NCBI GenBank assembly: GCA_017626325.1
Contig: JAGAIZ010000035.1
Coordinates: 1-50,539, forward strand
Direction of reading: 5' to 3'
DNA from: Lachnospiraceae bacterium
GTDB lineage: Bacteria > Bacillota > Clostridia > Lachnospirales > Lachnospiraceae
Length of the DNA: 50,539 bases
Below the pieces are notes generated by a model, which saw only the letters and a list, made by a program, of their open reading frames with translations, searched no databases and had not been told where the DNA came from. Shown one piece after another: positions 1 to 50,539 of the stretch; the first letter of the stretch is position 1; every line of letters starts with the position of its first letter. The translations under genes and the position numbers were made by a program.

Positions 1-89
1 AACAGGATATTGAGAATTTCAATTCGCACGTCGGAACCGAGAGCCTTGAAAATTTCCAATCCGTCATTGAGTGAAGTGATATGCAGCAA
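1..89 (-). CDS. ArsR-family transcriptional regulator, N-terminal fragment (runs off window)
   Basis: Reading leftward from a TTG codon at 89-87 gives about 29 residues that start MLHITSLNDGLEIF and continue KALGSDVRIEIL. The 'ALGSxxRxxIL' pattern is the usual first helix of ArsR/winged-helix repressors. A GGAGG box lies nine bases before the TTG. No ATG is available in frame, so TTG is chosen as start. The rest of the gene lies outside the window. It is divergent from the GH43 gene at 434, which suggests it controls that gene or a sugar locus to its left. The family call rests on a short piece, so it is moderate. Confidence 0.62.
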   Translation of the reverse strand, partial: MLHITSLNDGLEIFKALGSDVRIEILNIL

Positions 90-433
90 TGTTATGTACC
101 TCCGATGCAGTACATTTTATATTTCTGTACCAAATTCATAGTTTTATATAATCAAAATCTATAAAATACTAAAATATAAAATGATATATTTCTAATTAAA
201 TTATAGTCAAAAAGACCCATTTCGTCAATTATATGTAAATAAATTTATATATGCATAAAAATAAAAAGCAAAAAAGAAGAAAGAACTTGTGAATTGAAGC
301 AAAAAGAAGTATAATTCAAAGTAAAATAAAATAGTTTAGAAATATTTAAACAATCCTGAATTTAGCACACGGATATTCTTAATAAAATGTTCCGGGATTG
401 AATTTAAGTTAGAATGATAAGGAAGGTAGCAAT
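90..433. promoter_or_regulatory. AT-rich divergent intergenic region between ArsR-type gene and GH43 gene
   Basis: These 344 bases hold no credible gene and are very A/T rich. They carry the ribosome binding site of the leftward regulator, a candidate rightward promoter at 287-315, and the AAGGAAGG ribosome binding site of the GH43 gene. A shared operator for the regulator is expected here, but I could not single out a convincing dyad. Confidence 0.5.
287..315 (+). promoter_or_regulatory. Candidate promoter for GH43 gene
   Basis: TTGTGA at 287-292 and a perfect TATAAT at 310-315 are separated by 17 bases. The predicted transcript would have a leader of about 110 bases. Confidence 0.5.
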
Positions 434-1873
434 ATGAAAAAAGGTGGTTTTCATGCCGGTGTTTCTGTGCATGACCCGGCTGTCTATGTAGGTGAGAGCG
501 GAGCGTATTATATATTCGGCACGCATATGACGGCTGCCGTTTCCAGAGATCTGCGGTATTGGGAGAGCATTGCGGAAGGAGTCAGCGCGCAAAATCCTCT
601 TTTTTCAAATTTGTTTGATGAAGGACTCCGGGCGTTTCGGTTTAGCGGTAAATTCAACGGCAGGGAATATGCCGTGTGGGCTCCCGATGTGTTCTACAAT
701 CCTGTAATGGGTAAGTATATCATGTATTTCTGTACCTCCGGCTCCTATGTGAAATCAAGCATATGCATGGCGGAAGCTGACAAGCCGGAGGGGCCTTATA
801 CCTATATGGATACCATTCTCTGTTCCGGATTTGATGAAGAAACAGTAGGGCTTACGAATGTACGGCAGGTGCTTGGAGAAAATGCGGATATCAGCCGTTA
901 TTTGAAGAAAAACGGCCGGTACAATAATTTGCGCTGGCCTAACTGCATCGACCCGAATGTATTCAGGGACAGGGAAGGGAAGCTGCACATGGTATACGGT
1001 TCGTGGTCCGGCGGTATTTTCCTGCTGGATATAGATGAGAGCACCGGACGACCGGTCAGAATGGAAGAAAACCTCAGGAACCGGATCGATCCGTATTTCG
1101 GCAGGAAGCTTCTGGGAGGCGGACATAAATCCATTGAAGGACCGTATATTTTGTATGACGCGGTATCAGATTTTTATTATCTGTTTGTGTCATTCGGGGG
1201 ACTCGCCAGGGACGGCGGATACCAAATCAGATTGTTTCGTTCCAGGAAAGCGGAAGGCCCCTATGTGGACATGGAGGGGAAGACCTTCAGACGTGTCAGC
1301 CATCATGACTCTTACGGGCTGAAGCTGATTGGAAATTATCTTTTTCCCGGGATGGAGTGCGGATATAAATCTCCGGGCCATAATTCCGCGTTTACAGATC
1401 AGGATGGAAAGCTGTATATTGTGTATCATCAGCGCTTCGATATGGAAAGCGAATTTCATGAACCGAGGGTGCACCAATTGTTCAGAACCAGAAACGGATG
1501 GCTTACCGTCGCGCCCTTTGCCACGGAAGGAGAGATGCTGTGCGCAAAATCCTATCAGGAAGCGGAAATCTGCGGAACCTATTATGTAGTGGAGCACGGC
1601 TTGGATATATCGGCGAAAGTGAGGAACGCCGTCAAAATGTACTGGAAACCGGATGGGAGAATTGTCATAAGAAGCAGAAAGGATAACGGGCAGACGGAAG
1701 ATAAGACGGCAGGGGAATATATGCTGGAAAATGAAAGCCGTATTATCATTACGCTGGGCGGTATCACATATGACTGCGTGATCGTACAGCTTAATGATGA
1801 AGCCGGCAATCCGACCATGTGCTTTACCGGCGTAGGCAATAACCAGAGTATCTGGGCAGTACGATATCTGTAA
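434..1873 (+). CDS. Glycoside hydrolase family 43 protein, arabinanase/arabinosidase-like
   Basis: A 479-residue protein predicted to cleave arabinan or related arabinose-containing oligosaccharides. The GH43 five-bladed propeller triad is visible: Asp14 in HDPAVYV (base), Asp173 in CIDPNVF (pKa modulator) and Glu235 in SIEGPYI (acid). WAPDV near 82 and SPGHNSAF near 365 are also typical of endo-arabinanase-type members. The last 100 residues look like the small beta-barrel domain found at the C-terminus of this subgroup. There is no signal peptide, so the enzyme should act in the cytoplasm on imported oligosaccharides. The start has an AAGGAAGG ribosome binding site. Exact substrate is not settled; xylosidase activity is an alternative. 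Confidence 0.85.
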   Translation: MKKGGFHAGVSVHDPAVYVGESGAYYIFGTHMTAAVSRDLRYWESIAEGVSAQNPLFSNLFDEGLRAFRFSGKFNGREYAVWAPDVFYNPVMGKYIMYFCTSGSYVKSSICMAEADKPEGPYTYMDTILCSGFDEETVGLTNVRQVLGENADISRYLKKNGRYNNLRWPNCIDPNVFRDREGKLHMVYGSWSGGIFLLDIDESTGRPVRMEENLRNRIDPYFGRKLLGGGHKSIEGPYILYDAVSDFYYLFVSFGGLARDGGYQIRLFRSRKAEGPYVDMEGKTFRRVSHHDSYGLKLIGNYLFPGMECGYKSPGHNSAFTDQDGKLYIVYHQRFDMESEFHEPRVHQLFRTRNGWLTVAPFATEGEMLCAKSYQEAEICGTYYVVEHGLDISAKVRNAVKMYWKPDGRIVIRSRKDNGQTEDKTAGEYMLENESRIIITLGGITYDCVIVQLNDEAGNPTMCFTGVGNNQSIWAVRYL

Positions 1874-1945
1874 AAGAATATCTATAAAATAAAAATATCT
1901 ATAAAATAAGATTAATTATAATATAAGAATATTTATAAAAAACAG

Positions 1946-2008
1946 GCTCCGGCAGCTTTGGGGAATATTCCGTTTCCTGGAATCCTCAAATGTGCCGGAG
2001 CGTTTTAT
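1946..2008. terminator. Bidirectional terminator between GH43 gene and symporter gene
   Basis: GCTCCGGCA (1946-1954) pairs with TGCCGGAGC (1993-2001). GTTTTATT follows on the plus strand, and a run of A before the left arm gives a T-run on the minus strand. It serves the two convergent genes. Confidence 0.75.
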
Positions 2009-2041
2009 TCAGACTAAAATCATATATCTTACTGATTCTGT

Positions 2042-3565
2042 CTACTGGTTTACCTCTTCAAAGGTCTTCACGATTTCTGCCGAAGGAGCAGCGGTTGCAA
2101 GGGATACCGCTACGTTTACTATTAATGCAATGATAAAGGCGGGAAGCAGTTCGTAGATGGCAAACGCACCGCCTAATGTGGCAATACCGTATTTCCATAC
2201 AAAGACCATAACACCGCCGGCAATCATACCTGCCAGTGCGCCCTGCTTATTGGAACGTTTCCAGAACAGAGCAAGCAGTACGACGGGACCGAATGCAGCG
2301 CCAAAACCAGCCCAGGCAAAGGATACAATCTTAAAAATGGAGCTGTCAGGATCCTGTGCGATGAAAACGGCAATCAGGGAGATTACAATAACAGTTGCTC
2401 TTGCAATCAACAGAGAAGTTTTGGAGTCCAGCTTCTTCTTACCGAAATCCTGTACCAGATTCTGAGAAATACTGGAAGCGGCTGCCAGAAGCTGGGAGTC
2501 TGCGGTTGACATCGTAGCGGCAAGAATACCGGCAAGGATAACACCTGCAATAAATGCCGGAACGACGCCGTGCGTACTGAGTACGGAGGCGATCTGAATG
2601 ATAACTGTTTCGGAATTATTGCCCTCCAGCATAGGGATAACGCCTGTTACCGACATGCTGTAGCCAACAATGCCGATCAGAATTGCCACAGCCATGGAGA
2701 TGACTACCCAAACGGTTGCGATTCTTCTGGATAATTTCAGTTTGTTCTCGTCTTCAATTGCCATAAATCTGAGAAGAATATGGGGCATACCGAAGTATCC
2801 CAGTCCCCATGCCAGGGTGGACACGATTGTAAGAGGGGTATAGGGCTTCGAAGAGGCCGTATCAGCCACATAAGTCTGTACCATGCTTAAGTAGCCCGGC
2901 AGCGCCTGGGCATTTGCGGCTACGGAATCGAAGCCTCCGGTCATGATAGCGCCATAGCCCACTACGATAACGAGGGCGATTGTCATGGTGATACCCTGAA
3001 TCAGGTCGGTAGTGCTTACGGCAAGGAAACCGCCGAGCGTACAGTACAATACGATGACTGCGGCGCTGAGCAGCATGGCAACCATATAATTCATACCGAA
3101 TAAAGTGCTGAATAATTTGCCGCACGCAGCGAACCCGGAAGCAGTATAGGGTACAAAGAATATAACGATAATAACTGCGGCAATACAAGTCAAAAGGTGC
3201 TTGTCATCGCCGTATCTCTTGGCAAAAAAATCAGGAATGGTGAAGGAACCGATCTTGCTGGAATAGCGTCTGATTTTTTTGGATACAAGCAGCCAGTTGA
3301 CGTAGGTGCCGATAGCAAGACCGATCGCGGTCCAGCCTACATCGGCGATACCGGATATGTAAGCAAGCCCGGGCAGTCCCATAAGCAGGTAACTGCTCAT
3401 GTCGGAAGCCTCCGCGCTCATAGCGGTTACGAGCGGTCCTAATTTGCGGCCGCCCAGATAGAAGTCATCCGCCTGCGCGTTATTTTTGGAGTAACGCACG
3501 CCAATGTAAATCATCAGGCACAGATAGATGACAATAGCAATCATAATACAGATCTGTGATGTCAT
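2042..3565 (-). CDS. putP: Sodium:solute symporter, PutP-like (SSS family)
   Basis: A 507-residue polytopic membrane protein with about 13 hydrophobic segments that imports a solute, probably proline or a related amino acid, with Na+. Family features include the early segment with GGRKLGPLVTAMSAEASDMSSY (Na+/substrate site of PutP-type SSS transporters), the GWTAIGLAIGTYVNWLLVS region, and FIAGVILAGILAATMSTADSQ, the conserved segment around TM8. The start is set at the ATG at 3565: GAGGAG lies seven bases ahead of it, and that box itself lies inside the codons of a longer reading that begins at 3586. It is followed on the minus strand by the shared terminator at 1946-2008. Proline as substrate is inferred from similarity only. 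Confidence 0.85.
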   Translation of the reverse strand: MTSQICIMIAIVIYLCLMIYIGVRYSKNNAQADDFYLGGRKLGPLVTAMSAEASDMSSYLLMGLPGLAYISGIADVGWTAIGLAIGTYVNWLLVSKKIRRYSSKIGSFTIPDFFAKRYGDDKHLLTCIAAVIIVIFFVPYTASGFAACGKLFSTLFGMNYMVAMLLSAAVIVLYCTLGGFLAVSTTDLIQGITMTIALVIVVGYGAIMTGGFDSVAANAQALPGYLSMVQTYVADTASSKPYTPLTIVSTLAWGLGYFGMPHILLRFMAIEDENKLKLSRRIATVWVVISMAVAILIGIVGYSMSVTGVIPMLEGNNSETVIIQIASVLSTHGVVPAFIAGVILAGILAATMSTADSQLLAAASSISQNLVQDFGKKKLDSKTSLLIARATVIVISLIAVFIAQDPDSSIFKIVSFAWAGFGAAFGPVVLLALFWKRSNKQGALAGMIAGGVMVFVWKYGIATLGGAFAIYELLPAFIIALIVNVAVSLATAAPSAEIVKTFEEVNQ

Positions 3566-3683
3566 AATAATTCTCCTCTTCTTCATAAGTTTTGAATTTA
3601 TACTTTATTTATATATGTAAAATTTGTATAAACCTTTTGCAAGTCTATCATAAGAAAAGATAGAATAGAATATGAACTAAAGT

Positions 3684-4295
3684 CTAGAATGGAGTCTGGA
3701 CTTCGGTATTTCCTGTGCTGAACCCGTTCAGAAAAGTGGGTAACAGAGTGCCGGAATACTGATATAAAGAATATTCCCCGTTGCAGATGCACCAGTCGTA
3801 CATGATAGCTCTTTCGAAAAGGGAATATCCCTTTACGATTTCGTTGACGGATAGATCCTGGCGGAATTCTCCGTTTTTCTGTCCCTCGATGATGATTTTG
3901 CGTAAGAGTCTGTAATAGGTGCGGTCATGGTCTAAGAGATGCTTTTCTCCTGTGGTGATTAACTGGGTCGAGAGAAGTCTGGCAAGCAGGTCCAGAGGAA
4001 CCCGGTTTTCAATCATCAGGAAAAGCTCGTGGTTGAGGTAGATCAGTTTTTCGGAACCGGAAGAGAAATTTTCTAAGGACGGCGTCAGTTCTTCATATTT
4101 CTTGTCGAAGAGATAGGACAGGGAAGAGAGAAGAGCGTCTTTGCTGTCAAAATAGTGGTAGAAAGATCCTTTAGAGGTTTCCGAGTGATCCACAATGTCG
4201 TCTATGGTAGTGTTTTCATAACCTTGTTCATAGAAAAGCTCCCAGGCTGATTCTATAATTCGTCCTTTCGTGTTTCTGCTGTCTTTCCTTGGCAT
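3684..4295 (-). CDS. TetR/AcrR-family transcriptional regulator
   Basis: A DNA-binding repressor of about 203 residues. The N-terminal helix-turn-helix is clear: GRIIESAWELFYEQGYENTT, then IDDIVDHSETSKGSFYHYFDSKDALL, the standard TetR pattern. The C-terminal two thirds is a helical ligand-binding domain with no recognisable ligand signature. I place the start at the ATG at 4295, which has AGGAAAGG 12 bases ahead; a longer reading from 4319 has no ribosome binding site. It sits upstream of the symporter in the same direction with about 120 bases between, so it may control itself and the symporter. Confidence 0.82.
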   Translation of the reverse strand: MPRKDSRNTKGRIIESAWELFYEQGYENTTIDDIVDHSETSKGSFYHYFDSKDALLSSLSYLFDKKYEELTPSLENFSSGSEKLIYLNHELFLMIENRVPLDLLARLLSTQLITTGEKHLLDHDRTYYRLLRKIIIEGQKNGEFRQDLSVNEIVKGYSLFERAIMYDWCICNGEYSLYQYSGTLLPTFLNGFSTGNTEVQTPF

Positions 4296-4363
4296 TTTGC
4301 GTATTTTCCTTTCCTGCATGATTCAAATATAGATTAATAGTCTGGTTTTGATACAATAAGAGT

Positions 4364-4392
4364 ATTATATACAGTTTGATCAGTGCGCGCAA
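4364..4392 (-). promoter_or_regulatory. Candidate promoter for TetR-family gene
   Basis: On the minus strand TTGCGC (4392-4387) and a perfect TATAAT (4369-4364) are 17 bases apart. The -35 is weak (three of six). Confidence 0.4.
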
Positions 4393-4404
4393 GTAAAGAT
4401 TGCC

Positions 4405-4470
4405 GATAAAAGAAGAGCTGATAAAAGAAGAGAGATAAAAGAAGAGATAAAAGAAGATAAAAGAAGATCA
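4405..4470. repeat. Short tandem repeat, unit GATAAAAGAAGA
   Basis: Five near-perfect units of GATAAAAGAAGA, with spacers of zero to three bases, run through 4405-4470. Decayed copies continue to about 4500. The array is purine-only on the plus strand and lies directly upstream of the methyltransferase promoter. No reading frame with a start crosses it. Confidence 0.8.
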
Positions 4471-4502
4471 GTAAAAGGAATGCGGTAAGAGAAGATCAGG
4501 GT

Positions 4503-4531
4503 TTGACAGAAAGACGGGAAAACAGTACTAT
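4503..4531 (+). promoter_or_regulatory. Promoter for rRNA methyltransferase gene
   Basis: A perfect TTGACA (4503-4508), 17-base spacer and TACTAT (4526-4531). The first in-frame ATG with any upstream ribosome binding site is at 4606. Confidence 0.6.
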
Positions 4532-4605
4532 ATTGAATAAATAAGGGAAGACGGGAAAAGACAGTGTGCAGATCTTGCAGGCTGAGAAAGGCATGGATAA
4601 TCAGG

Positions 4606-6081
4606 ATGGGCGGAAAGGTACGATTGCCGGATGCTTTCGAGAGTCGTATGCGGAGACTCCTGGGATCGGAGTATGAGGCGTTTGGACGAAGCTATGAACA
4701 GGACAGATATTACGGACTGCGGTACAATCCACTAAAGGCTACGGAGGAGGAATTCCTGGAAAGAATGCCTTTTGTGCTGGATAAGATAAGCTGGGCGAAG
4801 GAAGGATTCTATTACAGGGCCGAGGAGCAGCCGGGCAGGCATGTGCTGCATGAGGCGGGAGCCTACTATATACAGGAGCCGTCCGCTATGGCGGTAGTGG
4901 AAGCCCTGGATCCGGAGCCGGAAGAGATGATTCTGGATTTGTGCGCGGCGCCCGGCGGTAAGAGTACGCAGATTGCAGGGAGAATGCAGGGAAGAGGGCT
5001 GCTTGTTTCCAATGAGATCATACCGAACAGAGCGAAAATACTGGCGCAGAATATAGAACGAATGGGGATCAGAAATTGTGTCGTATGTAATGAGACGCCT
5101 GAACGGATGGCGGTGTTTTTCCCGGCGTTCTTTGATAAGATCGTGGTGGATGCGCCGTGTTCGGGCGAAGGAATGTTCCGTAAGGATGAAACGGCGATTC
5201 TCGAATGGAACTCTGATCAGGTGCGGATGTGTGCGGAAAGACAGCTTGGGATTCTGGAGCAGGCGGCAGGAATGCTTAAGCCGGGCGGCCGGCTGGTGTA
5301 TTCTACCTGTACCTTTGCGCCGGAGGAAAACGAGGGCGTGATCAGCCGGTTTCTGAAAACCCATATGGATTTCGTTATAGAGAAAACACCCTGCGGCAGA
5401 TTCTTTGAGGGCGGCCGCCCTGACTGGATAGAAGACCCTGCTGCGGGACTGGAGAACACAATGCGTCTGTTTCCGCATAAGATCAAAGGCGAAGGACATT
5501 ATATAGCGGTTCTGCGCAGACAGGGAACGCTATTGCCGGGGACGCAAGAGAGTCAGAACAGAAAAGAAGCGTTTACGCTGCGGGCAGAAGGAAGCCATAA
5601 GAAGAAAGCCACGACAGGCAAGGCGGGCCGCCGCGGGGCAACAGGCAGCGGCAGGGCGGATGACAGAACAGAGGATATGGCGGCGGATTTTCTGCATACA
5701 CAACTGGGACTGCCGGAGGACTGGATAGACGGTCAGGGCGGGAATATACAGCTTTTCGGAGAACAAATCTATCTGGCGCCGGAGCAGATGATTTCTATGC
5801 AGGGGATGAAGGTCGTAAGGCCCGGACTGCATCTGGCGGCGGATAAGAAGAACAGGCTGGAGCCGTCGCATGCTCTGGCGCTGGCATTGCAGCCGTGGGA
5901 AACCGGACAGAACAGGGAACTGACGCTGGAAGAGACCAGACGGTATCTTCATGGAGAGACGCTTACCTGCGGAGAAGAGAAGGGATGGCTTCTGCTGACT
6001 TATCTGGGATATCCGGTAGGCTTTGGCAAAGCCTCCGGCGGACAGATTAAAAATCATTATCCCAAAGGACTGCGCAAGTAA
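4606..6081 (+). CDS. rsmF: 16S/other rRNA (cytosine-C5) methyltransferase, NOL1/NOP2/Sun family, RsmF-like
   Basis: A protein of about 491 residues that transfers a methyl group from S-adenosylmethionine to C5 of a cytosine in rRNA. Visible motifs are the SAM-binding CAAPGGKST near residue 113, the PCSGEGMFRK motif IV cysteine near 184, and the catalytic STCTFAPEENEG motif VI near 233. The C-terminal 110 residues form the RNA-binding domain seen in RsmF/YebU-type enzymes, after a Lys/Arg/Gly-rich linker. The start is uncertain. ATG at 4606 is preferred because the GAAAGG box lies 14 bases ahead; a GTG at 4564 would add 14 residues of unlikely sequence. The GH13 gene follows after 50 bases. 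Confidence 0.85.
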   Translation: MGGKVRLPDAFESRMRRLLGSEYEAFGRSYEQDRYYGLRYNPLKATEEEFLERMPFVLDKISWAKEGFYYRAEEQPGRHVLHEAGAYYIQEPSAMAVVEALDPEPEEMILDLCAAPGGKSTQIAGRMQGRGLLVSNEIIPNRAKILAQNIERMGIRNCVVCNETPERMAVFFPAFFDKIVVDAPCSGEGMFRKDETAILEWNSDQVRMCAERQLGILEQAAGMLKPGGRLVYSTCTFAPEENEGVISRFLKTHMDFVIEKTPCGRFFEGGRPDWIEDPAAGLENTMRLFPHKIKGEGHYIAVLRRQGTLLPGTQESQNRKEAFTLRAEGSHKKKATTGKAGRRGATGSGRADDRTEDMAADFLHTQLGLPEDWIDGQGGNIQLFGEQIYLAPEQMISMQGMKVVRPGLHLAADKKNRLEPSHALALALQPWETGQNRELTLEETRRYLHGETLTCGEEKGWLLLTYLGYPVGFGKASGGQIKNHYPKGLRK

Positions 6082-6097
6082 AAAAAGTGATATGGAG

Positions 6098-6127
6098 CGT
6101 CGCAATAAATTGCTCTGACAAGGAGGA
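6098..6127 (+). repeat. Dispersed repeat copy A with GCAAT-AA-ATTGC dyad
   Basis: A 30-base element begins CGTCGCAATAAATTGC, continues TCTGACA and ends in the GGAGGA ribosome binding site of the GH13 gene. Related copies lie at 22088-22109 and 22126-22153. Confidence 0.65.
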
Positions 6128-6131
6128 GAGT

Positions 6132-7688
6132 ATGACAGAATGGTTAAAAAGAGCGGTGTTTTATGAAATTTATCCCCAGTCCTTCAGGGATTCCAATGGG
6201 GACGGTATCGGTGATTTTAACGGTATTATAGAGAAGCTGGATTATATCAAGGGATTGGGCTGCAACGCAATCTGGATGAATCCATGCTATGATTCTCCGT
6301 TCAGGGATGCCGGATATGATGTGCGGGATTACAAGAAGGTGGCCTCACGGTACGGAACGGAGGAAGAACTTTGCAGGTTGTTTGAAGAAGTCCATGCGAG
6401 AGGCATGCATATTCTGCTGGATTTGGTGCCGGGGCATACTTCGGAGGAGCATCCATGGTTCCGGGAGAGCGCCAAAGAAGAGCGCAACGAATATTCAGGA
6501 CGTTATATCTGGACGGACAACTGGTTCCAGCGGGCGGAAGGATTCCCTTATATTGCGGGAGAATGTGAGAGAAACGGAGCATATATCCTGAATTACTTTA
6601 AATGTCAGCCGGCGTTGAATTATGGATTCCTGGAACCAAAGGAGACATGGCAGAAGCCGCTGGATCATCCTGATTGTCTGGCGACCAGAGCCGCTATGAT
6701 AGATATCATGTGTTATTGGCTTGAAAAGGGCTGCGATGGTTTCCGTGTGGATATGGCGGATTCTCTTGTTAAGAATGATGATGCGGACAAGAGCGGTACT
6801 TGTCTGGTGTGGAGCGATATGATTGCCAGAGTGCATAAGAAGTATCCCGATGCGTCATTTGTGTCAGAGTGGAACAATCCGGCGGCAGCCATCGGCAAAG
6901 CGGGATTTCAGATGGACTTCTTCTTGGACTGGTTTGGCAACGGATATAACCTGCTTATGCGCGATTACGATGATTCCGGCCGCGACGACAGCTTCTTTCG
7001 GCAGGACAGCAGACGGAGTATTCTGGACTTCCTGGAAGAATATATGCCTAAATATGAAAAGATTAAGGATAAGGGCCTTTATTGTCTGATTACGGGGAAT
7101 CATGATATGATACGGGCAGCCTACAATCTGAAGGAGCGGGAACTGAAGCTGGCGTACGCCTTTTTGTTTACCATGCCGGGAGCGCCTTTCCTTTATTATG
7201 GAGACGAGATAGGGATGCGCTATCAGAAGCTGCCCTGCAGGGAAGGCGGATATACCAGAACCGGCTCCCGTACGCCGATGCAGTGGGATCAAAGCGCAAA
7301 CTGCGGTTTCTCAGCAGCGGAGCGTGAGGCGCTGTATCTTCCGGTGGAGCAGGGGGTGGACATACCTACTGTGGCGGCGCAGGAAGAAAGAGCGGATTCT
7401 CTGCTTCATACGGTGCGTGACATTCTTGCGATACGGGGTAAATACGCGGATTTTGCAGATCACGCGAATCTGGAGATTGTATCCGCATCCGACGGACAGA
7501 GAAGCTTCGCTTACCGGAGAGGCAGTCTGTTGATGCTGTGCAATCCTTCCGGCGTCAGAGAGACGCTTGTTGTCGATAATATGGAACAGCGATCATGGGA
7601 GAAGCTGTATGAGATTGGAGCAGGGACATGGCAGGGGAATTCCTGCCTGTTAGAGGGGCAGTCCTTTGTCATTCTGTCCGGCAGATAG
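6132..7688 (+). CDS. Alpha-amylase-family glycosidase (GH13), alpha-glucosidase-like
   Basis: A 518-residue intracellular enzyme expected to hydrolyse or transfer alpha-glucosyl units from malto- or isomalto-oligosaccharides. The GH13 barrel signatures are present: nucleophile Asp207 in GFRVDMAD, acid/base Glu246 in SEWNNP and His324-Asp325 in GNHDM. Region I reads DLVPGHTS (97-104), with Gly101 where most members have Asn. The N-terminus YEIYPQSFRDSNGDGIGD is characteristic of oligosaccharide-acting GH13 members. No signal peptide is seen. The start at 6132 has AAGGAGGAG ahead; the reading could be extended to 6087, but that adds only repeat-derived residues. It lies just behind the methyltransferase gene with no clear promoter of its own. 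Exact specificity (oligo-1,6-glucosidase or trehalose-type enzyme) is open. Confidence 0.85.
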   Translation: MTEWLKRAVFYEIYPQSFRDSNGDGIGDFNGIIEKLDYIKGLGCNAIWMNPCYDSPFRDAGYDVRDYKKVASRYGTEEELCRLFEEVHARGMHILLDLVPGHTSEEHPWFRESAKEERNEYSGRYIWTDNWFQRAEGFPYIAGECERNGAYILNYFKCQPALNYGFLEPKETWQKPLDHPDCLATRAAMIDIMCYWLEKGCDGFRVDMADSLVKNDDADKSGTCLVWSDMIARVHKKYPDASFVSEWNNPAAAIGKAGFQMDFFLDWFGNGYNLLMRDYDDSGRDDSFFRQDSRRSILDFLEEYMPKYEKIKDKGLYCLITGNHDMIRAAYNLKERELKLAYAFLFTMPGAPFLYYGDEIGMRYQKLPCREGGYTRTGSRTPMQWDQSANCGFSAAEREALYLPVEQGVDIPTVAAQEERADSLLHTVRDILAIRGKYADFADHANLEIVSASDGQRSFAYRRGSLLMLCNPSGVRETLVVDNMEQRSWEKLYEIGAGTWQGNSCLLEGQSFVILSGR

Positions 7689-7690
7689 AA

Positions 7691-7734
7691 TGCATCCAAG
7701 TTGCATCAATGTTGCATGAGTATTGCATAAATGT
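7691..7734. promoter_or_regulatory. Four TGCAT direct repeats at exact 11-bp spacing, candidate activator site
   Basis: TGCAT begins at 7691, 7702, 7713 and 7724. The units (TGCATCCAAGT, TGCATCAATGT, TGCATGAGTAT, TGCATAAATGT) are all 11 bases. The block ends 11 bases before the -35 at 7746. Equal 11-bp direct repeats upstream of a -35 are typical of OmpR/PhoB-type response regulators. Confidence 0.65.
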
Positions 7735-7745
7735 CAGTTTAAACC

Positions 7746-7774
7746 TTGTCAAATAATCCTGCCTGGAATATACT
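7746..7774 (+). promoter_or_regulatory. Promoter for MBOAT/SGNH operon
   Basis: TTGTCA (7746-7751), a 17-base spacer and TATACT (7769-7774), each five of six matches. Leader about 50 bases. Confidence 0.7.
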
Positions 7775-7830
7775 AGATCTAGGGTCATTTCTGAGGGAAA
7801 TGCCTTAATTTGTGTAGGGGAGCGGTATCT

Positions 7831-9252
7831 ATGTTATTTTCCAGTGTGGGATTTTTGTTTCGGTTTTTGCCGGTTTTTATGATAATCTATCTGATTGTTC
7901 CCGCGAAATACCGTAATAGCGTTCTTGTGGCAGGCAGCCTGATTTTCTATGGAGTGGGAGAACCGAATTTTGTTCTGCTGCTTATTTTTTCGGTTCTGGT
8001 CAATTATGGACTTAGCGAGTATATGTTCTGGGAGCCTGCAGGGCCCTGCAAAGACAGAGAGAAGAAGGCTGTCAGAAGACGGAAAATCGCTCTTATAGCG
8101 GCGCTGACATTTGATTTGGGATTTCTGTTTGTGTTTAAATATTGGGATTTCGTGGCGAACACCCTGAACGGGCTTCTGAGAGGGGAATATGTACCGCTGT
8201 TATCCCTGGCGCTGCCGTTAGGGATAAGTTTTTATACATTTCAGATGTTATCTTATCAAATAGACTGTTATAGAGGGAAGCTTGAGCAGCGTGCACGGCT
8301 GATAGAGTTTATGGCATATGTGAGTATGTTTCCGCAATTAATTGCGGGACCGATCATACGGTATGAAGAGATTGCCGGACGGATGCGGGAGCGGAGAATC
8401 GGCGTCAGAGATCTGGAAAACGGCTTGAAGCTTTTTACGGCAGGTCTGGGACTGAAGGTACTGCTGGCGAATCAGATTGGAACGCTTTGGAACACGATTA
8501 TGACGGCAGGCGCGGGGAATTTACATCTATCGGTAGCATGGCTTGGAGCATTCGCCTATTCCTTTCAGATTTACTTTGATTTCTGGGGATATTCCGTCAT
8601 GGCGATGGGACTTGGCAAGATGCTGGGGTTCAGGATCCCGCGCAATTTTGATGCCCCCTATACATCAGAATCGATTTCTGAGTTTTGGCGCAGATGGCAC
8701 ATGACTCTGGGCAGTTGGTTTAAAGAATATGTATATATTCCGTTGGGAGGAAACCGGAAGGGAGCGCTTAGTACGACCCGCAATCTGTTTGTGGTCTGGG
8801 CGCTTACCGGGTTATGGCATGGCGCGGACTGGAATTTCGTATTGTGGGGAATTGTATTTTTCATATTGCTTGTCATAGAGAAGAGAGGCTTGGGCCAATG
8901 GCTGGAGCAGACGAAGGTACTCGGACATATCTATACGCTGGTACTGATTCCAATAACATGGGTTATTTTTGCCATTACCGATATCAGACAGCTTGGTGCG
9001 TATCTGGGAAATATGGCGGGAATCCACCAGGACAAGGTTATGGTGGGAACGGCGCAGTTTATGAGATACCTCAAAGAATACGGCATTTTGCTTGCGGCTT
9101 GTGTTTTGTTTGCCACGCCATATCCCGCAAAATGGTATCATAAATGGAAGGACAGATGGTTCGCCGTGCTTGTTTTGCTGTTTATTTTCTGGCTTTCTGT
9201 CCATGAAATTATAATAGGCAGCAACAATCCGTTCCTGTATTTCAGGTTCTAG
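7831..9252 (+). CDS. MBOAT-family membrane O-acyltransferase (AlgI-like)
   Basis: A 473-residue polytopic membrane protein that probably moves acetyl groups across the membrane to an extracellular polymer. Family features: PLGISFYTFQMLSYQID, FPQLIAGPIIRYEE, SISEFWRRWHMTLGSWFKEY and the invariant-histidine segment LTGLWHGADWNFVLWG. These match AlgI/DltB-type members closely. The start at ATG 7831 has GGGGAGCGG ahead; an in-frame TTG at 7810 is less likely. The downstream SGNH-like membrane protein at 9451 is the expected partner, as in AlgI/AlgJ-X or PatA/PatB pairs. The polymer acetylated (exopolysaccharide, teichoic acid or peptidoglycan) cannot be told from here. Confidence 0.88.
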   Translation: MLFSSVGFLFRFLPVFMIIYLIVPAKYRNSVLVAGSLIFYGVGEPNFVLLLIFSVLVNYGLSEYMFWEPAGPCKDREKKAVRRRKIALIAALTFDLGFLFVFKYWDFVANTLNGLLRGEYVPLLSLALPLGISFYTFQMLSYQIDCYRGKLEQRARLIEFMAYVSMFPQLIAGPIIRYEEIAGRMRERRIGVRDLENGLKLFTAGLGLKVLLANQIGTLWNTIMTAGAGNLHLSVAWLGAFAYSFQIYFDFWGYSVMAMGLGKMLGFRIPRNFDAPYTSESISEFWRRWHMTLGSWFKEYVYIPLGGNRKGALSTTRNLFVVWALTGLWHGADWNFVLWGIVFFILLVIEKRGLGQWLEQTKVLGHIYTLVLIPITWVIFAITDIRQLGAYLGNMAGIHQDKVMVGTAQFMRYLKEYGILLAACVLFATPYPAKWYHKWKDRWFAVLVLLFIFWLSVHEIIIGSNNPFLYFRF

Positions 9253-9272
9253 AAGTAAGGCAGACACCTGCT

Positions 9273-9435
9273 GATAACAGAGGCTCAGGCAACAGAAGTT
9301 CAGGCAACGAAAGCGCAGACAACGGATGAGCCGAGAACAGAAGCTCAGGCAACGAAAGCGCAGATAACAGATGATCAGAGAACAGAAGCCTTAGGCAACG
9401 AAAGCACAGACAACAGATAAATCAGACAACAGACG
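9273..9435 (+). repeat. Degenerate tandem repeat of about 45 bp, open in one frame
   Basis: About three and a half units of an element built on ACAGAAGCTCAGGCAACGAA followed by AGCGCAGACAACAGATGA fill the gap between the MBOAT and SGNH genes. In one frame they translate as repeated TEAQATKAQ and TTD blocks and stop at 9418-9420. No ATG, GTG or TTG with a ribosome binding site precedes them, so I do not call a gene. Confidence 0.7.
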
Positions 9436-9450
9436 ACAGAGAAACGATTG

Positions 9451-10683
9451 ATGAATACGAACAAGAAAACAGTGAAAAAGAATGAAATTGAGAAAGCAGT
9501 CCGGAAGGGGAAAGACGGGAGAGCCGTTCAGAAGAATAACAGCCGAAATAGTGAGAAAAATAACAAGGACAGCCTTACAAAGAGTCCTAAGAGGGATAAG
9601 CGCCGGAGTTCCCAGGAGAAAAGGTCGTGGAAGGAAATTCTGTATAACTGCCCCTATGTTCTTTTGGTATCGGCGACGGCGATTGCCGCAATGCTGTGCT
9701 CGGATGAGATCGGCGTTAATGTGATGGCGATGGGAGAATCCGCCGCAGCGTGGAAGACCGAGGCAGGCAGCCTGGCCGACGGGATGGAACAGGCGGAAGA
9801 AGAAATGTCTGATCAGCCGTCAGAAGATGAGACGCATACGGAAGGCTTTGGCGATGCAGAAGCGGGACCGGAAGCAGTAAGCGGCGCTGTAGAGCATTCC
9901 GCGAAGGACAACAGTGGAGATACTGAAGAAAGAACAGACGGCGGCGCTGTAAAGCCTGGTCAGACTGCGGGGCAGGATACGGCGGATAAGCCGGGAATTA
10001 CCAGATTCGAATATTATGAGCCTCAGCAGATAGATTCGTACTATTATTCTGATGCGGGCAGGATCGCGCTGACAACAGAATATGACTATGTATTAGAGAA
10101 CGATAGTTATTTTAATGACGCCGCATTCTTAGGCGATTCCAGAACGCTTGGAATATCGGATTATGCGGGGCTGGATGGCGCGGATTTCTATTGCGACAGC
10201 GGTATGACTATATTTAAGCTTCTGGGAGAGGACGGAGTCACTTATCAGAAGACCGGTGAAAAGGTGGATATGAATCAGGTGCTGCAGGAGAAGCAGTACG
10301 GTAAGATCTATATTATGCTGGGCATGAACGAGCTGGGCTACGGCAACACAGAGATGTATCTGAAGCAGTACCGGGAGGTAGTGGAGCAGATCAGACAGTG
10401 GCAGCCGGAGGCGATTATCTATATTATGGCGAATCTGCATGTGAGCAGGGAGAAGAACAGTCCCGAGACGGAATTCAATAATATCAATATCAATGATAAA
10501 AACGCGGCGTCCGCGCTGTTAGCCAACGGACGGGATATTTTCTATCTGGACAGCAATCCGCTGTTTACGGATGAAGACGGTTTCCTGAATGCGGAACTGA
10601 CATTTGACGGCGTACATCTGTATGCGCAGCATTATGATGTGTGGCGGCAGTTCCTGCTGGAGCATGGCGTGGAGCGGCGCTGA
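9451..10683 (+). CDS. Membrane-anchored SGNH/GDSL-hydrolase-like protein, likely partner of the MBOAT protein
   Basis: About 410 residues. The first 65 are strongly basic and end in a single membrane segment (YVLLVSATAIAAMLC). Residues about 95-185 are acidic and low in complexity. The C-terminal 200 residues form an SGNH fold: FLGDSRTLG (Ser in block I, near 228), YIMLGMNELGYG (block III), and FDGVHL (Asp/His pair, block V). The expected role is the extracellular acetyl-transfer or esterase step that follows the MBOAT protein. The start is weakly marked: ATG 9451 follows an in-frame TTG and has no good ribosome binding site, so translation may depend on readthrough from the upstream repeat region. 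Function is inferred from fold and position. Confidence 0.75.
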   Translation: MNTNKKTVKKNEIEKAVRKGKDGRAVQKNNSRNSEKNNKDSLTKSPKRDKRRSSQEKRSWKEILYNCPYVLLVSATAIAAMLCSDEIGVNVMAMGESAAAWKTEAGSLADGMEQAEEEMSDQPSEDETHTEGFGDAEAGPEAVSGAVEHSAKDNSGDTEERTDGGAVKPGQTAGQDTADKPGITRFEYYEPQQIDSYYYSDAGRIALTTEYDYVLENDSYFNDAAFLGDSRTLGISDYAGLDGADFYCDSGMTIFKLLGEDGVTYQKTGEKVDMNQVLQEKQYGKIYIMLGMNELGYGNTEMYLKQYREVVEQIRQWQPEAIIYIMANLHVSREKNSPETEFNNININDKNAASALLANGRDIFYLDSNPLFTDEDGFLNAELTFDGVHLYAQHYDVWRQFLLEHGVERR

Positions 10684-10769
10684 TGTGCGGCAGGCAGAGT
10701 GTTCTTTTGGGCGTCTGCCCGTTATGCGCGCAGGCATAGAATCGGGAGAAAGGCTGGGCAATACGGACG

Positions 10770-11489
10770 ATGGCGGAAATAAGACTGAATAAATATCTGG
10801 CTTCCTGTGGAATCTGTTCCAGAAGGGACGCGGATAAGCTGATTGAACAAGGTGTTGTGACAGTGAACGGCACTGTGGCGCAGATGGGATGTAAGGTGAC
10901 CGAATCAGATGAAATTGCGGTAAAAGGCAAGAAGCTAAGCAGCCCGGATAAAAAAGTGGTTCTGGCGTATTATAAGCCTGTGGGCGTAACTTGTACGGAA
11001 CGGGACGCCCACGCCGGAAAGCTTGTGACACAGGAGCTTCATTATCCGGTTCGAGTGACTTATGCGGGGCGTCTGGATAAGGATTCAGAGGGATTGTTAT
11101 TGATGACCAATGACGGGGATCTGATCAATGCCATGATGCGGGGCGCGAACGGACATGAGAAGGAATATATCGTCAAGGTGACCAAAGAGTGGACGCCGGA
11201 GGCGCTTACACATATGCGTCAGGGGGTACGGCTGGAGGAGCTTGATCTTGTGACGCGTCCATGCAGGATAGAGCAGACGGGACCGAAAACAATCTGCATG
11301 ATATTAACGCAGGGCGTCAACAGACAGATACGGCGTATGTGCGGCGCAGTGGGGTATGAAGTGACGTCTTTGAAGAGAACGCGTGTTATTGATGTAAAAC
11401 TTGCAAACTTAAAACCGGGAGAATACCGGGAGCTGTCGCGGGATGAGATGCAAAGTCTTTATGCGAAGTGCGGCCTGCGGCTGTCTTAA
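10770..11489 (+). CDS. rRNA pseudouridine synthase, RsuA/RluB/RluF family
   Basis: A 239-residue enzyme that isomerises uridine to pseudouridine in rRNA. The N-terminal S4 RNA-binding domain is clear (RLNKYLASCGICSRRDADKL, then IEQGVVTVNG). The catalytic aspartate lies in YAGRLDKDSEGLLLMTNDG, and the C-terminal region has QGVNRQIRRMCGAVGYEV and LKRTRV, all typical of the family. The target (23S U2604/2605-type or 16S) is not decided by sequence. The first ATG is taken as start, with GAGAAAGG 16 bases ahead, a long spacing. It lies 86 bases after the SGNH gene and 89 before ligA. Confidence 0.9.
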   Translation: MAEIRLNKYLASCGICSRRDADKLIEQGVVTVNGTVAQMGCKVTESDEIAVKGKKLSSPDKKVVLAYYKPVGVTCTERDAHAGKLVTQELHYPVRVTYAGRLDKDSEGLLLMTNDGDLINAMMRGANGHEKEYIVKVTKEWTPEALTHMRQGVRLEELDLVTRPCRIEQTGPKTICMILTQGVNRQIRRMCGAVGYEVTSLKRTRVIDVKLANLKPGEYRELSRDEMQSLYAKCGLRLS

Positions 11490-11578
11490 GACCCCAAACA
11501 ACATATTGTGGTGCGGCAAATGAGGATGAAATGCCACAAATTACGCTGAATTTATGAAAAACGGCAGGTGAGCTCATA

Positions 11579-13552
11579 ATGGATGATAACAAAATGAATC
11601 GTATGAAGGAATTGGTCGCTACTCTGTGTAGTGCTTCCAAAGCATATTATGCACAAGATATGGAAATCATCAGCAATCTGGAATATGACAGGCTGTATGA
11701 TGAATTGGTACGGCTGGAAAAAGAAACGGGTGTTACATTGGCCAACAGCCCGACGCTACATGTTGGGTATGAGGCTGTGGAGGAATTGCCGAAGGAGAGA
11801 CATGAGAAGCCGATGCTTTCCCTTGCCAAGACCAAAAGCCGGGAAGAACTGCAGGAATGGCTGAACGGGAAAACGGCTCTTTTGTCATGGAAATTAGATG
11901 GCCTGACGATCGTGCTGACTTATTATGCAGGAAAACTTGCAAAGGCTGTCACCCGTGGAAACGGCGAAGTCGGTGAGGTAATTACCAACAATGCGAGGGT
12001 ATTTCAGAATGTGCCGCTGTCGATTCCTTATCAGGGAGAACTGATTCTGCGCGGAGAGGCGGTCATCAGTTACAGTGACTTCGAGAAGATCAATCGTGAG
12101 ATTGAGGATGTGGAAGCGAAATATAAGAACCCCCGTAATCTTTGCAGCGGTTCGGTCAGACAGTTGAATAATGAGATTACTGCGCATAGAAATGTCAATT
12201 TTTATGCGTTCAGCCTTGTAAGAGCGGATGGGGTAGAGTTTCGCAATTCGAGGGAAGAACAGTTCGCATTCCTGAGCAGACAGGGATTTGACGTGGTGGA
12301 ATATAGAAAGGTAACACCTGATACGATAATGGATGCTATCCATTATTTTGAGAAGAAGATAGAGACCTACGATATCCCGTCAGACGGTCTGGTATTAACC
12401 TATGAGGATATCAGTTACGGACAGTCCCTTGGCAGAACCGCGAAATTCCCAAGAGATTCCATTGCCTTCAAATGGGCGGATGAACTCAGGGAAACGGTGC
12501 TTACCGATATGGAGTGGAGTGCGAGCCGAACCGGACTGATCAATCCGGTGGCAATCTTTGAGCCGGTAGAGTTGGAGGGAACCACGGTCAGCCGCGCTTC
12601 TGTCCATAATATCAGCATTGTCCGTGGGCTGAAGCTGGGGATCGGAGATCATATTACGGTTTACAAGGCCAATATGATTATTCCGCAGATTGCAGAGAAC
12701 CTGACTATGAGCGATACACTGGAGATTCCGCAGATATGCCCTGTCTGCAAAGGGCCGACGCAGATACGTCAGGTCAACGAAGTACAGTCGCTTTACTGCG
12801 GCAATCCAGCCTGTGACGCCAAGAAGATCAAGTCATTTACGCTTTTTGTCAGCCGGGATGCTATGAATGTAGACGGATTGTCAGAATCTACTTTGGAGAA
12901 ATTTCTGGCGAAGGGATTCCTGCATGAATTTGCGGATCTCTTTAAGCTGGCGCGTTATGAGCAGGAAATTATACAGATGGAGGGCTTCGGGGAGAAATCT
13001 TACCAGAAGCTGATGGAGAGTATCGAACGGTCGCGCAATACGACGCTTCCCAGAGTGATTTACGGACTGGGAATCGAAAATATCGGCGTGGCAAATGCCA
13101 GGATGCTGTGCAGACATTTTCAGTATGATCTGGAGGCGTTACGCAATGCGGATTTAGAGGAACTTGGCGCAATCGACGGTATCGGAGAGGTGATTGCCGC
13201 CAGTATTCATTCCTTTTTCCGCAATGAGGAACGTATGGAACAGTTAAAGCGCCTGATGCAGGAAATTACGGTCGCGCAGGAGACGATTGAAGAAGGCAGC
13301 CAGACGCTTGCCGGAATGAATTTCGTGATTACCGGCAGTCTGGAGCACTATGAGAACCGCAATGCTCTCAAAGAAGAGATCGAAGCAAGGGGCGGCAAGG
13401 TTACAGGCAGCGTTACCGGTAAGACTGCCTGCCTGATCAACAACGATACGGCGTCCATGTCCTCCAAGAATAAGAAAGCGAAGGAATTGGGGATACGGAT
13501 TGTTTCGGAAGAGGAGTTTATGCGGGAATATCTGGAAGAAGAGATTGGATGA
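11579..13552 (+). CDS. ligA: NAD+-dependent DNA ligase LigA
   Basis: A 657-residue protein that seals nicks in DNA using NAD+. Domains in order: the NAD-binding Ia region with YYAQDMEIISNLEYDRLYDEL (about 23-43), the adenylation domain with the nucleophile Lys105 in WKLDG, the OB fold, a four-cysteine zinc finger starting CPVCKG near 387 and closing at CGNPAC, helix-hairpin-helix repeats (LEELGAIDGIGEVIAASI), and a C-terminal BRCT domain (MNFVITGSLEHYENRNALK). All key elements are present. The sequence is divergent from the common form around motif I, where it reads LLSWKLDGLTIVLTYY. The gene ends at a hairpin shared with the convergent metA. Confidence 0.92.
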   Translation: MDDNKMNRMKELVATLCSASKAYYAQDMEIISNLEYDRLYDELVRLEKETGVTLANSPTLHVGYEAVEELPKERHEKPMLSLAKTKSREELQEWLNGKTALLSWKLDGLTIVLTYYAGKLAKAVTRGNGEVGEVITNNARVFQNVPLSIPYQGELILRGEAVISYSDFEKINREIEDVEAKYKNPRNLCSGSVRQLNNEITAHRNVNFYAFSLVRADGVEFRNSREEQFAFLSRQGFDVVEYRKVTPDTIMDAIHYFEKKIETYDIPSDGLVLTYEDISYGQSLGRTAKFPRDSIAFKWADELRETVLTDMEWSASRTGLINPVAIFEPVELEGTTVSRASVHNISIVRGLKLGIGDHITVYKANMIIPQIAENLTMSDTLEIPQICPVCKGPTQIRQVNEVQSLYCGNPACDAKKIKSFTLFVSRDAMNVDGLSESTLEKFLAKGFLHEFADLFKLARYEQEIIQMEGFGEKSYQKLMESIERSRNTTLPRVIYGLGIENIGVANARMLCRHFQYDLEALRNADLEELGAIDGIGEVIAASIHSFFRNEERMEQLKRLMQEITVAQETIEEGSQTLAGMNFVITGSLEHYENRNALKEEIEARGGKVTGSVTGKTACLINNDTASMSSKNKKAKELGIRIVSEEEFMREYLEEEIG

Positions 13553-13558
13553 TAATAA

Positions 13559-13598
13559 GGGCATATCCCGTTGGCAGCGCTGCCGAAGGGATATGCCC
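13559..13598. terminator. Hairpin between convergent ligA and metA
   Basis: GGGCATATCCC (13559-13569) pairs with GGGATATGCCC (13588-13598), with GGCAGCGCTGCC forming a second stem inside. T-runs are poor on both sides, so this may act as a weak or bidirectional terminator. Confidence 0.6.
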
Positions 13599-13606
13599 TC
13601 TGAATT

Positions 13607-14521
13607 CTAGATATTGCGCACATCATAAGGTGTGGTCTGGTATACGTAATAATTCAGCCAGTTGGAATAGAGAAGCTGACCTGTGGAACGCCAGTTGACG
13701 ATCGGCGCTTTCGAAGGATCGTCATCCGGGAAATAGTTAGCGGGAACCTTGGGGTTCATGCCTTTATTAAGATCCCGGAAATATTCCTGGGATAAAGTGT
13801 CTGCGTCATACTCCGGATGACAGGTGATGAAGAAATGTCTGCTGTCGGTGGTTTTGACGATGGTAACGCCGGCTTCGTCGGAGACGGCCATAAGCTCCAA
13901 TTCAGGAACCGAGGCAATTTTCTCTTCTGTAATGCCCATTGCGCGAGATTGCGGCGCATAGAAAATATCGTCAAAACCGCGGAAGAGCGGAGAGGTCTTC
14001 TTGACGATTCTATGAGCATATACGCCGGACAGTTTTTCTTCCATATCGTAGCGCTCCAAACCATAGAAATAATAGAGCGCCGCGAAAGCGCCCCAGCAAA
14101 GATGCAGCGTACAGTGCACGTGCGTTTTGCCCCACTCCATGATTTCGCAGATCTCATCCCAATAAGTGACGTCCTCGAATCGGATGTAGTCCAGGGGAGC
14201 GCCTGTAATGATCATGCCGTCGAATTTACGATCCCTGACCTGGTCGAAAGTAGTATAGAAGGACTCCATATGGTTGGAATCTATATGCTGCGGCTTATAG
14301 CTTGCTGTCTGTAAGAATTCTACATTGACCTGCAAAGGCGTATTGGACAGCTTGCGTAAGAGCTGTGTTTCCGTTACGATCTTCGTCGGCATGAGATTCA
14401 GAATCAGCACGTTAAGCGGACGGATATCCTGATGCATGGCACGAAACTCCGTCATGACGAATATATTCTCATTCTCCAGTCTAGTAGTTGCCGGTAATGA
14501 ATCTGCGACTTTGATAGGCAT
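13607..14521 (-). CDS. metA: Homoserine O-acyltransferase MetA
   Basis: A 304-residue enzyme that acylates homoserine as the first step of methionine synthesis. The triad is present at the standard positions: Cys142 in LHLCWGA, His235 and Glu237 in CHPEYD. The residue at 111, which decides acyl-CoA choice in characterised family members (Glu for acetyl-CoA, Gly for succinyl-CoA), is Asp here (GAPLDYIRFED). I expect acetyl-CoA use, but this is inference. The start is the ATG at 14521, about 75 bases behind a good promoter. No S-box or other known methionine riboswitch is visible in that leader. The gene is convergent with ligA. Confidence 0.92.
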   Translation of the reverse strand: MPIKVADSLPATTRLENENIFVMTEFRAMHQDIRPLNVLILNLMPTKIVTETQLLRKLSNTPLQVNVEFLQTASYKPQHIDSNHMESFYTTFDQVRDRKFDGMIITGAPLDYIRFEDVTYWDEICEIMEWGKTHVHCTLHLCWGAFAALYYFYGLERYDMEEKLSGVYAHRIVKKTSPLFRGFDDIFYAPQSRAMGITEEKIASVPELELMAVSDEAGVTIVKTTDSRHFFITCHPEYDADTLSQEYFRDLNKGMNPKVPANYFPDDDPSKAPIVNWRSTGQLLYSNWLNYYVYQTTPYDVRNI

Positions 14522-14602
14522 AGGGAATCCTCATCTTTCTGTATATATTCCGGTGCAGTCAGGTCCAAAGCGTGTGTTAGGCTCTGACCCACGATAAAGT
14601 AG

Positions 14603-14631
14603 AATATATCATAAAACGCTCTTAAATGCAA
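14603..14631 (-). promoter_or_regulatory. Promoter for metA
   Basis: On the minus strand TTGCAT (14631-14626), a 17-base spacer and TATATT (14608-14603). The leader contains a possible GTCAG/CTGAC stem, too weak to name. Confidence 0.65.
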
Positions 14632-14658
14632 CTGGACGCATGATTGATAAATCAGGAA

Positions 14659-14687
14659 TTGCACAATCAGATAAAGTAGGCTATAAT
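14659..14687 (+). promoter_or_regulatory. Promoter for the small genes at 14778 and 15086
   Basis: TTGCAC (14659-14664), a 17-base spacer and a perfect TATAAT (14682-14687). It is divergent from the metA promoter, with 27 bases between the two -35 boxes. Confidence 0.72.
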
Positions 14688-14777
14688 CTAAATAGTTCAT
14701 TTGGTGGACGCAGCTAACGATAATATAGTGAGAGGCGGCGACAGCGGAAACGGCTGGCGCACGGCGTTGGAGAGGGT

Positions 14778-15068
14778 ATGGAGACATTATATCAGAAGGT
14801 TAAGGTACATAATGAGTTAGAATGGTGCCAGGTAACGGATATGGCGACCAAAGAGAAGGTAGAGAAACTGCTGTTAAAGCATCGGGTATCTTATTTTGTG
14901 AAATGGGAGAGACCCAGATTATTTTCCGGTGATAAATTTGACACTTGTATTTTCTGTGTCAATCAACTGCAGAAGGAGATTGCGGACGAGGCGATTCAGG
15001 AGCTTGGAGAAGAAGTAAAGGGTAAGATTAAATTTGTCAACCGCAGGGTGGACAAGACCTTTTATTAA
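14778..15068 (+). CDS. Small cytosolic protein of unknown function (96 aa)
   Basis: I do not recognise a family. The protein is 96 residues, charged, soluble, with predicted alternating helix and strand (TDMATKEKVEKLLLKHRVSYFV, then FDTCIFCVNQLQKEIADEAI). It has three cysteines, one before the middle and two as CIFC. The gene has a good promoter at 14659, a GGAGAGGG ribosome binding site, and is followed after 17 bases by a second small cysteine-rich gene, with one terminator after both. The two are therefore probably cotranscribed. A small alpha-beta ligand-binding or regulatory protein is possible. Confidence 0.7.
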   Translation: METLYQKVKVHNELEWCQVTDMATKEKVEKLLLKHRVSYFVKWERPRLFSGDKFDTCIFCVNQLQKEIADEAIQELGEEVKGKIKFVNRRVDKTFY

Positions 15069-15085
15069 GAAAGGCATGGTTGATT

Positions 15086-15259
15086 ATGAGCAATTGCGAT
15101 ACCTGCAGTAATTACCAGTATGATGAGGATTACGAATGTTATGTATGTATGGTGGATCTGGACGAGGATGAGATGAGCCGGTTTTTAAGCGGCGGCAATT
15201 TCGAATGTTCTTTTTACCAGCTTGATAATGAATACTTGATCGTAAGAAAGCAGATGTAG
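15086..15259 (+). CDS. Small cysteine-rich protein (57 aa), DUF6472-like
   Basis: A 57-residue protein beginning MSNCDTCSNYQYDEDY, with cysteines at 4, 7, 18, 21 and 41: two CxxC pairs and a single Cys that could bind a metal. It is very acidic in the middle (VDLDEDEM). It resembles the small DUF6472-type proteins common in Lachnospiraceae, recalled rather than searched. The ribosome binding site AAGAAAGG lies 11 bases before the ATG. The stop codon lies inside the left arm of the terminator at 15247-15281. The gene sits 17 bases after the 96-residue protein gene. Role unknown. Confidence 0.75.
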   Translation: MSNCDTCSNYQYDEDYECYVCMVDLDEDEMSRFLSGGNFECSFYQLDNEYLIVRKQM

Positions 15260-15281
15260 GAATCTCCCGCATCTGCTTTTT
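15247..15281. terminator. Strong terminator, usable in both directions
   Basis: AAAGCAGATG (15247-15256) pairs with CATCTGCTTT (15270-15279), followed by a T-run. The stem begins inside the 57-residue gene and also yields TGCTTTCTT on the minus strand, so it may end the long leftward gene too. Confidence 0.8.
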
Positions 15282-15358
15282 CAATGGCGCGCCCATGACG
15301 GCGCACGTCTCATTTATCTCTGTTTCTTTATTTATCTCTGCTTCTTTCATTTTTTTAT

Positions 15359-18300
15359 TTATTTCTGTTTCTTTAGGTTCTTCTGCGCGGTGGACAGCAT
15401 CAGCTTGATTCTGTTAAGCTGGTTTACTTCGCTGGCGCCGGGATCGTAGTCGATGGCTACGATGTTGGAGAGCGGATAACGCTTGCGCAGTTCCTTAATG
15501 ACGCCTTTGCCGACGACATGATTCGGCAGGCAGCCGAAGGGCTGGGTGCAGACGATATTGTTGACGCCGCTGTGAATCAGTTCTACCATCTCTCCGGTTA
15601 AGAACCAGCCTTCGCCTGTCTGGTTACCGATGTTGACGATGGGCTTCGCGTAATCCACGATTTTGTAGATGCTTACCGGAGGCGTGAAATGTCTGCTCTT
15701 TGCAAACTCTTTGGCGGCCGGGGCGCGCAGCTTCTCAAGCGCCCAGATACCGATTCTGGATACCGCGGCGGCTTTCTTAGAGGTTCCCAGGTAATCCGCC
15801 TTGTAAATCTGGTTGTAGAAGCAGTATAGCATGAAGTCAAGGAGGTCGGGAACGACAGCCTCAGCGCCCTCTGATTCCAGAAGCTCTACCAGATGGTTGT
15901 TGGCGGCGGGAGCATATTTGACGAGGATTTCGCCTACAATGCCGACTCTGGGCTTACGCAGGCCTTCCTGAAGCTCTATGGCGTCAAAATCCCGTATTAT
16001 CTGCCGGCACATCTTCTGAAAGGTCCAATAGTTCATGTGCTTGCGTGAGACGAATGCGGAGCACTTTGCGACCCACCTGGCATGAAGCGCATCCACGGAT
16101 CCGGGGACTGCCTCATAGGGGCGCATCCGGTAGACGCACCGCATGAAGATATCGCCGAAGAGCGCGCTGTAAGCGGCGCGTATCAGAAGCTCCGCGTTCA
16201 GATGGAAACCGGGATTGGTCTCGATACCCGCCAGATTCAGGGAGATAACAGGAATCTGCTGCATACCTGCTTTCTCCAGCGCACGTCTGATAAAGCCTAC
16301 GTAATTGGTAGCACGGCAGCCGCCGCCTGTCTGTGTCATGATAATCGCTACTTTATTTAAATCATATTTGCCGGAAAGCAGAGCGTCCATAATCTGTCCG
16401 ATTACCATCAGGGACGGATAGCAGGCGTCGTTGTTGACATATTTCAGGCCCACGTCCACGGCGTGTCTGTTATCGTTGTCCAGCACCTCGAAATTGTAAC
16501 CGCAGGCGCGGAAAGCGGGCTGCATAATCTCGAAATGGATCGGGGACATCTGCGGACAGATGATGGTGTAATCCTTACGCATCTCTTCCGTAAACTGCAC
16601 TTTTGTGATGGCGCTGGAACGGATCGTTCTTTGCTTCTGCTTCTGTTCACGCACCTTGATGGCGGAGAGCAGGGAGCGGATACGGATTCTCGCCGCGCCT
16701 AAGTTGTTGACCTCATCGATCTTTAAGCAGGTATATATCTTGTCAGAGCCGGAGAGGATATCGTTCACCTGGTCGGTGGTCACGGCGTCTAAGCCGCAGC
16801 CGAAGGAGTTAAGCTGGATCAGATCCAGATCGTCGCGGGTCTTCACATAGCTTGCCGCCGCATACAGTCTGGAATGGTACATCCACTGATCCGACACGAT
16901 TAAGGGACGCTCCGGTTCGGCCAGGTGAGAAATGGAATCCTCTGTCAGCACGGCAATATCGTAAGAATTGATTAACTCCGGAATACCGTGGTTGATTTCA
17001 GGATCAATATGATAGGGACGCCCTGCCAGCACGATACCGCGCTTATGGTTCTCTTCCATAAACCGCAGCACCTCTTCGCCCTTGTCGCGCATATCCTGGC
17101 GGGCCTTCGCCAGTTCATCCCATGCGTCAGCCGCAGCGTCTATTACCTCTGTTACAGGCAGCTCTGCAAATTCTCTTGTGAGGGCGGAGGTAACTGTCTG
17201 CAGATCCTTAAAGGACATAAAGGGATTGCGGAAAACCACTTCGCCCCGTCCGATTTCTTCCACGTTATTCTTGATATTCTCCGAATAAGAGGTAACGATG
17301 GGACAGTTGTAGTGGTTGTTGGCGTCGTGGAACTCGTCACGCTCGTAGAACAGCGCCGGGTAGAAGATAAAGTCTACCTTCTGGTTAATAAGCCATGCCA
17401 CGTGTCCGTGCGCCAGCTTCGCGGGATAACATTCTGATTCGCTGGGGATGGACTCGATGCCAAGCTCGTAGATTTTACGGTTGGAGCTGGGGGAGAGTAC
17501 CACCCGGTAACCCAATCTGGTGAAGAAGGTGAACCAGAACGGATAATTTTCGTACATATTCAGAACTCTCGGAATGCCTACGGTTCCCCGTTTCGCCTCG
17601 TCGGCGGGCAGAGACTCGTAGGAGAAGAGTCTCTTGAGCTTATAGTCATAGAGATTTGGCATGCCGTTCTCATTTCGGGCCTTGCCCAGTCCGCGCTCAC
17701 AGCGGTTGCCGGAGATGTACTGACGCCCGCCTGTGAATTTATTGATGGTAAGACGACAGTTGTTGGTACAGCCCTTACACTTGGCCATACTTGTCTCAAA
17801 CTGCAGATTGGTAATCTGCTCCAGATTCAGCATGGATGTCTGATAGCCTGTCTCATAATGCTCTCTGGCGATGAGCGCCGCGCCGAAAGCACCCATGATC
17901 CCGGCGATGTCCGGACGGATGGCTTCACAGTCCGCGATTTTCTCGAAGCTTCTTAAGACCGCGTCATTATAGAAGGTACCGCCCTGAACGACAATATTTT
18001 GTCCCAGTTCAGAAGCGTCGGATACTTTGATTACTTTAAAGAGCGCGTTTTTGATAACGGAATAGGCAAGTCCGGCGGAAATATCCGATACGGCGGCGCC
18101 TTCCTTCTGCGCCTGTTTTACCTTGGAATTAATAAATACGGTGCAGCGCGTACCAAGGTCGATAGGATGCTCGGCGAACAGAGCGGTTCTTGCGAAGTCC
18201 TCCACACTGTAATTTAAGGACTTGGCGAAGGTCGCGATGAAAGAGCCGCAGCCGGAAGAGCATGCCTCGTTAAGCTGTACGCTGTCTACCGTCTGATTCT

Positions 18301-19597
18301 TAATCTTGATGCATTTCATATCCTGGCCGCCGATATCCAGAATACAGTCTACCTGGGGGTCGAAGAACGCGGCGGCATAGTAGTGCGCCACAGTCTCCAC
18401 CTCTCCGTCGTCAAGAAGGAACGCGGCTTTCATCAGCGCTTCACCGTAGCCGGTGGAGCAGGAGCGGACGATACGCACGCCTTCCGGGAGCAGGCCGTAG
18501 ATTTCCTTGATCGAGCGGATGGCGGTTTTGAGCGGGCTGCCGTCGTTGCTGCTGTAGAAAGAATAAAGCAGCGACCCGTCTTCGCCGACTAAGGCCACCT
18601 TGGTTGTGGTGCTTCCGGCGTCGATGCCCAGGAAGCAGTTGCCCTGATAGGAAGCCAGATCGCCCGTCGTTACGTGGTGGGCGGAGTGCCTTTTACAGAA
18701 AGCGTCATATTCTTCCTTTGTGGCAAACAGCGGATCCATACGCTCCACTTCAAATTCCATCTTAATATCGGAGTCCAGCTTCTGTACCATCTCATCCATA
18801 GAGTAGAAAGTATCTTCCTTCGCGTTCATGGCGGAGCCAATCGCCGCGAACAGATGGGAATTGTCCGTGTCGATAATATGTTCGTCATCCAGCTTCAGTG
18901 TGCGGATGAAAGACTGCTTTAATTCGGACAGGAAGTGGAGAGGTCCGCCCAGGAACGCTACGTGTCCGCGAATCGGCTTGCCGCAGGCCAGGCCGCTGAT
19001 GGTCTGGTTGACTACCGCCTGAAAAATAGAGGCGGATAAGTCCTCCTTCGTAGCGCCTTCATTGATAAGCGGCTGGATATCTGATTTGGCGAATACGCCG
19101 CATCTGGCCGCAATGGTGTAGAGGGAATGGTAATTTTTGGCATATTCATTTAAACCCGCCGCATCCGTCTGCAGAAGGGAGGCCATCTGGTCTATGAAGG
19201 AACCTGTACCGCCGGCGCAAATGCCGTTCATACGTTGTTCTACGTTGCCGCCTTCAAAATAAATGATTTTGGCGTCCTCGCCGCCAAGCTCGATGGCGAC
19301 GTCTGTGGAAGGCGCGATTTCCTGCAAAGCGGTGGATACGGCGATGACCTCCTGGCAGAAGGGAACCTGCAGGTGATTGGCCAGCGTCAGACCGCCGGAG
19401 CCGGTAATCATCGGATAAACAGTGAGATTCCCCAGCTTCTCGTAAGCTTTCTTAAGCAGAGAAGAAAGGGTCTCTCTTATGTTAGCAAAATGTCTTTGAT
19501 AGTCGGAGAAGAGTATCTGATGACTGCCGTTTAACACAGCGATCTTGACAGTGGTAGAACCGATATCAATGCCAAGGGTATATTGCATTTCACTCAT
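15359..19597 (-). CDS. Giant acyl-CoA dehydratase activase / dehydratase-like iron-sulfur protein (1412 aa)
   Basis: Two HgdC/BadF-type ATPase domains, a DUF2229-like middle and a 2-hydroxyacyl-CoA dehydratase (HgdB)-like C-terminus in one chain. Domain 1 has LGIDIGSTTVKIAVL, NGICAGGTGSF and ARCGVFAKSD; domain 2 has LGIDAGSTTTKVALV, NEACSSGCGSF and TRCTVFINSK. The paired cysteines are those that hold the [4Fe-4S] cluster between activase monomers, so one chain could form the cluster site internally. A further CKGCTNNC motif lies near residue 610. Known activases use ATP to inject a low-potential electron into a dehydratase; the substrate of this long form is unknown. The start has AGGAG ahead, and a good promoter lies at 19680-19708. 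It is monocistronic. Confidence 0.85.
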   Translation of the reverse strand: MSEMQYTLGIDIGSTTVKIAVLNGSHQILFSDYQRHFANIRETLSSLLKKAYEKLGNLTVYPMITGSGGLTLANHLQVPFCQEVIAVSTALQEIAPSTDVAIELGGEDAKIIYFEGGNVEQRMNGICAGGTGSFIDQMASLLQTDAAGLNEYAKNYHSLYTIAARCGVFAKSDIQPLINEGATKEDLSASIFQAVVNQTISGLACGKPIRGHVAFLGGPLHFLSELKQSFIRTLKLDDEHIIDTDNSHLFAAIGSAMNAKEDTFYSMDEMVQKLDSDIKMEFEVERMDPLFATKEEYDAFCKRHSAHHVTTGDLASYQGNCFLGIDAGSTTTKVALVGEDGSLLYSFYSSNDGSPLKTAIRSIKEIYGLLPEGVRIVRSCSTGYGEALMKAAFLLDDGEVETVAHYYAAAFFDPQVDCILDIGGQDMKCIKIKNQTVDSVQLNEACSSGCGSFIATFAKSLNYSVEDFARTALFAEHPIDLGTRCTVFINSKVKQAQKEGAAVSDISAGLAYSVIKNALFKVIKVSDASELGQNIVVQGGTFYNDAVLRSFEKIADCEAIRPDIAGIMGAFGAALIAREHYETGYQTSMLNLEQITNLQFETSMAKCKGCTNNCRLTINKFTGGRQYISGNRCERGLGKARNENGMPNLYDYKLKRLFSYESLPADEAKRGTVGIPRVLNMYENYPFWFTFFTRLGYRVVLSPSSNRKIYELGIESIPSESECYPAKLAHGHVAWLINQKVDFIFYPALFYERDEFHDANNHYNCPIVTSYSENIKNNVEEIGRGEVVFRNPFMSFKDLQTVTSALTREFAELPVTEVIDAAADAWDELAKARQDMRDKGEEVLRFMEENHKRGIVLAGRPYHIDPEINHGIPELINSYDIAVLTEDSISHLAEPERPLIVSDQWMYHSRLYAAASYVKTRDDLDLIQLNSFGCGLDAVTTDQVNDILSGSDKIYTCLKIDEVNNLGAARIRIRSLLSAIKVREQKQKQRTIRSSAITKVQFTEEMRKDYTIICPQMSPIHFEIMQPAFRACGYNFEVLDNDNRHAVDVGLKYVNNDACYPSLMVIGQIMDALLSGKYDLNKVAIIMTQTGGGCRATNYVGFIRRALEKAGMQQIPVISLNLAGIETNPGFHLNAELLIRAAYSALFGDIFMRCVYRMRPYEAVPGSVDALHARWVAKCSAFVSRKHMNYWTFQKMCRQIIRDFDAIELQEGLRKPRVGIVGEILVKYAPAANNHLVELLESEGAEAVVPDLLDFMLYCFYNQIYKADYLGTSKKAAAVSRIGIWALEKLRAPAAKEFAKSRHFTPPVSIYKIVDYAKPIVNIGNQTGEGWFLTGEMVELIHSGVNNIVCTQPFGCLPNHVVGKGVIKELRKRYPLSNIVAIDYDPGASEVNQLNRIKLMLSTAQKNLKKQK

Positions 19598-19656
19598 TTC
19601 TTTAGCTCTCCTTTTTATACCTTTTATACCTTTTTTTACCTATTTAATGCTGTTTT

Positions 19657-19675
19657 GCGTGTGGTTGACACACGC
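19657..19675. promoter_or_regulatory. Inverted repeat GCGTGTG-GTTGA-CACACGC over the activase transcription start
   Basis: A perfect 7-bp inverted repeat with a 5-base spacer begins four bases past the -10 of the leftward promoter. It could be an operator or a 5'-end hairpin of the transcript. Confidence 0.6.
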
Positions 19676-19679
19676 TGTC

Positions 19680-19708
19680 ATTATACGACACGGTTTTCTA
19701 AAAAGCAA
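19680..19708 (-). promoter_or_regulatory. Promoter for the activase gene
   Basis: On the minus strand TTGCTT (19708-19703), a 17-base spacer and a perfect TATAAT (19685-19680). Confidence 0.72.
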
Positions 19709-19956
19709 TCTGCAGATTGCACATTAAAGCCGGATTGCATATTAATTTTTTGCTAAGAAAATATAAACTCCCGGAAATAAATATTAAATTTTTATGACTT
19801 TACGGATTTTGAAGTACGCGCCGTTTACTTTTAAGGGGAGTAATGATAAAATGTATTCAGTTTTGCTTATGAAAATACATGATATACTGTAACGGTACAG
19901 TGGGTTTATAAGCATGGCCAAATCAGAAGCTTATCAAGAAAGGCATGGGAAATCAT

Positions 19957-20823
19957 ATGAGTTTCTTTGAACGTAAATTCGGAAAATATGCGATTAAAAA
20001 TCTGTCCTTTGTGCTGGTGCTCTGTTACGCAATCGGTTATTTGTTTCAGCTTTTGGACCGCAGCAATACGCTGATCTATTATCTGACTTTGAATCCCTAT
20101 GCGATTCTGCACGGGCAGGTATGGAGGTTATTTACATGGATTCTGATTCCGCCGAGCAGCGGAGGGATCTTTTTTACATTGATTATGCTGTACTTCTATT
20201 GTTCTATCGGTACTACGCTGGAGCGGACATGGGGAACCTACCGCTATAATGTATATATATTGGGAGGCATGCTGTTTACGATTATCGGCAGCTTTTTATT
20301 GATGGGGTACTGTTACCTGTTTCATGGGCAGGAGATAGCGCTCTATACGCCGGAGGTTTACTTTTCAGCAGTTTCCACCGTGTTCAGCACCTATTATATC
20401 AATATGTCCATTTTCCTGGGATTCGCGGCGACTTTCCCGGATGTGCAGGTGCTTTTGATGTTTATCATTCCTATTAAGGTCAAATGGCTTGGCATTATAT
20501 ACGGCGTCATGCTGGCATATGAATTTCTGGCGTATAATGTATACTATAAATTTGCGATTCTCGCGTCGCTGCTTAACTTTATTGTATTTTTCCTGACTTC
20601 CCGCAATATGATGCACTTAAACCCCAAGCAGATACACCGGAGACAGGAGTTTAAGCGGGATATGCGCAGAAGCACTGGAATTACGAAGCACAAATGCGCT
20701 ATCTGCGGAAGAACCGAGGTTGACAGTCCGAATATGCAGTTTCGGTTCTGCTCCAAGTGTGACGGTAATTATGAATATTGCGAGGAACACCTGTATACGC
20801 ATACGCATATCAAAAGAAATTAA
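19957..20823 (+). CDS. Rhomboid-like polytopic membrane protein with C-terminal zinc ribbon
   Basis: 288 residues, with about six membrane segments in residues 15-215, then a basic linker and a cysteine-rich tail. The segment LNPYAILHGQVWRLFTWILIP followed by SIGTTLERTWGTYRYNVYILGG follows the layout of the rhomboid superfamily (WR near the first loop, ExxWG-type motif). I see no GxSG serine motif, so it is probably an inactive member. The tail reads HKCAICGRTE, FCSKCDGNYEYCEEH, a CxxC...CxxC...C...H ribbon likely to bind zinc. The start at ATG 19957 is preferred, with GAAAGG 13 bases ahead; ATG 19945 overlaps that box. It is 38 bases ahead of the sigma-like gene, so probably one transcript. 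Confidence 0.75.
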   Translation: MSFFERKFGKYAIKNLSFVLVLCYAIGYLFQLLDRSNTLIYYLTLNPYAILHGQVWRLFTWILIPPSSGGIFFTLIMLYFYCSIGTTLERTWGTYRYNVYILGGMLFTIIGSFLLMGYCYLFHGQEIALYTPEVYFSAVSTVFSTYYINMSIFLGFAATFPDVQVLLMFIIPIKVKWLGIIYGVMLAYEFLAYNVYYKFAILASLLNFIVFFLTSRNMMHLNPKQIHRRQEFKRDMRRSTGITKHKCAICGRTEVDSPNMQFRFCSKCDGNYEYCEEHLYTHTHIKRN

Positions 20824-20861
20824 GACGGAAGCAGTCTGTTTGAGAAAGGCATGGATAGTAT

Positions 20862-21617
20862 ATGGACAGAGAAGTTCAGTTCGCGAAGGCATTAGAGACG
20901 GTCAGAGCAAAGGCGAAGGAGCAGAACCAGTGTATCTCAGAAGAACAGCTTCATGAGATTTTTGCACCCCTTGCACTGAACGAAGAACAGATGAAGATGG
21001 TGTATCAGTATCTTGAGCAGCGCAAGATCGGCGTCGGAGAGCAGGTTGACATGGACGAATATCTGCAGGAGGAAGAGCGGGATTATCTGGAGCATTATCT
21101 GGAAGAATTGAAGGCGCTGCCGGAATTGTCTGAGGGAGAGAAGGAAGCGGTTACATTATCGGCAATGGCAGGAGATGCGGATGCACAGAGTAAATTAACG
21201 GAGGCGTTTCTGCCGGAGGTTATAGAGATTGCGAAGCTGTACGCCGGACAAGGGGTCTACCTGGAAGATCTGATCGGCGAGGGCAATGTGGCGGTGGCTA
21301 TGGGCGTTACCATGCTGGGCGCGTTGGAGCATGCGTCGGAGGCGCAGGGAATGCTTGCGAAGCTGATTATGGACGCCATGGAAGAGTTCATTGCGGGGAA
21401 CGCGGACGAAGCGAAGAAAGACAGGCGCATTGCGGAGAAGGTCAATAAAGTGGCGGATGCCGCCAATGATCTGTATCAGGAGCTGCGCCGCAAGGTGACG
21501 GTGGAAGAATTAATGGAAGAGACCGGTTTTAGCCGCAGGATGATAGAAGATGCGGTGCGTATGAGCGGCGGCAAGATCGAAGCGCTGGAATCCGGCACAA
21601 AAGCCTTGTATGAATGA
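20862..21617 (+). CDS. Sigma-70-like protein lacking promoter-recognition regions 2.4 and 4
   Basis: 251 residues. Residues about 5-62 resemble sigma region 1.1 (AKEQNQCISEEQLHEIF, then VYQYLEQRKIGVGE). Residues 104-145 match region 2.1-2.2, including DLIGEGNVAVA, the part that grips the beta' clamp. Residues 190-233 match region 3 (KVNKVADAANDLYQELRRK, then VTVEELMEETGFSRRMIEDA). The stretch that should hold regions 2.3-2.4 is replaced by alanine-rich helix without the aromatic melting residues, and region 4 is absent. So it may bind RNA polymerase but not read a promoter. It overlaps the next gene by eight bases. It could be an RNA polymerase-binding regulator or a sigma antagonist. Confidence 0.72.
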   Translation: MDREVQFAKALETVRAKAKEQNQCISEEQLHEIFAPLALNEEQMKMVYQYLEQRKIGVGEQVDMDEYLQEEERDYLEHYLEELKALPELSEGEKEAVTLSAMAGDADAQSKLTEAFLPEVIEIAKLYAGQGVYLEDLIGEGNVAVAMGVTMLGALEHASEAQGMLAKLIMDAMEEFIAGNADEAKKDRRIAEKVNKVADAANDLYQELRRKVTVEELMEETGFSRRMIEDAVRMSGGKIEALESGTKALYE

Positions 21618-22077
21618 CAGAACGCTAAGGATGACAGGGGAAGGAACAGGATACGTGGAATATCAGGACAGAGATTACAAATACTTTATGCAGGACTCCG
21701 GAACCCTTTATTTCGGAGCAAGATTCAGTTATCAGGAAATTATGGAAGAAGAGATGGCGAATTTCAAATTCAAATCTATTATAGAGCATTATATTGCGAA
21801 GGATACGGATCTGTCCACTACGTTGGAAAGCCATCTGTATTATCTGACGCCGGAGCAGTTCTCTTACCGAACCTACGAACAGCTTAAGGCCCGGGTCAAA
21901 ATCAGCGTGCTGGAAGAAAGAAGGAGTCTTCTGGGCAGGAAAAAGACAGGATACCGTACCAGAGTAGTGCGCTTGGATGAGTTCGCCGGATGGAATCTGG
22001 CACAGAAGAAAAAGATGGGAATCGTCATACAGGAGCTTATTATTTCTAAGCTTGCTCTGATGGCGTTCAGCGTGTAG
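21610..22077 (+). CDS. Unknown protein (155 aa) overlapping the sigma-like gene
   Basis: I do not recognise a family. The protein is soluble and mixed in charge. The N-terminal third is rich in aromatic residues (YVEYQDRDYKYFMQDSGTLY), the middle is helical and acidic, and the C-terminal part has a basic stretch (EERRSLLGRKKTGYRTR). The start is uncertain: ATG 21610 overlaps the sigma-like gene by eight bases, ATG 21631 follows at once on AAGG, and GTG 21655 has the best ribosome binding site (GGGGAAGGA). The tight overlap implies translational coupling and a shared function with the sigma-like protein. Confidence 0.68.
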   Translation: MNDRTLRMTGEGTGYVEYQDRDYKYFMQDSGTLYFGARFSYQEIMEEEMANFKFKSIIEHYIAKDTDLSTTLESHLYYLTPEQFSYRTYEQLKARVKISVLEERRSLLGRKKTGYRTRVVRLDEFAGWNLAQKKKMGIVIQELIISKLALMAFSV

Positions 22078-22087
22078 CTTCATCGCC

Positions 22088-22153
22088 CGTCGCAATAATT
22101 GCTCTGACATTTCCGACGCGTGTCATCGCAATAAATTGCGCTGATATGGAGGA
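22088..22153 (+). repeat. Dispersed repeat copies B and C with GCAAT/ATTGC dyad
   Basis: Copy B (22088-22109) is CGTCGCAATAATTGC followed by TCTGACA. Copy C (22126-22153) is TCGCAATAAATTGC followed by GCTGATAT and GGAGGA. Both match the element at 6098-6127. Copy C keeps the GGAGGA ending but has no gene start after it. Confidence 0.65.
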
Positions 22154-22341
22154 TTAGCCCGTCGAATCATGTCGCAAGGCGCGGTAAATAACACGGCAGA
22201 AAAGACATTTCATACTTGCTTTTGACATTTTTTTCTGTTAAACTGACATCATTGAACAAAACAACAACAGTGAAGCGACAAATTACTGCATGGATTTGTC
22301 GGAATCGATCTAAATATACGGTAAAATTCCCCTTTTACACT

Positions 22342-22382
22342 GAGCGGGCAGAGACGAACCAAGTAGTTTCTGCCCGCTCTTT
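22342..22382 (+). terminator. Terminator-like hairpin in galactanase leader
   Basis: GAGCGGGCAGA (22342-22352) pairs perfectly with TCTGCCCGCTC (22369-22379), 11 bp, followed by TTTATGCTT. The T-run is short, so it may be an attenuator, or the 3' end of a small RNA. Confidence 0.6.
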
Positions 22383-22507
22383 ATGCTTGACAGTGTGGCT
22401 GATTTATTGGAAAATATAAGAAAACACTGTGAAATTGCCGGTTTCAGCGCTGTTTTCCGGCGTTTTTAAACGGCAATTAAACTACAAATGTGAGAAGGAG
22501 AAAGCCT

Positions 22508-24025
22508 ATGAGAAAAATGATGTTATGTTTGTGCTCTGTGTTACTTGCCCTGATGCTTCCGCTGCAAGCGTGCGCGCAGGAGATTGTGTATGGCGCGGAT
22601 GTGGGCTGGTTAAGCCAGCTTGAAGCGTCGGGGTATACCTGGCAGGATACGGATGGAACGGCGGATGATGTGCTGGACATTCTGGCGGCCCACGGCGTGG
22701 ATTCCATCCGCCTCAGAGTCTTTGTGAAACCGCCGTCTTCTTTTACATGGACGAAGGATGACGGGACGGGATGTCTGCTGGGATACTGTGACACGACGGG
22801 ACTTCTGTATATGGCCCAGCGTGCTAAGAGCAAGGGATTCAGTATTATGGTGGATTTCCATTACAGCGATCATTTCGCGGATCCGGAATATCAGGATATT
22901 CCGGAAGAGTGGGAAGGCGTCGGCTACAGCGATCTGGTGTCTTATGTGTATGATTATACATATTACGTCATGAATCAACTGGCGCAGAATAATATTTATC
23001 CGGAGTATGTGCAGGTGGGAAATGAGATTAACAGCGGTATCCTGCTCCCCTACGGAAGCAGCGGCACTTATTTTGGCCAGCTCGCGGGAATGCTGAACAG
23101 CGGGTATGATGCGGTTAAGGCGGTCAGCCCCAATTCCAGGGTGGTTACCCATCTGGCCAACGGACAGAACAATACGGTCTTCAGGTGGTTCTTCGACAAT
23201 TTCCTCACCACCTACAACGGCAAGACAGATGTAATTGGCATGTCTTATTATCCATACTGGATTGGGAGCAGCTTCGAAAATAACATTGACGATCTGGTTT
23301 ACAATCTGACTGATATGGCTCAGCGCTATGACAAAGAAGTCATGGTCTGTGAGATCGGCGGCGACGAGGACGATGCTTCCGAAAGCTATGAACTGATACA
23401 GGCGGTGATCGACGCTGTACATTCCGTGCCGGACAACAAGGGTCTGGGCGTATACTGGTGGGAGCCGGAGGCTAATTCCAACGTGCTGCCGGACGGTTAT
23501 GCGCTGGGAATGACGCAGCAGGTAAGCAGCAAGGTACTGCGCTTTACAAACGCCGTGACAGCCTTTGAGGATTCGGCCCACGATATTTTCCCTAACGGGG
23601 CGAGACGCTATAAGATTGTCAACAAAAATTCCGGCATGGCGTTAAATGTGGCGGGCGGTTCTTCCTCCAACGAGGCTTCCATTGAGCAGTATGCATACAG
23701 TGAGTGGGACAGCCAGAAATGGCAGCTTGCGGAAGCGGAAAGCGGCTATTATAAGATCGTAAATAAAAATTCCGGTCTGGTTCTGGATATATACGGTATG
23801 TCCACATCCTCAGGCGGAGCATGTATCCAGTACGCTTATAACGGCGGCTGGAACCAGATGTGGTCGCTGCAGGAGACAAGCGACGGCTATTATAAGCTCG
23901 TCAACAGAAACAGCGGACTGGTACTTGGCATTTCCGACAATTCCACGTCGGAAGGCGGACTCTGCGTGCAGTTGACAGACAGCGGCGCGGACAATCAGAA
24001 GTGGATGATTCAGGTCATCCAGTAA
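22508..24025 (+). CDS. Secreted arabinogalactan endo-beta-1,4-galactanase (GH53) with ricin-type lectin domain
   Basis: 505 residues: signal peptide (1 to about 24, MRKMMLCLCSVLLALMLPLQ then ACAQ), GH53 catalytic domain (about 26-355), ricin-like beta-trefoil (about 366-505). Catalytic glutamates are Glu173 in VQVGNEIN (acid/base) and Glu282 in VCEIGGDE (nucleophile). The trefoil has three QxW-like repeats (SQKWQL, NQMWSL, NQKWMI) for sugar binding. It should cut beta-1,4-galactan side chains of pectin outside the cell. The start at 22508 has AGAAGGAGAAAG ahead; a longer frame from GTG 22490 runs through that box and is rejected. A lipoprotein reading (Cys22) is possible but the lipobox LQAC is poor. 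Confidence 0.9.
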   Translation: MRKMMLCLCSVLLALMLPLQACAQEIVYGADVGWLSQLEASGYTWQDTDGTADDVLDILAAHGVDSIRLRVFVKPPSSFTWTKDDGTGCLLGYCDTTGLLYMAQRAKSKGFSIMVDFHYSDHFADPEYQDIPEEWEGVGYSDLVSYVYDYTYYVMNQLAQNNIYPEYVQVGNEINSGILLPYGSSGTYFGQLAGMLNSGYDAVKAVSPNSRVVTHLANGQNNTVFRWFFDNFLTTYNGKTDVIGMSYYPYWIGSSFENNIDDLVYNLTDMAQRYDKEVMVCEIGGDEDDASESYELIQAVIDAVHSVPDNKGLGVYWWEPEANSNVLPDGYALGMTQQVSSKVLRFTNAVTAFEDSAHDIFPNGARRYKIVNKNSGMALNVAGGSSSNEASIEQYAYSEWDSQKWQLAEAESGYYKIVNKNSGLVLDIYGMSTSSGGACIQYAYNGGWNQMWSLQETSDGYYKLVNRNSGLVLGISDNSTSEGGLCVQLTDSGADNQKWMIQVIQ

Positions 24026-24090
24026 GCGGACTGGCGGTAAGTTGCTATGTAACTGCATTTGTAGGTGATTCTTTTGTATACATACGCCCT

Positions 24091-24119
24091 TTACTAAAAA
24101 ACTGCAGGAGTGGTATACT
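24091..24119 (+). promoter_or_regulatory. Promoter for M16C peptidase gene
   Basis: TTACTA (24091-24096), a 17-base spacer and TATACT (24114-24119). TGG directly before the -10 makes it an extended -10 promoter. Confidence 0.55.
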
Positions 24120-24207
24120 AATATGAAAAGCACTTCAAGAGTGAATGAAACGTGAATGAAACGGAGGCGTGCCCCGGCGGGCAGCCTTTGTTCAGAATGG
24201 AGGAAAT

Positions 24208-27129
24208 ATGCAGATAGAGCAGTTACAGGCTTATACCGTGATTGAGAAGCGGGAGATTAAGGATTTGAATTCGGTCAGTTATTTGCTGAAGCATAACAGG
24301 ACAGGGGCGCGCGTGGCGCTTCTGTCCAATGATGACGACAATAAGGTGTTTTATATCGGGTTCCGTACACCGCCCAGGGACAGCACGGGCGTGGCGCATA
24401 TTATAGAGCATTCCGTATTGTGCGGTTCTGATAAGTTCCCGGTGAAGGACCCCTTTATCGAACTGGCCAAAGGCTCCCTGAATACTTTCTTAAACGCGAT
24501 GACTTATCCGGATAAGACCGTATATCCGGTGGCAAGCTGCAACGATAAGGACTTCCAGAATCTGATGGATGTCTATCTGGACGCGGTGTTCCATCCGAAT
24601 ATTTATCACGAGGAGAAAATTTTCAGGCAGGAGGGCTGGCACTACGAGATGGAGGATGCGGACGATACGCTGACTATTAACGGCGTGGTGTATAATGAGA
24701 TGAAAGGAGCTTATTCTTCACCGGACGACGTGCTGTGGAGAGAGATCATGAATTCTCTGTATCCGCATACGGCTTACGCGGTGGAGTCAGGCGGCGACCC
24801 GGACGTGATTCCGGAGCTTACGTATGAGGATTTTCTGGCTTTCCACCAGAAATACTATCATCCGTCCAACAGCTATATTTATCTCTACGGCAATATGGAT
24901 ATGGCAGAGAAGCTTGCGTTTATCGACGAAGCGTATCTGTCCCGTTATGACGCGCTTGCGGTGGATTCCGGACTGGAGTCGGAAGCGCCCTTCGACGCGG
25001 TGGTGACGGTGGAGAAGGAATATCCGATTATGGAGAGCGAATCGGAAGAGAACAATACGTATCTTTCCTATAACATATCTCTTGGCGAGGCGTCAGACAG
25101 AAAACTTTGTTTCGCTGTAGGTACGCTGGCGGATGTGCTGTGTATGGTGCCGGGTGCGCCGGTGAAGCAGGCGCTTCTTGACGCGGGCATCGGAACGGAC
25201 TTACAGTGCGCTTTTGATACGGGAGTGAAGCAGCCGTACTTCTCTATCGTAGCCAAGAACGCTGAGGCAGAGCAGCAGGAAGAGTTCGTGCGCATTATCG
25301 AAGGGAAACTGAAGGAGCTTGTGAAGAACGGAATCGATAAGAAAGCGCTTCAGGCTACCATCAACCGGGATGAATTTAAATACAGGGAAGCGGACTACGG
25401 TTCCTATCCGAAGGGGCTCATGTACGGTTTGAATATGCTGGAATCCTGGCTGTATGACGATAATAAGCCTTTCTATTATGTGGAACTGCTGGATACCTAT
25501 CAGGAATTGAAGGAAGCAGTTAATACCTCTTATTTCGAGGAACTGATACAGGAATATCTGATTGACAATACCCATAAGAGCATCGTAGTGGTGAAGCCGG
25601 TCAAAGGTCTGACCGGGAAGAAGGAAAAAGAACTGGCAGACCGGCTTGCCGGGAAGAAGGCCGCTATGAGCGCGGAGAAAATCGAGGCTATTGTCCGGGA
25701 GACGAAGGCCTTAAAGGAATATCAGGAAACGCCGAGCCGCAAAGAGGATCTGGAGAAAATCCCGCTGCTGACAAGGGCGGATATGAAGAAGGAAGCGGCG
25801 CCCTATTATAACGAGGAAAAGAAAGTAGAGGATACCACCCTGCTGTATCATGATATCTATACCAATGGCATCGGATATCTGAGGCTGATGTTCGATTTGA
25901 GGCAGGTACCGGAAGAACTGTTCCCTTATGTGGGCATTCTCAAGGTGTTAATCGGGCTGGTGGATACGAAGAAACACAGCTACAGCGAATTATATAATGA
26001 GATTAACCTGCAGACCGGCGGTATCGATCCGGCGGTAAATACCTACACGGATGCGAGAGATCTGTCCAGATTTACGGCTACCTTTGATTTGAAGATAAAG
26101 GTGCTGTATGAGAAGCTTCCTCAGGCTTTTGCACTGGCAAAAGAAATACTGACCGAGTCAGTCTATGCTGATGAGAAGCGGATTTTTGAGCTGATTGCGG
26201 AGGCCAGATCTGAGAAACAGGCGCAGATGATGATGGCGGGACACAGTCTTGCGGCGGGAAGAGCGCTGTCCTATCTGTCTAAGCCCGCCTGCGTGCTGGA
26301 GCACATGAACGGAATTCCCTTCTACCGTCTGCTGGAAGAGCTGGAGAAGGATTTCGAACAGAAGCGGCAGGATTTAATTGTTAAACTGAACCAGGCGGTA
26401 CGCTGTATCTTCCGCTCTGAGAATCTCATGGTGGATTATACGGCGCAGCCGGAGGGACTCGCCGGAATAGAAGGGTTAATAGCGGATTTGAAGGAGAGTC
26501 TTTTTACAGAAGAGATAGAAGCAAGGGGATATGAGCCGCAGCCTGAGAAAAAGAATGAAGGCCTGATGTCTTCTGCACAGATTCAGTATGTGTGCCGTGC
26601 GGGCAGCTTCACGAAGAAAGGACTGCCCTATACGGGAGCGCTTAAGGCGCTGCGCGTGATGATGGGGTATGATTATCTCTGGACACAGGTGCGTGTCAAG
26701 GGCGGCGCTTACGGCTGTATGTGCAGCTTCGGCAAGTCGGGCGAGAGTTATTTCGTGTCCTACAGAGACCCGAATCTGGAGAAAACCATTGATGTGTATG
26801 AGAAGGCGGCGGATTATATTGCGAATTTTGAGGCGGATGAGCGGACCATGACCCAGTATATCATCGGTGCGGTCAGCGAGATGGATATGCCCATGACGCC
26901 TGCGGCGAAGGGGAATTATTCCTTAAGCGGTTACATGACCCATTACACCTACGAGCAGGTACAGAAGGACAGGGATGAACTGCTGGCTGCGGATGCGGAA
27001 ACCATCAGGGGGCTGGCGGCTTATATCCGCGCTTTCATGGAGGATGACTGCCTGTGCGTAGTAGGCAACGAAGAGAAGATTAAGGAACAGAAGGATTTGT
27101 TTATGAGCACGGATTATCTGTTTCATTAG
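24208..27129 (+). CDS. Insulinase-family zinc metallopeptidase (M16C, PreP-like)
   Basis: A 973-residue protein with the inverted zinc motif HIIEH at 64-68 and the following SVLCGSDKFPVKDPF. The downstream zinc-binding glutamate is expected in NGVVYNEMKGAYSSP near 160. It has the four-lobed length and the EKKRQDL-type linker region of M16C peptidases, which enclose and degrade short unfolded peptides. No signal peptide is present, so it acts in the cytoplasm. The start at 24208 has GGAGGAAAT ahead; 13 extra upstream residues are possible but have no ribosome binding site. It has its own promoter, and the DUF4349 lipoprotein gene follows after 49 bases. Confidence 0.9.
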   Translation: MQIEQLQAYTVIEKREIKDLNSVSYLLKHNRTGARVALLSNDDDNKVFYIGFRTPPRDSTGVAHIIEHSVLCGSDKFPVKDPFIELAKGSLNTFLNAMTYPDKTVYPVASCNDKDFQNLMDVYLDAVFHPNIYHEEKIFRQEGWHYEMEDADDTLTINGVVYNEMKGAYSSPDDVLWREIMNSLYPHTAYAVESGGDPDVIPELTYEDFLAFHQKYYHPSNSYIYLYGNMDMAEKLAFIDEAYLSRYDALAVDSGLESEAPFDAVVTVEKEYPIMESESEENNTYLSYNISLGEASDRKLCFAVGTLADVLCMVPGAPVKQALLDAGIGTDLQCAFDTGVKQPYFSIVAKNAEAEQQEEFVRIIEGKLKELVKNGIDKKALQATINRDEFKYREADYGSYPKGLMYGLNMLESWLYDDNKPFYYVELLDTYQELKEAVNTSYFEELIQEYLIDNTHKSIVVVKPVKGLTGKKEKELADRLAGKKAAMSAEKIEAIVRETKALKEYQETPSRKEDLEKIPLLTRADMKKEAAPYYNEEKKVEDTTLLYHDIYTNGIGYLRLMFDLRQVPEELFPYVGILKVLIGLVDTKKHSYSELYNEINLQTGGIDPAVNTYTDARDLSRFTATFDLKIKVLYEKLPQAFALAKEILTESVYADEKRIFELIAEARSEKQAQMMMAGHSLAAGRALSYLSKPACVLEHMNGIPFYRLLEELEKDFEQKRQDLIVKLNQAVRCIFRSENLMVDYTAQPEGLAGIEGLIADLKESLFTEEIEARGYEPQPEKKNEGLMSSAQIQYVCRAGSFTKKGLPYTGALKALRVMMGYDYLWTQVRVKGGAYGCMCSFGKSGESYFVSYRDPNLEKTIDVYEKAADYIANFEADERTMTQYIIGAVSEMDMPMTPAAKGNYSLSGYMTHYTYEQVQKDRDELLAADAETIRGLAAYIRAFMEDDCLCVVGNEEKIKEQKDLFMSTDYLFH

Positions 27130-27178
27130 GAACTGAGTCGGGCGGAAACGCTTCGAAAAGGAAGGTCAGGAGGAGAGT

Positions 27179-28303
27179 ATGATAAAGTTTGGTAAGAAAA
27201 GCAGTCTTGTGCTGACCGCCGGGGTACTGGCGGCAGTACTGTGTGCCTGCGGCAGCGCGCATACGACCGAGTCAGCCGCAGAAGCTGCCTATGATGCCGG
27301 AGGCAGCTACGCGCTGGCCAACAGCGCGGCTGATTATGCATATGAAACGGCTGTGGAAGAGGTGGCAGAGGAATACAGCTATGATGATGCGGCGGCTGCC
27401 GAAGGGGGCACGCAGCAGGTTACGGAAGCGGCGCTGTCTGAGAGAAAGCTGATTAAGACTGTGGATATCTCTCTGGAAACAGAAGAGTACGATACGCTGA
27501 TGCCGGAACTGGAAAGGCGTATCACGGCGCTTGGCGGTTACATAGAGAGCATCGATACAAACAAAAGGATCTATGGTTATACTTCGGATTATGAGACGGA
27601 ATATCTCAGATATACCTATATGACGGTTCGTATGCCCAGGGAGAATCTGGATGAGTTCTTAGAAAGCGTGGATGAGCAGACCAATGTCCTGAACCGTTCC
27701 GAGCGCGTAGAGGACGTCACTTTACAGTATGTGGATCTGGAGAGCCATAAGAATGCGCTTGTGACCGAGCAGGACAGGCTGCTTGCATTGATGGAGCAGG
27801 CGGAGACGGTGGAAGATCTGATCGCGATTGAGAGCCGTCTGTCTGAGGTACGGTATCAGCTTGAAAGCATGGAATCCCAGCTTAGGACCTATGACAATAA
27901 GATTGATTACAGCACAGTCTATCTCTCTATCGACGAGGTAGAGACTTATACCCCGACGGAGAAGATTACTGTAGGAGAGAGAATCCGCGACGGTTTTATC
28001 GACAGTCTGATCGGTGTGGGAAGGGGCATCGGCGAATGCGTCATCTGGTTTATTACGCACATCCCTTACCTTGTCGTATGGGCGGCTGTCATTATCGTGC
28101 TGCTTGTCATAATCCATAAAATCAGAAAGCGTTTGGTAAACGGCAGGACGAAGAAGTGGGCGCGGCGTATACCCGGGCACTTGGCCAAAAGAAAAGACGA
28201 TGTGCAGAATACGGTGGAAGCGCAGGCGGCAGGTCAGGACAAAGAACCGCAGACAGCGGGGCAGGAGCCGGACCTGAAAACATCCAACCAGGATATGCAG
28301 TAG
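27179..28303 (+). CDS. DUF4349 lipoprotein
   Basis: 374 residues. The lipoprotein signal VLAAVLCACGS puts the acylated Cys near 22. An Ala/Tyr-rich linker leads to a DUF4349 domain (about 85-265) with LIKTVDISLETEEYDTLMPE near the start, a coiled-coil middle (LVTEQDRLLALMEQAETVED) and a final strand. A membrane segment follows (YLVVWAAVIIVLLVII), then a charged cytoplasmic tail rich in Gln. Anchoring at both ends of the domain is typical of the family. Role unknown; envelope stress or structure is possible. GGAGGAGAG precedes the ATG. era starts 28 bases downstream. Confidence 0.85.
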   Translation: MIKFGKKSSLVLTAGVLAAVLCACGSAHTTESAAEAAYDAGGSYALANSAADYAYETAVEEVAEEYSYDDAAAAEGGTQQVTEAALSERKLIKTVDISLETEEYDTLMPELERRITALGGYIESIDTNKRIYGYTSDYETEYLRYTYMTVRMPRENLDEFLESVDEQTNVLNRSERVEDVTLQYVDLESHKNALVTEQDRLLALMEQAETVEDLIAIESRLSEVRYQLESMESQLRTYDNKIDYSTVYLSIDEVETYTPTEKITVGERIRDGFIDSLIGVGRGIGECVIWFITHIPYLVVWAAVIIVLLVIIHKIRKRLVNGRTKKWARRIPGHLAKRKDDVQNTVEAQAAGQDKEPQTAGQEPDLKTSNQDMQ

Positions 28304-28331
28304 AGACGATGGAGGAAAGAACAGGATATTT

Positions 28332-29237
28332 ATGGAGAATCAGAATTTTAAATCAGGCTTTGCCACGCTGATCGGCAGGCCAAACGTAGGCAAATCCACT
28401 TTGATGAACGCGCTGATCGGCCAGAAGATTGCCATTACATCCAACAGGCCCCAGACCACCAGAAACCGGATTCAGACTGTCTATACTTCAAGGGAAGGGC
28501 AGATTGTGTTCCTGGATACGCCGGGAATCCATAAGGCGAAGAACAAGCTGGGTGATTACATGGTCAACGTGGCAGAGCGTACCATGTCTGAGGTGGATGT
28601 GATTCTGTGGCTGGTGGAGCCTACAGATTATATCGGAGCGGGAGAGCAGCATATCATCGAACAGCTTAAGAAGACGAATACGCCTGTTATACTGGTTATC
28701 AATAAAATTGATACCGTGAAGAAAGAGCTGCTTTTGTCTGTTATCGACCAGTACAGCAGGCAGCTTGACTTTGCGGAGATTATTCCGGTGTCCGCCTTAA
28801 AGAAAGACGGGCTGGAAGAACTGATTGAGAATATCATGAAGTATCTGCCTTATGGCGACCCCTTCTATGACGAGGATACGGTGACGGATCAGCCTATGCG
28901 CCAGATTGTGGCGGAGTTGATTCGGGAGAAAGCCTTAAAATGTCTGGAGGATGAGATACCTCATGGCATCGCCGTCACCATAGAGCAGATGAAATTTAAG
29001 AAGCGTATCGTGGATATCGAAGCCACCATTATCTGCGAGCGGGATTCCCACAAGGGCATAATCATCGGTAAACAGGGGAGTATGCTTAAGAAAATAGGCT
29101 CCATGGCAAGACCTGAAATCGAAGAGCTGGTGGAAAATCAGGTCAATTTAAAGCTTTGGGTAAAGGTGAAGAAGGACTGGCGCGACAGCGATTACCTGCT
29201 CAAAAATTTCGGATATAATCCCAGGGATTCCGAATAG
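28332..29237 (+). CDS. era: GTPase Era
   Basis: A 301-residue GTP-binding protein that assists maturation of the 30S subunit by binding 16S rRNA. The G motifs are clear: GRPNVGKST (G1), DTPGIH (G3) and NKID (G4). The C-terminal KH domain contains IIIGKQGSMLKKIGSMAR. Length is standard. GGAGGAAAG lies 12 bases ahead of the ATG. It leads the block era, yqzL-like, recO, which is common in Firmicutes. Confidence 0.96.
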   Translation: MENQNFKSGFATLIGRPNVGKSTLMNALIGQKIAITSNRPQTTRNRIQTVYTSREGQIVFLDTPGIHKAKNKLGDYMVNVAERTMSEVDVILWLVEPTDYIGAGEQHIIEQLKKTNTPVILVINKIDTVKKELLLSVIDQYSRQLDFAEIIPVSALKKDGLEELIENIMKYLPYGDPFYDEDTVTDQPMRQIVAELIREKALKCLEDEIPHGIAVTIEQMKFKKRIVDIEATIICERDSHKGIIIGKQGSMLKKIGSMARPEIEELVENQVNLKLWVKVKKDWRDSDYLLKNFGYNPRDSE

Positions 29238-29296
29238 AAAAAGGGAAATCTGCGAACTCTAATACCATCTGAATGAAGAAGGTCAGGGGGCGTAAG

Positions 29297-29473
29297 ATGA
29301 AAGAGACGAATTACTGGGAGCGGTTTATGACCACCGGAAAGATTGACGACTTTCTGGCATATAAAAACGCAGTAAGAGATACGCAGGCTAACGATTGTGA
29401 CAGAAAGGAAGAGTCAGGAGAACATTCTCATGCAGGAATTTACGGAGATTACGGGAATGGTTATAAAGGCTGA
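29297..29473 (+). CDS. YqzL-like small protein (58 aa)
   Basis: A 58-residue protein in the era-recO gap, where Firmicutes often have yqzL. The core KETNYWERFMTTGKIDDFLA matches the short W-x-x-F-x-x-T-G-x-x-x-x-[FY]-L pattern I recall for YqzL-like proteins. The ATG at 29297 has AGGGGGCG ahead; a reading from 29273 is less likely. Its last 44 bases overlap recO in another frame. The C-terminal 25 residues look low in structure and may merely reflect the overlap. Function unknown. Confidence 0.65.
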   Translation: MKETNYWERFMTTGKIDDFLAYKNAVRDTQANDCDRKEESGEHSHAGIYGDYGNGYKG

Positions 29474-30077
29474 GCCAATCGGCGAATATGATAGAAGAGT
29501 TGTACTATTGACGAAAGAGAAAGGAAAGATATCTGCTTTCGCAAAGGGGGCGAGACGTCCTAACAGTAAATTGCTGGCAGCGGCCAATCTTTTCTCTTTC
29601 GGAACCTTTAAATTGTATGTAGGCAGGAGTTCCTATAATATCATGGACGTTTCCATCAGTAATTATTTCGAAGGGCTCAGAGAAGATTTTGAGGGAGCCT
29701 GTTACGGTATGTACTTTTTGGAAATTATGGATTATTATACGAGAGAAAACAATGATGAGAAAGAAATGCTCAAGCTTCTATATCAGTCATTAAGGGCGCT
29801 GATGCATGAGAGTCTGGACAATTCGTTGGTCAGATACATATTTGAAATGAAAGCGATGGCGCTAAACGGCGAATTTCCGGGAATGCCTGCGGAGGGCGAG
29901 TGGGAGGATTCCACGAGATATGCGGTTTCTTATATCATGAATTCCAGTATTGAGAAGCTGTATACATTTACCGTGACGCCGACAGTGCTGGGGCAGTTGA
30001 AGAAGATTGCAGATGATTACCGGAGACGATTCATGGATCGTACGTTTAAAAGTCTTGAAATTGTGGATAATCTTTAA
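29430..30077 (+). CDS. recO: DNA repair protein RecO
   Basis: About 215 residues. RecO loads RecA with RecR at single-stranded gaps. The OB-fold N-terminus is clear (GMVIKAEPIGEYDRRVVLLT, then KEKGKISAFAKGARRPNS) and the helical middle follows. The C-terminal region lacks the CxxC...CxxC zinc finger present in most Firmicute RecO proteins; no cysteine cluster is seen. The ATG at 29430 has AGGAG nine bases ahead and overlaps yqzL; an ATG-like extension to 29397 is possible. Confidence 0.85.
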   Translation: MQEFTEITGMVIKAEPIGEYDRRVVLLTKEKGKISAFAKGARRPNSKLLAAANLFSFGTFKLYVGRSSYNIMDVSISNYFEGLREDFEGACYGMYFLEIMDYYTRENNDEKEMLKLLYQSLRALMHESLDNSLVRYIFEMKAMALNGEFPGMPAEGEWEDSTRYAVSYIMNSSIEKLYTFTVTPTVLGQLKKIADDYRRRFMDRTFKSLEIVDNL

Positions 30078-30129
30078 TATAATGTAATGCAGTATGTTGA
30101 CGGTTAAGGGCAGACAGAGAGGAAAGTAT

Positions 30130-30771
30130 ATGCGAAAAGGGTTATCAGTCCTGATCCTATCCATAGTAACCTTAGGGCTTGCTGGTTGTAGTCAGGCAAA
30201 AACACCGGATATAAGTTCTGTTTCCATTGAGAAGGATGGCACGGTGTCCCATCAGATTGTAGGACAGTTTGAGCAGAACTATTATGAGATGGACGGATTG
30301 TCCGCATTGGCGGCGCAGCGCGTGGAAGAATATTGTGCCGGTCATGGTGACGGAAGCGTTGAGCTGCAGTCTGTGGAGAGCGAAGACGGTAAGATTCTGA
30401 TCGATTTGAAATATGCGTCGCCGGAGGATTACAGCAGCTTCAACAACAGAGAATTATATGTGGGAACGTTAGAGGATGCGGCCAGCCAGGGATATGTTCT
30501 GGAGAAGGTAGCTTTTGTTTCCGCCAAGGGAGAGCCAATGGAGCTTGGCTATATAGACGATCCGGAGTCGAAGAAGATTATGATAGCGGCGTCTAAGCCC
30601 GGAGAGGAAATGATAGTAAATACTTACGGGAAGGCGCTTTATATCAATCAGAGCGCGGGCAGCGGCATGGAGGTTTCTTTCGCCGGCAAGAAGAGCGTAC
30701 GCATTGCATATCCGGCTGCAGAAGACGGTACGGTGAGCGCAGAGACGCTTTCCTACGTGATTTTTGAATAA
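30130..30771 (+). CDS. Hypothetical lipoprotein (213 aa)
   Basis: I do not recognise a family. The lipoprotein signal is clear: MRKGLSVLILSIVTLGLAGC with the lipobox LAGC. The rest is an extracellular domain of about 190 residues with mixed strand and helix and no cysteines. The ATG at 30130 has GAGAGGAAAG ahead; an upstream in-frame ATG at 30094 is rejected. It lies between recO and glyQS. A surface or periplasm-side role is all that can be said. Confidence 0.8.
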   Translation: MRKGLSVLILSIVTLGLAGCSQAKTPDISSVSIEKDGTVSHQIVGQFEQNYYEMDGLSALAAQRVEEYCAGHGDGSVELQSVESEDGKILIDLKYASPEDYSSFNNRELYVGTLEDAASQGYVLEKVAFVSAKGEPMELGYIDDPESKKIMIAASKPGEEMIVNTYGKALYINQSAGSGMEVSFAGKKSVRIAYPAAEDGTVSAETLSYVIFE

Positions 30772-30820
30772 AAGATAAATACCTGTCAGAAGGCGGGAGA
30801 AGATAGAAAGGTGTATAATC

Positions 30821-32209
30821 ATGGAAAAAACAATGGAAAAGATTGTAGCGTTATCAAAGGCGAGGGGATTTGTATATCCCGGCTCAGAGATTTACGGCGG
30901 CCTCGCAAATACCTGGGATTTCGGCAATCTTGGTGTGGAACTTAAGAATAATATCAAGAAAGCATGGTGGCAGAAATTCGTTATGGAAAGCCCCTACAAC
31001 GTAGGCGTGGACTGTGCGATTCTGATGAATCCGCAGACATGGGTTGCGTCCGGTCATCTGGGAAGCTTCTCCGACCCGCTTATGGATTGTAAGGAATGTC
31101 ATGAGAGATTCCGTGCAGACAAGATAATCGAGGATTATGTAGCGGAGAATGGCATGACGCTTGACAGTTCAGTAGACGGCTGGAGCCAGCAGGAGATGAA
31201 GGATTTCATCGAGGAACATAATATTCCCTGTCCGACCTGCGGCAAACATAATTTTACAGATATCAGACAGTTTAACCTGATGTTCAAGACCTTCCAGGGC
31301 GTAACCGAGGACGCGAAGAACACGGTATATTTAAGACCTGAGACGGCGCAGGGTATTTTTGTCAACTTTAAGAATGTACAGAGAACTTCCCGCAAGAAGA
31401 TTCCTTTCGGCATCTGCCAGGTAGGTAAATCCTTCCGTAACGAGATTACGCCCGGTAACTTCATCTTCCGTGTAAGAGAGTTTGAGCAGATGGAGATGGA
31501 GTTTTTCTGCGAGCCTGATACGGATTTAGAGTGGTTCGCCTACTGGAAGCAGTATTGTATCGATTTCCTCAAGAGCCTCGGCATGAAGGAGGAAGAGATG
31601 CGCGTCCGCGATCACGAACAGGAAGAGCTTTCTTTCTATTCCAAGGCGACTACGGATATCGAGTTCTTGTTCCCCTTCGGCTGGGGTGAACTTTGGGGCA
31701 TCGCTGACAGAACCAACTATGACCTGACACAGCATCAGACTGTTTCAGGAGAGGATATGTCCTACTTCGACGATACGAAGAATGAGAAATATATTCCTTA
31801 TGTAATCGAGCCGTCTCTTGGTGTGGAGAGATTATTCCTTGCGGTGCTCTGCGGCGCTTACGACGAAGAAGAAATCGGTGAGGGCGATGTGCGTACTGTC
31901 CTGCATTTCCATCCGGCGCTTGCGCCCGTGAAGATCGGTGTGCTTCCGCTCTCCAAGAAGTTAAACGAGGGCGCTGAGAAGATTTTCACGGAACTTTCCA
32001 GGAAATATAACTGCGAATTTGACGACAGAGGCAATATCGGTAAGAGATACCGCAGACAGGATGAGATCGGTACGCCCTTCTGTATTACATACGATTTCGA
32101 ATCGGAGACAGACGGCTGTGTAACCGTCAGATTCCGTGACTCCATGGAGCAGGAGCGTATCGCCATTCAGGATCTGGACGCTTATTTTGCGGATAAGTTT
32201 ACATTCTAA
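30821..32209 (+). CDS. glyQS: Glycyl-tRNA synthetase, dimeric class II form
   Basis: A 462-residue enzyme that charges tRNA-Gly. It is the single-chain dimeric type rather than the alpha/beta tetramer. Class II motifs: RPETAQGIF with [39 protein letters not shown], and the motif 3 arginine in [15 protein letters not shown]-terminal anticodon-binding domain follows ([10 protein letters not shown]). It begins [24 protein letters not shown], typical of the family. No T-box leader is visible in the 49 bases upstream. alaS follows after 75 bases. Confidence 0.96.
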
Positions 32210-32284
32210 AAGCGATAAGAAGTTCTGTGCCGGCAAAAGCTCAGGGCTTCGATGAGATAAGGGTAGAAAGGACAAAACATAGCA

Positions 32285-34924
32285 ATGAAACAGTATGGTG
32301 TAAATGAACTGAGACGGATGTTCCTGGATTTTTTCGAGAGCAAGGGACATTTGAAGATGAAGAGCTTCTCTCTCGTGCCGCACAACGACAACAGCCTGTT
32401 GCTGATTAATTCCGGTATGGCGCCGTTAAAGCCTTATTTCACAGGGCAGGAGATTCCGCCGCGCAGGCGTGTGACAACCTGCCAGAAATGTATTCGTACC
32501 GGCGATTTGGAGAACGTGGGCAAGACGGCGAGACACGGTACGTTCTTCGAGATGCTCGGCAATTTCTCCTTCGGCGATTATTTCAAGCATGAGGCAATCG
32601 CGTGGAGCTGGGAATTTCTGACGAAGGTAGTAGGGCTGGATGAGAACAGACTCTATCCGTCTATCTATGAGAATGATGAGGAAGCCTTTGAAATCTGGAA
32701 TAAGGAAATCGGCATCGCGCCGGAGAGAATCTTCCGCTTCGGCAAGGAGGACAACTTCTGGGAGCATGGTTCGGGTCCCTGCGGTCCCTGTTCTGAGATT
32801 TACTATGACCGAGGTGAGAAATACGGCTGCGGTAAGCCCGGCTGTACCGTAGGCTGTGACTGCGACCGCTATATGGAGATCTGGAATAACGTATTTACCC
32901 AGTTTGATAATGACGGACACGGCAATTATACGGAGCTTACGCAGAAAAACATCGATACCGGTATGGGGCTTGAGAGACTGGCGAGCGTCGTACAGGATGT
33001 GGATTCTATCTTCGATGTGGATACGGTGCTGGCGCTTCGGACGAGAGTGTGCGAGATCGCGGGCGTGGAATATAAGAAGGATTATGACACGGACGTATCG
33101 ATCCGCATTATTACCGACCATATCCGTTCTGCAACCTTTATGATTTCAGACGGCATCCGTCCCAGCAATGAGGGCAGAGGCTATGTGCTCCGCCGTATTA
33201 TACGCCGCGCGGCGCGTCAGGGACGTAAGCTGGGCATTCAGGGAACCTTCCTGGCGGATTTGTCCAACACGGTTATCGAAGGCTCCAAAGACGGTTATCC
33301 GGAATTAGAGGAAAAGAAAGCGTTTATCTTCGCGCAGCTTACGACGGAGGAGAATGCGTTTAACAAGACCATCGACCAGGGCTTAAGCATTCTGGCAGGC
33401 ATGGAAGAGACGCTTTCCGGGGAAGGCAGGAAAGAGCTTTCCGGCGCGGATGCGTTTAAATTATATGATACCTATGGATTCCCTATTGATCTGACGAAGG
33501 AAATCCTGGAGGAAAAGGGCTTAACGGTAGATGAAGAGGGCTTTAATGCCTGCATGAAGGAGCAGAAGGAGAGAGCAAGAAGCGCCCGCAAGGTGTCTAA
33601 TTATATGGGCGCGGATGCAACGGTTTATGAGGAATTAGATGTTGCGCTGACGACAGAATTTGTGGGCTATGACCATCTGACTTACGATTCCAAAATCGCG
33701 GCGCTGACCACGGAGACAGAAGTGGCAGAGGTGCTGACAGACGGCGAGACAGGCTCTGTTATCGTACCCGAGACTCCTTTCTATGCCACTATGGGCGGTC
33801 AGGAAGGCGATATCGGTATTATCAAAGCAAAAGACGGAGAATTTGTGGTAGAGAATACCATAAAGGTAGTAGGCGGTAAGGTGGCCCATGTGGGACGTGT
33901 GGTCAAGGGTATGATTCGTGTAGGAGACGAGGTGTCTCTGGAAGTAGATCAGAACAGAAGAGCCGCTACCTGTAAGAATCACAGTGCGACTCATTTACTG
34001 CAGAAAGCGCTCCGGGAGGTGTTGGGCGATCATGTGGAGCAGTCCGGTTCCTATCAGGACGGGGAGAGAACCCGTTTTGACTTCTCCCATTCCCAGGCTA
34101 TGACCGCAGAGGAGCTTAAGAAGGTAGAGCAGATTGTCAATGAGAAGATCGCGCAGAATCTTCCTGTCGAGACGAGGGTCATGACTATAGAAGAGGCGAA
34201 GAAGACCGGAGCCATGGCACTGTTTGGTGAGAAATACGGCGAGACGGTGCGCGTGGTACAGATGGGTGATTTCTCCAAGGAATTCTGCGGCGGTACGCAT
34301 GTGGGAAATACCGGAGCCATCGGCTCCTTCAAGATTCTGTCCGAGTCCGGCGTAGCCGCCGGCGTGCGCCGTATCGAAGCGGTGACGGGCAGCAATGTGA
34401 CGGCCTACTATCAGAAGATGGAAGAAGAGCTGCAGGCGGTTGCCAAAGTGTTGAAAACCAATCCTTCTAATCTGTTGGAGCGTGCGGAACATCTGATGGC
34501 GGATATGAAAGCGCTGCAGAGCGAGAATGAATCCCTGAAGAGCAAGGCGGCCAAGGAAGCTCTGGGCGACGTAATGGATCAGGTGCAGGAGATTCATGGT
34601 GTGAAGCTCTTAGCCGCTAAGGTGGCCGGTGTGGATATGAACGGCCTGCGGGAGCTTGGCGATCAATTGAAAGAGAAGCTTGGCGAGGGCGTAGTCGTGC
34701 TCGTGTCCGATAAGGACGGCAAGGTAAATCTCATCGCTATGGCCACAGAAGGCGCGCTTGAAAAGGGCGCCCACGCAGGCAATCTGATCAAAGGCATCGC
34801 GGCGTTAGTAGGCGGTGGCGGCGGCGGCCGGCCGAACATGGCGCAGGCAGGAGGCAAGAACCCCGCTGGCATCGATGACGCCATTGCGGAGTGCGCGAAG
34901 GTGCTTGCAGGACAGCTTGCATAA
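32285..34924 (+). CDS. alaS: Alanyl-tRNA synthetase
   Basis: An 879-residue enzyme that charges tRNA-Ala and edits mischarged Ser/Gly. The class II core has RRVTTCQKCIRTGDLENVG and TFFEMLGNFSFGDYFK. The editing domain has the zinc residues in KNHSATHLLQKAL and FCGGTHVGNTGAIGSF. The C-terminal domain ends with GGGGGGRPNMAQAGG, as usual. The start has GAAAGG 13 bases ahead. It ends the long series from 24208; rpsU follows with its own promoter. Confidence 0.97.
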   Translation: MKQYGVNELRRMFLDFFESKGHLKMKSFSLVPHNDNSLLLINSGMAPLKPYFTGQEIPPRRRVTTCQKCIRTGDLENVGKTARHGTFFEMLGNFSFGDYFKHEAIAWSWEFLTKVVGLDENRLYPSIYENDEEAFEIWNKEIGIAPERIFRFGKEDNFWEHGSGPCGPCSEIYYDRGEKYGCGKPGCTVGCDCDRYMEIWNNVFTQFDNDGHGNYTELTQKNIDTGMGLERLASVVQDVDSIFDVDTVLALRTRVCEIAGVEYKKDYDTDVSIRIITDHIRSATFMISDGIRPSNEGRGYVLRRIIRRAARQGRKLGIQGTFLADLSNTVIEGSKDGYPELEEKKAFIFAQLTTEENAFNKTIDQGLSILAGMEETLSGEGRKELSGADAFKLYDTYGFPIDLTKEILEEKGLTVDEEGFNACMKEQKERARSARKVSNYMGADATVYEELDVALTTEFVGYDHLTYDSKIAALTTETEVAEVLTDGETGSVIVPETPFYATMGGQEGDIGIIKAKDGEFVVENTIKVVGGKVAHVGRVVKGMIRVGDEVSLEVDQNRRAATCKNHSATHLLQKALREVLGDHVEQSGSYQDGERTRFDFSHSQAMTAEELKKVEQIVNEKIAQNLPVETRVMTIEEAKKTGAMALFGEKYGETVRVVQMGDFSKEFCGGTHVGNTGAIGSFKILSESGVAAGVRRIEAVTGSNVTAYYQKMEEELQAVAKVLKTNPSNLLERAEHLMADMKALQSENESLKSKAAKEALGDVMDQVQEIHGVKLLAAKVAGVDMNGLRELGDQLKEKLGEGVVVLVSDKDGKVNLIAMATEGALEKGAHAGNLIKGIAALVGGGGGGRPNMAQAGGKNPAGIDDAIAECAKVLAGQLA

Positions 34925-34958
34925 ATCATAAAAATTTTTGCAAAAAAGGAAATAGTAG

Positions 34959-34986
34959 TTGACTCATAACCAAAATGTGGTATAAT
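34959..34986 (+). promoter_or_regulatory. Promoter for rpsU
   Basis: TTGACT (34959-34964), a 16-base spacer and a perfect TATAAT (34981-34986). A small TGTGT-GGAG-ACACA hairpin follows at 34995-35008, near the transcript start. Confidence 0.75.
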
Positions 34987-35081
34987 TTATGTTGTGTGTG
35001 GAGACACAGTGCGCGTAAGCGCATAAATAACCCAATCAGTCGAGTTACTTGTTAGGGACTGGAGGGAGGTCAGGTGCGAGA

Positions 35082-35258
35082 ATGTCAAACGTAATCGTTA
35101 AAGAAAACGAAACTTTAGATAGCGCTTTACGTCGTTTCAAGAGAAGCTGTGCGAAAGCCGGCATCCAGCAGGAGATTCGTAAGAGAGAGCATTACGAGAA
35201 GCCAAGCGTAAGACGTAAGAAGAAATCTGAAGCAGCAAGAAAACGTAAATACAACTAA
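35082..35258 (+). CDS. rpsU: 30S ribosomal protein S21
   Basis: A 58-residue basic protein of the small subunit, used at translation initiation. The sequence [20 protein letters not shown] followed by [20 protein letters not shown] is the standard S21 signature. The start is at 35082, with GGAGGGAGGT ahead; a longer reading from 35049 runs through that ribosome binding site. It is flanked by its own promoter and a strong terminator, so it is expressed alone. Confidence 0.97.
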
Positions 35259-35268
35259 GAAGTACATG

Positions 35269-35302
35269 AAACAGACCCGGAGACAATTTCGGGTCTGTTT
35301 TT
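35269..35302 (+). terminator. Terminator of rpsU
   Basis: ACAGACCCG (35271-35279) pairs with CGGGTCTGT (35290-35298), followed by TTTTTC. Confidence 0.88.
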
Positions 35303-35467
35303 CGTTTGCGCGCCCTGGCGCGCTCTGATGGGTGCGCCCGGCGGCGCACGTTTCTGCTTTCCTTCGCCGTACGGCGGTCAGAGCAAAGAAATTTATGATA
35401 AGAAAAGACATATCGTCTGTCCCATACAAATACATATAGTACAAAGAATGTGCGGGAGTGAGTTATC

Positions 35468-36655
35468 TTGGGGAAAATGACGAGACGTATCCTGACATGG
35501 GCTATAGCAGGGGTTATGATACTGCAGACGGGATTCCTGACCATATCTGTGACGGTACAGGCAGCGCCGGAGGTATCGACGCCGTCCTATATCGTGATGG
35601 AGGCCTCCACCGGACAGGTGATTTGCGAACAGGATGCGGATACACAGAGAAGTCCGGCGAGTATTACGAAGATCATGACGCTGCTGATTGTGTTTGAGCA
35701 CATAAAGAGCGGCAGAATCCATCTGGAGGATCAGGTGACGACAAGCGCCTATGCGAAGTCTATGGGCGGTTCCCAGGTTTTTCTGGAAGAGGGAGAGACG
35801 CAGACCTTGGAGACGATGATTAAGTGCATTGCAGTAGCGTCGGGGAATGATGCCAGCGTGGCAGTGGCGGAGTATATAGCGGGAAGTGAGTCAGAGTTTG
35901 TGAAGCTGATGAATGAGAAGGCAGAGACACTGGGGATGCAGAATACCCATTTCGAGGACTGCTGCGGGCTGACGGAATCGGATAACCATTATTCCTCGGC
36001 CAGAGACGTGGCTATTATGTCCAGGGAACTGATTACCAGGTATCCGGAGGTGTTCGATTATACCGGCATCTGGATGGAAGATATTGAGCATAAGACGGCT
36101 CAGGGAACCAGTACTTTTACCCTGGCCAGCACCAATAAACTGCTGAAGCAGTATGAGTGGACCACGGGGCTTAAGACGGGATCTACGTCGAAGGCGCTGT
36201 ATTGCCTGTCTGCTACAGCCAATAAGGATGGTATGGAACTGATCGCGGTGGTGATGGCAGCGCCGGATAATAAGACCAGATTTCAGGATGCGATGGCGCT
36301 TTTGAATTACGGCTACAGTGTCAGCCAGATGTATACGGACGAGAACAAGGACGCCCTGCCGCCTCAGAAGGTGTCGGGCGGAATCGAGGATACCGTGAAT
36401 TTGAGCTATGCGGGAACCTTTGAGTATCTGGACACCACAGGCAGCAATCTGAATGAGATTCAGAAGGAAATCAGTCTGCCGGATACGGTGGAGGCGCCTG
36501 TGGCGGAAGGGGACGCCGTCGGCGAGGCTGTTTATAAGCTGAATGGCACGAGAATCGGCAGCATATCCATTCTGGCAGCGCATGGTGTGGAGAAAGCCGG
36601 TTACAGAGATTATTACAAAAAAGTATGGGTACAGTACCTGATGAACAGGCAGTAG
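35468..36655 (+). CDS. D-alanyl-D-alanine carboxypeptidase (DacF/PBP5-like)
   Basis: 395 residues. Signal peptide up to about 32 (ILTWAIAGVMILQTGFLTIS). The penicillin-binding motifs are Ser65-x-x-Lys68 (SITK), SGN at 125-127 and KTG in GLKTGSTSKALY near 239. A C-terminal all-beta domain follows. It trims the terminal D-Ala from peptidoglycan stem peptides at the outer face of the membrane. The start may be TTG 35468 (GGGAGTG seven bases ahead) or ATG 35477. A second enzyme of the same family is encoded at 39160. Confidence 0.9.
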   Translation: MGKMTRRILTWAIAGVMILQTGFLTISVTVQAAPEVSTPSYIVMEASTGQVICEQDADTQRSPASITKIMTLLIVFEHIKSGRIHLEDQVTTSAYAKSMGGSQVFLEEGETQTLETMIKCIAVASGNDASVAVAEYIAGSESEFVKLMNEKAETLGMQNTHFEDCCGLTESDNHYSSARDVAIMSRELITRYPEVFDYTGIWMEDIEHKTAQGTSTFTLASTNKLLKQYEWTTGLKTGSTSKALYCLSATANKDGMELIAVVMAAPDNKTRFQDAMALLNYGYSVSQMYTDENKDALPPQKVSGGIEDTVNLSYAGTFEYLDTTGSNLNEIQKEISLPDTVEAPVAEGDAVGEAVYKLNGTRIGSISILAAHGVEKAGYRDYYKKVWVQYLMNRQ

Positions 36656-36684
36656 AACGGCGGCAGAGAACAAAAGTTCGCTGA

Positions 36685-36714
36685 TTGCGGGGGGACTGCT
36701 GTTTATGATATACT
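36685..36714 (+). promoter_or_regulatory. Candidate promoter for metallophosphoesterase-scp operon
   Basis: TTGCGG (36685-36690), 18-base spacer and TATACT (36709-36714), with TGA just before the -10. The leader has a CAGTTCCC/GGGAGCTG hairpin. Confidence 0.5.
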
Positions 36715-36795
36715 TTATAAGTTATATTGACAGTTCCCGTCTACAGGGAGCTGGCAGAATGACATGGCGGAAGAAGTCTGTGCGATGGGGGCGGT

Positions 36796-37653
36796 ATGAT
36801 AGAGGAAATCGTCATTTTCATAATTATCATATTTGTATTGTGTCTGCTTGTATCTGCGGCAGACTGCCATCGGTTTGTTACAGTGGAGTATGAGATCGTC
36901 TGTGATAAGCTGACCCGTCCCTGCAGGCTGGTCTTGCTGTCCGATCTGCATAATAAATCCTTTGGCAAAGAGAATGAGAAATTACTTAAGGCAATAGACG
37001 GTATATCTCCTGACGCGGTTTTGGTGGCGGGAGATATGCTGACAGCATCCGGGAATAAAGAGTACGGGACGGCGCTTGCCCTGATGAAGCGGCTGGCGTC
37101 CCGCTATAGAATCTATTACGGTATGGGGAATCACGAATACCGTCTGAAGCTGTATCCTGACCAGTATGGGGAAACCTATGAAGAGTATATGGCGGGACTT
37201 AAGGAGGCGGGCATTGCTCCGCTTGTGAACGAGAGTATTTATCTGCCGGAATATAATCTGTCTGTCTGCGGCGTGGAGATAGACCGGCGTTATTATCAGA
37301 GACTTCGCAGATATCCGATGGATTCCGGTTATCTGGCTGGGGTACTGGGGCAGCCTGAGACAGCGTCCTGCCAGCTTCTGATTGCGCACAATCCTGAGTA
37401 CTTCGAGGAGTATGCGGCATGGGGAGCGGATGTCGTGGTGTCGGGACATGTCCATGGCGGCATTATGAAGCTGCCGTTTCTGGGCGGCGTATTGTCTCCG
37501 GGTCTGACGCTTTTCCCAAGGTATGACGGGGGAAGGTTTGAGAAGGGGCGCACTACCATGATTTTGAGCAGAGGCCTGGGAACGCATACGGTTCCGCTTA
37601 GGATTTTTAATCCGGGAGAACTTGTTGTGATTCATTTGAAACCCGGCAAATAA
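36796..37653 (+). CDS. Membrane-anchored metallophosphoesterase
   Basis: 285 residues with one N-terminal membrane segment (IVIFIIIIFVLCLLVSA). The calcineurin-like motifs are complete: SDLHNKS (Asp50, His52), VAGDM (Asp80), GNHEY (Asn112, His113), and near 217 GHVHGG. The arrangement matches the YaeI/YkuE-type family, which act on phosphodiester or lipid phosphate substrates; the actual substrate is unknown. It starts at 36796 with GGGGGCGG ahead, and scpA follows after 20 bases. Confidence 0.88.
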   Translation: MIEEIVIFIIIIFVLCLLVSAADCHRFVTVEYEIVCDKLTRPCRLVLLSDLHNKSFGKENEKLLKAIDGISPDAVLVAGDMLTASGNKEYGTALALMKRLASRYRIYYGMGNHEYRLKLYPDQYGETYEEYMAGLKEAGIAPLVNESIYLPEYNLSVCGVEIDRRYYQRLRRYPMDSGYLAGVLGQPETASCQLLIAHNPEYFEEYAAWGADVVVSGHVHGGIMKLPFLGGVLSPGLTLFPRYDGGRFEKGRTTMILSRGLGTHTVPLRIFNPGELVVIHLKPGK

Positions 37654-37673
37654 GGGAGAAAGGACAGGCTGTT

Positions 37674-38456
37674 ATGGCGATTCCTGTAAAGCTTGAGGTG
37701 TTTGAGGGGCCTTTAGACCTGCTCTTGCATCTGATCGATAAGAACAAAGTGGATATCTATGACATCCCGATCGTGGAGATTACGGAGCAGTATCTGGATT
37801 ATATCAGGCAGATGGAAACCGAAGATATGAATGTCATGAGCGAATTCCTCGTTATGGCGGCGACCCTGATTGATATTAAATGTAAGATGCTTCTGCCGAA
37901 GGAAGTCAACGAAGAGGGCGAGGAAGAGGACCCGAGAGCGGAACTGGTAGAGAAGCTGTTAGAGTATAAGATGTGCAAATACATGTCCTATGAGCTTCGC
38001 GACCGTATGGTGGATGCGGAAAGGAGCCTGTATAAGCCGCCGACGCTCCCGAAGGAGGTTGCGGATTACAGACAGCCGGTAGATTATGAAGAACTGATCG
38101 GAGACATGACGCTGCATAAGCTTCATGAAATCTTCAAACAGATGATCAAGCGTCAGGAGGATAAGATCGACCCGGTCAGAAGCACTTTCGGACAGATTGA
38201 AAAAGATGAAATAGATATGGACTTAAAGACCACATTTGTGGAGGCTTATGTGCGCAGTCATAAGACATTCAGCTTCAGGAGACTGTTGGAGAAGCAGAAC
38301 AGCAAGATGGAAGTGATCGTCACCTTTCTGGTCATTCTGGAAATGATTAAGACGGGCAGGATCAGTATTGAACAGGAGGATACCTTCTCCGATATCATCA
38401 TTACGACCAGGGATACGGCGGACAATACGCCGACGAAGCTGACAAGCTTAGGTTAG
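37674..38456 (+). CDS. scpA: Segregation and condensation protein A
   Basis: A 260-residue kleisin that bridges the SMC heads in the bacterial condensin, needed for chromosome organisation. It starts with the canonical VFEGPLDLLLHLIDKNKVDI and VEITEQYLDYI, and ends with a winged-helix SMC-binding domain (VTFLVILEMIKTGRISIEQ). GAAAGG lies ten bases ahead of the ATG. scpB follows after 75 bases. Confidence 0.96.
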   Translation: MAIPVKLEVFEGPLDLLLHLIDKNKVDIYDIPIVEITEQYLDYIRQMETEDMNVMSEFLVMAATLIDIKCKMLLPKEVNEEGEEEDPRAELVEKLLEYKMCKYMSYELRDRMVDAERSLYKPPTLPKEVADYRQPVDYEELIGDMTLHKLHEIFKQMIKRQEDKIDPVRSTFGQIEKDEIDMDLKTTFVEAYVRSHKTFSFRRLLEKQNSKMEVIVTFLVILEMIKTGRISIEQEDTFSDIIITTRDTADNTPTKLTSLG

Positions 38457-38531
38457 CGCGGAAACGGCGGTCAGGGGAAGAAGAGATACGGCGTAAGCAC
38501 GCCGCCTGAGAGAAAGGCATGGTTTGGCAGT

Positions 38532-39101
38532 ATGGACAAAAATAAGGCAAAGGCAGTATTGGAGGCAGTCTTATTCACGATGGGGGATTCCGTGGAAATA
38601 GACAAGCTTGCCGATGTGATCGAGGAAGACAAGAAGACGACAAAGGCGCTCTTAGAGGAGATGGAGAAGGAGTACCAGAAGAAAAACAGAGGTATCGGGC
38701 TGACTACGCTTAACGATTCCGTGCAGCTTTGCACGAAGGGAGAGCTGTATGAATATCTGATCAAGATCGCCAAGGCGCCAAAGAAATTCGTGCTGACGGA
38801 TACGCTGCTTGAGACGCTGTCCATTATAGCCTACAAGCAGCCGGTTACGAGACTGGAGATTGAGAAGATCAGAGGAGTCAGTTGCGATCACGCGGTGAAC
38901 AAGCTTCTGGAATTCGATCTGATTACGGAAGTGGGAAGGATGGACGCGCCGGGACGTCCCCTGTTATTTGGAACTACGGAACAGTTCTTAAGGAGCTTTG
39001 GCGTAAAGAGCATCGAGGAACTGCCGGAACTGAACGCGGTGCAGATTGAAGAGTTTAAACAGCAGGCGGAATCGGAAGTGCAGTTGCAACTGGATATCTG
39101 A
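38532..39101 (+). CDS. scpB: Segregation and condensation protein B
   Basis: A 189-residue protein with two winged-helix domains that dimerises and binds ScpA. Typical sequence includes EAVLFTMGDSVEIDKLADVI, LETLSIIAYKQPVTRLEIEK and GRPLLFGTTEQFL. The start is preceded by AGAAAGGCATGG, 14 bases from the GG of AAAGG to the ATG. A strong terminator follows at 39123-39173. Confidence 0.96.
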   Translation: MDKNKAKAVLEAVLFTMGDSVEIDKLADVIEEDKKTTKALLEEMEKEYQKKNRGIGLTTLNDSVQLCTKGELYEYLIKIAKAPKKFVLTDTLLETLSIIAYKQPVTRLEIEKIRGVSCDHAVNKLLEFDLITEVGRMDAPGRPLLFGTTEQFLRSFGVKSIEELPELNAVQIEEFKQQAESEVQLQLDI

Positions 39102-39122
39102 ATACATAAGTGTCAAAAGAAT

Positions 39123-39177
39123 GCATATATATTAACGAGAATGTTGCGAGAGTTAATGTATGTGCTTTTTTTTATTT
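39123..39177 (+). terminator. Terminator after scpB
   Basis: GCATATATATTAAC (39123-39136) pairs with GTTAATGTATGTGC (39152-39165), 14 bp with two G-U pairs, followed by eight T. It covers the ATG at 39160. Confidence 0.85.
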
Positions 39178-40485
39178 CTGATTTGTTCTGCAGGGGTTCT
39201 GGGTTTTGTTTTGCTCTTTTCCATCAGTTATAGTTCTGCGAAAGAAACGGCTGCGCGCTGTAGAATAATATTGGTGATTATGATGTCCGTACTGGCATGT
39301 TCCCTGACACCTCAGACTGTGGCCATGGCAAAGGAAGAGAAGGAAGAATTGAAGCTGTATGCGCAGGCGGCTGTTCTCATGGATGCGGATTCCGGCAGGG
39401 TGCTCTATGGGAAGAACGCAGGGGAAGTGCTGCCAATGGCAAGCACCACCAAGATTATGACTTGTATTCTGGCACTGGAATACGGCAATCTGGATGAAAC
39501 CGTGGAGGTCTCTTCTTATGCGGCGGGTATGCCCAAGGTTAAGCTGTACGTAAGGCAGGGAGAGAAATACCGGCTGGGGGATCTGCTGTATTCCCTGATG
39601 CTTGAGTCTCATAATGATTCCGCTGTGGTGATTGCGGAAGCGGTGGGAGGAAGCGTGGAAGACTTCGCTGCCATGATGAACCAGAAAGCAAGGGATATCG
39701 GCTGCTATGACTCGTATTTTATTACCCCTAATGGATTGGATGCGGTCGTGAATGACAACGGCAGGATCCATTCCACCACGGCCGAGGATCTTGCGAGAAT
39801 TATGGCGTACTGCGTGACGGATTCGCCGATGAAGGATAAATTTCTGGAGATTACGAGGACGGTCAGCTATGATTTTACGGATGCTTCGGGGACAAGAAGC
39901 TTTCATTGCAATAACCATAACGCGTTTCTGGGGATGATGAAGGAAGCGCTTTCAGGTAAGACAGGGTTTACCAACAATGCCGGATACTGCTATGTGGGCG
40001 CTGTGGAGAGCGAGGGCAGAATCTTTACGGTGGCGCTTCTTGCCTGCGGGTGGCCTAACAACAAGACATACAAATGGAGCGATATGAAAAAGCTGGCTTC
40101 TTATGGTATGGAGCGCTATCAGTACCGCGATATCTACGAGAAGAAAACGTTCCCTGATATTCCGGTGGCAAACGGCATAGCGGGAGAAAACGCGTCGCCG
40201 TATGAATCCGCCACGGCCGGCGTGTGTCTGGATGACGGCGGCGAAAAGGAAATACGGTATCTGCTGTGTGAGGATGACAAGATAGAGGTCACAACGCAGA
40301 TAGCACAGACGCTGGAAGCACCGGTGGCGGAGAAGACAGAGGTCGGCGCGGTTTCCTATTACCTGAACGGGAATCTGATCAGACGGTATCCGATTGTCAC
40401 GCAGGGAGAAGTGAAGGAACGTACCTTCGGATACCTGTGCAGATATATTCTGGAATTGTTTTTATGCTGCAGGCAGACGTGGTAG
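39160..40485 (+). CDS. D-alanyl-D-alanine carboxypeptidase, second copy
   Basis: Up to 441 residues. Motifs STTKIM (Ser-x-x-Lys), SHND (SxN) and SGKTGFTNNAGYC (KTG) mark a low-molecular-weight penicillin-binding protein that trims peptidoglycan stem peptides. The start is uncertain. ATG 39160 lies in the terminator of scpB, and its first 25 residues are encoded by the T-run and following DNA. A TTG at 39211, or TTG 39271/ATG 39280, would leave the signal peptide around IILVIMMSVLACSL, cleaved after AMA. The C-terminus ends with a hydrophobic patch (LCRYILELFLCC) that may hold the membrane. Confidence 0.85.
   Translation: MCFFLFLICSAGVLGFVLLFSISYSSAKETAARCRIILVIMMSVLACSLTPQTVAMAKEEKEELKLYAQAAVLMDADSGRVLYGKNAGEVLPMASTTKIMTCILALEYGNLDETVEVSSYAAGMPKVKLYVRQGEKYRLGDLLYSLMLESHNDSAVVIAEAVGGSVEDFAAMMNQKARDIGCYDSYFITPNGLDAVVNDNGRIHSTTAEDLARIMAYCVTDSPMKDKFLEITRTVSYDFTDASGTRSFHCNNHNAFLGMMKEALSGKTGFTNNAGYCYVGAVESEGRIFTVALLACGWPNNKTYKWSDMKKLASYGMERYQYRDIYEKKTFPDIPVANGIAGENASPYESATAGVCLDDGGEKEIRYLLCEDDKIEVTTQIAQTLEAPVAEKTEVGAVSYYLNGNLIRRYPIVTQGEVKERTFGYLCRYILELFLCCRQTW
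39206..39234 (+). promoter_or_regulatory. Candidate promoter for second carboxypeptidase gene
   Basis: TTGTTT (39206-39211), 17-base spacer and TATAGT (39229-39234). It lies inside the longest reading of the next gene and, if used, forces a start downstream of about 39240. Confidence 0.4.
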
Positions 40486-40493
40486 AAAAAGGG

Positions 40494-40520
40494 AGCGAAT
40501 ATTCGCTAAGAATTTGTATT
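40494..40520 (+). terminator. Palindrome AGCGAATATTCGCT after carboxypeptidase gene
   Basis: A perfect 14-base palindrome (40494-40507) is followed after about ten bases by seven T. It could be a weak terminator, or an operator for the next operon. Confidence 0.4.
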
Positions 40521-40555
40521 TTTTTGAAAAATGGCTAGTCGAGATACGGAATCTG

Positions 40556-40586
40556 TGCTATACTACATTCGTGTGCTGTGCCACAC
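40556..40586 (+). promoter_or_regulatory. Extended -10 promoter and GTGTG/CACAC dyad of decarboxylase operon
   Basis: TGC-TATACT (TATACT at 40559-40564) forms an extended -10; no good -35 is present. The dyad GTGTG-CTGTGC-CACAC (40571-40586) starts six bases later, over the expected transcript start. Confidence 0.55.
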
Positions 40587-40636
40587 AATAATAATGTTTT
40601 AATTATTTAATATTATGATAAATGGAGGGCTGAAAA

Positions 40637-42064
40637 ATGAGTACTACTTCTCAAGCGAGTCAAAGAATCAATGCTTTACTCGATGAAAACAGTTTCGTTG
40701 AAATCGGCGGTCTTGTAACTGCGAGAGCGACGGATTTCAATCTGAAACAGACAGAAACTCCTTCTGACGGTGTTGTGACCGGCTATGGAGTAATTGACGG
40801 TAATCTTGTGTATGTATACAGCCAGGATGCGTCCGTATTGAACGGATCCGTTGGCGAGATGCATGCGAAGAAGATTGCAAACCTCTATGATCTGGCAATG
40901 AAGACAGGCGCGCCTGTGATCGGTTTGATCGATTCTGCCGGACTTAGACTGCAGGAGGCGACAGACGCCTTAAACGGTTTCGGTGAGATCTATATGAAAC
41001 AGACGCTGGCAAGCGGCGTGATTCCGCAGATTACGGCTGTATTTGGCAGCTGCGGCGGCGGACTGGCTGTTATTCCCGGCATGACAGACTTCACTTTTAT
41101 GGAAGAGAAGAAGGCGAAGCTGTTCGTGAATTCCCCGAATGCACTGGAAGGCAACGAGATTTCCAAATGCGATACTTCCGCTGCGGCATTCCAGAGCGAA
41201 GAGACAGGCCTTGTTGATATGGTAGCGGATGAAGCGTCTATTCTGGCGCAGATCAGACAGTTGGTTTCCATTCTGCCCGCTAACAATGCGGATCTTGCTT
41301 TGGAAGAGTGCACGGACGATCTGAACAGAGCATGCGCTGATATCGCTAATTGCGCAGGCGATACGTCTATCGCGTTATCTCAGATAGCGGACGACGGTTT
41401 GTTTGTGGAAGTAAAGCAGAATTATGCAAAGGATATGGTTGTCGGCTTTATCAGATTGAACGGTGCGACAGTAGGTGCTGTTGCCAACCGTACGGAAGTA
41501 TATAATGCCGATGGTGAAGTGACAGATAAATTTGACGCGGTATTATCTGCAAGAGGCGCAGAGAAAGCGGCGGAGTTTATCAATTTCTGCGACGCTTTTG
41601 ATATTCCGGTATTATCTTTAACGAATGTGACGGGCTTTGCGGCAACCAAGTGCGCTGAGAAGAGAATGGCCAAGGCTGTCAGCAAGCTTACATACGCATT
41701 TGCCAACGCGACTGTTCCGAAGGTAAACGTGATCACCGGTAAAGCTTACGGCAGCGCTTATGTGGCAATGAATTCCAAAGCGATCGGCGCGGATATCACG
41801 ATCGCATGGCCTGACGCTCAGATCGGCATGATGGACGCTAAGCTTGCGGCGAAGATTATCTGCGATGGACAAGGCTCCGATGCAATCGACGCCTGCGCAA
41901 AAGAGTATGCGGCGCTTCAGAACAATGTAACAAGTGCTGCAAAGAGAGGATATGTAGACCAGATCGTAGAGCCTGTTGATACGAGAAAATACGTAATAGG
42001 CGCTTTTGAGATGTTAGCTACTAAGAGCGAAGGCCGTCCGGAGAAAAAGCACGGTACAGTCTAG
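40637..42064 (+). CDS. mmdA: Acyl-CoA carboxyltransferase subunit (MmdA/12S-like)
   Basis: 475 residues of the carboxyltransferase (crotonase-fold) family that moves the carboxyl group between an acyl-CoA such as methylmalonyl-CoA and biotin. The N-terminal half has GVIDGNLVYVYSQDASVLNG, IGLIDSAGLRLQEATDAL and FGSCGGGLAVIPGMTDF; the C-terminal half has VTGFAATKCAEKRMAKAVSK and TGKAYGSAYVAMNSKAIGAD. It is somewhat shorter than the usual 510 or so residues. GGAGGG precedes the ATG. It is the first gene of the operon. The substrate could also be malonyl-, glutaconyl- or another acyl-CoA; the sequence does not settle it. Confidence 0.83.
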   Translation: MSTTSQASQRINALLDENSFVEIGGLVTARATDFNLKQTETPSDGVVTGYGVIDGNLVYVYSQDASVLNGSVGEMHAKKIANLYDLAMKTGAPVIGLIDSAGLRLQEATDALNGFGEIYMKQTLASGVIPQITAVFGSCGGGLAVIPGMTDFTFMEEKKAKLFVNSPNALEGNEISKCDTSAAAFQSEETGLVDMVADEASILAQIRQLVSILPANNADLALEECTDDLNRACADIANCAGDTSIALSQIADDGLFVEVKQNYAKDMVVGFIRLNGATVGAVANRTEVYNADGEVTDKFDAVLSARGAEKAAEFINFCDAFDIPVLSLTNVTGFAATKCAEKRMAKAVSKLTYAFANATVPKVNVITGKAYGSAYVAMNSKAIGADITIAWPDAQIGMMDAKLAAKIICDGQGSDAIDACAKEYAALQNNVTSAAKRGYVDQIVEPVDTRKYVIGAFEMLATKSEGRPEKKHGTV

Positions 42065-42081
42065 AAAGGATGACGCTTAAC

Positions 42082-42822
42082 ATGAAAAAATTATTCGCAA
42101 TATTAGGTATGATTACCTGTATGGTCGGCTTAAGCGCATGCGGTCAGGAAGAAGAGGCAAGCGGCCCTATCACGACTGAACAGGCGGTAGAGTACGGTGC
42201 GGCTACTGTTCAGCAGATGGATACGATTGTCACACAGGGCGCGATAGAGCAGTATGTGGATCAGCCTGCTGTATATGCCGGACTGGAAAGCTGGCAGAAC
42301 GCTTTGGATGATATAGGTAAGTTTGAAGGTACAGACGGAGGTTCTGTAAAATTTGATGAGGATGAGGTTCTGATCTATGTTAATGTATTAGGCTCAGATC
42401 ATGACGCTGAGGTTGAGATTATTTTAGACAGCACTTTATCTTCTTATGTAAGTATCACTACGAACGTTTCTTATTCTACCGGCGAGCTTATGAAGAATGC
42501 GGCATTAAATACCCTGATCGGTATGGGAACTGTATTCGTTGTCCTGATCCTGATCAGTTTGATTATTTCCTGCTTCAACATTATTCCGAAGCTTCAGGAG
42601 AAACAGAAGAAGAAAGCTGAGGCGAAGAAGGCAGGAGAGGGCGCTGCACAGGAGGCTCCGGTTGTTGCACAGATTGAAGCGAGAGAAGAACTTGCAGACG
42701 ATACGGAATTAGTAGCTGTTATTGCGGCAGCGATCGCCGCTTATGAAGGCGCTGGTTCCACAGACGGATTCGTAGTAAGGTCCATAAGAAAATCTAATAA
42801 GACTAAATGGCAGAATGCCTGA
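42082..42822 (+). CDS. OadG/MmdD-type subunit with lipoprotein N-terminus
   Basis: 246 residues. Residues 1-20 form a lipoprotein signal (MVGLSAC, Cys20), then an outside domain of about 115 residues, one membrane segment (IGMGTVFVVLILISLIISCF), and an OadG-like cytoplasmic tail with DDTELVAVIAAAIAAYEG and FVVRSIRKSNKTKWQNA. The tail motif is the one by which OadG/MmdD subunits join the carboxyltransferase to the beta pump. Ordinary OadG proteins are about 80-120 residues, so the outside domain is extra. ATG 42082 is chosen over 42070, which abuts AAAGG. Confidence 0.8.
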   Translation: MKKLFAILGMITCMVGLSACGQEEEASGPITTEQAVEYGAATVQQMDTIVTQGAIEQYVDQPAVYAGLESWQNALDDIGKFEGTDGGSVKFDEDEVLIYVNVLGSDHDAEVEIILDSTLSSYVSITTNVSYSTGELMKNAALNTLIGMGTVFVVLILISLIISCFNIIPKLQEKQKKKAEAKKAGEGAAQEAPVVAQIEAREELADDTELVAVIAAAIAAYEGAGSTDGFVVRSIRKSNKTKWQNA

Positions 42823-42843
42823 GAATCATAGGAGGATATGAAG

Positions 42844-43221
42844 ATGAAAAATTATACAATTACCGTAAACGGCAGCGTATATGATGTAGTAGTGGAAGAG
42901 GGAGCAACATCCGGCGCACCTGTTGCCAAAGCGCCCGCAGCGCCTAAGGCAGTTCCGAAAGCAGCTCCTGCACCGGCAGCAGCACCCGCGGCAGGCGGCG
43001 CGGCTGGCAGCGTGAAGATCGAGGCAGGCGCAGCCGGCAAAGTATTCAAGATCGAGAAGAACGTAGGCGACGCCGTGAAGAAGGGCGACGCTGTTGTAAT
43101 CGTAGAAGCTATGAAGATGGAGATCCCTGTAGTAGCACCTGAAGATGGTACTGTAGCCAGCATTGATGTAGCGGTAGGCGATGCTGTTGAAGCAGGCGCG
43201 TTACTGGCAACATTAAACTAA
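42844..43221 (+). CDS. Biotin carboxyl carrier protein
   Basis: 125 residues. The attachment motif VEAMKMEIP puts biotin on Lys91. An Ala/Pro-rich flexible linker (about 25-52) links a short N-terminal strand region (MKNYTITVNGSVYDVVVEEG) to the biotinyl domain, as in MmdC and the 1.3S transcarboxylase subunit. It is probably the shared carrier for both carboxyltransferases of the operon. ATG 42844, eight bases after GGAGG, is preferred over 42838. Confidence 0.92.
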   Translation: MKNYTITVNGSVYDVVVEEGATSGAPVAKAPAAPKAVPKAAPAPAAAPAAGGAAGSVKIEAGAAGKVFKIEKNVGDAVKKGDAVVIVEAMKMEIPVVAPEDGTVASIDVAVGDAVEAGALLATLN

Positions 43222-43280
43222 TTCTCAGAAAAGTCTGACAAGACATATTTCTGAATTTAAATCTACAGGAGGTTAAAAAA

Positions 43281-44429
43281 ATGGATTATATAGCAACCAC
43301 GCTTGACAATCTGATCCATCAGACAGCTTTCTTCAATCTGACTGTCGGTAATTATCTGATGATTGTTGTAGCGCTTGTTTTCCTATATCTGGCTATCAGA
43401 CATGAGTTTGAACCGCTCCTTTTAGTTCCGATTGCCTTTGGTATGCTGCTTGTTAATATTTATCCTGATATTATGGCGGAATACGGAGAAGGCGGAGCCG
43501 GCGGCGGTCTGCTCTATTATTTCTACAAATTAGACGAGTGGGCGATTCTGCCGTCCCTGATCTTTATGGGTGTCGGCGCGATGACAGACTTTGGACCGTT
43601 AATTGCCAATCCGAAGAGTTTCCTGCTTGGCGCGGCAGCCCAGTTCGGTATCTTTGCCGCTTACTTCGGCGCGATTGCATTCGGCTTCAATGATAAAGCG
43701 GCGGCGGCGATTTCCATTATCGGCGGCGCTGACGGCCCTACATCCATCTTCCTTGCCGGTAAGCTTGGACAGACAGCTCTGCTTGGACCGATTGCGGTGG
43801 CGGCATATTCCTATATGTCTCTGGTACCCATTATTCAGCCGCCGATTATGAGGTTACTGACAACAGAGAAGGAGAGAAAGATTAAGATGGGCCAGCTTCG
43901 TCCTGTTACCAAGCTGGAGAAGATTCTGTTCCCGATCGTTGTTACAATCGTTGTATCTCTGATCCTCCCTACTACAGCACCCCTTGTTGGTATGCTGATG
44001 TTAGGTAACCTGTTCAGAGAGTCCGGCGTCGTAAGACAGTTGACAGATACAGCGTCTAACGCGCTTATGTATATCGTAGTTATCATCCTGGGTACTTCCG
44101 TTGGCGCTACTACCAGTGCGGAGGCATTCCTGAACACAGATACACTGAAAATCGTTGCACTCGGTCTGATCGCGTTCTGCTTCGGTACAGCGGCGGGCGT
44201 ATTGTTCGGTAAGCTGATGTGTGTACTGACCAAGGGTGCTGTGAATCCGTTAATCGGTTCCGCAGGCGTATCTGCGGTTCCTATGGCAGCCAGAGTATCT
44301 CAGAAGGTCGGCGCGGAGTCAGATCCGACCAACTTCCTGTTAATGCATGCTATGGGACCTAACGTGGCGGGCGTTATCGGTACTGCGGTTGCAGCCGGTA
44401 CTTTCATGGCGGTATTCGGCGTATTCTAA
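43281..44429 (+). CDS. oadB: Na+-translocating decarboxylase beta subunit (OadB/MmdB)
   Basis: A 382-residue polytopic membrane protein that decarboxylates carboxybiotin and pumps Na+ out. The key segment [18 protein letters not shown] includes the Na+-site Asp151, and [20 protein letters not shown] is the second conserved re-entrant region. About ten membrane segments are present. AGGAGG precedes the ATG. The identity as pump is secure; which decarboxylase it serves depends on the two transferases beside it. Confidence 0.95.
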
Positions 44430-44490
44430 GTAATTGGTTTGAAGAGAGTACATGATATAAATTGATAGAGAGAAAGGAAAGGTTATAATT

Positions 44491-45912
44491 ATGGCAGAAC
44501 AAAAACCGGTTAAGATTATGGAAACGGTTCTCCGTGATGCACATCAGTCTCTGATCGCAACAAGAATGCCTACCGAGATGATGCTTCCGATCGTGGAGAA
44601 AATGGATAAAGTCGGATACCATGCAGTAGAGTGCTGGGGCGGCGCTACTTTCGACGCTTCCCTTCGTTTCTTAAAGGAAGATCCGTGGGAAAGACTCAGA
44701 AAGTTAAGAGACGGCTTCAAAAATACAAAGCTGCAGATGCTTTTCAGAGGTCAGAATATCTTAGGTTACAGACCTTATGCTGACGACGTAGTAGACAGCT
44801 TCGTAGAGAAGTCTATTGCAAACGGTATTGATATCATCCGTATCTTTGACTGCTTGAATGATTTAAGAAATTTACAGGAAGCGGTAAACGCTACCAACAA
44901 GATTAAGAAGCAGGAAGGAAGAGGACATGCTCAGGTAGCTCTTTCTTATACATTAGGTGATGCATATACCATGGAATACTGGATGGATATGGCCAAGAAG
45001 ATTGAGGAAATGGGTGCGGATTCTATCTGTATCAAGGATATGGCGGGTCTGCTTGTTCCTTACAAGGCTTCTGAGATGATTGCGGCTATGAAGTCCGCTA
45101 CCAAGCTTCCGATTCAGTTACATACGCACTATACATCCGGTGTAGCAAGTATGACATACCTGAAGGCAGTTGAGGCTGGCGTGGATGTGATCGACTGCGC
45201 AATTTCTCCGTTTGCTATGGGTACTTCACAGCCTGCTACGGAGGTTATGGTAGAGACCTTCAAGGGTACGCCTTATGATACAGGCTATGATCAGAACCTC
45301 TTAGCTGAAATCGCTGATTATTTCAGACCTTACAGAGACGAGTGTCTCGCAAGCGGTCTTTTAAATCCGAAGGTAATGGGCGTTGATATCAAGACTCTGT
45401 TATATCAGGTACCTGGCGGTATGCTTTCCAATATGGTAAGCCAGTTGAAAGAGCAGAACGCGGAAGATAAGTACTATGATGTATTGAAGGAGATTCCTGA
45501 GGTTCGTAAGGACTTAGGAGAGCCGCCGCTTGTAACACCTTCTTCCCAGATCGTTGGTACACAGGCTGTATTTAACGTATTGATGGGCGAGAGATACAAG
45601 ATGGCCACCAAGGAGACCAAAGCGGTTCTTCGCGGCGAGTACGGTCAGACTGTTAAGCCTATGAATCAGGAGGTTATCGATAAGGTTATTCCTGGTGAGA
45701 AGAGAATTACATGCCGTCCGGCTGATCTGTTAGAGAACGAGATGGATAAGTTAGAGGCGGAGATGAAAGAGTGGAAACAGCAGGATGAGGATGTATTGTC
45801 CTACGCACTGTTCCCGCAGGTTGCTACTGACTTCTTCAAATATCGTCAGGCACAGCAGGAGAAGGTTGATATGACACAGGCTGATACGAAGAATGGAGCG
45901 TATCCGGTCTAA
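44491..45912 (+). CDS. oadA: Pyruvate/oxaloacetate carboxyltransferase (OadA/5S-like), without biotin domain
   Basis: 473 residues. The HMGL-type barrel binds a metal and swaps CO2 between biotin and pyruvate/oxaloacetate. Visible residues: VLRDAHQSLIATRM (metal Asp16), CIKDMAG (carbamylated Lys182), and LHTHYTSG (His211, His213). A conserved carboxylase domain follows (about 300-455). The usual C-terminal biotinyl domain of OadA (total about 590) is missing, so it must use the carrier at 42844. It is the last gene of the operon, ahead of the terminator at 45950. Confidence 0.92.
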   Translation: MAEQKPVKIMETVLRDAHQSLIATRMPTEMMLPIVEKMDKVGYHAVECWGGATFDASLRFLKEDPWERLRKLRDGFKNTKLQMLFRGQNILGYRPYADDVVDSFVEKSIANGIDIIRIFDCLNDLRNLQEAVNATNKIKKQEGRGHAQVALSYTLGDAYTMEYWMDMAKKIEEMGADSICIKDMAGLLVPYKASEMIAAMKSATKLPIQLHTHYTSGVASMTYLKAVEAGVDVIDCAISPFAMGTSQPATEVMVETFKGTPYDTGYDQNLLAEIADYFRPYRDECLASGLLNPKVMGVDIKTLLYQVPGGMLSNMVSQLKEQNAEDKYYDVLKEIPEVRKDLGEPPLVTPSSQIVGTQAVFNVLMGERYKMATKETKAVLRGEYGQTVKPMNQEVIDKVIPGEKRITCRPADLLENEMDKLEAEMKEWKQQDEDVLSYALFPQVATDFFKYRQAQQEKVDMTQADTKNGAYPV

Positions 45913-45949
45913 TCGTGTTTCTCAGACGAAATAAAAGAAATAGGACAGG

Positions 45950-45990
45950 CGGCTGCCTTTGCGACTATGATGTTGCGGGGCAGCCGTTTT
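45950..45990 (+). terminator. Terminator of decarboxylase operon
   Basis: CGGCTGCC (45950-45957) pairs with GGCAGCCG (45979-45986), followed by TTTT. Confidence 0.8.
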
Positions 45991-46076
45991 GTGCGTGACA
46001 GCATATTTGGGTTACTGTTCACTCCGCTCACAGCAACATATTTTGAACAGATCAACGAATTTTACGGAACTGTATG

Positions 46077-46116
46077 TTGACTAAGGTTACATAATGTATT
46101 ATAATAACATATGTTA
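46077..46116 (+). promoter_or_regulatory. Promoter with overlapping palindromes for TetR gene
   Basis: TTGACT (46077-46082), 17-base spacer and perfect TATAAT (46100-46105). The palindromes TACATAATGTA (46088-46098) and TAACATATGTTA (46105-46116) lie in the spacer and just after the -10, as expected for self-repression. Confidence 0.7.
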
Positions 46117-46158
46117 CTAAAAGATGCTCTGTTTTAGGTACAAGAGAGGTATAATCTT

Positions 46159-46710
46159 ATGGCAAGAAAAGAGACGATTACGAAGAACGACATATTGAAC
46201 GCGGCGTTTGAGATGGCCAGACAGGAGGGGATTTCGCAGGTGAGCGCAAGGACGCTTGCGGCGAAGGCAGGCTGTTCCACACAGCCGATTTTCCGTGTGT
46301 ATAAGAACATGGAAGAACTGGGGGATGAATTATTTAATAAGGCGATAGAATTTTTCGGTACATTTTATGAGGAATTTCCGAAGAAAAACGATACGCCTTT
46401 TGTGAATATGGGACTTGCCTATATTCATTTTGCACAGGAAGAAAGTCAGTTATTCAGACTGTTGTTTCTCTCTGAAAACCGTCACGGCAAGAGCCTGTAT
46501 GATATGTTAAACGGCAGGAACGGCGCTGTAGTCAGAGAGATAAACAATGCGAAATTCTATGGATGCAAGAGCCCTGGCGAAATGTTTATGAAGATGTGGA
46601 TTTTCATTCACGGGGCCGCGTGTATGTCGCTTACCGGTGATTATGACTTACAGGAAGAGGATACCATTAAGTTACTGGAAGAATGTTACAGTGCGTTTCA
46701 GAATATATAG
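46159..46710 (+). CDS. TetR-family transcriptional regulator
   Basis: 183 residues. N-terminal helix-turn-helix: KNDILNAAFEMARQEGISQV, then SARTLAAKAGCSTQPIFRVYKNMEEL. The C-terminal domain is helical with no known ligand. Overlapping palindromes in its own promoter point to autoregulation. It stands just after the decarboxylase operon and is transcribed with the RpiR gene 36 bases downstream; the regulated genes are not known. Confidence 0.85.
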   Translation: MARKETITKNDILNAAFEMARQEGISQVSARTLAAKAGCSTQPIFRVYKNMEELGDELFNKAIEFFGTFYEEFPKKNDTPFVNMGLAYIHFAQEESQLFRLLFLSENRHGKSLYDMLNGRNGAVVREINNAKFYGCKSPGEMFMKMWIFIHGAACMSLTGDYDLQEEDTIKLLEECYSAFQNI

Positions 46711-46746
46711 AAGCGGTATTTGAGAAAGGGTTGTTTGTAACATAGA

Positions 46747-47691
46747 ATGGCTATACAGAATCGTTATGATATTTTGACAAGAATCAATGAACATTACGGC
46801 AGGATGAGCAAAGGGCAGAAGGCGATTTCGGCGTTTATTTATGATCACTATGATCAGGCGGTATTTATGACTGCAGCTAAGCTGGGAGAGACGGTGGGCG
46901 TCAGCGAGTCTACCGTGGTGCGTTATGCGACATATATCGGATACAGCGGTTATCCGGAATTCCAGCGGGATCTGGAGGACTGGGTGCAGAACAAGATTAA
47001 TTCGGTGCAGAAGATCGGCGCTAAGTACGGTAAAAGCACGCAATCCGAGATCCTTTCCTCCGTGCTGCAGTCTGATATAGAGAAGCTCCAGGATACGATA
47101 CATAATCTGGATCCGGTAGCGTTTGAGACGGCGGTGGATATTATTCTGGAGGCGAAGACCGTATATGTGATGGGAGTCAGAAGCTGCGAACCATTGGCAG
47201 ATTTTCTGCATTTCTATCTGAACATGATACGCGGCAATGTGGTGCTTCTTAAGACGACCAGTGTTTCTGAGACATTTGAGCAGATGATACGTATCGACGA
47301 GAAGGACGCGATGGTCGGCATCAGTTTTCCGCGCTATTCCATGCGTACGCTTAAGGCGATGGAATTTGCAAATGACAGAAATGCGAAGGTTATTACGATT
47401 ACGGATTCCGTACATTCTCCCATGAATCTTTATTCCTCCTGTAATCTGCTCGCGAGAAGCGATATGGTTTCCATCGTGGATTCTCTGGTGGCGCCGCTCA
47501 GCGTGATTAACGCGCTGGTAGTGGCAATGTGTCTGAAACGCCCGGAGGAAGTTAAGAAGAACCTGAACAATCTGGAAGAAGCGTGGAATAATTATCAGGT
47601 GTATCTGAATGATGAAATTAATTTTATTGACGAAGAACCGATGTTAAATTATCCGCTGCGTAAGAAAGAAGAGCCGGAGGATATTTCATAA
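46747..47691 (+). CDS. MurR/RpiR-family transcriptional regulator with SIS domain
   Basis: 314 residues. N-terminal RpiR-type helix-turn-helix (MSKGQKAISAFIYDHYDQAV, then VGVSESTVVRYATYIGYSGY), and a C-terminal SIS domain (VYVMGVRSCEPLADFLHFYL, VGISFPRYSMRTLKAMEFA) that senses a phosphosugar. No sugar genes lie beside it. Its stop shares one base with the ATG of the flavoprotein gene (TAATG), so translation is coupled. Confidence 0.88.
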   Translation: MAIQNRYDILTRINEHYGRMSKGQKAISAFIYDHYDQAVFMTAAKLGETVGVSESTVVRYATYIGYSGYPEFQRDLEDWVQNKINSVQKIGAKYGKSTQSEILSSVLQSDIEKLQDTIHNLDPVAFETAVDIILEAKTVYVMGVRSCEPLADFLHFYLNMIRGNVVLLKTTSVSETFEQMIRIDEKDAMVGISFPRYSMRTLKAMEFANDRNAKVITITDSVHSPMNLYSSCNLLARSDMVSIVDSLVAPLSVINALVVAMCLKRPEEVKKNLNNLEEAWNNYQVYLNDEINFIDEEPMLNYPLRKKEEPEDIS

Positions 47692-48941
47692 TGGATAGAA
47701 TCATTGTAGTGGGCGGCGGAGCAGCGGGCATGATGGCAGCAATTGCCGCAGCAGGGCAAGGACATAAGGTGATATTGTTAGAGAAAAACGAGAAGCCCGG
47801 CAGGAAAATCTACATTACGGGCAAAGGAAGATGCAATGTGACGAATGCCTGTGAAACAGAAAAGCTTTTTGAAAATGTCGTCAGCAATCCGAAATTCCTG
47901 TACAGCGCTTTCTACGGATTCGACAACAGGCAGGTGATGGCGCTTCTGGAGGAAGCAGGATGCCCGCTTAAGATTGAAAGAGGAGAAAGGGTCTTTCCGG
48001 TGTCGGATCATTCCTCTGATGTGATTGCGGCGCTGCAGCGTATTCTGAAGAAGAAACAGGTGGAGATCAGATTACATTCGGAAGTGACAGATATTCTGAC
48101 ACAGGACATGGAAGAGGGGAGAGCGGTCTGCGGCGTACTTATGAAGGATGGAAAGCAGGAGCAGGCGGACGCGGTTATCCTTGCGACCGGGGGACTGTCC
48201 TATCCTTCTACAGGCGCGACGGGCGACGGATACCGGATAGCGGAGCGGGCAGGACACAGGATAAGAGAATGCAGTCCGGCGTTAGTCCCTTTGGAAACCG
48301 CGGAACAATGGTGCAGGCAGCTGCAGGGACTTTCCTTGAAGAATGTCAGCCTGACAATGTATGATGATAAAAGAGAGGTATACCGGAATTTCGGGGAAAT
48401 GCTCTTTACCCATTTCGGCGTCAGTGGCCCGCTTGTACTGAGTGCAAGCAGCTTCTACGGCAAATGTAAGCGGAAGGAAGCGGTGACGCTGCAGGTGGAC
48501 TTAAAACCCGCGCTGAGTGAAGAAATGCTGGACAAAAGGATTCTGAGAGATTTCGAAGAGGCGCGGAACAAACAGTTCAAAAACGCACTAGGCGGTCTGC
48601 TTCCGGCTAAATTGATACCTGTTATGACGGCGCTTTCCGGAATCGAACCGGAGAAGAAGGTCAATGAAATCACGAAAGAAGAAAGAAAGCAGCTTGTATA
48701 TTTGCTGAAGCACCTGACGATGCATGTGACGGGTACGAGAGATTTTCAGGAAGCGATTATTACCCAGGGCGGTCTTCATGTCAAAGAAGTGAATCCTTCC
48801 ACGATGGAATCAAAGCTTGTGAAAGGGCTGTATTTTGCAGGAGAGCTGCTTGATCTGGATGCGCTCACAGGAGGCTTTAATCTGCAGATCGCATGGTCTA
48901 CCGGATATCTTGCGGGAACCGCCGCGGCCGCGTGCAGTTAA
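47691..48941 (+). CDS. HI0933/BaiN-family NAD(P)/FAD-dependent oxidoreductase
   Basis: 416 residues. FAD-binding VVGGGAAGMMAAIAAAGQGHK at the N-terminus is followed by GRCNVTNAC, then GGLSYPSTGATGDGYRIAE, and C-terminal LYFAGELLDLDALTGGFNLQ, all hallmarks of the HI0933 family. Activity in this lineage is uncertain; some members act on bile acid intermediates in dehydroxylating gut bacteria, but this cannot be claimed here. Starts within the stop codon of the RpiR gene. Confidence 0.9.
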   Translation: MDRIIVVGGGAAGMMAAIAAAGQGHKVILLEKNEKPGRKIYITGKGRCNVTNACETEKLFENVVSNPKFLYSAFYGFDNRQVMALLEEAGCPLKIERGERVFPVSDHSSDVIAALQRILKKKQVEIRLHSEVTDILTQDMEEGRAVCGVLMKDGKQEQADAVILATGGLSYPSTGATGDGYRIAERAGHRIRECSPALVPLETAEQWCRQLQGLSLKNVSLTMYDDKREVYRNFGEMLFTHFGVSGPLVLSASSFYGKCKRKEAVTLQVDLKPALSEEMLDKRILRDFEEARNKQFKNALGGLLPAKLIPVMTALSGIEPEKKVNEITKEERKQLVYLLKHLTMHVTGTRDFQEAIITQGGLHVKEVNPSTMESKLVKGLYFAGELLDLDALTGGFNLQIAWSTGYLAGTAAAACS

Positions 48942-48948
48942 TATGCTG

Positions 48949-48977
48949 TTGGCATGACGCCGGGTTCATGCTATGAT
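48949..48977 (+). promoter_or_regulatory. Promoter for cmk-ispH
   Basis: TTGGCA (48949-48954), 17-base spacer and TATGAT (48972-48977), both five of six. Confidence 0.65.
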
Positions 48978-49062
48978 AATATGCGTATGAAATAAAAAGG
49001 GCAGGCTGACGGGTACCGATACGCGCCAGGCTGTGCAATTACGAAAAGGAAAAGGAAGAAAA

Positions 49063-49722
49063 ATGGGATATAATATAGCGATTGACGGCCCTGCCGGTGC
49101 AGGGAAGAGCACGATAGCAAAAAAAATAGCTAAAAAAAAGGGATATATTTATGTGGACACGGGAGCCATGTACCGCGCAATGGCGCTTTTCCTGATCAGG
49201 GAACATATCAAGCCGGAGGAGACGGAGAGAATTAATGAGAAGTGCAAAGAAGCGGATATCTCCATCGGCTACGAGAATGGTGAGCAGGTTGTGTACCTAA
49301 ACGGCGAGAATGTAAACGGTTATATCCGCACGGAGGAAGTAGGGAACATGGCGTCCGCCAGCAGCCCGAATCCTAATGTGCGCGCGAAACTTGTAGAACT
49401 GCAGCAGAAGCTGGCGGCGGATGCGGATGTGGTTATGGACGGAAGAGACATCGGCACCTGCGTATTGCCGGACGCGCAGGTCAAGGTATATCTGACAGCG
49501 GACAGCAGAGTGCGCGCCGAGCGCCGATATAAAGAACTGCTTGCCAAAGGAGAAAACTGTGATCTGGAAGTCATCGAAAAGGATATTATCGAAAGAGACC
49601 ACCAGGATATGACAAGAGAGATCTCGCCGCTGATGCAGGCTGAGGACGCGGTGTTAGTGGATTCCTCTTACCTGACGATTGATGAAGTGGTCGATAAGAT
49701 TATCGGATTGTGCGGGGACTGA
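49063..49722 (+). CDS. cmk: Cytidylate kinase
   Basis: A 219-residue kinase that phosphorylates CMP/dCMP for nucleotide synthesis. P-loop AIDGPAGAGKST, DTGAMYRAM and VMDGRDIGT are characteristic. The ATG at 49063 has AAGGAAG ahead; an upstream in-frame start at 49033 (CTG-like context) is unlikely. ispH follows after 25 bases, the usual order in Clostridia. Confidence 0.96.
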   Translation: MGYNIAIDGPAGAGKSTIAKKIAKKKGYIYVDTGAMYRAMALFLIREHIKPEETERINEKCKEADISIGYENGEQVVYLNGENVNGYIRTEEVGNMASASSPNPNVRAKLVELQQKLAADADVVMDGRDIGTCVLPDAQVKVYLTADSRVRAERRYKELLAKGENCDLEVIEKDIIERDHQDMTREISPLMQAEDAVLVDSSYLTIDEVVDKIIGLCGD

Positions 49723-49747
49723 GACCCGGCGTATAGGAGATATAGTT

Positions 49748-50539
49748 ATGGAAGTGATTCTTGCACAGCACGCAGGTTTCTGCTTCGGTGTGAAGCGGGC
49801 GGTGGAACAGGTGTATGAGCAGGCTGAGACGGGGAAGCCCATTTATACCTATGGGCCGATTATTCATAATGAAGAGGTAGTAAAAGATCTGGAGAAGAAA
49901 GGCGTGCGGGTCATCGAAGGGGAAGAGGAACTGGCGCAGATCAAAGAAGGAACCGTAGTGATCCGTTCCCACGGCGTGCCGGAGCGTATCTGCGAAATTA
50001 TCAAAGCGCAGGGCTTAGAGTGCGTGGACGCCACCTGTCCTTTTGTCAAAAGGATTCACAATATTGTCCAGAAGGAAAGCAGCGCCGGAAAGAAAATCGT
50101 TATCATAGGCAATGACGGACATCCGGAAGTGGAAGGCATTATGGGGTGGTCCAAGGTGCCTGCCGTAGTGATAGAGTCGCTTGAGGAGGCGCGGAATTTC
50201 CAGTGCGAACCGGGTGAAGAAATCTGTATTGTTTCTCAAACGACATTTAACTACAATAAATTTCAAGATATGGTTGAAATCTTTCATGAAAAAGGTTACA
50301 ATATTAGTGTTGTGAATACTATATGTAACGCTACGGAAGTGCGGCAGACCGAGGCCAGGAAGATAGCGGCTCAGGTCGATGTTATGATAGTAATAGGTGG
50401 CAATCATAGTTCTAATACGCGAAAGCTATATGAAATCTGTATGCAGGAGTGTGCAGACACGTATTTTATACAGACACTTGATGACTTGCATTTGGATTTA
50501 CCTAAATCTGTCCGACTGGTGGGTATTACAGCAGGGGCA
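49748..50539 (+). CDS. ispH: 4-hydroxy-3-methylbut-2-enyl diphosphate reductase, N-terminal part (cut by window)
   Basis: 264 codons from ATG 49748 to the window edge, with no stop. IspH makes IPP/DMAPP in the MEP isoprenoid pathway using a [4Fe-4S] cluster. The three cluster cysteines are visible: Cys12 in AGFCFGVKRA, one in DATCPFVK near 96, and one in NTICNATEVRQ near 197. His40 in PIIHNEE and the SHG motif are also present. In many Clostridia this gene continues into a fused ribosomal S1 domain; whether that is so here lies outside the window. GGAGATATAG is ahead of the ATG. Confidence 0.95.
   Translation, partial: MEVILAQHAGFCFGVKRAVEQVYEQAETGKPIYTYGPIIHNEEVVKDLEKKGVRVIEGEEELAQIKEGTVVIRSHGVPERICEIIKAQGLECVDATCPFVKRIHNIVQKESSAGKKIVIIGNDGHPEVEGIMGWSKVPAVVIESLEEARNFQCEPGEEICIVSQTTFNYNKFQDMVEIFHEKGYNISVVNTICNATEVRQTEARKIAAQVDVMIVIGGNHSSNTRKLYEICMQECADTYFIQTLDDLHLDLPKSVRLVGITAGA

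Follow-up and report, generated by a model that had tools for sequence, protein, structure and literature searches.

Fatty acid synthesis is regarded as starting almost universally with the ATP-dependent acetyl-CoA carboxylase (ACC), which also counts as a drug target. The gene set described here resembles several biotin-dependent systems without coinciding with any of them. With the Na+-translocating oxaloacetate decarboxylase OadABG it shares a pyruvate-type carboxyltransferase, an OadB pump, an OadG-like anchor and a biotin carrier; in our set, however, the carrier is a separate protein and not fused to the alpha subunit (the 5S protein ends before the biotin domain), the operon includes an acyl-CoA-type carboxyltransferase, and the OadG-like protein has a predicted extracytoplasmic domain. 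The Na+-translocating methylmalonyl-CoA and glutaconyl-CoA decarboxylases (MmdABCD/GcdABCD) likewise have a PccB-fold subunit, a free carrier, a beta subunit and a small anchor subunit, whereas the 12S-like protein, carrier and anchor of our set all fall under the NCBIfam Mmd cut-offs, and the set adds a 5S subunit and lacks the QE..G[IV]I[RK] stretch. The propionibacterial transcarboxylase consists of the same three kinds of protein (12S, 5S and 1.3S) encoded together, and the set may also resemble it in shuttling carboxyl groups without a biotin carboxylase (BC); it differs in being linked to an ion pump, in its divergent 12S subfamily and in a 5S protein under the NF008984 cut-off. The heteromeric bacterial ACC (AccABCD) is represented by AccDA, which many BC-less relatives retain in their FASII operon, but no AccC was found there, and the operons read have no AccB; the carboxybiotin must come from elsewhere. 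A partial parallel exists in the Thermotogales, for which Table 1 of one study gives an XCC-beta type carboxyltransferase and no ACC biotin carboxylase; unlike many of the BC-less relatives considered here, they also have, by that table, no ACC CT-alpha or CT-beta, and the passages concerned offer no mechanism (PMC3199775). Within the part of the open-licence PMC literature covered, nothing was found on an ACC without biotin carboxylase that is fed by a decarboxylase carrier.

Composition of the locus

The window, by which we mean the whole 50,539-nucleotide stretch of Lachnospiraceae DNA that was analysed, carries at 40637-45912 on the + strand five open reading frames in one direction, separated in order by 5, 15, 59 and 61 bp. 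An earlier sequence-only reading had described a 12S-type protein and a biotin-less 5S/OadA protein flanking a free carrier, an OadG-like subunit and an OadB-type pump, and the Pfam matches confirm this arrangement.

The OadG/MmdD-like membrane subunit (42070..42822, 250 aa) contains an OAD_gamma domain at residues 143-226 (PF04277, 88.7 bits against a cut-off of 27), passes TIGR01195 (40.6 bits, cut-off 36.05) and stays under the MmdD model NF047902 (29.2 bits, cut-off 150). Its signal is lipoprotein-like as judged by eye, and the best fold for its structural model (pLDDT 81) is the DUF3887 protein 4hyz (E 0.026, probability 1.00, TMt 0.64). From this model, the protein is taken as an extracytoplasmic DUF3887-like domain, one long helix that would span the membrane, and a cytoplasmic tail. 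The free 1.3S/MmdC-like carrier (42838..43221, 127 aa) has a Pro/Ala linker followed by a biotinyl domain with EAMKM (Biotin_lipoyl, PF00364); it scores 80.7 bits against the MmdC model NF047903, under the cut-off of 200, and no other biotin carrier was found in the window's genome. The gene for the OadB-type Na+-pumping carboxybiotin decarboxylase (43281..44429, 382 aa; OAD_beta PF03977, E 3.5e-154) follows, its product being well above TIGR01109 (485.8 bits, cut-off 190.6). The 5S/OadA-type pyruvate carboxyltransferase (44491..45912, 473 aa) has HMGL-like and PYC_OADA domains and no biotin domain; it exceeds the oxaloacetate decarboxylase alpha model NF008985 (747.1 bits, cut-off 718) and is under both TIGR01108 (666.1 bits, cut-off 756.5) and the transcarboxylase 5S equivalog NF008984 (545.2 bits, cut-off 827). 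Among set members, the 5S protein shows LRDxHQS in 84/84, KDM[AS] in 83/84 and [HQ]xHxT[AST]G in 83/84, and the beta subunit GGADGP[TI] in 86/86 and NP..G.AG.SA.P in 84/86, which we take to be the metal-site motifs of the decarboxylase alpha subunit and the pump motifs of OadB. Judged from these residues, the 5S protein, carrier and pump retain their signatures.

The 12S/PccB-like acyl-CoA carboxyltransferase (40637..42064, 475 aa; PF01039, E 3.7e-109) belongs to a divergent subfamily. The nearest folds to its AlphaFold2 model (pLDDT 87.8) are PccB (TMq 0.90-0.91) and the transcarboxylase 12S subunit (0.89-0.90), so that by its model it is a true carboxyltransferase fold. The equation with the propionibacterial 12S suggested by the sequence-only reading is not justified: the protein reaches 418.1 bits against the MmdA model TIGR01117, far under the cut-off of 998.8, and the QE..G[IV]I[RK] stretch of solved PccB relatives is replaced in the window by NVTGFAATKCAEKRMAKA and occurs in 0/88 set members. 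The stretch is present in the stand-alone second PccB-type carboxyltransferase of G060, a genome of the same genus. At the site aligned with PccB D422, the window's protein has Val; this says only "not PCC-type Asp", and the loss of the stretch makes any substrate call unsafe. Among the three large subunits, the 12S protein varies most, its median identity to the window across set members being 63% (beta 83%, 5S 80%), and it is nevertheless under purifying selection (dN/dS 0.05-0.09; the ratios are rough, dS being near saturation). Its best relatives in a plasmid collection were 40-42% identical, which is uninformative on the set.

A separate promoter for the 5S gene was considered and rejected, as the promoter-like site at 44462-44489 is one of a class not clearly more frequent than in shuffled sequence (11 vs 8.7, sd 2.6). 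A terminator-like hairpin with a T-rich tail lies 3' of the 5S gene (45972..45984, + strand); it is a consensus match and weak, with 6 such sites in the region vs 4.1 (sd 1.8) in shuffles.

Conservation of the set in the family

The set's 12S protein, counted at 49% identity or more over at least 300 aligned residues and with five partial matches at contig ends kept apart, is present in 99/120 family genomes. A survey of gene order, which the sequence-only reading had suggested, found 12S-G-carrier-beta-5S complete at 32/40 hand-picked loci of the same family, mostly from BC-less genomes; the other eight comprise four cut by contig ends, two without a beta gene between carrier and 5S (G033 and G117, reading 12S-G-carrier-5S), one genome without the set (G097) and one with a different Mmd-like group (G109). 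Among the best-matching 80 named loci, the order was complete in all 68 that extend for 5.6 kb or more beyond the start of the 12S gene, the remaining 12 having too little room. The gene order is no chance arrangement, and the set is conserved as a trait of the family, which the earlier reading had missed.

The set is not limited to users of FASII. Among high-quality genomes, the 12S protein occurs in 62/71 with BC vs 25/30 without; since the set is not enriched where BC was lost, fatty acid supply is not its sole or original job. The 17 BC-less genomes without FabF over the cut-off likewise include 12 with the 12S protein, one with a piece of it and four with none. On both grounds, a set dedicated to fatty acids was ruled out.

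Biotin carboxylase and the FASII operons

The sequence-only reading had seen no biotin carboxylase nearby; by profile search and a full AccC query, none was found in the window's whole assembly (92% complete), nor in G060 (100% complete). Its claim that the carboxyl groups do not come from bicarbonate gains from this, an ATP-dependent BC being an unlikely source. Across the family, BC was not found in 40/120 genomes (the window's own included) and in 30/101 of high quality, several of them 99-100% complete. The full AccC query gave ATP-grasp-type matches in 39/40 BC-less genomes; these were 20-44% identical, with a best E of 5e-13, the best mostly lying in frames of about 1,070 aa, the length expected of CarB (a label inferred from frame length). 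The PF02785 domain alone gave E-values of 1e-23 to 2e-44 in BC-positive genomes, and the control genome, Thermotoga maritima, had no PF02785 match while FabF was matched. Mapped onto a tree built from proteins of the set itself, obtained by a quick search, BC status changes 12 times, 10 of these forced by starred branches.

The set carrier is the only carrier found in 19/21 BC-less genomes with a carrier match, whereas BC-positive genomes with the set have both it and an AccB-type carrier (6/6); the scores of AccB-type carriers lie near the threshold of the search, which a divergent carrier of this type might not reach. That most BC-less relatives have no other recognisable carrier, and that many of them keep the acetyl-CoA carboxyltransferase, had also escaped the earlier reading.

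FabF is over its cut-off in 23/40 BC-less family genomes, 14 of which have AccA. The FASII operons of 8 of these 14 were examined: G052, G056, G070, G072, G073, G076 and G079 keep accDA and are missing accB and accC, and G106 has accD and accA on a contig that ends soon after fabF. The BC-less named strains Eubacterium plexicaudatum ASF492, 1xD8-48, C-53 and COE1 have the same operon, with accB and accC missing beside accDA, as do nine AccA-positive BC-less genomes outside the family, whereas the BC-positive G012 reads fabF-accB-fabZ-accC-accDA. Between ASF492 and G076, dN/dS is 0.043 for AccDA and 0.044 for FabF (dS near saturation), indicating at sequence level that AccDA is conserved like FabF in this BC-less pair; the other ratios are rough (AccDA of COE1/C-53 0.12, FabF of COE1/1xD8-48 0.066), and two further AccDA/FabF pairs gave infinite dS. 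Of ten AccA-positive genomes without the set's 12S protein, nine carry BC, the exception being a genome of 67% completeness; given how common the set is in the family, the link between AccA without BC and the set is a weak association. In the window's genome, 92% complete, no AccA (no match to TIGR00513) and no second PccB-type carboxyltransferase was found, and G097, of high quality, is BC-less and FabF-positive, yet lacks AccA as well as any recognisable set.

A possible carboxyl supply and its alternatives

We suggest that the products of the five genes form a single biotin machine, anchored in the membrane and of the type seen in Na+-translocating decarboxylases, with one free carrier. The 5S protein would transfer the carboxyl group of oxaloacetate to the carrier, and OadB, held by the OadG-like subunit, would decarboxylate the carrier and export Na+, the 12S-like protein acting as a second carboxyltransferase whose substrate is not readable from sequence. 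The dual enzyme on one carrier proposed earlier stands as far as one free carrier among two carboxyltransferases and a pump is concerned; its 12S half is weaker. In BC-less genomes the set would be the only recognisable source of carboxybiotin, because no BC and usually no other carrier was found. A carrier charged from oxaloacetate via 5S, or by the pump run backwards, could then donate the carboxyl to a carboxyltransferase for acetyl-CoA, which would be AccDA of the FASII operon in the relatives and the stand-alone PccB-type protein or the set's own 12S in the window's genus, yielding malonyl-CoA (net, oxaloacetate + acetyl-CoA -> pyruvate + malonyl-CoA). With the genes conserved, no BC found and accDA kept, we lean towards a combined machine that pumps Na+ and also supplies carboxyl groups for malonyl-CoA; the direction of flow, the contact between carrier and AccDA and the coupling to Na+ are parts that we infer. 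The broader proposal, that many Clostridia run FASII on an ACC without its own BC and carrier, with carboxyl groups from oxaloacetate, or from CO2 fixed on biotin by OadB reversed by the Na+ gradient, reaching it through the set carrier and malonyl-CoA synthesis depending on the sodium motive force in place of ATP and bicarbonate, is more tentative, with a chance just short of even.

The locus might instead encode a Na+-pumping oxaloacetate decarboxylase of the ordinary kind whose carrier is a separate chain; the 12S protein would then be structural or drifting, BC-less relatives would take up gut fatty acids, and AccDA would be left over. The 5S and beta scores, the low conservation and lost motif of 12S, and the set's presence in genomes without FabF over the cut-off would suit this, but the Fab genes are still in place, AccDA appears as conserved as FabF in the pair compared, accD and accA outlast accB and accC within the family as well as in nine genomes beyond it, and 12S itself is under purifying selection; we regard it as unlikely. 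A methylmalonyl-CoA decarboxylase or methylmalonyl-CoA:pyruvate transcarboxylase of the propionate pathway, for which the pump would be an extra outlet, appears quite improbable, as the scores for MmdA (418/998.8), MmdC (80.7/200) and MmdD (29/150 bits) are all too low and the 12S stretch is missing, even though 12S, carrier, beta and G resemble MmdA, C, B and D, the 12S, 5S and 1.3S parts are those of a transcarboxylase, and G033 and G117 have no beta gene between carrier and 5S. A BC that was missed, be it an ATP-grasp protein that has diverged or been recruited, or one lost in assembly gaps, could be read into the nearly ubiquitous ATP-grasp matches and the incompleteness of the window's genome; the low identity and mostly CarB-like length of those matches, the many high-quality genomes concerned and the absence of accB along with accC in the operons read make this similarly improbable.

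If the preferred reading, a set carrier that feeds acetyl-CoA carboxyltransferase, is true, metabolic models built on an ordinary ACC would be wrong for such gut Clostridia, which inhibitors of biotin carboxylase would leave unharmed, and lipid synthesis would have an ion pump as its direct partner. Replacement of BC by a decarboxylase or pump carrier is also a possible reason for an oddity in 62 butyrivibrio draft genomes, in which ACC subunits were predicted in 36 to 61 and oxaloacetate decarboxylase in all 62 (PMC4478896).

The five-gene operon and its conservation

Open reading frames in the window include five closely spaced genes on the + strand at 40637-45912 (hereafter the set), and profile searches name the same five protein kinds as the sequence-only reading had called: in order, a 12S/PccB-type acyl-CoA carboxyltransferase (CT; PF01039), an OadG-like protein (42070-42822), a free biotin carrier in which EAMKM is present, the OadB pump subunit (beta), and a pyruvate-type carboxyltransferase (5S) from which the biotin domain is absent. 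Against curated cut-offs, 5S passes the oxaloacetate decarboxylase alpha model NF008985 (747 bits, cut-off 718) and misses TIGR01108, a model that includes the biotin domain (666 bits, cut-off 756.5), and beta passes the Na+ pump model (486 bits, cut-off 191). The 12S protein, the carrier and the OadG-like protein fall below the methylmalonyl-CoA decarboxylase models (418 against 998.8, 80.7 against 200 and 29.2 against 150, respectively). Judged on these scores, the gene calls were right and the 12S/MmdA-type label attached to 12S was too strong.

Some further features of the locus were recorded. By eye, the OadG-like subunit (42070-42822) carries a lipoprotein-like signal. Its extracytoplasmic domain, which is well predicted, has a DUF3887-like fold (4hyz, E 0.026), and in some relatives the protein is short (138-141 aa; e.g., G007, G025, G075). 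A promoter-like site at 44462-44489 (11/12 matches) lies directly 5' of the 5S gene and might allow separate, additional 5S production, such sites here being not clearly above the shuffled rate. TetR-type and RpiR/SIS-type regulators lie 3' of the set (46159-47691) and are kept adjoining in several relatives (e.g., G045, G079, G041, COE1).

In 120 evenly drawn Lachnospiraceae genomes, the window's own included, a set-type 12S (at least 49% identity over at least 300 residues) was found in 99, with a piece at a contig end in five others. The gene-order survey of the family that the sequence-only reading had proposed recovered the complete five-gene order in 32 of 40 loci, hand-picked mostly from genomes lacking a biotin carboxylase (BC) match; four others were cut by contig ends, G097 was without the set and G109 had a different, Mmd-like group. 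In G033 (L072) and G117 (L087) the arrangement is 12S-OadG-carrier-5S with the beta gene absent from the 14-kb stretch, possibly a natural pure transcarboxylase. Among the 80 best-matching named loci, the full order was seen in all 68 with enough room. Signature residues were likewise retained: LRDxHQS in 84/84, KDM[AS] in 83/84 and the HxH stretch in 83/84 5S proteins, and GGADGP[TI] in 86/86 beta subunits; 34 of 39 carriers match the strict pattern AMK[ML], the other five reading EVMKM or EIMKM.

By median identity to the window proteins, 12S (63%) is the freest part of the set, compared with beta (83%) and 5S (80%), although its dN/dS of 0.05-0.09 in three pairs indicates purifying selection nonetheless. 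The model predicted for it (pLDDT 87.8) has PccB (TMq 0.90-0.91) and the transcarboxylase 12S (0.89-0.90) as structural matches. A QE..G[IV]I[RK] stretch, present in three aligned solved relatives and in a stand-alone second CT of the same-genus genome G060, is missing in 88/88 set 12S members. The five-gene operon is a conserved, new form of the Na+-decarboxylase kind.

Biotin carboxylase and fatty acid synthesis genes

A domain search for Biotin_carb_C found no match in the window's genome (assembly 92% complete) or in G060 (100% complete). Across the family sample the domain was present in 80 genomes and absent in 40 (71 and 30, respectively, among the 101 of high quality). With a full AccC query, 39 of the 40 BC-less genomes gave only matches at 20-44% identity, with 5e-13 as the lowest E; the top matches lie mostly in frames of ~1,070 aa, which from their length we take for CarB. 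Given these weak matches and the absent domain, no BC was found, either of the ACC type or of the pyruvate carboxylase type.

FabF exceeded the cut-off in 96/120 family genomes; 23 of these 96 are BC-less, 16 of them being high-quality. AccA (at least 219 bits) was found in 91/120, of which 15 are BC-less, and 14 of those 15 are among the 23 with FabF. In the BC-containing G012 the FASII operon runs fabH-fabD-fabG-fabF-accB-fabZ-accC-accDA. For Ruminococcus gnavus, an ordinary case, accB and accC are listed alongside fab genes (PMC11581127). FASII operons were read in eight of the 14 BC-less genomes with both FabF and AccA. Those of G052, G056, G070, G072, G073, G076 and G079 keep accDA (or accD and accA), with accB and accC absent there, and G106 has accD and accA 5' of fabK, its contig ending ~1 kb past fabF. 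In G040 the stretch around one FabF (L041) is free of acc genes, and the AccA match lies on a different contig, adjoining a second FabF-like gene. No acc genes were seen in the FASII operon of the window's genome (acpP, fabK, fabD, fabG, fabF, fabH) or of G060 (fabG, fabF, fabZ, fabH, the contig beginning inside fabD), and the AccA search gave no match in the former and only a 1.9e-6 match in the latter.

Fifty named genomes, reached via 12S (50 of the 80 best-matching named loci searched; completeness not stated), divide into 21 with BC and 29 without, of which 21 have FabF and 13 AccA over the cut-off. Four BC-less strains are not MAG-labelled (Eubacterium plexicaudatum ASF492, Bacterium 1xD8-48, Bacterium C-53 and Lachnospiraceae bacterium COE1), and each of them has the set intact and a FASII operon in which accDA is present but accB and accC are absent. 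In the BC-less pair ASF492/G076, AccDA is constrained equally to FabF (dN/dS 0.043 and 0.044, with dS near saturation).

A possible carboxyl donor for malonyl-CoA

The biotinyl domain of the set's carrier was searched against 32 genomes (24 BC-less, 8 with BC). A carrier match was found in 21 of the 24, the remaining three being 60-67% complete, and in 19 of these 21 the set's carrier was the sole match. Of the other two, G097 lacks a recognisable set, its carrier lying on a separate contig, and G072 has a second carrier (C2:289797-289985), which is found ~4 kb away from a carboxyltransferase frame of 612 aa and may belong to a glutaconyl-CoA decarboxylase set. All six BC-containing genomes with the set show two carriers, one from the set and one AccB-type. 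G038 and G103 have BC but not the set and give AccB-type matches; a further match in G103 lies in a frame of 1,176 aa. AccB-type matches are weak (E 1e-6 to 6e-4), such that a diverged AccB could be missed, and the operons read show none.

From this genome-wide context, the set probably supplies the carboxyl group of malonyl-CoA in BC-less relatives. Either 5S, or OadB driven in reverse by the Na+ gradient, could charge its carrier, which would then pass the carboxyl group to the kept AccDA and appears to be the only recognisable donor for it in these cells. Malonyl-CoA decarboxylation is similar in energy to that of oxaloacetate, so that the conversion of oxaloacetate and acetyl-CoA to pyruvate and malonyl-CoA would lie near balance, and acetyl-CoA is accepted by the propionibacterial 12S. 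For oxaloacetate decarboxylation a review gives -34 kJ/mol (PMC8100219). It is established that the alpha subunit transfers the carboxyl group from substrate to biotin and that beta decarboxylates carboxybiotin with export of Na+ (PMC8473912). The open literature as searched, including PMC8269263, gave no description of a BC-free ACC of such kind. For butyrivibrio genomes, ACC subunits are reported as variable (36 to 61 of 62) and oxaloacetate decarboxylase in 62/62, with no link drawn between them in the passages concerned (PMC4478896).

Within the genus of the window, this carboxyl group might be accepted by the set's 12S or by a stand-alone PccB-type CT. The latter (G060 L040:6618-8234) carries the usual QE..G[IV]I[RK] stretch, scores 751 bits to TIGR01117 and occurs in five named near relatives read (79-95% identity), with similar matches in G031, G045, G064 and G080; the same search did not find it in the window's genome. 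No carrier or carboxylase was recognised alongside this PccB/MmdA-type gene in the genus and near kin (L040; L204-L208), and in G060 it lies near a NusG-like gene (label by eye).

The set is not enriched where BC is absent: its 12S occurs in 25/30 high-quality BC-less and 62/71 high-quality BC-containing genomes. Because it also occurs where FabF is missing and where ACC is complete, pumping or another transfer would be its older job.

Distribution and history of the loss

In a class sample of 293 genomes (95% completeness requested), 119 have BC and 174 are without a BC domain match. AccA at 270 bits or more was found in 107, of which 11 are BC-less (two in the family, nine outside); most of the 174 are also without AccA at this threshold. 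All 11 have accD and accA with fab genes, accB and accC being absent in the stretches read (one of 4.6 kb), and with nine of them outside the family, the paired loss of accB and accC is a wider clostridial pattern.

Joined 5S and beta proteins of 81 set-bearing genomes, of which 55 are BC-less and 26 have BC, were used to calculate a tree, a near-identical row having been dropped from the original 82. BC status requires 12 changes on it, 10 of these forced by starred branches, against an average of 22 for shuffled labels; the tree is a stand-in for a species tree, and incomplete MAGs may add false BC losses. For Thermotogales, PMC3199775 tabulates an XCC-beta CT but no ACC. Thermotoga maritima falls outside the 13 of 14 control genomes matching PF02785, yet has a FabF match, and FASII without BC may thus extend beyond the Clostridia.
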